From Paludibacteraceae bacterium (lineage in GTDB: Bacteria; Bacteroidota; Bacteroidia; Bacteroidales; Paludibacteraceae), in the NCBI GenBank assembly GCA_017391905.1, contig JAFOWX010000076.1, forward strand, positions 1 through 38,586: DNA of 38,586 nt, written 5' to 3'. Every line of letters starts with the position of its first letter. Position 1 is the stretch's first letter. Below, one piece after another: positions 1-38,586 of this stretch. A program made the position numbers and the translations under genes. The notes under the pieces were generated by a model. That model was not told the origin of the DNA. It did not search any database and was given only the letters and a program-made list of their open reading frames with translations.

Positions 1-2103
1 ACCAAAGTTTGCCAAGACAAAAATTCTACTATTACCCGTACCCCAAATAACACTACGCAAAGCCCTGCCATAACCTAAATCGCTACTGGTAGGATTACCC
101 GTAAAAGTAGAGGGTGCAAGTTTGGTGCGTAATTGTAAAATTTGACCCACTTTTTGATAGGCACTCATGCGATTGCTATTAGTGTACCATCCCAAACTTT
201 CTGGAATAGGTTTACCTTCTGTATCGTGGCAAGGTTGTTCTTGTTTTTGACCAAAAGGCGCCTTGTCTATGGTATTGCCAGCTGTGCCAGCCTCATTGGA
301 GCAGAACGAATAATCATAGCCCAATTCTTCAAACTGATAAATCATTTGCGGCCCATTTAACATGGCACACATGGCCATCACCGCAGGCACTCGCGCCACA
401 CGCGTAGCCTCATTGGTTTTAATAGTACCTACCCCATAGGTTTTGGCTTTCCAAAAAGGACGTTGTTCATCGTGCGACAGGGTATAACTTACAAAACCAT
501 CCTTGTTAGCCGCATTTAAATCACTTTTACCACCCGAATAGGCACCCAACGCCACTTCTTGATATGCCTCATTGGTATTTTCCCAACACATCATGCCTTT
601 GCTTACCAAATATTCTCTCTCGCCAGAAAAGTCCCAGTGTTCCAAAATAAAGTAAGCATCACTTGCTGCCTTTTTAACCTCATTATAATAGTATTCCAAA
701 ATACCTGTACGTCCCGAACAAGTGGTAGTACAAATACCATGCGACAAGTCCAAACGGAAGCCATCCACCTTATACTCTTTTAACCAATGTACAAGCGCCT
801 TAGAAATATAACTTTTTACATAATTTACATGCGACCAATCCTCAAAAAAGTCATCACTATGAGGTAAATGTTGTTTATCATTAAAATAAGGATTATCCGA
901 AAGCTTTTCGGGACCACCGTACAATTTTACATGCGGAGAATTACCCGTTACGTGATTTAATACCATATCTACAATCACAGCTATACCTCGTTTATGACAT
1001 TCGTCCACCAAGGTTTTAAAATCAGCCTCGGATCCATACGCTTTATCTATTGCAAAATAATGATTAGGATTGTAGCCCCAACTTAAGTTTCCTTCAAATT
1101 CGCAAAGAGGCATAAACTCAATGGCATTGACCCCTAAATTTTGCAAGTAATCCAAACGTTCCGTTACAGCCTTAAAACTACGTTTTGGAGAGAAGGCATG
1201 CACCCACAATTCATATATAACCAAATTGTTTTTATCAGGACGCTTAAAGTTAGTAGTAGCATTGCTCCATGCAAATGCCTTTTTTCCCGGTTGAATAACC
1301 GTTACATAGCCAACTGCGCCCTTTGGATAAGGCATGAGTGTTGGATCTTGGGCTTTGGGTTCCCATTGGTCATTCTCATGCAATAGCTTGGTAGAATAAG
1401 GATCGGACATTTGTACAAACGCGCCATTGGATTTTTTAATGGCATATTGAAACGCATATTCTTTGCCAGGCGTTAAACCAGTAAAGGTGTACCAAAAATA
1501 GTTACCGTCTTTCTTACATTGATACTTGTTAGAAGGCGTCCAGTAATTTGCATCACAATAAATGTACACATTTTTTGTAGTTACACCACTTTTACTGGGA
1601 GCCGCATACAATGACACGGTAACCTTAGTAGGGTCATTCGCATCGTAAAAAATACCCTCCGTTACCCCAGCTGGACGCGCTTGGTTTACAGGCTCTTTCT
1701 CCTCAAAACCAAAAGGGATTAAAAAATCTTCCGTTTGTTTGGTCTTAGCTTGATTTCGGAATACAAAACACAAACCCGTAATTTCCATATTCTTGGCACA
1801 GGCATAATATTCGTAAATATCATCGATGGTTAGCACCCAATTAGAGCCAGACTTGGTCAATTTATACTTATCTGTATTAGTACCCCAATCAGGAGCACAT
1901 ATCCAAGTACCTTTTTCTGTAGTAATAACTCCCGTATGTGCGTAACACGTAGTTTGCGAAGCCATATCTGTACCAGCAGGATTAAACGTAACTACCACTT
2001 TCCCTTTATATCCCAAAGGAATAACAGCAGGCTCTGTAGTTACTTGCGCCATGGCAAAGAGGGTTGCACACAGCATAGACAATAAGAGTAGTGTTTTTTT
2101 CAT
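1..2103 (-). CDS. Secreted GH13 alpha-amylase, C-terminus cut off by the window edge
   Basis: The frame is open for 701 codons from the ATG at 2103 to base 1, so the C-terminus is missing. Residues 1-20 (MKKTLLLLSMLCATLFAMAQ) form a signal peptide with no lipobox. Residues about 20-310 look like beta-sandwich modules before the catalytic barrel. All four GH13 signature regions are visible: region I DMVLNH (D379), region II GFRLDLSH with nucleophile D452, region III FILEHWDF with acid/base E488, and region IV LSHDEQ with D545. An intact catalytic core therefore seems likely. The family cleaves or rearranges alpha-1,4-glucans, and the signal peptide places it outside the cytoplasm. It is transcribed away from cysS. 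Its exact specificity (alpha-amylase, pullulanase-like, or branching-enzyme-like) is not fixed by these motifs. A C-terminal sorting domain, common in secreted Bacteroidota enzymes, would lie outside the window. Confidence 0.9.
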   Translation of the reverse strand, partial: MKKTLLLLSMLCATLFAMAQVTTEPAVIPLGYKGKVVVTFNPAGTDMASQTTCYAHTGVITTEKGTWICAPDWGTNTDKYKLTKSGSNWVLTIDDIYEYYACAKNMEITGLCFVFRNQAKTKQTEDFLIPFGFEEKEPVNQARPAGVTEGIFYDANDPTKVTVSLYAAPSKSGVTTKNVYIYCDANYWTPSNKYQCKKDGNYFWYTFTGLTPGKEYAFQYAIKKSNGAFVQMSDPYSTKLLHENDQWEPKAQDPTLMPYPKGAVGYVTVIQPGKKAFAWSNATTNFKRPDKNNLVIYELWVHAFSPKRSFKAVTERLDYLQNLGVNAIEFMPLCEFEGNLSWGYNPNHYFAIDKAYGSEADFKTLVDECHKRGIAVIVDMVLNHVTGNSPHVKLYGGPEKLSDNPYFNDKQHLPHSDDFFEDWSHVNYVKSYISKALVHWLKEYKVDGFRLDLSHGICTTTCSGRTGILEYYYNEVKKAASDAYFILEHWDFSGEREYLVSKGMMCWENTNEAYQEVALGAYSGGKSDLNAANKDGFVSYTLSHDEQRPFWKAKTYGVGTIKTNEATRVARVPAVMAMCAMLNGPQMIYQFEELGYDYSFCSNEAGTAGNTIDKAPFGQKQEQPCHDTEGKPIPESLGWYTNSNRMSAYQKVGQILQLRTKLAPSTFTGNPTSSDLGYGRALRSVIWGTGNSRIFVLANFG

Positions 2104-2190
2104 AACGTATGTGATTTAGATTTGATTTTCAATGCGTTGAAATTACAGATTATTTACTAAAAATGCAATTTTTTTTATTTGTTTTTTTCG

Positions 2191-2198
2191 CAAACCTA
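2191..2198 (-). promoter_or_regulatory. Possible -7 box for the amylase gene
   Basis: On the minus strand this reads TAGGTTTG, matching the Bacteroidota -7 consensus TAnnTTTG. No good -33 TTG is found at 19-21 nt, so the call is weak. It would give a leader of about 80 nt. A short inverted repeat (TTTCAA-TGCG-TTGAAA, 2127-2142) lies between it and the start codon. Confidence 0.35.
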
Positions 2199-2325
2199 AC
2201 TTAGCAATACAGTGAGGCGATTGCAATAGCATACCCTCTGCGAGGATCGGAATAGATTTTACTTTTTGAGGATGTCAAGAAAATGAAAAGACGTTGCTTT
2301 TTTAGCGAGATAAAGCAAAAAATAG

Positions 2326-2333
2326 TATCTTTG
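2326..2333 (+). promoter_or_regulatory. -7 promoter box of cysS
   Basis: TATCTTTG matches TAnnTTTG exactly and is followed by the ATG at 2361 after a short A-rich leader. It argues against the in-frame ATG at 2283, which lies upstream of the predicted transcript start. The -33 element is poor (a T-run near 2298-2303). Apart from this box and the possible amylase promoter, I see nothing in 2104-2360. Confidence 0.6.
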
Positions 2334-2360
2334 TGGGCTAATTACAAAACTATCACCATT

Positions 2361-3827
2361 ATGGAACACAAATTATCTATCTACAACACATTAAGTCGAA
2401 AAAAAGAGACTTTCATCCCTTTGCATGAATCGGTAGTGGGTATGTATGTCTGTGGACCTACCGTATATGGCGATGCCCACTTAGGACACGCCCGCCCCGC
2501 TATCACCTTTGACCTTTTGTTTCGTTACCTACAACACTTAGGTTACAAAGTGCGCTACGTGCGCAACATTACCGACGTAGGCCACTTGGAACACGATGCC
2601 GACGAAGGCGAAGATAAAATTGCCAAAAAAGCACGCTTAGAACAAAAAGAACCCATGGAAGTGGTACAATACTTTTTAAACCGCTACCACAAAAGCATGG
2701 ACGCCCTAAACGTACTTCCCCCCAGCATTGAGCCACACGCATCAGGCCACATTATAGAACAAATAGCCTTTACCAAAAAAATATTGGATGCAGGCTATGC
2801 CTACGTAAGCGAAGGTTCTGTGTATTTTGACGTAGAAAAATACAACAAAGATTTTCATTACGGTAAACTTTCGGGCCGAAACATAGACGAATTGCTCGAA
2901 ACCACCCGCCAATTAGACGGCCAAAGCGAAAAACGCCGCAGCATGGACTTTGCCCTTTGGAAAAAAGCCCAACCCGAACACATTATGCGCTGGCCCTCGC
3001 CTTGGAGCGACGGTTTCCCCGGCTGGCACATGGAATGCTCTGCCATGGGTTGCAAATACTTAGGCGAAGAATTTGACATTCACGGTGGCGGTATGGACCT
3101 TATGTTCCCACACCACGAATGCGAAATTGCTCAAAGCACCGCTGCCTTAGGCAAAGAATCGGCACGCTACTGGATGCACAACAACATGATTACCATCAAT
3201 GGCCAAAAAATGGGTAAATCGTTGGGTAACTTTATTACCTTAGACGAACTGTTTAACGGCACGCACAAGCTATTGGCACAAGCCTATAGCCCCATGACCA
3301 TTCGTTTCTTTATTTTGCAAGCCCACTACCGCAGCACCGTTGATTTTAGCAACGAAGCCCTACAAGCCTCCGAAAAAGGCCTACAACGCCTAATGGAAGC
3401 CTACGAACGCTTGCAAAAGCTAACTGCATCACAAGCCTCAACCGTAGAAACCGCTGGTTTGCGCGCTCGCTTAGAAGAAGCCATGAACGACGACCTCAAC
3501 TCGCCCATTGCCATTGCACACCTATTTGAGGCTTGCAAAGCCATTAACCAAGTACACGACGGCAAGGCCACCATTAACCAAGCAGACCTTACCGAACTAA
3601 AAGATACCTTTAAACTATTTATAGAGGATATTTTTGGTTTACAGGCCGAAACCAGCCAAGGCGGCACCAACGACGCCTACAAAAAAGCCATAGACCTGCT
3701 GCTTAACATGCGTCTTGAAGCCAAACGCAACAAAGATTGGGGCACTTCCGACAAAATCCGCAACGAGCTAACCGCACTTGGTTTTAGCATTAAAGACACC
3801 AAAGACGGTTTTGAATGGAATTTATAA
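2361..3827 (+). CDS. cysS: Cysteinyl-tRNA synthetase
   Basis: This is a 488-residue class I aminoacyl-tRNA synthetase that charges tRNA-Cys in the cytoplasm. Visible features are the CGPTVY motif with zinc-ligand C31, the HIGH-type motif HLGH (40-43), further zinc-site residues C226, H251/H252 and E255 (MECSAMG and FPHHECE), and the KMSKS-type loop KMGKS (283-287). The length is normal for the family. An in-frame ATG at 2283 would add 26 residues, but it lies upstream of the -7 box at 2326-2333, and alignment to the family starts at [10 protein letters not shown], so 2361 is chosen. It appears to be monocistronic, with a terminator directly after its stop. Confidence 0.97.
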
Positions 3828-3833
3828 AAACAC

Positions 3834-3869
3834 AAAAATCGGTTTATTTCACGATAAACCGATTTTTTT
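3834..3869 (+). terminator. Intrinsic terminator after cysS
   Basis: A perfect 14-bp stem (3834-3847 with 3854-3867) has a 6-nt loop and ends in a T-run. It begins 7 bases after the cysS stop and separates cysS from the export operon. Confidence 0.9.
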
Positions 3870-3933
3870 ATCCTAACCACTTTACCACCTCGCCCCTTTG
3901 TCGTCTAACCAAGCAAACACATAAACAAACGGT

Positions 3934-5241
3934 ATGAAACGCAAACTACTTATTACCATTCTTGCTCTAAGCACCCTTACCAGCGGCATCATTGCACAGG
4001 ATTGGACCTTAGACCAATGCCTGCAGTACGCCAAAGAAAACAGCATAAGCGTACTACAAGCTATTCATCAGTTAGAAACCGCCGAGCAAAATGTCATAGC
4101 CGCCAAAGGTGCATTTGCGCCTAATCTTTCGGCTTCTACCGGCCAGAACATTGGCTATTCGGGTATGCTTACGGACAATGGACAAGGCTACTACAGCGCC
4201 AATTACGGCATTAACATGGGCATGACCTTGTACAACGGAGGCAAACTATCGTACAATAAGAAACAAAGCGACATTTTGGTAGAGGCACGCAATGCCGGTA
4301 TTTTATCTACCCAAAAAGAAATTGAAATTTCCATTTTAAAGGCTTATTTACAAGTTCTTTCGGCGCACGAAAACGTAAAAATTGCCGAAAGCATGCTTGA
4401 ACTGAGTGGACAAGAATTGGAGCGCTCGCAAATTTTGTTTGAAGCCGGTAAAATTACCAAAGCCGATTTGGCACAGGTAAAAGCACAATACAGTCAAAAC
4501 AACTACAACCTAATTTCGGGCAAAAACAATTTGCGCAGCCGCATTATGGAATTGAAACAATTGTTGGAGTTAGACATTACCACCTCGTTTAACGTGGCTA
4601 TTCCAGAAATTTCGGACCAAGAGGTATTGCAAGCATTGCCAGAAATGTTGGATATTTACAACCAAGCCATGCTTACCATGCCCCAAATTAAAGAAGCACA
4701 ACTAAACATACAAGCTTCGGAATACAACCTTAAAAATGCCAAGGCCGGTTACATTCCAAGCGTTTCGCTATCTGCAGGACTTTCGGGTAGCTACAACACC
4801 AGCAAAGGCACCAATTTAGGCCAACAGTTTACCAACAGTTTAGCCCCTTCGGCAGGCATTAGCATCAGTATTCCCATTTACGACCAAAGCAAAACCAAAA
4901 CCAGCGTAGCCAAAGCCAAAATTGAACACCAACAAACCGAACTTAGCTACCAACAAACAGAAAAACAAATTGCCAAATACGTAGAATCGTTATACATTGA
5001 TGCACAATCGGCACAAAGCAACTACTTGGCAGCCATAGACAAATTGGCTTCCATCCAAGAAAGTTATAACTTGCTTGCGGAACAATTTAACGTGGGCATG
5101 AAAAACACCGTAGAGTTACTAAGCGGTCAAAACGACCTATTGGCAGCCCAACTGCAATTGGCACAAAGCCGCTACCAAGCAGTTATCAGTATTCAGTTGC
5201 TTAACATTTTACAAGACAAAGAAATTAAAGTTGGTCAATAA
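3934..5241 (+). CDS. TolC-family outer-membrane efflux protein
   Basis: This 435-residue protein has a signal peptide (about residues 1-21, ending IIAQ). The rest has the alternating amphipathic helix and beta pattern of the OEP/TolC family in two repeats, with an early DQCLQYAKENS segment and a second repeat near residues 240-430 (for example AQLNIQASEYNLKNAKAGYIPSV is typical helix-to-strand sequence). The family forms trimeric outer-membrane channels with a periplasmic tunnel. It is the first gene of a four-gene plus-strand run with a MacA-like adaptor and a split MacB, so it probably supplies the exit duct of that pump. No clear TAnnTTTG box is seen in the 64 bases between the cysS terminator and its ATG. 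The substrate cannot be predicted. Confidence 0.93.
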   Translation: MKRKLLITILALSTLTSGIIAQDWTLDQCLQYAKENSISVLQAIHQLETAEQNVIAAKGAFAPNLSASTGQNIGYSGMLTDNGQGYYSANYGINMGMTLYNGGKLSYNKKQSDILVEARNAGILSTQKEIEISILKAYLQVLSAHENVKIAESMLELSGQELERSQILFEAGKITKADLAQVKAQYSQNNYNLISGKNNLRSRIMELKQLLELDITTSFNVAIPEISDQEVLQALPEMLDIYNQAMLTMPQIKEAQLNIQASEYNLKNAKAGYIPSVSLSAGLSGSYNTSKGTNLGQQFTNSLAPSAGISISIPIYDQSKTKTSVAKAKIEHQQTELSYQQTEKQIAKYVESLYIDAQSAQSNYLAAIDKLASIQESYNLLAEQFNVGMKNTVELLSGQNDLLAAQLQLAQSRYQAVISIQLLNILQDKEIKVGQ

Positions 5242-5254
5242 ATAAGAAAACAAT

Positions 5255-6448
5255 ATGAAACGCATCTGTTATTTACTTACCCTATGCAGCCTAATGGCTT
5301 GCCAGCAAACTCCTCCATTTACAGACACGTTTAAAACAGCGGTGGTAGAACAAGGAGACATTGTCAACACCGTAACCTCAACCGGCACGGTAGAACCTGT
5401 AAACAGCGTAGATGTTGGTACACAAGTTTCGGGCATTATCGACAAAATTTACGTAGATTTTAACAGCGTTGTAAAAGAGGGACAAATTATTGCCGAGTTG
5501 GATAAAACCACCTTAGAAGCCGATTTACATTCGGCCGAAGCCAACTTAGCATCGAGCAAAGCCGAGCTTACCTACCAAAAAGCCAACTACAACCGCATTA
5601 AATCGTTGTACGAAAGACAAGTGATTAGCGACGTAGAAATGGAACAAGCTCAATACCAATACGACAAGGCGAAGGCCGCTTACAGCAAGGTACAAGCCGA
5701 CATGAGTCGTGTTAAAAAGAATTTGGACTATGCCACCATTTATTCGCCCATTAGTGGTGTGGTGCTTTACAAAGCCGTAGAAGAAGGCCAAACCGTGGCT
5801 TCGAGCTTTAACACGCCTACCCTGTTTACCATAGCACAAGATTTAAAACAAATGCGCGTTATTGCCAACATTGACGAAGCCGACATAGGTGCTGTAAAAG
5901 AAGGACAAGCCGTCACCTTTACGGTAGATGCCTACCCACACGACACGTTCAAAGGCACTGTTAGCCAAGTGCGTTTGCAAGCCACTACCACCTCTAACGT
6001 AGTAACGTACGAAGTGGTGATAGACGCTCCCAACAACGATTTAAAACTAAAACCCGGCCTAACCGCCAATATTACCATTATTACCCAAGCGGCCAACAAC
6101 GTACTAATGGTACCTGTTAAAGCATTGAGTTTTAAACCTACCATTGCCAATGCCCCCAAAAGACCAGAGATGCCAGCCGCACCTCAACAAGCCGACAGCA
6201 TTAAACGCCCCGCTTTGCAGGCTAACGAAAAAATTATTTTTGTAAAAGATGGAGACGGCATGCACCCTAAAAAGGTAGAAATTGGTTTAACCAATGGCAT
6301 CAAAACCGAAATTAAAAACGGACTTGCCGTAGGCGATACGGTGGTGATAGAACAAACTGCCGAAATCAACATGCCCATGCCCCCTGCAGGAGCAGGCGGA
6401 GGTAGTCCCTTTATGCCACAACCTCCTGGTAGAAACCGCCGTAAATAA
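5255..6448 (+). CDS. MacA-like periplasmic adaptor, lipoprotein
   Basis: This 397-residue membrane-fusion protein of the HlyD/RND-adaptor family would link the inner-membrane MacB transporter to the TolC-like channel. The N-terminus has a lipobox (L13-M-A-C16), so it is probably a lipid-anchored periplasmic protein. Next come a lipoyl half-motif (VEPVNSVDVGTQVSGII), a coiled-coil hairpin at about 85-150, the second lipoyl half (YSPISGVVLYKAVEEGQ), and a beta-barrel region. A Pro/Gly-rich tail occupies the last 25 or so residues and ends in RNRRK. It starts 13 bases after the TolC-like stop and ends 6 bases before the ATPase start, which supports one operon. Classical E. coli MacA has a transmembrane anchor rather than a lipid. 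Confidence 0.92.
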   Translation: MKRICYLLTLCSLMACQQTPPFTDTFKTAVVEQGDIVNTVTSTGTVEPVNSVDVGTQVSGIIDKIYVDFNSVVKEGQIIAELDKTTLEADLHSAEANLASSKAELTYQKANYNRIKSLYERQVISDVEMEQAQYQYDKAKAAYSKVQADMSRVKKNLDYATIYSPISGVVLYKAVEEGQTVASSFNTPTLFTIAQDLKQMRVIANIDEADIGAVKEGQAVTFTVDAYPHDTFKGTVSQVRLQATTTSNVVTYEVVIDAPNNDLKLKPGLTANITIITQAANNVLMVPVKALSFKPTIANAPKRPEMPAAPQQADSIKRPALQANEKIIFVKDGDGMHPKKVEIGLTNGIKTEIKNGLAVGDTVVIEQTAEINMPMPPAGAGGGSPFMPQPPGRNRRK

Positions 6449-6454
6449 TGTATC

Positions 6455-7201
6455 ATGAAAAAGAAAACCATTATTGATATTCGCCAACTTTCGCGAAACT
6501 TTCAAGTAGGCGACGAAACCGTGCACGCCTTGCGTAGCGTTTCATTTGCCATTCACGAGGGCGAGTTTGTCACCATTATGGGTACCAGCGGTTCGGGCAA
6601 ATCCACCTTGCTAAACATTTTAGGATGCTTGGATACGCCCACCATAGGCGAGTACTTGTTAGACGGCGAATCTGTTTCGGCCATGAGCAAAGACCAACGT
6701 GCCGAATACCGCAACCGCAAAATTGGCTTTATCTTTCAGTCTTACAACTTGCTGTCGCGTACCACGGCGTTAGACAACGTGGCACTGCCACTGCTTTACA
6801 ACGGATTTATTGGCAAAACAGAACGCATTGAGCGTGCCAAGCAAGCCCTTATTGACGTTGGTTTGGAAAACCGCATGTACCACTTTTCCAACCAGATGTC
6901 TGGCGGTCAGCAACAACGCGTAGCCATTGCGCGGGCTTTGGTAAACAATCCGGTTATTATTTTGGCCGACGAAGCAACCGGAAACTTGGACACACGTACC
7001 TCTTTTGAAATTTTAAGTTTGTTCCAAGAATTACACAAGGCTGGTAAGACCATTATTTTTGTTACGCACAACCCCGAGTTATCACAATACAGCAGCCGAA
7101 CCATTTTGCTTCGCGACGGACAAATTATCAGCGATACCCAAAACAACAGCCCTTTATCGGCAGCTCAAACCTTGGCTCAATTGCCTAAAACAGATTTATA
7201 A
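6455..7201 (+). CDS. MacB-type ABC transporter ATPase subunit
   Basis: This 248-residue nucleotide-binding subunit belongs to the MacB/LolD family. It shows Walker A GTSGSGKST (43-51), Q-loop FQSYN, signature SGGQQQR (149-155), Walker B IILADE (D172, catalytic E173) and H-loop H205. In E. coli MacB the ATPase is fused to the permease; here it is separate, which is common in Bacteroidota. Its TAA stop overlaps the next ATG by one base (TAATG at 7199-7203), which suggests coupled translation of a 1:1 complex. Confidence 0.95.
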   Translation: MKKKTIIDIRQLSRNFQVGDETVHALRSVSFAIHEGEFVTIMGTSGSGKSTLLNILGCLDTPTIGEYLLDGESVSAMSKDQRAEYRNRKIGFIFQSYNLLSRTTALDNVALPLLYNGFIGKTERIERAKQALIDVGLENRMYHFSNQMSGGQQQRVAIARALVNNPVIILADEATGNLDTRTSFEILSLFQELHKAGKTIIFVTHNPELSQYSSRTILLRDGQIISDTQNNSPLSAAQTLAQLPKTDL

Positions 7202-8421
7202 TGAATTATTGGAATTTATTTTATATTGCCCTACGCGCCATTTTGAGCAACAAAATGCGCACCTTCTTAACTATGTTAGGCATGATTATTGGGGTTTCGT
7301 CTGTTATTACCATGTTGGCCATTGGTCAAGGATCTAAACGAAGCATCAGGGAGCAAATTTCCGAAATGGGCTCAAACATGATTATGGTTTACCCCAACCG
7401 CGGTCGCATGGGCGGTGTGCGTATGAACAGTGCCGATATGCAGGTACTTAAAAGCAAAGACTTTGAAGACTTGCAAAAAGAATGTCCGCACGTTAATGCC
7501 ATTACGCCTCAAGTGAGTAGCAGTGGTCAACTTATCAACGGCACGCAAAACGCCCCTTCCACGGCATACGGTGTAAACGAAGATTACTTAACCATTCGCA
7601 AATACAAGGTAGCCGAGGGTACTTTTTTCTCGGACGAACACGTAAAAACATACGCCAAAGTAGCCGTAATAGGTAAAACCGTGGTTAATAATTTGTTTAA
7701 CGAGGGCGAAGACCCCATTGGCAAGGTAATCCGTTTTAACAAGATACCCCTTACTATAATCGGCGTGTTAGAATCAAAGGGTAGCAACAGCATGGGACAA
7801 GACCAAGACGATATTGTGCTCATGCCATACACCACGGTTCAAAAACGTATTTTGGCACAAACCCACTTTCAAAGTATAGTGGCATCTGCCACATCAGAGA
7901 GCGAAACAGAATTGGCCATTGAAGAAATTAGTAGCGTATTGCGCCGAAACCACCAGATAGGAGCATACCAAGAGGATGATTTTGATATTCGTTCGCAAGA
8001 AGAATTGGTTTCGGCCCTTAGCTCTACCACCGATATGATGACCGTATTGTTGGCGTGCATTGCCAGCATTTCGCTATTGGTAGGTGGCATTGGCATCATG
8101 AATATTATGTTTGTTTCAGTAACCGAACGTACCAAAGAAATTGGTTTGCGCATGTCTATTGGTGCCAAAGAACGCCACATTATGTTGCAATTTTTAATTG
8201 AGGCAGTAATGATAAGCGTATCGAGTGGCATTATTGGCGTATTGTTTGGTTTATTGGCATCTTACGGCATCAACTTTTTGGTAGGTTGGCCGGTATATGT
8301 GCAAGCATGGTCGGTGGCATTGTCCTTTGCCGTTTGTACCACTGCGGGTATTTTCTTTGGTTGGTATCCCGCCCGAAAAGCGGCTCGTTTAGACCCCATT
8401 GAAGCCATAAGGTACGAATAA
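7201..8421 (+). CDS. MacB/FtsX-type ABC transporter permease
   Basis: This 406-residue permease has the MacB layout: one membrane segment at about 21-43, a large periplasmic domain (MacB_PCD) at about 45-280, and three C-terminal segments (about 280-305, 325-350 and 365-390). The typical family sequences GGIGIMNIMFVSVTERTKEIG and GWYPARKAARLDPIEAIRYE are present. The family works as a mechanotransmitter that drives periplasmic substrates through a TolC channel rather than moving them across the inner membrane. With the three genes before it, it makes a complete tripartite pump. Substrate candidates in this family include peptides, macrolides and lipoproteins; nothing here decides between them. 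Confidence 0.94.
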   Translation: MNYWNLFYIALRAILSNKMRTFLTMLGMIIGVSSVITMLAIGQGSKRSIREQISEMGSNMIMVYPNRGRMGGVRMNSADMQVLKSKDFEDLQKECPHVNAITPQVSSSGQLINGTQNAPSTAYGVNEDYLTIRKYKVAEGTFFSDEHVKTYAKVAVIGKTVVNNLFNEGEDPIGKVIRFNKIPLTIIGVLESKGSNSMGQDQDDIVLMPYTTVQKRILAQTHFQSIVASATSESETELAIEEISSVLRRNHQIGAYQEDDFDIRSQEELVSALSSTTDMMTVLLACIASISLLVGGIGIMNIMFVSVTERTKEIGLRMSIGAKERHIMLQFLIEAVMISVSSGIIGVLFGLLASYGINFLVGWPVYVQAWSVALSFAVCTTAGIFFGWYPARKAARLDPIEAIRYE

Positions 8422-8424
8422 TGC

Positions 8425-8454
8425 TTGCAATGGTCATTTTATTTTGTATTTTTG
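8425..8454 (+). promoter_or_regulatory. Consensus promoter before the SPOR-domain gene
   Basis: TTG at 8425-8427, 19 nt, then TATTTTTG at 8447-8454, a close match to the Bacteroidota -33/-7 promoter. Transcription should start about 4-7 bases after the G, on or just next to the ATG at 8459, so the mRNA would have almost no leader. Confidence 0.6.
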
Positions 8455-8458
8455 TAGC

Positions 8459-8941
8459 ATGAAAATGAGACACTTTCTTTTAACTATTTTTGCATGCCTT
8501 TTTGCCACCTTTGCATGGGCGCAACAAGGTACGGTAACCATCCATCACAGCGATAGCATGGAGCAACTGTTGTACCAAAACAAAAAGGCAACCACCGCCA
8601 ACACCGAAGAAGCCTTGGTAGCCACCGGATACAGGGTACAAATTTATTCCAGCAACGCATCACGCAAAGCCAAAGAAACTGCATTTGAGTGGAAAAAGAA
8701 CATTGAAGAAGCTTTTACCAACCACAAAGCATACGTGGTGTACCAAGCGCCTTTTTGGAAAGTACGTGTTGGTGATTTTACCCATTATGCAGAGGCCGTA
8801 CTTTTTAGCAAAGAGTTAGCCAAAAAATACCCCAAAGAAGCTGGCGAAATTATTGTTGTAAAAGAAAAACAAGTAAAACCGCTTTACTTTAAAAACGACA
8901 CCAATACGCCCACAGAACCACAAGCCGAAAACACATTGTAA
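8459..8941 (+). CDS. Exported SPOR-domain protein
   Basis: This 160-residue protein starts MKMRHFLLTIF with a signal peptide ending near FAWAQ. Residues about 56-140 (GYRVQIYSS ... WKVRVGDF ... AGEIIVV) have the SPOR pattern: a GxxVQxxS-type first strand and a WKVRVGxFxxxxEA segment. SPOR domains bind denuded glycan strands of peptidoglycan, often at division sites, so a cell-wall location in the periplasm is likely. A TTG start at 8444 is in frame but would lie upstream of the predicted transcript start, so the ATG at 8459 is preferred; ATG 8465 is also possible. The yciO-like gene follows after 5 bases. Confidence 0.85.
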   Translation: MKMRHFLLTIFACLFATFAWAQQGTVTIHHSDSMEQLLYQNKKATTANTEEALVATGYRVQIYSSNASRKAKETAFEWKKNIEEAFTNHKAYVVYQAPFWKVRVGDFTHYAEAVLFSKELAKKYPKEAGEIIVVKEKQVKPLYFKNDTNTPTEPQAENTL

Positions 8942-8946
8942 ATCTT

Positions 8947-9555
8947 ATGCTTGTAAAACTTTTTGAAAATAATCCCAATCCACGCGAAATTAACGAGGTT
9001 GTTAAGGTGCTTAAAAATGGTGGCGTTATCATCTACCCCACCGATACGCTGTATGCTTTTGGTTGCGACATTACCAACGCCAAAGCTGTAGAGCGTATTT
9101 GCGCCATTAAAAACATCAACCCCGATAAAATGCCGCTATCTTTTGTCTGTAGCAGCATCAGCCACATTAGCAACTATTCTTTTTTGGACAACCAATTGTT
9201 CAAATTGCTAAAATCCTGCTTGCCTGGGCCTTTTACCTTTTTATTAAATGGCAACAGCAACCTGCCCAAGCTGTTTAAAAAGAAAAACGTGGTAGGTGTT
9301 CGTATTCCCGAAAACAACATTGCCCTTGCCTTGGTAGAGGCGTTAGGCAACCCCATTTTATCTTCGTCCATTTTAATAAACGAGGAAGAACCCGAATACA
9401 GCACCAATCCGGAACTTATGGAAGAGTTATATGCCGGCCGAGTAGATTGCGTGATAGATGGTGGCGAAGGTCAATTAGAACCTTCTACCATTGTGGATTG
9501 TACCGAAGACGAACCCAAGGTAAAACGTAAAGGAAAAGGAATTTGGATTCCATAA
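8947..9555 (+). CDS. YciO-type Sua5/YrdC-family protein
   Basis: This 202-residue protein has the YrdC fold. It contains a YPTDTLYAFGCD segment (30-41), a PGPFTFLL core (93-100) and PSTIVD (179-184). In the true threonylcarbamoyl-AMP synthase the KxR motif binds substrate; here the site reads K55-N-I57, so the arginine is missing. The STSANxSG motif is replaced by SSSILIN (139-145). These changes match the YciO branch, whose cellular role is much less clear than that of TsaC. The canonical paralogue is at 14493-15053. It probably shares the transcript of the SPOR gene. Function beyond RNA or nucleotide binding is not assigned here. Confidence 0.85.
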   Translation: MLVKLFENNPNPREINEVVKVLKNGGVIIYPTDTLYAFGCDITNAKAVERICAIKNINPDKMPLSFVCSSISHISNYSFLDNQLFKLLKSCLPGPFTFLLNGNSNLPKLFKKKNVVGVRIPENNIALALVEALGNPILSSSILINEEEPEYSTNPELMEELYAGRVDCVIDGGEGQLEPSTIVDCTEDEPKVKRKGKGIWIP

Positions 9556-9573
9556 CCCATTGCTCCATACACA

Positions 9574-9604
9574 AAAAACGCTCAACCAACAGTTGAGCGT
9601 TTTT
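9574..9604. terminator. Bidirectional terminator between convergent genes
   Basis: A perfect 13-bp stem (9574-9586 with 9592-9604) and a 5-nt loop have an A-run on one side and a T-run on the other. It lies between the stops of the yciO-like gene (9555, plus) and the phosphatase-like gene (9609, minus) and can serve both. Confidence 0.9.
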
Positions 9605-9608
9605 ATTT

Positions 9609-11162
9609 TTAAGGCAACGTTATGGGAAGCATCCCCCCTTGCGAGGCATTAGGACTGCTTATGCGCATCCACTTGGCCATGGACGGAGCAAACAGCAACG
9701 CAGACACAGGTTCTTCTATGTGCTGTGCCGGCATACGCCATCCCCACAAATACAAGGTAGTTGCTGTATGGTATTGACTCGCAAAACCGGTAGGTTTTTC
9801 GTTTTTATCCACTTCGTACCAACCAGGCAATAGGCTAAAGAGCAAATCGCCCGAGGTATTGGCATGGTAAGCATAGCGCAACTGCTGGGCACCCACAAAG
9901 GCGGCATTTAGCTGAAACGAGGTACTGACATTCATTACCCCGGGAATGGTGGCAAAAAAGTTAAGCGCCGTTTGTTGCACCTGTGCCAAATCTTTGTTTT
10001 GTTCTTCTATGAGTTTTCTGTTTAAGTAGATGTGTCCGCCTTGCGAACCTTGTACCCACGTATGATTACCGTAATGCGCCATTAAATAGGCATTTAGCAA
10101 AGCCATGTAACGATAAGTACAAAATGACTGCGACGGCGTTTTAGAATAAGCAGGCGCTCGGCGGGCAGCGTTTCGGGTATCGGTTACATACACCAACACC
10201 TGCTCTTTGCCCAAGTGCTTGTCTAAAAAGTCCAAGAATTCAGACAATTGTTTGTCCAAACGCAAGTAAGCATCTTCCAATTCTATGGTTAAGCCTTTGT
10301 CTGTTTGCGTATACAAAGGTTGCAACGAAAATTGCATCAACAGCATGTCGGTTTGCAAGTCGTTGCCCATGCCATAATGCTGAAAAGCCTGCATGGCCGC
10401 ATCCATCACCATGGTATTGGCGTATGGCGTGGTGGCAAACTGTGTATATTGCTGTTTGCCGTAGCAAAAATTATCTAATTGGTACGAAAAGTTTTTTACT
10501 TTAGAGCCTGGGGCAGCGTAGTAAAGCGCAGCCAAATGCAACGGTTCCCACCGTTTACTCATGTAGTCGGCAGCACTCTTGGTAGTCCACGAGGGCAATG
10601 CCGTTTGGTAATACGAAGAGGTGGTCCACCTACCCGTTTGTTCGTCCATCCACACAGCCAAACCGCTGTGTCCAACCTGCATCACAGCTGCTGTTGGGTT
10701 TATGGCAATGGAAACCACATGCGCCCTACCCTGACTATCTTCTGTTAATTGATCGGCTATGGTAGATGCCTGCAATCTGTGGGCCGAATAAGCCTTGCCC
10801 ACACCAAAAGAATGTACCGTGGCATCTTCGGTAATGGCAATGGTTTGAGCCACTTTTCGGTTAAACCATGTATCACCGGCTACGCCGTGCAAATAAGGGA
10901 TAGCACCTGTTTGCAAGGTGGCTAAATCGGGCGCCACTCCGGCACCTTGGTAATTGTACACAAAAGAGTGAAAGGTAGTACCTTGTGCCATTAAACGCTT
11001 AAAACCTCCTGCCGAAAGTTCGTTCCAAAACAACGACAAGTAATCGTTATTAAGCCCATCTATGCTAATACCCACCACCACTTTAGGCGGAGTATTGCCC
11101 TTCGCCATCATCGAAAACAGCGAGCAACAAAACGCCATCAAAAAAAGGCTGATTTTTTTCAT
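9609..11162 (-). CDS. PafA-like alkaline-phosphatase-fold protein, probable pseudoenzyme
   Basis: This 517-residue protein has a signal peptide (about 1-20). Its sequence follows the Bacteroidota PafA-like branch of the alkaline phosphatase superfamily: VVVGISIDGL (D35), GGFKRLMAQG, TGAIPYLHGVAG (85-96), TSSYY (181-185), an ED.YLRLDK..SEFLDFLD stretch (296-314), and a late LWGW block. The catalytic residues are not kept. In my manual alignment to the family, the nucleophile Thr is V76, the Lys/Arg substrate pair is N155/T157, and the metal ligands DxxxH, DH and the late His are P282/Q286, T329/R330 and A467. Only D35 remains. It is the last gene of the tsaC to pnuC run, starting 8 bases after the pnuC stop. 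A binding or structural periplasmic role is an inference; hydrolysis is unlikely. Confidence 0.8.
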   Translation of the reverse strand: MKKISLFLMAFCCSLFSMMAKGNTPPKVVVGISIDGLNNDYLSLFWNELSAGGFKRLMAQGTTFHSFVYNYQGAGVAPDLATLQTGAIPYLHGVAGDTWFNRKVAQTIAITEDATVHSFGVGKAYSAHRLQASTIADQLTEDSQGRAHVVSIAINPTAAVMQVGHSGLAVWMDEQTGRWTTSSYYQTALPSWTTKSAADYMSKRWEPLHLAALYYAAPGSKVKNFSYQLDNFCYGKQQYTQFATTPYANTMVMDAAMQAFQHYGMGNDLQTDMLLMQFSLQPLYTQTDKGLTIELEDAYLRLDKQLSEFLDFLDKHLGKEQVLVYVTDTRNAARRAPAYSKTPSQSFCTYRYMALLNAYLMAHYGNHTWVQGSQGGHIYLNRKLIEEQNKDLAQVQQTALNFFATIPGVMNVSTSFQLNAAFVGAQQLRYAYHANTSGDLLFSLLPGWYEVDKNEKPTGFASQYHTATTLYLWGWRMPAQHIEEPVSALLFAPSMAKWMRISSPNASQGGMLPITLP

Positions 11163-11170
11163 ACGTTACA

Positions 11171-11755
11171 CTAAATTGAAGCAGAAGCAGACACACGCGC
11201 CAGGCGGTTCCACCTCCAATATCCCACTATAGCCAATGCACTGTAAACGGCATACAAACACGCCGTAATGGGGATTTCTTTGTAAAAATACAGGAATACG
11301 GTTATCACATCCACCACCAACCATACCAACCACTGCTCCACGTACTTACGCGAAAGCATCCACATGGCTATCATGCTTAATGCTGTAGTCATGCTATCAA
11401 AAAAAGGTACAGTGCTATCGGTACAAAAATACAAGAAGCAAAACAGAGCAGCGTGAAGCAAAGCGTATATGCCCACTAAGGGCAAGGTTATCTTTGCAGG
11501 GGTATGGCTAATAGCCATGGTTGTACCTTGCGGTTGTTTCTGTCTCCAAACTATCCAGCCATATAAACCGGCAAAAACATAATACACTTCCATCATACCA
11601 TCTGCATACAATCCTTTTGAAAAGTACAGTATGCTATGCACTACAGGCATAATCAGCCCTACAAACCACAACCAGATATTTGCTTTAAACTCTAAATACA
11701 GGTATAATAATCCCAATACTACACCTATTATTTGTAACAAAAGTAACCAATCCAT
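11171..11755 (-). CDS. pnuC: PnuC-type nicotinamide riboside transporter
   Basis: This 194-residue integral membrane protein of the PnuC family has about seven hydrophobic segments, starting with MDWLLLLQIIGVVLGLLYLYLE. Family-like blocks are YADGMMEVYYVFAGLYGWIVW and the C-terminal W..W..VDVITVFLYFYK. PnuC proteins move nicotinamide riboside by facilitated diffusion, and relatives carry other vitamins such as thiamine. The start at 11755 lies two bases after the ClC stop; a longer frame reaching 11863 would run inside the ClC gene and adds non-family sequence. With a 2-nt gap there is no room for a riboswitch. Which vitamin is carried cannot be settled from sequence alone. Confidence 0.88.
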   Translation of the reverse strand: MDWLLLLQIIGVVLGLLYLYLEFKANIWLWFVGLIMPVVHSILYFSKGLYADGMMEVYYVFAGLYGWIVWRQKQPQGTTMAISHTPAKITLPLVGIYALLHAALFCFLYFCTDSTVPFFDSMTTALSMIAMWMLSRKYVEQWLVWLVVDVITVFLYFYKEIPITACLYAVYSALAIVGYWRWNRLARVSASASI

Positions 11756-11757
11756 TT

Positions 11758-13527
11758 TTATTCGTCCGAAAATTCTACCAACACGCTGCGGTAGGCACTG
11801 AAGATTTTTGATTTGGAAACATAGCCCACGTATTTGGTACCGTCCAATACAGGCAAGTTCCAAGCATTGCTACGTTCAAACTTATTCATCACGGTTTCCA
11901 TGGAGTCGTTTACATCTACTCTATCGGGCGGTGTTACCATGAGTTTGCCAATGGAGAAACGTTGGTACAATTCGGGGCGGAACATGATGTTTCTAATCTC
12001 TTCAACCCTTATTTCGCCCACGTAGTTGCCTTGTTCATCCACCACAGGGTACACGTTTCGGTTGCAAGTGGACATGATTTTTACCAAATCGCCCAACATG
12101 GATTGTGGAGCAATGGGACGCATATCCGTTTCTATTACGTTAGCTGTTTTAAGCAAGCTAAGTACAGCTTTATCTTTGTGGTGGGTAACCAACTCGCCCT
12201 TTTGCGCCAAACGCATGGCATACAAACTGTGAGGTTCAAAAACATATATGGTAATAAACGAGAAGACAGATACTATCATCAGTGGCATAAAGAGACTATA
12301 ACCACCAGATAGTTCGGCCGTTAAAAAGATACCTGTTAAGGGAGCGTGCATAATGCCCGACATCAGCCCTGCCATGCCTGCCAAGGCAAAATTTTGAGCC
12401 GGAAGCTGAATACCTATCACCTGAAAGATAAGTACCAATACGTAACCGGTTATGGCACCCACAAACAAGGATGGTGCAAACAAACCACCCGTACCACCGG
12501 CTCCATTGGTAGCCGCAGAAGCAAATATTTTAAGCAATACAATAAGCGATAGGTACGCTATCACAAAATACGTGTTAAACCTAAATTCGTAAAACAAACT
12601 ATTTTCCAACAGTTGCGAAGGGTTTAGATTTAGCAGGCTGTTAATGGAATCGTAGCCCTCACCATACAATGGTGGCAGTAAGAAAATAAGCAAACTAAGC
12701 ATTATGCCACCCAACAATAATTTTTTCCAAGGCTTTTCCAATTTTCTAAAAATACCCTCCATCCAATTCATGCCTCGGGTAAAATAAAGCGATACAAAAC
12801 CGCACAAAACGCCCAATAGCACGTAGTATGGAATACGGTCTATGGCAAACACCTCGTGTTGCAAGGGGAACATTAACGCATCGCCCATTAGCAGGTAAGA
12901 AATGGCAGTAGCTGTTACGGAAGAGATAAGCAAGGGCACCACCGAATAAAAGGTCATGTCCAACATCAACACTTCCAACGTAAAGGCAACCCCGGTTATC
13001 GGTGCTTTAAAAATGCCACTCACGGCACCTGCAGCCCCACAACCAACCATAAGCATCAAGGTTTTTTGATCCATTTTAAAGGCCCTGCCTAAATTAGAAC
13101 CTATGGCTGCCCCGGTTAGCACCACGGGCGATTCGGCCCCTACAGAACCACCAAAACCAATGGTAATGGAACTTGCCACCACAGAACTCCACATGTTGTG
13201 TAGCTTAATAATGCTCTTGCGTTGCGATATGGCATATAAAATCTTGGTTACCCCATGGCTTATATCGTCTTTTACCACGTAACGCACAAACAAGCTGGCC
13301 AACAAAATACCTACAATGGGATAGAGCAAGTACAAGTAGTTTTCCGAATAAAAGATAAAATTGGTGGTAAGCAAGTGTTGAATGCCGTGTATAGCCCATT
13401 TTAGCAGGCAGGCTGCCAACGCGGTTAATACACCCACCATCAAACTAAGCACAATAACAAATCGCTGTACCGGCACGTTTTTTTCGCGCCACAACAGCAT
13501 TTTTTGATAGATAGTTGCCGTTATCAT
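11758..13527 (-). CDS. ClC-family chloride transporter or channel with CBS pair
   Basis: This 589-residue inner-membrane protein has a ClC core at about 20-430 and two CBS domains at about 463-585. The gating-glutamate motif is GAESP (E132) and the GxFxP motif is GGLFAP (347-352). The usual GSGIP motif reads ISHGV (89-93). The internal proton glutamate of E. coli ClC aligns with V186 (FTLEV), as in ClC channels. E185 next to it is kept. The CBS pair may sense adenine nucleotides, a general property of this domain. The start at 13527 overlaps the upstream TAA by one base (TAATG), which argues against the in-frame TTG 42 bases further up. Confidence 0.92.
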   Translation of the reverse strand: MITATIYQKMLLWREKNVPVQRFVIVLSLMVGVLTALAACLLKWAIHGIQHLLTTNFIFYSENYLYLLYPIVGILLASLFVRYVVKDDISHGVTKILYAISQRKSIIKLHNMWSSVVASSITIGFGGSVGAESPVVLTGAAIGSNLGRAFKMDQKTLMLMVGCGAAGAVSGIFKAPITGVAFTLEVLMLDMTFYSVVPLLISSVTATAISYLLMGDALMFPLQHEVFAIDRIPYYVLLGVLCGFVSLYFTRGMNWMEGIFRKLEKPWKKLLLGGIMLSLLIFLLPPLYGEGYDSINSLLNLNPSQLLENSLFYEFRFNTYFVIAYLSLIVLLKIFASAATNGAGGTGGLFAPSLFVGAITGYVLVLIFQVIGIQLPAQNFALAGMAGLMSGIMHAPLTGIFLTAELSGGYSLFMPLMIVSVFSFITIYVFEPHSLYAMRLAQKGELVTHHKDKAVLSLLKTANVIETDMRPIAPQSMLGDLVKIMSTCNRNVYPVVDEQGNYVGEIRVEEIRNIMFRPELYQRFSIGKLMVTPPDRVDVNDSMETVMNKFERSNAWNLPVLDGTKYVGYVSKSKIFSAYRSVLVEFSDE

Positions 13528-14489
13528 TACACGCCTCTTCCTTGTAAAATAGTTGTCACGGTTGCACACAATATCTTTAATTCTGTACGCAACGTCATGT
13601 GTTGATAGTAGTATTGTTCGTAGTTCATCCTATCCAACATCATTTCCACATTGCTGGCATAGCCGTATTTTACCATGCCTAATGAAGTAATGCCGGGACG
13701 AATGGTAAGCAGTAAAAAAAACGCAGGATTTATTTGCGCCAATTGTTTGATGTAAAACCAGCGTTCGGGTCTGGGGCCTATGAGCGACATATCCCCTTTT
13801 AATACATTAAATAGTTGTGGAAATTCGTCAATGCGGTATTTACGTAACACACGCCCTATAACGGTAATACGCTCGTCGTTTTGCGAAGACAATTGTGGAC
13901 CCTTCTTCTCGGCATCCAAACACATGGTACGCAATTTGTATATCTTAAAGCGTTTTCCCCTGCGTCCCACGCGCTCTTGTGTGTAAATAGGCGATTTGCC
14001 AATCAACGAGCACAACACGCACAACAAGGGCAAGATGCACAACAAGGCAGACAACGAAAACAAAATATCAAACGCCCGTTTCACAATACGTTGCCACAGT
14101 GGCATGGGGTGTTCACTCAAGCACACATAAGACAGGCCACAGCACTCGTGCACAGGCAACCCGGCTATGGGTTGTAGCTCCGTATCCACCAAGCCAAGTA
14201 TGGATAAATGTTTGTATTGGGCTTTGCTAAGCAGGCTGAGTATTTCGGGTAGTTGAACGGAATTGTCCACAAAAAACAAGGTATCCACAGCCAAGCACTC
14301 CACCATTTGCTCCAAATCGGCATACATGCCCATGCACAAATCGGCATCCACAGCCATTGGCTCGTTTTCGGACACACGCAAACATCCCTGCAATTCACAA
14401 TGGGCGCAACCCGTTAAGAGCAGGTCTGCCACCTGTTTTGCCTTTGCGTTGGTTCCTATTAGCAATATACGCTTACCTGCCAAACTCAT
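13527..14489 (-). CDS. Polyprenyl-phosphate sugar-phosphate transferase (bacterial sugar transferase family)
   Basis: This is a 320-residue monotopic phosphoglycosyl transferase. The catalytic domain starts near residue 135 (KRAFDILFS) with a membrane hairpin at about 140-162, then QERVGRRGKRFKIYKLRTM, and the catalytic Asp-Glu pair D221-E222 in YRIDEFPQLFNVLKGDMSLIGPRPE. The family moves a sugar phosphate from a nucleotide sugar to undecaprenyl phosphate, the first step of a surface glycan. Residues 1-120 look like a Rossmann-type domain (RILLIGTN) without the four membrane helices found in WbaP-type enzymes. No glycosyltransferase cluster is nearby; it sits between tsaC (3-nt gap) and the ClC gene. 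The sugar is unknown. Confidence 0.92.
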   Translation of the reverse strand: MSLAGKRILLIGTNAKAKQVADLLLTGCAHCELQGCLRVSENEPMAVDADLCMGMYADLEQMVECLAVDTLFFVDNSVQLPEILSLLSKAQYKHLSILGLVDTELQPIAGLPVHECCGLSYVCLSEHPMPLWQRIVKRAFDILFSLSALLCILPLLCVLCSLIGKSPIYTQERVGRRGKRFKIYKLRTMCLDAEKKGPQLSSQNDERITVIGRVLRKYRIDEFPQLFNVLKGDMSLIGPRPERWFYIKQLAQINPAFFLLLTIRPGITSLGMVKYGYASNVEMMLDRMNYEQYYYQHMTLRTELKILCATVTTILQGRGV

Positions 14490-14492
14490 GGT

Positions 14493-15053
14493 TTATCTTC
14501 TAATGAGTACAAATGTACCATTTTTTTCAAACTTGATAATAGAAGACGGCTGTTTTTTTTCAGTTTCGTTTTGTTTGGCTTGCACTACATAATCCACTCC
14601 GTTTTTTATTTTGTCCGAAATTTCGGCAAAAAACGCAGGAGTAGGCTCGCCGCTTATGTTGGCAGAAGTAGATACGATGGGTTTTTTAAAGCGTTCGCAC
14701 AAACGCTTTGAAAAAGGCTCGTTTGTAATGCGAATACCAATGCTACCATCTTGAGCCAATAAATTGGTCGCAATGTTTTTGCCTTGAGGATAAATGATAG
14801 TAAGCGGTTTGTCGGCACAATCTACCAAGTCCCAGGCCACATCCGGAATCTCTTGCACATACGCCTGCACTTTGGCCATGCTATCGGTAAGCAACAGCAT
14901 CGATTTGCTGTCTTCTCTGTTCTTTAATGCGTATATTTTTTGAACAGCCTCTGCATTGGTTGCATCACAACCTATGCCCCACACGGTATCAGTGGGATAC
15001 AAAATAATGCCTCCAGCCTCTAAAACCTCTACTATTTTTTTTATTTCTTCCAT
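14493..15053 (-). CDS. tsaC: Threonylcarbamoyl-AMP synthase
   Basis: This 186-residue YrdC-domain protein makes threonylcarbamoyl-AMP from threonine, bicarbonate and ATP, the first step of the t6A37 modification of ANN-decoding tRNAs. Unlike the paralogue at 8947-9555, it keeps the key motifs: YPTDTVWGIGCD (19-30), KNR (K44, R46), SIGIRI (104-109) and STSANISG (128-135). It has no Sua5 C-terminal domain, so it is the short TsaC form. It is the first gene of the minus-strand run and has its own consensus promoter, so its promoter may drive all five genes. Confidence 0.94.
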   Translation of the reverse strand: MEEIKKIVEVLEAGGIILYPTDTVWGIGCDATNAEAVQKIYALKNREDSKSMLLLTDSMAKVQAYVQEIPDVAWDLVDCADKPLTIIYPQGKNIATNLLAQDGSIGIRITNEPFSKRLCERFKKPIVSTSANISGEPTPAFFAEISDKIKNGVDYVVQAKQNETEKKQPSSIIKFEKNGTFVLIRR

Positions 15054-15085
15054 ATATCAAAAAAAATACTTAATTTTACGGAATG

Positions 15086-15093
15086 TATTTTTG
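15086..15093 (+). promoter_or_regulatory. Candidate -7 box of recJ
   Basis: TATTTTTG matches TAnnTTTG, 49 bases before the recJ ATG, but without a good -33 element. It lies 8 bases from the oppositely directed tsaC -7 box, so the two promoters overlap. Confidence 0.5.
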
Positions 15094-15100
15094 CATGGGG

Positions 15101-15131
15101 CAAAATTACATATTCTCTCGCTATAAACAAA
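15101..15131 (-). promoter_or_regulatory. Consensus promoter of the tsaC operon
   Basis: On the minus strand this reads TTTG (15131-15128), 19 nt, TAATTTTG (15108-15101), a full match to the Bacteroidota -33/-7 promoter. The predicted transcript start is near 15095, about 40 bases before the tsaC ATG. Confidence 0.7.
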
Positions 15132-15141
15132 TAAAAATAAT

Positions 15142-16872
15142 ATGCTTCGAAATTGGATTATTAACAAATTAACAGACCAAGAAGAAACATGTAGAAAAAC
15201 ACTTGCACAACAACTAAACATTTCGGGCACATTGGCCAAACTGCTGATACAAAGGGGCATTACCACCTTTGATCAGGCCAAGGCATTTTTTCGTCCCGAG
15301 GTAGAATTGCTACATAATCCATTCTTGCTCAACGACATGGACAAAGCCGTAGATAGGCTTACCGTGGCCCTGCACCAAAACCAGAAAATAATGGTGTACG
15401 GCGATTACGACGTGGACGGAACCACCGCCGTGGCTTTGGTTTATAAATTCTTAAAAAACTATTCGTCCAACATCGACTTTTACATCCCCGACCGCAACGA
15501 CGAAGGATATGGTGTCTCTTACAAAGGCATTGATTTTGCCGCCGAAAACAATTTTAAGCTCATCATTGTATTGGACTGTGGCATCAAAGCCATTGAAAAA
15601 GTAGCGTACGCCAAAGAAAAAGGCGTGGATATTATCATCTGCGACCACCACACCCCCGACAACGAGCTACCCAAAGCAGTTGCGGTATTGGACCCCAAAC
15701 GAGCCGATTCCACCTACCCATACGGGCACCTATCGGGTTGCGGTGTAGGTTTTAAACTTATCCAAGCCTTTGCCATACAAAACGGCATCACATGGGATAA
15801 GTTGCAACCCTTATTGGATTTATTGGCCGTTAGCATTGCCTCCGATATTGTACCCATTACAGGCGAAAACAGAACCTTGATGCACTTAGGGCTCAAACAG
15901 TTAAACAGCGCCCCCAGCATGGGGCTAAAAGCCATCATGGAGCTGTGCGATTTAACCAACACACATGTAAGCACCAGCGACATTGTGTTTAAAATAGGAC
16001 CACGCATCAACGCTTCGGGACGCATGAGTTCGGGACGCGAAGCCGTAGAACTGCTTATAGCCGGAAACATTGAGCTTGCGCGCGAAAAAGGCAAAAACAT
16101 AGACGAATACAACCAATTACGCAAAGATTTAGACAAACAAGCCACCGAAGAAGCACGCAAATACATCGATGCCACCCCAAAAGACGAAAGAACATCGTCT
16201 ATTGTGGTGTACAACCAAGATTGGAACAAAGGAGTTATTGGTATTGTAGCCTCTCGTTTAAGCGAGCACTACTACAAACCAGCCGTTGTGCTTACCCTAT
16301 CCAATGGTTTTGCCACCGGATCGGCTCGCTCCATTTTAGGCTTTGACCTATACAAAGCCATTGACTCGTGCCGCGATTTGCTCGAAAACTTTGGCGGACA
16401 CACCTACGCAGCCGGCCTCACCCTTCGACTTGAAAACATAGCCGAATTTAAAGAACGTTTCCAACAATACGTTGAACAAAACCTGCATGCCGAACAGCAA
16501 GTACCGCAAATTGACATTGACACCGAATTGCATTTTGCCGAAATAACCCACAATTTTTTCAGCACCTTGCAACAATTTGCACCCTTTGGCCCAGACAACA
16601 ACAAGCCGGTATTTGTTACCTACAACGTGGTTGACCACCAAAAACGTTGCCGCTTGGTAGGCCAAGGCAACAAACACATTAAATTAGACGTACGCGACCT
16701 TACCGGTGGCCCTGCCATGAGTGGTATTGCCTTTAATGCCAACGACGCCGAGCATACCATTAAATACATTAACAGCGGAATGCCTTTCCACATTTGTTAC
16801 ACATTGGAAGAAAACAACTTTAATGGCAAAAAGAGCATTCAGCTCATGATTAAAGACATCAAAATTCCGTAA
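15142..16872 (+). CDS. recJ: Single-strand-specific 5'-3' exonuclease RecJ
   Basis: This 576-residue DHH-family nuclease has the phosphoesterase motifs GDYDVDG (87-93), DCG (145-147) and DHH (168-170), then GCGVGFKL and the DHHA1 domain with the GGH segment (ENFGGHTYAAG, about residues 417-427), and an OB-fold C-terminal domain. Metal ligands appear intact. RecJ degrades single-stranded DNA 5' to 3' in RecF-pathway recombination and mismatch repair. recQ follows after 3 bases, and RecJ and RecQ act together on gaps and ends, so this adjacency is functional as well as positional. Confidence 0.96.
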   Translation: MLRNWIINKLTDQEETCRKTLAQQLNISGTLAKLLIQRGITTFDQAKAFFRPEVELLHNPFLLNDMDKAVDRLTVALHQNQKIMVYGDYDVDGTTAVALVYKFLKNYSSNIDFYIPDRNDEGYGVSYKGIDFAAENNFKLIIVLDCGIKAIEKVAYAKEKGVDIIICDHHTPDNELPKAVAVLDPKRADSTYPYGHLSGCGVGFKLIQAFAIQNGITWDKLQPLLDLLAVSIASDIVPITGENRTLMHLGLKQLNSAPSMGLKAIMELCDLTNTHVSTSDIVFKIGPRINASGRMSSGREAVELLIAGNIELAREKGKNIDEYNQLRKDLDKQATEEARKYIDATPKDERTSSIVVYNQDWNKGVIGIVASRLSEHYYKPAVVLTLSNGFATGSARSILGFDLYKAIDSCRDLLENFGGHTYAAGLTLRLENIAEFKERFQQYVEQNLHAEQQVPQIDIDTELHFAEITHNFFSTLQQFAPFGPDNNKPVFVTYNVVDHQKRCRLVGQGNKHIKLDVRDLTGGPAMSGIAFNANDAEHTIKYINSGMPFHICYTLEENNFNGKKSIQLMIKDIKIP

Positions 16873-16875
16873 CCG

Positions 16876-18753
16876 ATGTCGCAATACCGTGCCATATTGC
16901 AACAATATTGGGGGTATAGCGACTTTCGTCCCCTTCAACACGAAATAATCGCCTCCGTTGGAAGCGGTCAGGACACATTGGGCCTGATGCCCACCGGAGG
17001 CGGTAAATCCATTACCTTTCAGGTTCCTGCTCTTGCCTTAGATGGGCTCTGCTTGGTTATCACACCGCTTATTGCCCTCATGAAAGACCAAGTAGCCAAC
17101 CTGCAAGCCAAACAAATAAAAGCCGCCGCCATTTACGCAGGCATGGACGCCGCCGATATTCAGCGCACCTTTGACAACTGCATTTACGGCCACTATAAAT
17201 TTTTATACATTTCGCCCGAACGACTTAGCACGCGTACCTTTTTAGAAAAGCTACCCATGCTACGCATATCCATGCTTGCCATAGACGAGGCACACTGCAT
17301 CTCGCAATGGGGCTACGATTTCAGGCCAGCCTACCGCGAAATTGCCAACCTGCGCAAACTCATACCCCACGTACCGGTATTGGCCGTTACCGCCACTGCC
17401 ACCCCTAAAGTAGCCGCCGACATCCAGCTTCAATTGGGTTTTACGCGTCCAAACGTATGGCAAAAGAGCTTTTTTCGTCCCAACCTCAGCTACAGCGTTA
17501 GGCAAACAGAAGATAAATTAGAACAACTAATACGTATTTTAAACGGCGTACCGGGTAGCTCTGTGGTGTATGTTCGCAACCGAAAAAAGACAGCCGAAAT
17601 TGCCGAGTTTTTGCAAGAAAAAGGCATTAAAGCCCAATCGTTTCACGCCGGGCTTCCCGCCGCCACCAAAGACGAGCGACAAAATGCCTGGAAAAAAGGC
17701 GACTGCCGTGTTATCGTAGCCACCAACGCTTTTGGCATGGGCATTGATAAGGCAGACGTACGCTCTGTGGTGCACATTGACATGCCGGAAAGCATCGAAG
17801 CCTACTTTCAAGAAGCAGGCCGTGCCGGACGCGACGAAAAAAAAGCATACTGTGTGTTGCTATACAACAACAGCGACCTGACACAAGCCAAAAAACGCAT
17901 CAAAGAATCGTTTCCCGAAAAATCGTTTATTGCCAACACTTACAACCAATTAGCCTACTTTTTTCAATTAGGCATAGGCAGTGGATTAGGCAGTTTGTTT
18001 CAGTTTAATTTAGGCCTGTTTTGCAAAACCTACCATTTGCCCATACAAAGCACGCATCACGCCCTAAAAATATTGGAATTAGCAGGCTACATAGAATACC
18101 ACGACGAAATTGAGCTAAAAAGCAGGGTACAATTTACCTGCCCACGCAACCAGCTCTACAACCTGCGCGTACACCCCTTTGCCGAACAAGCCATGCAAGC
18201 CCTTTTGCGCTCCTATACAGGTATATTTGCCGAGCTTACCCCCATAGAAGAGGACACGTTGGCCAATCACGCAGGTTTAACCCGTCAAGAAATTACCGCC
18301 GGGCTTATCGAACTTAGCCACGAACATATTATCACCTACGTTCCGCACCAAAAATCGCCTTGTATCATCTACACGCGCGAACGCGTTGACGGCAACCGAT
18401 TACGCATCACCGAAGATGTTTACGAAAGACGCAAAGACAGGTACCAAGAACGCATCGAAGCCATGGTTCGTTACGCCACAAGCACCGACTATTGTCGAAG
18501 CCAACTTTTACTATCCTACTTTGGCGAAAAACAATCCGTACCATGCGGTCAATGCGACTATTGCCTCAAAAAACACAAACAACCCACCAACATCAGGCAA
18601 GAAATAAAAAAACTATTGGCCGAACAGCCCCACAGCATCAATCAACTGTTAGAACGGTTGCCACAAAACAAAACAGAAATTGTGGACGCCATCAGAGACA
18701 TGCTTGATACAGGCGATATTATCCAAAAAAATTACCAATTACAGCTCGCATAA
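16876..18753 (+). CDS. recQ: RecQ-family ATP-dependent DNA helicase, with late zinc site
   Basis: This 625-residue 3'-5' helicase shows Walker A PTGGGKS (39-45), the DEAH box (137-140) followed by the RecQ aromatic-rich loop CISQWGYDFRPAY, TATATP (172-177) and the arginine-finger motif QEAGRAGRD (312-320). The zinc cysteines C540, C557, C560 and C563 (SYFG...CGQCDYC) come about 190 residues after the helicase core; in E. coli RecQ they follow it directly. The 345-530 segment looks like winged-helix sequence. A short helical tail follows the zinc site and no HRDC domain is visible. It probably shares the recJ transcript. Confidence 0.95.
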   Translation: MSQYRAILQQYWGYSDFRPLQHEIIASVGSGQDTLGLMPTGGGKSITFQVPALALDGLCLVITPLIALMKDQVANLQAKQIKAAAIYAGMDAADIQRTFDNCIYGHYKFLYISPERLSTRTFLEKLPMLRISMLAIDEAHCISQWGYDFRPAYREIANLRKLIPHVPVLAVTATATPKVAADIQLQLGFTRPNVWQKSFFRPNLSYSVRQTEDKLEQLIRILNGVPGSSVVYVRNRKKTAEIAEFLQEKGIKAQSFHAGLPAATKDERQNAWKKGDCRVIVATNAFGMGIDKADVRSVVHIDMPESIEAYFQEAGRAGRDEKKAYCVLLYNNSDLTQAKKRIKESFPEKSFIANTYNQLAYFFQLGIGSGLGSLFQFNLGLFCKTYHLPIQSTHHALKILELAGYIEYHDEIELKSRVQFTCPRNQLYNLRVHPFAEQAMQALLRSYTGIFAELTPIEEDTLANHAGLTRQEITAGLIELSHEHIITYVPHQKSPCIIYTRERVDGNRLRITEDVYERRKDRYQERIEAMVRYATSTDYCRSQLLLSYFGEKQSVPCGQCDYCLKKHKQPTNIRQEIKKLLAEQPHSINQLLERLPQNKTEIVDAIRDMLDTGDIIQKNYQLQLA

Positions 18754-18754
18754 C

Positions 18755-21229
<2,475 letters not shown>

Positions 21230-21230
<1 letters not shown>

Positions 21231-22750
21231 TGAAACGCATATTCCTATTACTATTTGTTGGTTTGACCACAGCAACTGCTGTGGCTCAAACCATTTTAAC
21301 TATAAACGATACCGAGATAAGCAAACAAGAGTTTGAGTATTATTACAACAAAAATAATCACAACCAAATTCAGCAGGTTTCGGCTACCCAGTACATGGAC
21401 ATGTTTGTTAATTTCAAACTAAAGGTAATGGAAGCCATTGCCAACCAGTACGACACGGTACAAGCATTCAAAGACGAATTGCAAAGCTACCGCAACCAAT
21501 TGGTTGGTCCGTACCTAACCGATACCGTTAAAAGAAACCAATTAGTAGAGGAAGCCTACAAACATTTATTGGAAGATATTGAGGTTAGCCATATTTTGTT
21601 TGCCTATGATTTTCCACACGAGGCGCCTGTGGCTTTAGAAAAAGCACAAAAAGCCCGTAAAAAACTAACAAAATCCAACTTTGCTCAAAAAGCCGTAGAG
21701 TTGTCAGAAGACCCTTCGGTACAATACAACAAAGGTTATTTAGGCTATGCCACGGGCGGAGCATACGTTTATCCTTTTGAAGAAGCTGCATACGCACTAA
21801 AAAAAGGCAAAATAAGCCAACCCGTACGTACCAATTTTGGCTACCACCTTATTTTGTTGCACAATCGTCGTCCCTCTAACGGCGAAGTACGCGTGGCGCA
21901 TATCTTTAAACAAAAACCCCAATACGCAGATTCTGCACAACTTGCAAGCATTAAAACAGAGGTATTCAACCTATACAAACAATTGCAAGAGGGCGCCAAC
22001 TTTGCCGAGATGGCTCAAAACCACTCGGAAGATGGTAGCGCAGCCAAAGGTGGTGAACTACCTTGGCTTAGCTTAGGCGACACCAACCCCTTCTTTGAAG
22101 AAGCCGCCTTTGCACTAAACGCCGAAAGACGTTTAAGCGAACCTGCGGAAGCACCTTATGGTTGGCACATTATTTACTTGTTGGAAAAACGCCCCATTGG
22201 TCCTATCGAAAATTACAAAGCTCAACTTACCAGCCGCGTAACCCAAGACGAGCGCCGCAAAATTATCCAACAAAGTTTTATCGAAAAACTTAAAAAAGAC
22301 TACCATTTCCAAGCAAAAAACAGCAACGACATCATTGCCACTTTTGCAGACAAGAGTTTGACAAAAGCAGATTTAGATGCTTTTTGCCAAACACATCCTC
22401 ACAGCAACGACTCTATTAACGACTTTATCAACTATAGTCTTATTCAGCATGAGAACAGCCAATTAGAAACCAAATACCCCGAATTTGGCCTGCTTATGCA
22501 AGAATACAAAGACGGTATTTTGCTGTTCAATATTTGCAACGACCTAATTTGGAGCAAAGCCAGCAAAGACACCGAAGGACTTAAAGCCTTCTTTGAGGCC
22601 AACAAAGCCGACTATCCGGCAGATTATACCTACAAAAAAGGTCCCGTTGTAAACGACTACCAAACAGTACTTGAAAAACAATGGTTGGATTCTTTGCACA
22701 GCAAATACACCATTACCATTAACCAAGATGTATTAAATAGCATTCAATGA
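21230..22750 (+). CDS. Periplasmic peptidyl-prolyl isomerase with two parvulin domains
   Basis: This 506-residue SurA/PpiD-like protein has a signal peptide (1-19, ending AVAQ). Two PpiC-type domains are visible: the first from about 115 (VSHILFAYD ... GYLGYATGGAYVYPFEEAAYALKKGKISQPVRTNFGYHLI in outline) and the second from about 224 (VRVAHIF ... GGELPWLSLGD ... YGWHIIYLL). The remaining C-terminal part is helical. It probably folds or chaperones outer-membrane proteins in the periplasm. It is translationally coupled to guaB and overlaps the next gene by four bases (ATGA), so it is firmly in the operon. Confidence 0.92.
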
Positions 22751-23601
22751 AATTGATAACACGTTTTCTCCTTGTCCTTGTAATACTTGCAAGCGTAGTT
22801 TCGTGCAAAAAAACATTGCGCGACTTTACGCGAGATGCCATATTAGAGGTTGAAGGAGAAATCTTGTATCAAGACGAAATAGAAGACTACATTCCCAAAG
22901 GGCTATCGGCAAACGATAGTTTGTACTTGGCAGAATCTTACAAACAGCAATGGGCAACCCGCGTATTGCTTTACAAAATAGCCTTTAACAACGTAGGCAA
23001 CAGCGACGAAATAAAAAAACTTACCCAATCGTATCAAAAAGAGCTGATTATCAACCAATACCAACAACAGCTCATTTCCGAAAAATTGGGCAAGGTTTCG
23101 GAAGATTCGTTGCATAGCTACTACGAAAAAAACAAGCACCTGTTTCCATTAGAAGAAACGGTTGTAAAAGGCATCTTTATCCAATTGCCCCTTACCAGTC
23201 CGGATCAAGAAGAGTTAAAAGGTTGGCTGTCTAACACCACCGACGAAAACCTCGAAAACATTATGCGTTACTGCACGCAAAACGCCATTTCGTACCAGTT
23301 CTTTTTAGAGGCATGGAAGCCATACGGCACTATAAACGCACTGATGCCTAATAAAATAGACGAAAATTCGCCCACACTAACCCGTGGCGTGGTTACGCAA
23401 AAAAACGAAGAATATTGCTATTTGCTACGCATTACAGGCAAATGCGATGCCGGCAACCCTCAACCCTACGAAATGATTCAACCTGAGTTACGAAACGTAC
23501 TTAGCAACCAAGAAAAGATACGTTTTATCAACCAATTTCAACAAGAGCTTTACAACCAAGCCCTTAGTTCAGGACGTATCATTTCACACCAAAACCCATA
23601 A
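22747..23601 (+). CDS. SurA-like lipoprotein with degenerate isomerase domain
   Basis: This 284-residue lipoprotein has the lipobox VVSC with lipidation at C20. The helical N-terminal part (about 30-130) resembles the chaperone region of SurA. From about residue 137 the start of a parvulin strand can be recognised (VVKGIFIQLP), but the glycine-rich GGxLG segment and the FGYHII strand of active domains are missing. It probably acts as a chaperone or scaffold rather than an isomerase; this is an inference. It is sandwiched between two active-looking family members and overlaps the first by four bases. Confidence 0.82.
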   Translation: MKLITRFLLVLVILASVVSCKKTLRDFTRDAILEVEGEILYQDEIEDYIPKGLSANDSLYLAESYKQQWATRVLLYKIAFNNVGNSDEIKKLTQSYQKELIINQYQQQLISEKLGKVSEDSLHSYYEKNKHLFPLEETVVKGIFIQLPLTSPDQEELKGWLSNTTDENLENIMRYCTQNAISYQFFLEAWKPYGTINALMPNKIDENSPTLTRGVVTQKNEEYCYLLRITGKCDAGNPQPYEMIQPELRNVLSNQEKIRFINQFQQELYNQALSSGRIISHQNP

Positions 23602-23610
23602 TCACAAACC

Positions 23611-24957
23611 ATGCAAAAATACATTCTTTTGTGTCTGATATGCCTTTGTGGCATTACCTATAGCCAAGCCGAAAATCAAATCATAGACCAGGTTATTTGG
23701 GTTGTAGGCGACGAACCTATTTTACTTTCCGACGTTGAGAACGAAATAACCAGACGCCGCTACGAAAAAGAACCCATAGAGGGAGATCCATATTGCACCA
23801 TTCCCGAGCTTATTGCCATGCAAAAACTGTTTATTGCCCAAGCTAAATTGGACAGTATCAACGTGTCAGAAGGTATGGTAGAACAACAAGTAGATTCTCG
23901 CATCAAATACTTTATCGGACAAATTGGTTCCAAAGAAAAATTAGAAGAGTATTTTAAGAAAAGCATGTCCGAAATTCGCGAAAACATGAGCAACTCGGTT
24001 CGCGACCAGCTATTGGCACAAGAAATGCAACGTAGCATTATCAGCAACATACGCGTTACCCCTGCCGATGTTAAGAATTTCTACAACGAGTTACCCAAAG
24101 ACAGCATCCCCAACATCCCCGAACAAGTAGAAGTTCAAATTATCAGCATATCACCTCGCGTTACATTAGCCGAACAAGAACGCATCAAAAGCCAGCTACG
24201 TGATTTCCGCGAAAAAATAGAATCTGGCGAATACAGTTTTTCCACCCTTGCCATTCTGTATTCCGAAGACAGAGGCAGTGCGCTACAAGGTGGCGAATTG
24301 GGCTTTATGACACGTGGCAAATTAGTACCCGAGTTTGCCAACACCGCCTTTGCCCTTTACGACAAAGAAAAAGTTTCGCGCATCGTAGAAACAGAATTTG
24401 GCTACCACATCATTCAGCTTATTGAGCGTAAAAACGACCAAGTAAACTGTCGCCACATCTTGCTTACCCCAAAAATAGGCTACCCAGAACGTTTGGAAGC
24501 CACTCAAAAATTGGACAGCATTGCGCAAGAAATCAGGAACAACAAAACAACCTTTGCGCAAGAAGCGCTCAACCATTCGGAAGACGAATACTCGTACCAA
24601 AACGACGGTATCATGATTAACATGCAAAACGGAAGCACCAAATTCCAATTGCAAGAACTACCTGCCGAAATTGCCAAAGCCATTTACAACATGGAAGTGG
24701 GCGAAATTTCGCAACCCTTTGCCTACAAAGACGAGAAAAACAAAGAACGCATTGCCATTGTACGCCTTAAAAGCAAAACCAAGGCACACAAAGCGCACCC
24801 CGATACAGACTACCAACTCTTAAAAGAATTGGTTACCAACACCAAAAACAAAGAAGAAATTAAGAGTTGGATAGCCAAAAAACAAAAAGAAACATACATT
24901 TATATCTTACCCGAATACCGCAATTGCACCTTCCAACTCCCCAATTGGGTAAAATAG
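23611..24957 (+). CDS. surA: SurA-type periplasmic chaperone/isomerase
   Basis: This 448-residue protein has a signal peptide (about 1-20) and the SurA order: chaperone N-domain (VDQVIWVVGDEPILLSDVE style, about 23-165), first parvulin domain (about 175-275, with GGELGFMTRGKLVPEFANTAFAL and EFGYHIIQL), second parvulin domain (about 280-390, starting CRHILLTPK) and a C-terminal helix. SurA escorts unfolded barrel proteins to the BAM complex. The second domain is weaker, with NDGIMINMQNG in place of the glycine-rich loop. It starts 9 bases after the lipoprotein and is followed 6 bases later by the OstA-like gene. Confidence 0.93.
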   Translation: MQKYILLCLICLCGITYSQAENQIIDQVIWVVGDEPILLSDVENEITRRRYEKEPIEGDPYCTIPELIAMQKLFIAQAKLDSINVSEGMVEQQVDSRIKYFIGQIGSKEKLEEYFKKSMSEIRENMSNSVRDQLLAQEMQRSIISNIRVTPADVKNFYNELPKDSIPNIPEQVEVQIISISPRVTLAEQERIKSQLRDFREKIESGEYSFSTLAILYSEDRGSALQGGELGFMTRGKLVPEFANTAFALYDKEKVSRIVETEFGYHIIQLIERKNDQVNCRHILLTPKIGYPERLEATQKLDSIAQEIRNNKTTFAQEALNHSEDEYSYQNDGIMINMQNGSTKFQLQELPAEIAKAIYNMEVGEISQPFAYKDEKNKERIAIVRLKSKTKAHKAHPDTDYQLLKELVTNTKNKEEIKSWIAKKQKETYIYILPEYRNCTFQLPNWVK

Positions 24958-24963
24958 CAAACC

Positions 24964-26583
24964 ATGAAACTACGCACGCTCATATTCCTGCTAATAGGTC
25001 TAAGTACATGTTGGGTTTTTGCCCAAAAAACACATATCTACATAGACCACTCAGACAAACTGCTCTTTAACGAGAGCAAGTGGCCTGATTGCCAAATATT
25101 AGTGGGCAACGTACAATTCAGACACGAGAACATGCTCATGTACTGCGACAGTGCGTATTTCTACAACCTGAAAAATTACATCATTGCCACCGGCAATATC
25201 AAAATGAACCAAGCAGACTCGGTTTACGTTTACGGCGATATTCTCTACTACGACGGCAACACCAAATTGGCTCGTTTACGCCACAACGTTCGCATGGAAA
25301 ACAACGAAGCAACCCTATATACAGACTCGTTAAATTTTGACCGAAAAATTAACATGGGTTACTATTTTAATGGCGGACGCATTGTTGACAGCACCAACGT
25401 ATTGGTATCGGTAAATGGCAAATATTACCCCAACAAAGACTTGGCCATTTTCCAAAACCAAGTAGTACTAACCAACCCCGACTTTGTGCTTACCTCGGAC
25501 ACCCTACACTACAACACCAACTCCGACATAGCCACCATATTAGGCCCTTCGGACATTATGTACCAAGACAGCACACACATATACTCCGAAAAAGGATGGT
25601 ACAACACCAAAAGCAACCTATCCGAGTTAACCACCAATTCGTACCTAAACGACTTTGACGGCCACTACATAAAAGCAGACACGCTCTATTACGATTACAA
25701 CAAAAGGTTGGCCGAAGGATTTAGCCACGTTTTGATGCACGATTCGGCGCAACACGTTATCATCACAGGTAATTACGGATGGTATAACGACAGTTGCCGT
25801 TCTGCCTTGGTTACGCAAATACCCACCTTGCTCAATTACAACCAAGAAAATACAGATACACTCTACGTAACCGCCGATACCATGCTGTACGCAGACAACG
25901 ACAGCTTGCATTACATCAAAGCCTATTACAACGTACAATCGTGGCACAAAGACTTTCAAAGTTTATGCGATTCTGCCTACTACAGCAGTGCAGACTCAAC
26001 CCTACGTATGTACGGGGCGCCTATTATGTGGAACGATGACAACCAATTTACCGGTTTGGAAATATACATCCACATGGTAAAACAAGAAATTGACCACATT
26101 ACCTTAGAGCAAAACGGTTTTATCTTCTCGTTAGAAGACAGCACCCTATACAACCAAGTAAGTGGCAAACAAATCATAGGCTATTTTGCAGACCAAAAGC
26201 TATACAAAGCACACGTAATGGGCAATGCACTCTCTGTTTACTTTGTAAAAGAAGACGAAGAACCGGCAGACAGTGCCTATATTGACACCGAAGAAGAGAA
26301 AGAATACATAGGCATAAACCGCGCCGAAAGTAGCGATTTGATGATTTATTTCTCGGACGACAACCGCATCAAACGCCTTGTTATGTCACCGGCTTCCAAT
26401 GGTGTGCTACACACACCCGAAAAAAGGTATCAAACAGACATAACGCGTTTAAATGGCTTTTACAACTACAGTGCCATACGCCCCAAAGATGCGGCAGACA
26501 TCCATACCCCCAAAAACAAAGAAGCCTTGAAAGCCGCACAAGCAGCAGTCAAGGCTCGTAAAAGACGTAAGGCCCTTAATTAA
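24964..26583 (+). CDS. OstA/LptA-like LPS transport protein
   Basis: This 539-residue exported protein has a signal peptide (about 1-21, ending VFAQ). It is built of repeated short beta strands with the OstA pattern (LVGNVQFRHENMLMYCDSAYF, IIATGNIKMNQADSVYVYGD, ARLRHNVRME), like LptA and the LptD N-terminus, at about 30-210 and again at 220-420. It ends in a lysine/arginine-rich tail (KARKRRKALN). These beta-jellyroll proteins bind lipid A and carry LPS across the periplasm. It lacks the LptD barrel. Its position after three SurA-like genes fits an envelope-assembly operon. Its stop overlaps that of the convergent trpB gene. Confidence 0.88.
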   Translation: MKLRTLIFLLIGLSTCWVFAQKTHIYIDHSDKLLFNESKWPDCQILVGNVQFRHENMLMYCDSAYFYNLKNYIIATGNIKMNQADSVYVYGDILYYDGNTKLARLRHNVRMENNEATLYTDSLNFDRKINMGYYFNGGRIVDSTNVLVSVNGKYYPNKDLAIFQNQVVLTNPDFVLTSDTLHYNTNSDIATILGPSDIMYQDSTHIYSEKGWYNTKSNLSELTTNSYLNDFDGHYIKADTLYYDYNKRLAEGFSHVLMHDSAQHVIITGNYGWYNDSCRSALVTQIPTLLNYNQENTDTLYVTADTMLYADNDSLHYIKAYYNVQSWHKDFQSLCDSAYYSSADSTLRMYGAPIMWNDDNQFTGLEIYIHMVKQEIDHITLEQNGFIFSLEDSTLYNQVSGKQIIGYFADQKLYKAHVMGNALSVYFVKEDEEPADSAYIDTEEEKEYIGINRAESSDLMIYFSDDNRIKRLVMSPASNGVLHTPEKRYQTDITRLNGFYNYSAIRPKDAADIHTPKNKEALKAAQAAVKARKRRKALN

Positions 26584-27944
26584 GGTTGCAACGTTTGTAT
26601 TTTAGCAATGCTGTCGTCTATTAAATCTTGAGGCACCTCATAGTTTGTTAGACCACCGTGCAAGTATTTCTCATAAGACATCATATCAATTAAGCCGTGT
26701 CCAGAAAGTTGGAACAAGATAACCTTTTCTTTTCCTTCTTCTTTGGCTTTCAAAGCCTCACGAATAGCCACTGCAATAGCATGCGTTGATTCTGGAGCAG
26801 GAATAATGCCTTCTGCTTGCGAGAACAAGATACCAGCCTTAAAGGTTTCGTCTTGATGTACATCTTGCGCTTCAATGTAGCCGTCTTTTCTTAATTGGCT
26901 AACCACATTACCCGCACCGTGGTATCTCAAGCCCCCGGCATGGATGCTGGCAGGTTGAAACTCATGACCCAACGTGTACATAGGAATAAGCGGTGTATAA
27001 CCTTCTGTATCGCCAAAGTCGTAGCTAAATTTACCACGAGTAAGTTTAGGGCAAGAAGCAGGTTCAGCTGCAATCAGTCTTACATCCTTGCCTTCTGTCA
27101 ATTTATGACGAAGGAATGGGAAAGTAATACCACAGAAGTTAGAGCCACCACCAAAACAAGCAATCACCATATCGGGATAATCGCCAGCTATCTCCATTTG
27201 TTTTTCGGTTTCAAGACCCGAAATAGATTGGTGAATAGCCACATGGTGAAGCACACTTCCCAAGCTGTAGTGTGTGTATTCGTCTTTTAAAGCTTCTTCT
27301 ACCGCCTCAGAGATAGCCATACCTAAGCTACCCGAAGTACCGGGAAACTGTTCGCGCATTTTTCTACCAATAGCCGTAACATCGCTTGGCGAAGCATATA
27401 CTTTCGCTCCGTAGGTATTCATTACCGCCTTACGATAAGGTTTTTGTTCGTAGCTGCATTTTACCATAAATACACGCAAATCCAATCCAAAATGCTTACA
27501 AGCAATACTTAGCGAGCTACCCCATTGTCCAGCACCTGTTTCGGTAGTAAGGTGTTTAATACCTTCTATTTTATTAAAGTATGCTTGTGGAATAGCCGAA
27601 TTTAGCTTATGCGAACCCACTGGAGATACACTCTCGTTTTTAAAGTATATTTTAGCAGGCGTATCCAATGCTTTTTCCAAGCCGGATGCACGAACCAAAG
27701 GGGTAGGACGATATATGCGATACAAGTCGCGCACCTCGTCTGGAATTTCAATCCAACGCTCGGTTGAAAATTCTTGTTTAATCAACTCTTTGGCAAAGAT
27801 AGGTTCCAAGTCTGCCTCTGTAAGAATCTCCTTTGTTTTAGGATTCAAATAGGGCATTGGTTTGGTTTTCATATCTGCCACAATATTATACCAAGATGTT
27901 GGCATCTCGTTTTCTGGCAAAACTATTTTTTTTGTTGTTTTCAT
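26580..27944 (-). CDS. trpB: Tryptophan synthase beta chain, TrpB2 type
   Basis: This 454-residue PLP enzyme makes tryptophan from indole and serine. The PLP lysine is K113 in GSHKLNS, followed by ETGAGQWG (135-142) and the phosphate-binding GGGSN. The long N-terminal region (WYNIVADM...P.LNP) marks the TrpB2 family rather than the TrpA-partnered TrpB1. No trpA or other trp gene is in the window, so it stands alone. TrpB2 enzymes often act without TrpA, for example as indole salvagers. The upstream leader carries a Trp-codon leader peptide and terminator, which strongly suggests control by tryptophan. Its stop shares the TTAATTAA site at 26576-26583 with the OstA gene. Confidence 0.96.
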   Translation of the reverse strand: MKTTKKIVLPENEMPTSWYNIVADMKTKPMPYLNPKTKEILTEADLEPIFAKELIKQEFSTERWIEIPDEVRDLYRIYRPTPLVRASGLEKALDTPAKIYFKNESVSPVGSHKLNSAIPQAYFNKIEGIKHLTTETGAGQWGSSLSIACKHFGLDLRVFMVKCSYEQKPYRKAVMNTYGAKVYASPSDVTAIGRKMREQFPGTSGSLGMAISEAVEEALKDEYTHYSLGSVLHHVAIHQSISGLETEKQMEIAGDYPDMVIACFGGGSNFCGITFPFLRHKLTEGKDVRLIAAEPASCPKLTRGKFSYDFGDTEGYTPLIPMYTLGHEFQPASIHAGGLRYHGAGNVVSQLRKDGYIEAQDVHQDETFKAGILFSQAEGIIPAPESTHAIAVAIREALKAKEEGKEKVILFQLSGHGLIDMMSYEKYLHGGLTNYEVPQDLIDDSIAKIQTLQP

Positions 27945-27980
27945 AGTTGTATGTTTGATTGTTGTTTAATTCTCTTTTGC

Positions 27981-28012
27981 AAAAAAAGCCGCAGGTGGAA
28001 ACCTACGGCTTT
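27981..28012 (-). terminator. Attenuator terminator in the trpB2 leader
   Basis: On the minus strand a 12-bp stem (28012-28001 with 27996-27985, one G-U pair) has a 4-nt loop and is followed by seven U (27987-27981). It sits before the trpB2 ATG and after the leader peptide. The T-run is on the minus-strand side only, so it acts on the trpB2 transcript. Confidence 0.88.
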
Positions 28013-28059
28013 ATATCTTATTATATATAACACTGTCCACCTTTACTGCTTAAAGGCGG
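27993..28059 (-). promoter_or_regulatory. Alternative RNA pairings of the trp attenuator
   Basis: Segment 1 (28059-28051, CCGCCUUUA) pairs with segment 2 (28045-28037, UAAAGGUGG) over 9 bp with one G-U and loop AGCAG. Segment 2 can instead use AGGUGGA (28042-28036) to pair with UCCACCU (27999-27993), which is the loop and the first bases of the terminator's 3' arm. The two folds exclude each other, as in a classical attenuator. Confidence 0.75.
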
Positions 28060-28094
28060 CGCCACCAAAATTTATTTGCTATATATAAATTCAT
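28050..28094 (-). CDS. trp leader peptide MNLYIANKFWWRRL
   Basis: This 14-codon open frame has an ATG at 28094 and a TAA at 28052-28050. Codons 10 and 11 are tandem UGG (28067-28062), a strong enrichment for a rare amino acid in so short a peptide. The stop lies inside the hairpin loop that follows. A ribosome stalled at the Trp codons would cover segment 1 and free segment 2 to disrupt the terminator; a ribosome at the stop would cover segment 2 and allow termination. No Shine-Dalgarno is seen, as is usual here. It was too short for routine gene calling. Confidence 0.85.
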   Translation of the reverse strand: MNLYIANKFWWRRL

Positions 28095-28114
28095 CTTGTG
28101 TTTATTGATTGGCA

Positions 28115-28146
28115 CAAAGGTAATACTAAAATTTATATTTGTGCAA
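28115..28146 (-). promoter_or_regulatory. Promoter of the trp leader-trpB2 transcript
   Basis: On the minus strand: TTG (28146-28144), 21 nt, TACCTTTG (28122-28115). Transcription should start near 28110, about 15 bases before the leader-peptide ATG. A T8-C-A8 tract at 28157-28173 lies just upstream of the -33 site and may act as an UP element. Confidence 0.7.
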
Positions 28147-28191
28147 TAAAACAATATTTTTTTTCAAAAAAAAGTAACACACAGACAACAC

Positions 28192-28224
28192 AAAAAGTTC
28201 GAATCGTTTTACAACAATCCGAAC
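28192..28224 (-). terminator. Terminator after rpmF
   Basis: A 12-bp stem with two wobble pairs (28224-28213 with 28208-28197, loop GTAA) is followed by five U (28196-28192) on the minus strand. It separates rpmF from the trpB2 promoter. Confidence 0.8.
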
Positions 28225-28247
28225 CTTAGTTTTCTATGATAGCATAA

Positions 28248-28436
28248 TTATGCTTCAGCTACAGTTTGTTCAGCGGCTAATTTGCCTCTGTAAAAACCAC
28301 ATTGACCACATACAGTGTGGGCAAGTTTCAAAGCTCCACAGTTAGAGCAAGCTACCAAAGTAGGAGCTACAGCTACGTCATGTGTTCTACGTTTTGCTGT
28401 TCTGGTTTTAGATTGTCTTCTCTTGGGATGTGCCAT
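28248..28436 (-). CDS. rpmF: 50S ribosomal protein L32
   Basis: This 62-residue protein begins MAHPKRRQSKTRTAKRRTHD, the L32 signature, and has a complete zinc ribbon CSNCG...CGQCG (cysteines at about 30, 33, 43 and 46). It lies 11 bases after the DUF177/YceD gene, a pairing found across many bacteria. It is followed by a terminator. Confidence 0.96.
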   Translation of the reverse strand: MAHPKRRQSKTRTAKRRTHDVAVAPTLVACSNCGALKLAHTVCGQCGFYRGKLAAEQTVAEA

Positions 28437-28447
28437 AATTGTATATT

Positions 28448-28957
28448 TTAATTGTTTATTAACGATTTAAGTTGTTCCCATCGTGGGTCTATCTCATCAG
28501 ACTTTTCGCCGGGAGCATACTCTTTTAATTTTTCTTCCATTTCCGGGTTACATTCCCCTTCCTCGTGCGTTGGGCAAATAGGAATGGTTAATGCCGCAAA
28601 TTCAAACAAGTACCAACCTATATCAAACAGTTCCTGCTCTCCTATAACCACCAACTCGTCTGTTTGCTCAGTTAAATCAGTACCAAATTTTACCACCAAA
28701 TGGTCGGTAACATCAACCTGCCAAGACATATCGTCCAAACAACGTTGGCATTCTACCACGATATAACCTTGTTGGGTTAAGGTAACATCATACGCATCCG
28801 CTACCTTTTTTATCACCACTTTAGCTTGAACCAAACCGCCTTTTATTTCCGTTTGTTCCAACCCTTGGTAAAAAGCATCGTCCAACTGGTAAGAAAACTC
28901 AGTTACTGTGTTCTCCAACTGCCTTAAAGATAGTTTTAGAGGATTTAAACAAGCCAT
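28448..28957 (-). CDS. YceD/DUF177 family protein
   Basis: This 169-residue protein has the YceD core: a beta-rich N-terminal half, then the conserved VECQRCLDD segment (about 88-96), followed by GEQELFDIGWYLFEFAALTIPICPTH. In the family the gene is almost always next to rpmF and is linked to 23S rRNA accumulation. An acidic C-terminal tail is present. It is the first gene of the two-gene transcript. Confidence 0.9.
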   Translation of the reverse strand: MACLNPLKLSLRQLENTVTEFSYQLDDAFYQGLEQTEIKGGLVQAKVVIKKVADAYDVTLTQQGYIVVECQRCLDDMSWQVDVTDHLVVKFGTDLTEQTDELVVIGEQELFDIGWYLFEFAALTIPICPTHEEGECNPEMEEKLKEYAPGEKSDEIDPRWEQLKSLINN

Positions 28958-28985
28958 AAAACGACACTTTTTCTGAAAGTGGATG

Positions 28986-28993
28986 CAAAGATA
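28986..28993 (-). promoter_or_regulatory. -7 box of the YceD-rpmF operon
   Basis: On the minus strand this reads TATCTTTG, matching TAnnTTTG, 28 bases before the YceD ATG at 28957. The -33 site is poor (TTTC near 29012-29015). Confidence 0.55.
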
Positions 28994-29033
28994 GTGATTT
29001 TTAATTGAATAGAAAGTTTTTTATCAATATTTT

Positions 29034-30179
29034 TTACGCTTTTTGCAATTCTATCCTAAAAGTAGTTCCCACATTTACTTCCGAATAGCGTACAAAAATC
29101 TTTCCTTTGTGGTATTCGTGGATAATTCGGTATGCTAAAGACAAACCCAATCCCCACCCTCTTTTTTTGGTGGTAAATCCCGGACGAAACACCTGATTGA
29201 TGTGATGTTTGCTAATTCCCTTGCCGGTATCCGTTACATCAATGTAAATCAAATTGTCTTTGGCTGTCATAAAAATGCGAATAGTACCATCGTCCACCAT
29301 CGCATCTACCGCATTCTTACACAAGTTCTCTATCACCCACTCAAACAGCGGCACATTAAGCTGCGCACTATACGTACCCGTAGCCTCAAACAAAAGCGTA
29401 ATTTGGCGCGATATGCGCTTACGCATATACATTACCGTTCTTTCTATCACCGGATTTAATTCCGTCACTTCCAATTCTGCCACCGAACCAATTTGCGAAA
29501 ACCTATCGGCAATTATCCGCAAGCGGTTTACGTCCTTCTCCATTTCGGGCAACATCACATCGTGTGGGTAGTTTTGGCGCAAAATCTCCGTCCACGCCAA
29601 TAGCGACGATATGGGCGTTCCCAATTGATGCGCCGTTTCTTTAGACAAGCCTACCCATACCTTATTCTGTTCGGCCTTTTTGGTAATGTATAAAATTACC
29701 AAAATCAGCACAAAAAATACCACCAATACCGTACTTAGCACAATAGGGTAATACGTGAGTGCCTTTAGCAACACAGAATCATCGTAACAAACAAACTGGC
29801 TATTACCTTTGCCCACATCAATTCTAATAGGCGCATTGGTTTTCGCATACTTTTTAGCCAAGTTTGTCAATTCCAAAGGCGTATAATCCTCTTTAGGCAA
29901 GTTTTTATACGACAACACCGTAAACAGCGTATCTGTCAGTAGCACGGGTATGGTTGTATTACGCGAAACCACCTCGGCCGTAACCGAAAAATCCATAGAC
30001 TCATCAGAGCTACCTATAGCAGTAACTGCCATAGCCCATAGCTCCATTTTCATATCCTCTTCTTTAGACAAATCAGCTATCAACCTGTACGAAACCCATA
30101 CAGAAGACAACACAATTAGCACCGAAATTACAACAAATGCTACTCTAAACGTATTTTGCGAGTTATAAATATTTACCAT
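29034..30179 (-). CDS. Sensor histidine kinase, orphan
   Basis: This 381-residue inner-membrane kinase has two membrane segments (about 13-32 and 143-166) around a periplasmic sensor domain of about 110 residues. The H-box is SKETAHQLGTPISSLLAW with phosphorylated H184. The N-box NLCKNAVDAM (285-294), DTGKGI (317-322), FRPGFTTK (331-338) and GWGLGLSL (341-348) are intact, so it should be active. No HAMP or PAS domain is visible. No response regulator is in the window. The ATG at 30179 is preferred over a TTG one codon earlier. It lies 46 bases after rsgA. Confidence 0.93.
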   Translation of the reverse strand: MVNIYNSQNTFRVAFVVISVLIVLSSVWVSYRLIADLSKEEDMKMELWAMAVTAIGSSDESMDFSVTAEVVSRNTTIPVLLTDTLFTVLSYKNLPKEDYTPLELTNLAKKYAKTNAPIRIDVGKGNSQFVCYDDSVLLKALTYYPIVLSTVLVVFFVLILVILYITKKAEQNKVWVGLSKETAHQLGTPISSLLAWTEILRQNYPHDVMLPEMEKDVNRLRIIADRFSQIGSVAELEVTELNPVIERTVMYMRKRISRQITLLFEATGTYSAQLNVPLFEWVIENLCKNAVDAMVDDGTIRIFMTAKDNLIYIDVTDTGKGISKHHINQVFRPGFTTKKRGWGLGLSLAYRIIHEYHKGKIFVRYSEVNVGTTFRIELQKA

Positions 30180-30225
30180 CAATAAAATAACGTATCTGCA
30201 CCCATTTTATTGCGTTATCAAGCCA

Positions 30226-31128
30226 TCATCTGTATTTGCCGGCCGATACATCCGCCAATATACTCAAATAACTTTGATACCTCGATTCGCTAATCAGATG
30301 CTCCTCTACCGCCTTTCTAACCGCGCAATCCGGCTCGTTTCTATGCAAACAATCGCCAAATTTACACTGCTTGGCATACTGAAAAATTTCGGGAAAATAA
30401 TGACCAATTTCCGCCTCTTCCATGTCTATTAAACCAAACCCCTTAATACCCGGAATATCAATTAACTTACCACCGGCCACTGTAAACATCTCAGCAAACG
30501 TGGTGGTATGCATACCCGTGCTATGCGCCTTAGAAATAGCCCCTGTTTTAACCTGCAACGTAGGTTCCAAGGCATTTAAGAACGAAGATTTACCTACGCC
30601 CGAATTTCCGGCCAATAAGCTAACATGCCCTGCCACCAAACCACGCAACTCATCCATGCCTTGTCCCGTCACCAACGAGCAAGGAACAACCTCATACCCC
30701 AACGAACGATACAAATAGCAATAGTTGGACAAATAATCCTCCTCACCCTCCAACACATCCACCTTATTTACCACAATAACCACCGGCACATCGTACGCCT
30801 TGGCTGTAACCAAAAAACGGTCCACAAACTCATTGGGAGTTTCGGGCTGTGCCAGCGTTACAAACAAAAACACACGGTCTATATTGGCTGCCAAAATATG
30901 TGATTCTTTGGACAAATTAGACGCTTTCCTAATAATGTAGTTACGACGTTCTTCTATGGCCACAATCTGCTCGCCATCTACCTCTACCCAATCGCCCACG
31001 GCCAATGGATTGGTGGTTCGTATGCCTTGCAACCTAAAACGCCCTTTTATACGTGCGTCAACCACCTGGCCCGAAACCAATTCAACGCCATACCTACTTC
31101 CGGTACTTTTAATTACTAAACCTCTCAT
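30226..31128 (-). CDS. rsgA: Ribosome small-subunit-dependent GTPase A
   Basis: This 300-residue, circularly permuted GTPase assists late 30S maturation. Order: OB-fold (about 1-70), G4 NKVD (121-124), G1 GNSGVGKS (174-181), G2 region with MHTTT, G3 DIPG (224-227), and a zinc site C255, C260, H262, C268. All motifs are intact. It starts one base after the stop of the Omp85-like gene, so the two are co-transcribed. Confidence 0.97.
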   Translation of the reverse strand: MRGLVIKSTGSRYGVELVSGQVVDARIKGRFRLQGIRTTNPLAVGDWVEVDGEQIVAIEERRNYIIRKASNLSKESHILAANIDRVFLFVTLAQPETPNEFVDRFLVTAKAYDVPVVIVVNKVDVLEGEEDYLSNYCYLYRSLGYEVVPCSLVTGQGMDELRGLVAGHVSLLAGNSGVGKSSFLNALEPTLQVKTGAISKAHSTGMHTTTFAEMFTVAGGKLIDIPGIKGFGLIDMEEAEIGHYFPEIFQYAKQCKFGDCLHRNEPDCAVRKAVEEHLISESRYQSYLSILADVSAGKYR

Positions 31129-31129
31129 A

Positions 31130-32260
31130 CTAAAAAGCCTCTGTTGCCGTTATATAAAATTTAACCTCGCCTTCGCTATTACCGGCTACATCCACGCGCA
31201 AATGTACACGCGCATCGTTCAACCTAAAACGCAAACCAGCACCATACCCCACTTTTATCCTATTGATAGACGGATTGTAAATATCAAACACATCACCCAC
31301 CGAACAGAACACAGCCGCCTTTAAACGCCACCAAATTGGTATTCTGTATTCGGCCTGTATCATAAACATGGTATTGTCGGTGTACATACGCTCCCTAAAA
31401 CCACGTATCATATCACTCCCCCCAATAGTAGGCAGCATCTGAAAAGGCACCTGCTCGCCCAATCGCGTATCAAAATACACCTGCCAGGCAAACACCTGCC
31501 CCAACCACGTAGGTATGTATTGCCTTACATCCAACGTAAGCGACGTAAACGAATACGTACTACCCAACGCCTGTTGATAAGTTATGCACGAAAACTTCAC
31601 AAAGTTTGAAAACTTTTGAGGATAAAACCCATTATCGCGCGAATCGTATGCAAACTGCACACCCAATCCTAACATAAAATAAGGATCCCAACCAACATCA
31701 CCATACCTTTCGGCCACATAAGGGCGTAAAGCTGCCACCGAATCGTTAAGCAACAAGCGCTCTCCACGCACCCCCACGTACATACCCAACATAAGCTGTG
31801 GATTAAACAAATAAAAAGGCTGCGCGTTGATGGCATACGTCTGAGCCGTGTACAACATATCATCTACAGGCACCGTATTCCCTATACCGTAATAATGATC
31901 GGGATAATGCCTCAAATTTGCATTGCCCGTTAGGTATAATTGGTTGTTTAGAAAATATAAACGAGGATTTATGTTAATCTTGGCCTGGTTGTTTAGCGTA
32001 TAGATAATACTGCCCGAAATGCTGCTTATCTTGCTCAAATCGTTGCTTTTAAAATAATACCCACCCGTAGCGCCAAAGCCCACACTGGTTTCTTCCTGGT
32101 AAAAACCTATGGGCACCGCAAACCAACTGCGTTTTACAGTAGGCGATGCAATTTGGCGCAACAGCTCGGTAGAATTAGCAACAGAATCCGCCTTCTCAAC
32201 AGAAAGGGCGGATTCTATGATACATACTATTGCTACAAGTAAAAAGAAAAATCTTTTCAT
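31130..32260 (-). CDS. Omp85-superfamily-like outer-membrane barrel without POTRA domains
   Basis: This 376-residue protein has a signal peptide (1-20) and a short linker, then about 320 residues of alternating beta strands ending in a C-terminal Phe, typical of barrel proteins. GGSDMIRGF (280-288) is the Omp85 motif (xRGF) that lies in the barrel lumen in BamA and FhaC. No POTRA domain fits in the N-terminal 60 residues. The family includes BamA, TamA and patatin-linked barrels; the role of this short form is unknown. It sits 8 bases after frr and one base before rsgA, an unusual place for such a gene. Confidence 0.85.
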   Translation of the reverse strand: MKRFFFLLVAIVCIIESALSVEKADSVANSTELLRQIASPTVKRSWFAVPIGFYQEETSVGFGATGGYYFKSNDLSKISSISGSIIYTLNNQAKININPRLYFLNNQLYLTGNANLRHYPDHYYGIGNTVPVDDMLYTAQTYAINAQPFYLFNPQLMLGMYVGVRGERLLLNDSVAALRPYVAERYGDVGWDPYFMLGLGVQFAYDSRDNGFYPQKFSNFVKFSCITYQQALGSTYSFTSLTLDVRQYIPTWLGQVFAWQVYFDTRLGEQVPFQMLPTIGGSDMIRGFRERMYTDNTMFMIQAEYRIPIWWRLKAAVFCSVGDVFDIYNPSINRIKVGYGAGLRFRLNDARVHLRVDVAGNSEGEVKFYITATEAF

Positions 32261-32268
32261 CTACAACA

Positions 32269-32829
32269 TTAAACTGTCATAATTTCTTTTTCTTTAACAG
32301 CCACTAAATCATCAATGCGTTTAATAAATTTATCGTGTAGCTTTTGTACTTCGTTTTCGGCGTCTTTCTCTACGTCTTCGGGCATGCCATCTTTGATAGA
32401 TTTTTTAAGCGCATCAATGGCATCACGACGCGCATTACGCACGCTGATTTTAGCATCTTCGCCTTCTTGTTTAGCTTGTTTTACCAAACCTTTACGACGT
32501 TCCTCGGTTAATGGAGGAATAGACAAACGAATCATCTCGCCGTTGTTTTCGGGGGTAATACCTACCTCAGAAGCCATAATGGCTTTTTCTATCTCACGAA
32601 TCAAACCTTTTTCCCAAGGTTGGATAGCAATGGTGCGTGCATCGGGGGTAGAAATAGAAGCTACACCAGAGAGTGGAGTCATGGCACCGTAATACTCAAT
32701 TTTAATACCGTCCAAAATACGAGTATTTGCTTTTCCTGCACGAATACGTGCCAATTGTTCGTCCAAAAATAGCAACGAACATTCCATTTTTTCGGAAGCG
32801 TCGTTTAAATTTTCTTTTATATCAACCAT
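32269..32829 (-). CDS. frr: Ribosome recycling factor
   Basis: This 186-residue protein has the RRF sequence throughout: a helical bundle ([21 protein letters not shown], about 28-48), the second domain with [17 protein letters not shown] (58-74), and the C-terminal helices [30 protein letters not shown]. It splits post-termination ribosomes with EF-G. It lies 12 bases after pyrH, the common pyrH-frr pair. Confidence 0.97.
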
Positions 32830-32841
32830 ACTGTTTATTAT

Positions 32842-33549
32842 TTATCTTGTTACCAAAGTTCCAATTTTTTCGCCTTGCAACACCTTCATCAAGTTGCCAT
32901 ACACATCCATGTTAAACACATAAATAGGCAAGTTATTTTCTTTGCACATGGTAGTTGCAGTTAAGTCCATCACCTTCAAATTACGGTTGTAAATTTCGTC
33001 AAAAGTAATGGTATCAAATTTTTGTGCAGTAGCATCCTTTTCGGGGTCTGCTGTGTAAATACCATCCACGCGTGTGCCTTTTAGCATCACATCTGCTTTT
33101 ACCTCAATGCCACGCAACGACGATCCTGTGTCGGTAGTAAAGAAAGGATTACCGGTACCACCCGACAATATTACCACCTCGCCAGCTTCCAAGCATTGAA
33201 TAGCCTTATCGCTGCTGTAATACTCACCAATAGGCTCCATGCGGATAGCGGTTAATACCCTGTTCTTAACGCCAACTGCTGTCAATGCAGAGCTTAATGC
33301 CAAACTATTGATAACAGTAGCCAACATACCCATTTGATCGCCTTTTACACGGTCAAATCCTTTAGAAGCACCACTTAGCCCCCTAAAGATATTACCACCA
33401 CCTATTACAATAGCCACTTGCACACCCATTTGGGCAGCTTGTTTTATTTGTTCGGCATAATCAGACAAACGGTTAGAATCAATACCATAACCTTGTTCGC
33501 CCATAAGCGATTCACCGCTTAACTTTAACAAAATTCGTTTAAATTGCAT
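32842..33549 (-). CDS. pyrH: UMP kinase
   Basis: This 235-residue amino-acid-kinase-family enzyme phosphorylates UMP. Motifs: KLSGESLMG (9-17), GGGNIFRG (50-57), the RGIEVKADVMLKGTRVDGIYTADPEKD segment and a C-terminal NLMKVLQGEKIGTLV. It is hexameric in the family. It is the first gene of the transcript running to rsgA and the kinase. Confidence 0.97.
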   Translation of the reverse strand: MQFKRILLKLSGESLMGEQGYGIDSNRLSDYAEQIKQAAQMGVQVAIVIGGGNIFRGLSGASKGFDRVKGDQMGMLATVINSLALSSALTAVGVKNRVLTAIRMEPIGEYYSSDKAIQCLEAGEVVILSGGTGNPFFTTDTGSSLRGIEVKADVMLKGTRVDGIYTADPEKDATAQKFDTITFDEIYNRNLKVMDLTATTMCKENNLPIYVFNMDVYGNLMKVLQGEKIGTLVTR

Positions 33550-33590
33550 ACTTTACACATTTGGTTATTTACACAAATAACTCTTTAGCG

Positions 33591-33621
33591 CAAAGGTAAT
33601 AAATTAAAGTTGAATGTACAA
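33591..33621 (-). promoter_or_regulatory. Promoter of the pyrH operon
   Basis: On the minus strand: TTG (33621-33619), 20 nt, TACCTTTG (33598-33591). It lies 41 bases before the pyrH ATG. Confidence 0.7.
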
Positions 33622-33665
33622 CGTTACCACCTTGCTTCACAGAAAAAACATTGCATAAAAACAGC

Positions 33666-33696
33666 AAAAGAGGCCAACAAAATGTTAGCCTCTTTT
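33666..33696 (-). terminator. Terminator after rplQ
   Basis: A 14-bp stem with one G-U pair (33696-33683 with 33679-33666, loop TTT) ends in T-rich sequence on the minus strand, 18 bases after the rplQ stop. It closes the large ribosomal operon. Confidence 0.82.
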
Positions 33697-33714
33697 ACAA
33701 TATATCGCATCAAA

Positions 33715-34197
33715 TTATTCTGCGCTTTCTGCAGGAGCTTCAGCAGCTTCAACAACAGCATCTTCTGCTTTAGCAGCTTTTTTACCTGCACGACGTGTTT
33801 TGGTTTTCTTTTTACCAGCAGCGTCTTTCAACAAGTTTTCGTTGTAGTCAACCAATTCGATAAAGCACATTTGTGCAGCGTCACCCAAACGGAAACCGGT
33901 TTTTAGGATACGAGTGTAACCACCGGGACGGTCAGCAACACGTTGTGCAATTTCACCGAACAACAAAGTTACAGCTTCTTTATCGCGCAATTCAGCAAAA
34001 GCCAAACGACGTGAGTGAGTTGTATCTTCTTTAGAACGGGTAATGATAGGTTCTACATATTTACGCAATTCTTTAGCTTTTGCTAAAGTGGTATTGATTT
34101 TTTTATGTTTTAGAAGCGAAGCTGCCATATTAGCCAACATAGCGTTTCTATGAGCAGTCTTTCTACCTAAATGGTTAAATTTTTTATTGTGTCTCAT
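33715..34197 (-). CDS. rplQ: 50S ribosomal protein L17
   Basis: This 160-residue protein begins [21 protein letters not shown], the L17 signature. The conserved core ends near residue 125. The remaining tail ([32 protein letters not shown] in outline) is rich in Lys, Ala and Glu and is a feature of Bacteroidota L17. Last gene of the operon, 5 bases after rpoA. Confidence 0.96.
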
Positions 34198-34202
34198 CGT
34201 TT

Positions 34203-35189
34203 TTACTCTTTATCTAATTTATATTTTGCAATATCCATACCAAACGACAAGTTCAAACTTGCCAATTTAGCATCTAATTCTACCAACGATTTTTTACCGA
34301 AGTTACGGAATTTAAGCAAATCGTTACGATTAAAGGATACCAATTCCGCCAATGTTTCTACATCAGCCGACTTCAAGCAGTTTAATGCACGAACTGACAA
34401 GTCCAAATCAACCAATTTGGTTTTAAGCAATTGACGCATGTGCAATGCTTCCTCGTCAAATTCTTCTGCACCTTCAGCATCGCTAAAGTCTAAGGTAATC
34501 TTTTCGTCCGAGAACAACATAAAATGATGAATCAAAATTTTAGCTGCCTCTTTCAATGCTTCTTTTGGATGAACAGAGCCATCGGTAACGATCTCTATCA
34601 ACAATTTTTCATAGTCCGTTTTTTGTTCAATACGGTAGTTTTCTACGGTATATTTTACATTAACAATAGGAGTATAAATAGAGTCGATAGGAATTACACC
34701 TGCATCTTGATTTGGCATACGATTTTCTTCTGCTGGAATATAACCACGACCTTTGTTGATGGTTAGTTCCATGTGAATCGAAGCCGATTCATCCAAGGTA
34801 CAAATAAGTAATTCGGGATTTAAAACGGCAAAACCGCTTAGGTTTATATCGCCGGCTTTAAACGTTGTTTTATTAGCAATATCAATCGTTACTTTCTCAA
34901 AATCAGCACCTTCTACCAATTGTTTGAAACGTACTTGTTTCAATGCTAAAATGATGTTGGTTACATCCTCAACAACACCAGGAATGGTGTCGAACTCATG
35001 ATTAACCCCTTCTATTTTTACAGAAGTGATGGCAAAGCCCTCTAGCGACGAAAGCAAAATACGACGCAATGCATTACCAATGGTAATACCAAAGCCCGGT
35101 TCCAATGGACGAAATTCAAATTTTCCATTAGAATCATTTGCTTCGAGCATGATGACTTGCTCAGGTTTTTGAAATGGTAATAAAGGCAT
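34203..35189 (-). CDS. rpoA: RNA polymerase alpha subunit
   Basis: This 328-residue protein has the N-terminal dimer domain ([15 protein letters not shown] near 41-55) and a C-terminal domain (about 250-320) with the helix-hairpin-helix [47 protein letters not shown]. In Bacteroidota this domain could contact AT-rich UP elements such as the one proposed upstream of trpB2. It lies 9 bases after rpsD. Confidence 0.97.
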
Positions 35190-35198
35190 AATTCAAGA

Positions 35199-35804
35199 TT
35201 ATTTAGAGTAAAGTTCAACGATTAATTGTTCCTTGATGTTTTCAGGGATATCTGCTCTATCAGGCATGTGTAAGAATTTACCAGCTTGCGAAGCAGCATC
35301 AAATTCAATCCAAGGATATTTACTGTGATTAAAACCAGATAAAGAAGCAGCAATTACTTCCAATGATTTTGATTTTTCGCGAACACCTACTACATCACCA
35401 GCTTTTACTTGGTAAGAAGGAATATTAACAACAGCACCGTTTACAACAATGTGTCTGTGGCTTACCAATTGACGAGCAGCAGCACGAGTAGGAGCAAAGC
35501 CCAAACGATATACTACGTTGTCCAAACGAGATTCCAATAATTGCAACAACACCTCACCGGTAATACCTTTGGTGCGGCTAGCTTTTGCAAACAAGTTACG
35601 GAATTGTCTTTCCAAAACGCCGTAAGTATATTTAGCTTTTTGTTTTTCTTTTAACTGAACACCGTATTCAGATGTTTTTCTTTTACGAGAATTACCGTGT
35701 TGACCGGGAGGATAGTTTCTTTTTGACAACACTTTATCAGCACCAAAAATGGGTTCACCAAATTTACGTGCTATTCTAGTTTTAGGTCCAATATATCTTG
35801 CCAT
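35199..35804 (-). CDS. rpsD: 30S ribosomal protein S4
   Basis: This 201-residue protein begins [21 protein letters not shown] and has the S4 RNA-binding domain at about 92-155 ([30 protein letters not shown]). The zinc cysteines of some S4 forms are absent. It binds 16S rRNA early in 30S assembly. Confidence 0.97.
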
Positions 35805-35837
35805 TTTATTCTTAATTTAGAAGTTTAACATTACAAA

Positions 35838-36227
35838 TTATACTCTTCTTCTTTTGGGAGGACGACAACCATTGTGTGGCAATGGAGTAACGTCGATAAT
35901 TTCGGTTACTTCGATACCAGCACCATGAATGGTTCTGATAGCCGATTCACGACCATTACCTGGACCTTTTACGTATGCTTTCACTTTGCGCAAGCCTAAA
36001 TCATAAGCAACTTTTGCACAATCTTGAGCTGCCATTTGGGCTGCATAAGGAGTGTTCTTTTTAGAACCGCGGAAACCCATCTTACCAGCAGACGACCAAG
36101 AAATTACTTGACCTTCAGCATTGGTGATGGTTACAATGATATTGTTGAACGATGAATAGACATGAGCCTGACCCGTTCCATCTATTTTTACTACTCTTTT
36201 TTTGGTAGCAGCAGTCTTTTTAGCCAT
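35838..36227 (-). CDS. rpsK: 30S ribosomal protein S11
   Basis: This 129-residue protein has the S11 core ([48 protein letters not shown] in outline) and the C-terminal [18 protein letters not shown]. It is part of the 30S platform. It lies 32 bases after rpsM. Confidence 0.97.
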
Positions 36228-36259
36228 GTGTTTCTAATTTAACTGATTTGACAAATTAA

Positions 36260-36640
36260 TTACTTAGTTGCTTTTTTCTTGTTAGCAACAGTTTTCTTTT
36301 TACCCTTACGAGTACGAGCGTTATTTTTGGTACTTTGACCACGCAAAGGCAAGCCTAAACGGTGACGAATACCACGATAGCAACCAATGTCCATCAAGCG
36401 TTTGATGTTCAATTGTACTTCAGAACGCAAATCACCTTCTACTTTGAATTCGGCACCAATGATGTCACGAATTTTAGAAGCTTGATCGTCGGTCCAATCT
36501 TTAACCTTGATGTCTTTGTCAATACCAGCTTCTGCTAAAATTTTATTAGCACTGCTTCTTCCTATTCCGTAGATATAGGTTAAACCTATTTCACCTCTTT
36601 TATTTTGAGGTAAATCTACTCCTGCAATTCTTATAGCCAT
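36260..36640 (-). CDS. rpsM: 30S ribosomal protein S13
   Basis: This 126-residue protein has the S13 start [27 protein letters not shown] and the [25 protein letters not shown] block that contacts the 30S head and the P-site tRNA. It has a lysine-rich tail. It lies 23 bases after rpmJ. Confidence 0.97.
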
Positions 36641-36663
36641 AAACTATTATAAAAAATGATTAA

Positions 36664-36780
36664 TTAACCTTGACGTTGTTTTTCTTTAGGGTTCTTTTTG
36701 TTAATAACGTAAAGACGTCCTTTTCTTCTAACGATTTGACATTCGTCAGAGCGTTTTTTAATAGATGCTTTTACTTTCAT
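36664..36780 (-). CDS. rpmJ: 50S ribosomal protein L36, zinc-free form
   Basis: This 38-codon gene reads [20 protein letters not shown] and continues [18 protein letters not shown]. The overall pattern is L36, but only one cysteine is left where zinc-binding forms have three Cys and a His. It is between infA (16-nt gap) and rpsM, its usual place. It is below the length limit of many gene lists. Confidence 0.95.
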
Positions 36781-36796
36781 TCTCGTATGTATTAAA

Positions 36797-37015
36797 TTAT
36801 TTGTATCTAAAAGAGATTCTTCCTTTAGTTAAATCGTACGGCGACATTTCTACTTTTACTTTATCACCTGGTAAAATACGAATATAGTGCATACGCATTT
36901 TACCTGAAATATGTGCGGTAATTTCGTGTCCGTTTTCCAACTCTACACGAAACATAGCGTTAGATAAAGCTTCTACAATAACGCCGTCTTGTTCTATTGC
37001 TGCTTGTTTTGCCAT
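36797..37015 (-). CDS. infA: Translation initiation factor IF-1
   Basis: This 72-residue OB-fold protein begins [30 protein letters not shown] and contains the family's [30 protein letters not shown] segment. It binds the A site of the 30S subunit. Its ATG directly abuts the map stop codon. Confidence 0.97.
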
Positions 37016-37792
37016 TTATTTGTGACTTAAAACTTCTTCTACGTATTCAAAAGTTGATAATATCGTTGCATCGCCTTTTTGGATAGCAACAGTATGTTCA
37101 AAATGTGCCGATGGCTTACGATCTATGGTTCTGATGGTCCAACCATCACGTTCCATAACAATTCCGCGATTTCCCATGTTAATCATGGGTTCTATGGCAA
37201 TAACCATACCCTCACGCAATTGGATTCCCTGACCGCGTTTTCCGTAATTAGGTACCTCTGGGTCTTCGTGCATGTTACGACCTATTCCATGACCAACCAT
37301 TTCTCTTACCACCGAGAAACCGGCAGCTTGACAGTGTTGCTGAATAGCGTACCCCACATCGCCTAAGCGATTGCCATGTCGTGCTTGTTCAATACCCTTA
37401 TACAAGGCTTCTTTGGTTGTTTGCAACAACTTTTTTACCTTAGGGTCCACATTGCCCACACAAAACGTATAAGCAGAATCACCATAAAAACCATCAATAA
37501 TGGTTCCACAATCTACAGAAACTATATCGCCATCTTTTAAGGCATAGTTTGAAGGAATACCATGTACCACTTGGTCATTTACCGAAATACATAAAGTATT
37601 AGGAAAACCTTGATACCCCAAAAAACCAGGTAAAGCACCATTAGAACGGATAAAATCTTCAGCGATTTTATCCAATTCTAAGGTGGTTATACCAACTTTA
37701 ATTGCTTTTGCAACTTCAGCTAAAGTCTTTCCTACCAAAACATTGCTTTTTCTAAGCAATTCTATTTCTTCGGGAGTCTTTAGATATATCAT
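37016..37792 (-). CDS. map: Type I methionine aminopeptidase
   Basis: This 258-residue enzyme removes the N-terminal Met from new proteins. The five metal ligands are present: D94, D105, H168, E201 and E232, with substrate-binding H77. The length is normal for the short, type Ia form without an N-terminal zinc domain. It lies 5 bases after secY. Confidence 0.97.
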   Translation of the reverse strand: MIYLKTPEEIELLRKSNVLVGKTLAEVAKAIKVGITTLELDKIAEDFIRSNGALPGFLGYQGFPNTLCISVNDQVVHGIPSNYALKDGDIVSVDCGTIIDGFYGDSAYTFCVGNVDPKVKKLLQTTKEALYKGIEQARHGNRLGDVGYAIQQHCQAAGFSVVREMVGHGIGRNMHEDPEVPNYGKRGQGIQLREGMVIAIEPMINMGNRGIVMERDGWTIRTIDRKPSAHFEHTVAIQKGDATILSTFEYVEEVLSHK

Positions 37793-37797
37793 ATTAA

Positions 37798-38586
37798 TTA
37801 ATACGCTGCTATAGAGCCTGTACGACCTTTAATACGTCCGCTTTGCATCAAACCATCATAGTGACGATTCAACAAGTGGCTTTCAATTTGTTGCAAGGTG
37901 TCCAAAACAACACCTACCATAATCAACAACGAAGTACCACCAAAGAATTGAGCGAACGATTGACTAACACCAAATACACCCGCAAAAGCTGGCATGATAG
38001 CCACAAGACCCAAGAAGATAGATCCGGGTAATGTAATGCGAGACATAATGGTATCTAAATATTCAGCTGTTTTCTTTCCGGGTTTAACACCTGGTATAAA
38101 ACCGTTGTTCATCTTCATGTGTTCCGCCATTTGAGTGGGGTTCATGGTTACTGCCGTATAGAAATACGTAAACGCAATAATCATAATGAAGAATGCAAAG
38201 TTATACCAAAATCCGTTAATATCCATGAAAGCGAGTGCAAAGTTACTAACATTTCCGTCAGATGCAAATAATCCGGACAAAGAAGTTGGAATTAACATCA
38301 AAGCTTGTGCAAAAATGATAGGCATTACACCTGCAGCGTTCACTTTTAAAGGAATATACTGACGAACTCCACCATATTGTTGGTTACCTACAATACGTTT
38401 TGCGTATTGAACAGGAACTTTGCGAGTACCTTGTACCAACAAGATGCTAGCTGCAATTACCAATAGCAAGAATACAATCTCTGCCAAGAACATAACCAAA
38501 CCACCAGAGGTTTCGTTCAATCTTGACAAGAATTCACCCATTAATGAACGAGGGAAACGGGCGATGATACCTACTAAGATGATAAA
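37798..38586 (-). CDS. secY: Protein translocase subunit SecY, N-terminal part outside the window
   Basis: The C-terminal 262 residues are visible. The frame stays open to the window edge, and the bases before the internal Met at 38541 encode FIILVGIIARFPRSL, which matches SecY, so that Met is not the gene start. Later features are the QYGGVRQYIPLKVNAAGVMPIIFAQ segment (the cytosolic loop leading to TM7) and FFPGVKPG-like NNGFIPGVKPGKKTAEYLD. SecY forms the inner-membrane protein channel. Five or six membrane segments lie within the window. Confidence 0.97.
   Translation of the reverse strand, partial: FIILVGIIARFPRSLMGEFLSRLNETSGGLVMFLAEIVFLLLVIAASILLVQGTRKVPVQYAKRIVGNQQYGGVRQYIPLKVNAAGVMPIIFAQALMLIPTSLSGLFASDGNVSNFALAFMDINGFWYNFAFFIMIIAFTYFYTAVTMNPTQMAEHMKMNNGFIPGVKPGKKTAEYLDTIMSRITLPGSIFLGLVAIMPAFAGVFGVSQSFAQFFGGTSLLIMVGVVLDTLQQIESHLLNRHYDGLMQSGRIKGRTGSIAAY

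Follow-up and report, generated by a model that had tools for sequence, protein, structure and literature searches.

Organization of the trpB2 locus

The window analyzed here, a 38,586-nt stretch of DNA from a Paludibacteraceae bacterium, carries on its minus strand a gene for a 454-aa TrpB2 protein (26580–27944, with the ATG at 27944), the sole gene downstream of a compact leader region before a convergent gene is reached. This convergent gene is OstA-like, and its stop abuts that of trpB2; it ends a plus-strand run (21230–26583) that starts with three consecutive genes coding for PPIC-type rotamase domains, the middle one being a weak match. The upstream boundary of the leader region is set by rpmF, which codes for the ribosomal protein L32 (28248–28436, minus strand) and is followed by a terminator of its own, namely a hairpin within 28185–28226 (−15.8 kcal/mol) and a U run. 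The stretch from rpmF to the trpB2 promoter (28146–28230, minus strand) also gave a sub-threshold match to BTnc201, an sRNA of Bacteroides (32.2 bits against 105). We rejected this assignment, as the strong hairpin with its U run reads as the rpmF terminator.

The features between rpmF and trpB2 all lie on the minus strand. The putative promoter (28115–28146) comprises a TTG at 28146–28144, a 21-nt spacer and TACCTTTG at 28122–28115. The last of these fits the TAnnTTTG consensus of Bacteroides promoters, which is accompanied by a TTTG near −33 (PMC7366714), and of 42 related leaders, 26 have a TAnnTTTG element no more than 75 nt from their ATG, compared to 2.2 in shuffled sequences. Downstream lies a leader frame of 14 codons, MNLYIANKFWWRRL (28050–28094), running from an ATG at 28094–28092 to a TAA at 28052–28050 and featuring tandem UGG codons at 28067–28065 and 28064–28062. 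Folding predicts that its end forms the 5′ strand (segment 1; 28051–28059) of a sequestering hairpin, whose 3′ strand (28037–28045) overlaps segment 2, the antiterminator strand AGGUGGA (28036–28042), which begins 19 nt past the last UGG. This hairpin has 9 bp and a stability of −11.6 kcal/mol (z −2.5 relative to shuffles). Segment 2 is in turn complementary over 7 bp to UCCACCU (27993–27999), that is, to the loop and upper 3′ arm of a 12-bp intrinsic terminator (27981–28012; stem 28012–28001 with 27996–27985). The terminator has the loop UUCC, a stability of −18.6 kcal/mol (z −5.6, with 0 of 200 shuffles equaling it) and seven U at 27987–27981, three of them within the stem. The 171-nt leader as a whole folds with a z of −2.9, one of 200 shuffles being equally good. 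A preliminary description of this DNA had given coordinates for the promoter, leader, hairpins, antiterminator and terminator, all of which hold to the base. Its statement that the first hairpin encloses the leader stop needs a small correction: the hairpin stands, but the TAA runs from the last bases of its 5′ strand into its loop.

TrpB2 and the tryptophan metabolism of the host

The 454-aa product contains a PF00291 domain and passes the cut-offs of both TIGR01415 (616.5 against 518.85) and NF009057 (705.5 against 366), whereas the trpB1 model TIGR00263 stays below its own (155.6 against 392.45). By membership under curated cut-offs, it is a TrpB2, and most of its nearest named trpB2 loci come from Paludibacteraceae metagenome-assembled genomes (MAGs). 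The host is represented by a 1.6-Mb MAG that is 91% complete. Profiles for TrpA, TrpC, TrpF and the chorismate-binding (TrpE-type) domain, each positive in 14 of 14 control genomes, found no match in this MAG. With an incomplete MAG, the absence of trpA, trpC, trpE or trpF is soft when taken singly; the four jointly are convincing. Thus, the earlier claim that trpB2 stands alone, with no trp operon, is borne out in this MAG, but it does not extend to the family, in a sample of which trpA is over the cut-off in 70 of 150 genomes; the lone-trpB2 state is therefore a trait of the lineage.

A high affinity for indole and the use of O-phosphoserine as a substrate have been described for TrpB2 enzymes (PMC11917138), and indole salvage has been cited for the TrpB2 of Thermococcus (PMC11085991). 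Given these precedents and the undetected trpA, trpC, trpE and trpF, the window trpB2 likely functions in indole salvage. Elsewhere in the same genome (contig C135, L188:1441–2889), a protein of the tryptophanase/tyrosine phenol-lyase subfamily is encoded next to a gene for an AraC-like regulator; it matches NF009709 with 556 bits (cut-off 285) and passes no equivalog cut-off. If this protein is a tryptophanase, the same cell could liberate indole and capture it again.

Conservation and turnover of the UGG leader

The comparison of Bacteroidales trpB2 upstream regions that the preliminary description had proposed covered 137 loci. In 49 of the 137 regions (42 after the removal of duplicates), a frame opening with ATG contained two or more UGG codons in a row and was followed by a terminator. 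The same architecture preceded only 1 of 335 control ORFs, which were the other ORFs from the same loci after removing trpB2 and frames overlapping it. The single control positive is a UGG-UGG lying within the preceding coding sequence, upstream of what we read as an ahpF-like gene, and was counted as a false positive. Further, at sites chosen solely by a UGG-UGG and a downstream T run, an ATG frame in the right phase was open in 39 of 39 cases, as against 0 and 1 for the other two phases. While the N-terminal residues of related leader peptides vary freely, WW(W) is retained, with R, H or Q as the next residue. In the nearest relative (L159), whose TrpB2 is 99% identical, the start of the leader has moved, giving MAHKFWWRRL, yet the UGG pair, the KFWWRRL stretch, both hairpins and an 8-bp antiterminator are kept. 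These comparisons support a leader function for the predicted frame in trpB2 loci.

Throughout the genus of the window, trpB2 adjoins rpmF. At four loci (L165, L166, L170 and L171), the leader comes directly after the end of the rpmF coding region, with scant room for a promoter; here, transcripts begun at the rpmF unit may run through the attenuator into trpB2. At L163/L002 and L164/L017, where trpB2 also follows rpmF, no UGG leader was found upstream of trpB2. In another genus of the family, L177 and L182 have kept the hairpins and terminator with just one Trp codon; these are natural losses of UGG, and their leaders should be useful as natural mutants. Judged from these relatives, the switch is being re-wired and lost over a short time scale. 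A cobalamin riboswitch (L172:509–713, minus strand; 102 bits) was also observed near a related trpB2 locus.

Covariation and spacing of the antiterminator

MAFFT alignments of 13 and 8 leaders put segment 2 or the terminator of several leaders in the wrong place; therefore, we tested covariation by swapping segments between loci and by hand-aligned 8-mers. In the swaps, scored as the longest complementarity between the stretch following the UGG codons and the terminator, segment 2 paired over a mean of 7.5 bp with its own terminator as against 5.5 bp with those of other loci (0 of 2000 permutations as good). The preference for the own terminator persisted in 18 close relatives (0 of 5000 permutations) and in a subset of 13 leaders (4 of 5000). 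In the eight pairs aligned for the 11 leaders nearest to the window, we observed compensatory changes from U-A to A-U at position 4 and from A-U to G-C at position 7, a result that carries the selection bias of alignment by hand and is secondary to the swap tests. The pairing that the preliminary description had marked out thus co-varies among the relatives.

Its position is likewise constrained. Among 28 strong cases (pairings of at least 7 bp), segment 2 starts 12–20 nt past the last UGG in 25, with a median of 17 nt (17% in shuffles), and contacts the terminator loop in 27 (63% in shuffled segments). Measured from the leader stop, its start is variable, lying deep within the ORF at one extreme and 8 nt past the stop at the other. 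As the start is fixed with respect to UGG and variable with respect to the stop, the anchor of segment 2 is the Trp codons, as expected if it needs a place just beyond a ribosome stalled on UGG. In 26 of the 42 related leaders, upstream sequence sequesters at least half of segment 2. The length of the pairing differs between lineages: 7 bp in the window, 8 bp in L159 and L004, and a weak 5–6 bp in a sister group (L175, L178–L183). That the antiterminator is aimed at the loop and 3′ arm, as first proposed from the window alone, is real and conserved, and constitutes the most distinctive part of the element.

A predicted mechanism and its alternatives

The window features a short leader with clustered Trp codons, an intrinsic terminator ahead of the first gene, and an antiterminator and sequestering hairpin that are mutually exclusive, as indicated by their overlapping pairings and the swap tests. 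The element is hence very probably a transcription attenuator of the ribosome-mediated type, with charged tRNA-Trp as its signal and trpB2 as its target. Attenuation in response to tryptophan starvation, put forward in the preliminary description, is well supported by comparison: by the frame open in 39 of 39 sites, the terminator, the hairpin and the co-varying, spaced antiterminator. In the predicted sequence of events, the RNA would start just downstream of TACCTTTG, and a ribosome would enter the 14-codon leader. With ample Trp, it would clear both UGG codons; either it would then cover part of segment 2 while at the leader stop or, after its release, hairpin 1:2 would lock segment 2, so that the terminator could fold and trpB2 would be left untranscribed. 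When charged tRNA-Trp is scarce, the ribosome would wait on UGG, covering segment 1 to about 28052 and leaving segment 2 (28042–28036) free just past its edge. The free segment would then pair with the emerging loop and upper 3′ arm (27999–27993), blocking nucleation of the terminator, and the polymerase would continue into trpB2, whose product would make Trp from indole and a serine donor.

Prefix folding is consistent with these states. When a ribosome occupies the UGG pair, with masking up to about 28052, the antiterminator is the optimal fold at the point where its target has just emerged; in the ribosome-free case, segment 2 is held by hairpin 1:2; a ribosome at the stop codon of the leader hides three bases of segment 2 and keeps the antiterminator from forming in full. 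With a finished 3′ arm, however, the terminator (−18.6 kcal/mol) is more stable than the antiterminator in all three ribosome states; therefore, the switch must act kinetically, and this is the weakest step of the proposed mechanism. The leader frame with its UGG pair, the predicted terminator and sequestering hairpin, and the co-varying antiterminator with its spacing are established by sequence and comparison; from these we infer the stalling, the termination efficiency and the order of folding, as well as the role in indole salvage.

The same folding result bears on an alternative in which Trp attenuation is real, but the 7-bp pairing of segment 2 with the loop is not the working antiterminator, its part being taken by another fold or by shielding by the ribosome alone. 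The terminator with a complete 3′ arm is optimal even under a stalled ribosome, and a pairing of only 7 bp in the window, still weaker in the sister lineages, would fit such a scenario. However, the swap and shuffle tests, the compensatory changes and the fixed spacing all oppose it, and we regard it as unlikely. A second alternative departs from attenuation by a ribosome altogether: the leader might bind a metabolite or protein, with the UGG frame being incidental. This has been proposed in the form of a riboswitch for the trpB motif RF04312 of Firmicutes and Fusobacteria, a candidate for which classic attenuation was also left possible (Narunsky et al. 2024; PMC11109978). Like the window element, RF04312 comprises a hairpin followed by a terminator, its antiterminator being suggested to lie within the right shoulder of P1, and it sometimes precedes trpB; it also matches the window weakly over the hairpin and terminator. 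Nevertheless, this match reaches just 21.4 bits against a cut-off of 59, and none of 291 Bacteroidales genomes has a hit over the cut-off, leading us to reject RF04312, a Firmicutes/Fusobacteria motif, as the family of this leader. Moreover, an incidental frame would account neither for the UGG codons being in phase with an ATG at every site nor for the anchoring of the antiterminator on these codons instead of the stop; hence, a binding leader appears very improbable. Equally hard to credit is a decayed or chance leader, with a constitutive promoter and an unregulated terminator left over from the rpmF unit: though a few close relatives have no leader and L177 and L182 retain a single Trp codon in theirs, rpmF has a separate hairpin and U run of its own, L159 has kept its peptide end, hairpins and antiterminator in spite of the moved start, and the enrichment before trpB2 and the phase test also speak against it.

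Relationship to known tryptophan attenuators

Contrary to what the preliminary description had supposed, a Trp attenuator is not new to Bacteroidota: RF01692 (Bacteroid-trp, the Bacteroidete tryptophan peptide leader RNA) is already a Trp leader of this phylum, given as a probable cis-regulatory RNA by Weinberg et al. 2010 (PMC2864571). Across 291 Bacteroidales genomes, we found it over the cut-off in 15 and detectable in 42. Both it and the window element combine a short leader ORF bearing two or three consecutive UGG codons, a hairpin after these codons, a terminator and a Trp-making gene. Segment 2 lies at 12–20 nt in 14 of 15 strong RF01692 cases, beginning 17–20 nt past the last UGG in most members examined, and contacts the loop in 14 of 15, mostly together with the 3′ arm. 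In contrast to the window, the RF01692 members that we checked precede trpB1-type or trpE genes: of six downstream genes tested, three code for PALP enzymes of 393–398 aa (the size of trpB1 products) and three for anthranilate synthase component I. Against the RF01692 cut-off of 49 bits, the window scores 23.8 and the same-genus L162 34.0, while the trpB2 leader of a Dysgonomonas (L039) just passes at 49.2, so that control of trpB2 is itself partly covered by the known family. The window element is a divergent relative of Bacteroid-trp, alike in its architecture and predicted working, that scores outside formal Rfam membership.

Some amino-acid attenuators were reportedly predicted in Bacteroidetes/Chlorobi by Vitreschak et al. 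2004. Within the same phylum, leader-peptide attenuators have been suggested upstream of amino-acid biosynthesis operons in Flavobacterium psychrophilum (PMC9723704), the main text of which names no trp or trpB2 case. In the main texts of the open literature, we found no description of the Bacteroid-trp antiterminator or of trpB2 attenuation, nor a trpB2-wide survey, an antiterminator aimed at the loop with such a spacing or a trpB2 that stands alone and is subject to Trp attenuation. With this element, trp attenuation in Bacteroidota reaches past biosynthetic genes to a probable salvage enzyme, in an organism whose trp pathway went undetected, and a shortage of tryptophan would be linked to the consumption of indole from the environment, where it is common in the gut.

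The comparison with the E. coli trpL leader (RF00513) brings out both the shared logic and the difference. Each has a 14-codon leader, tandem UGG codons and the 1:2, 2:3 and 3:4 scheme of pairings, and the spacing from UGG is common to both, although RF00513 itself scores just 14.3 bits on the window (cut-off 41). However, the best complementarity in E. coli, 5 bp at 14 nt past the last UGG, falls in the 5′ arm of the terminator, as opposed to the loop and 3′ arm in the window, and trpL governs the whole trp operon, whereas the window leader precedes a lone trpB2. We somewhat favor the view that the Trp attenuators of Bacteroidales form a distinct variant, in which an antiterminator just outside the UGG-stalled ribosome attacks the loop, along with some of the 3′ or 5′ arm, and blocks nucleation, whereas that of E. 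coli captures the 5′ arm, and which in lineages that lost the trp pathway governs a lone, indole-salvaging trpB2. An antiterminator that is directed at the loop and keeps a nearly constant distance to the Trp codons offers a simple, testable design rule, one that could find leaders missed by the Rfam model and that sets these elements apart from the textbook case of E. coli.
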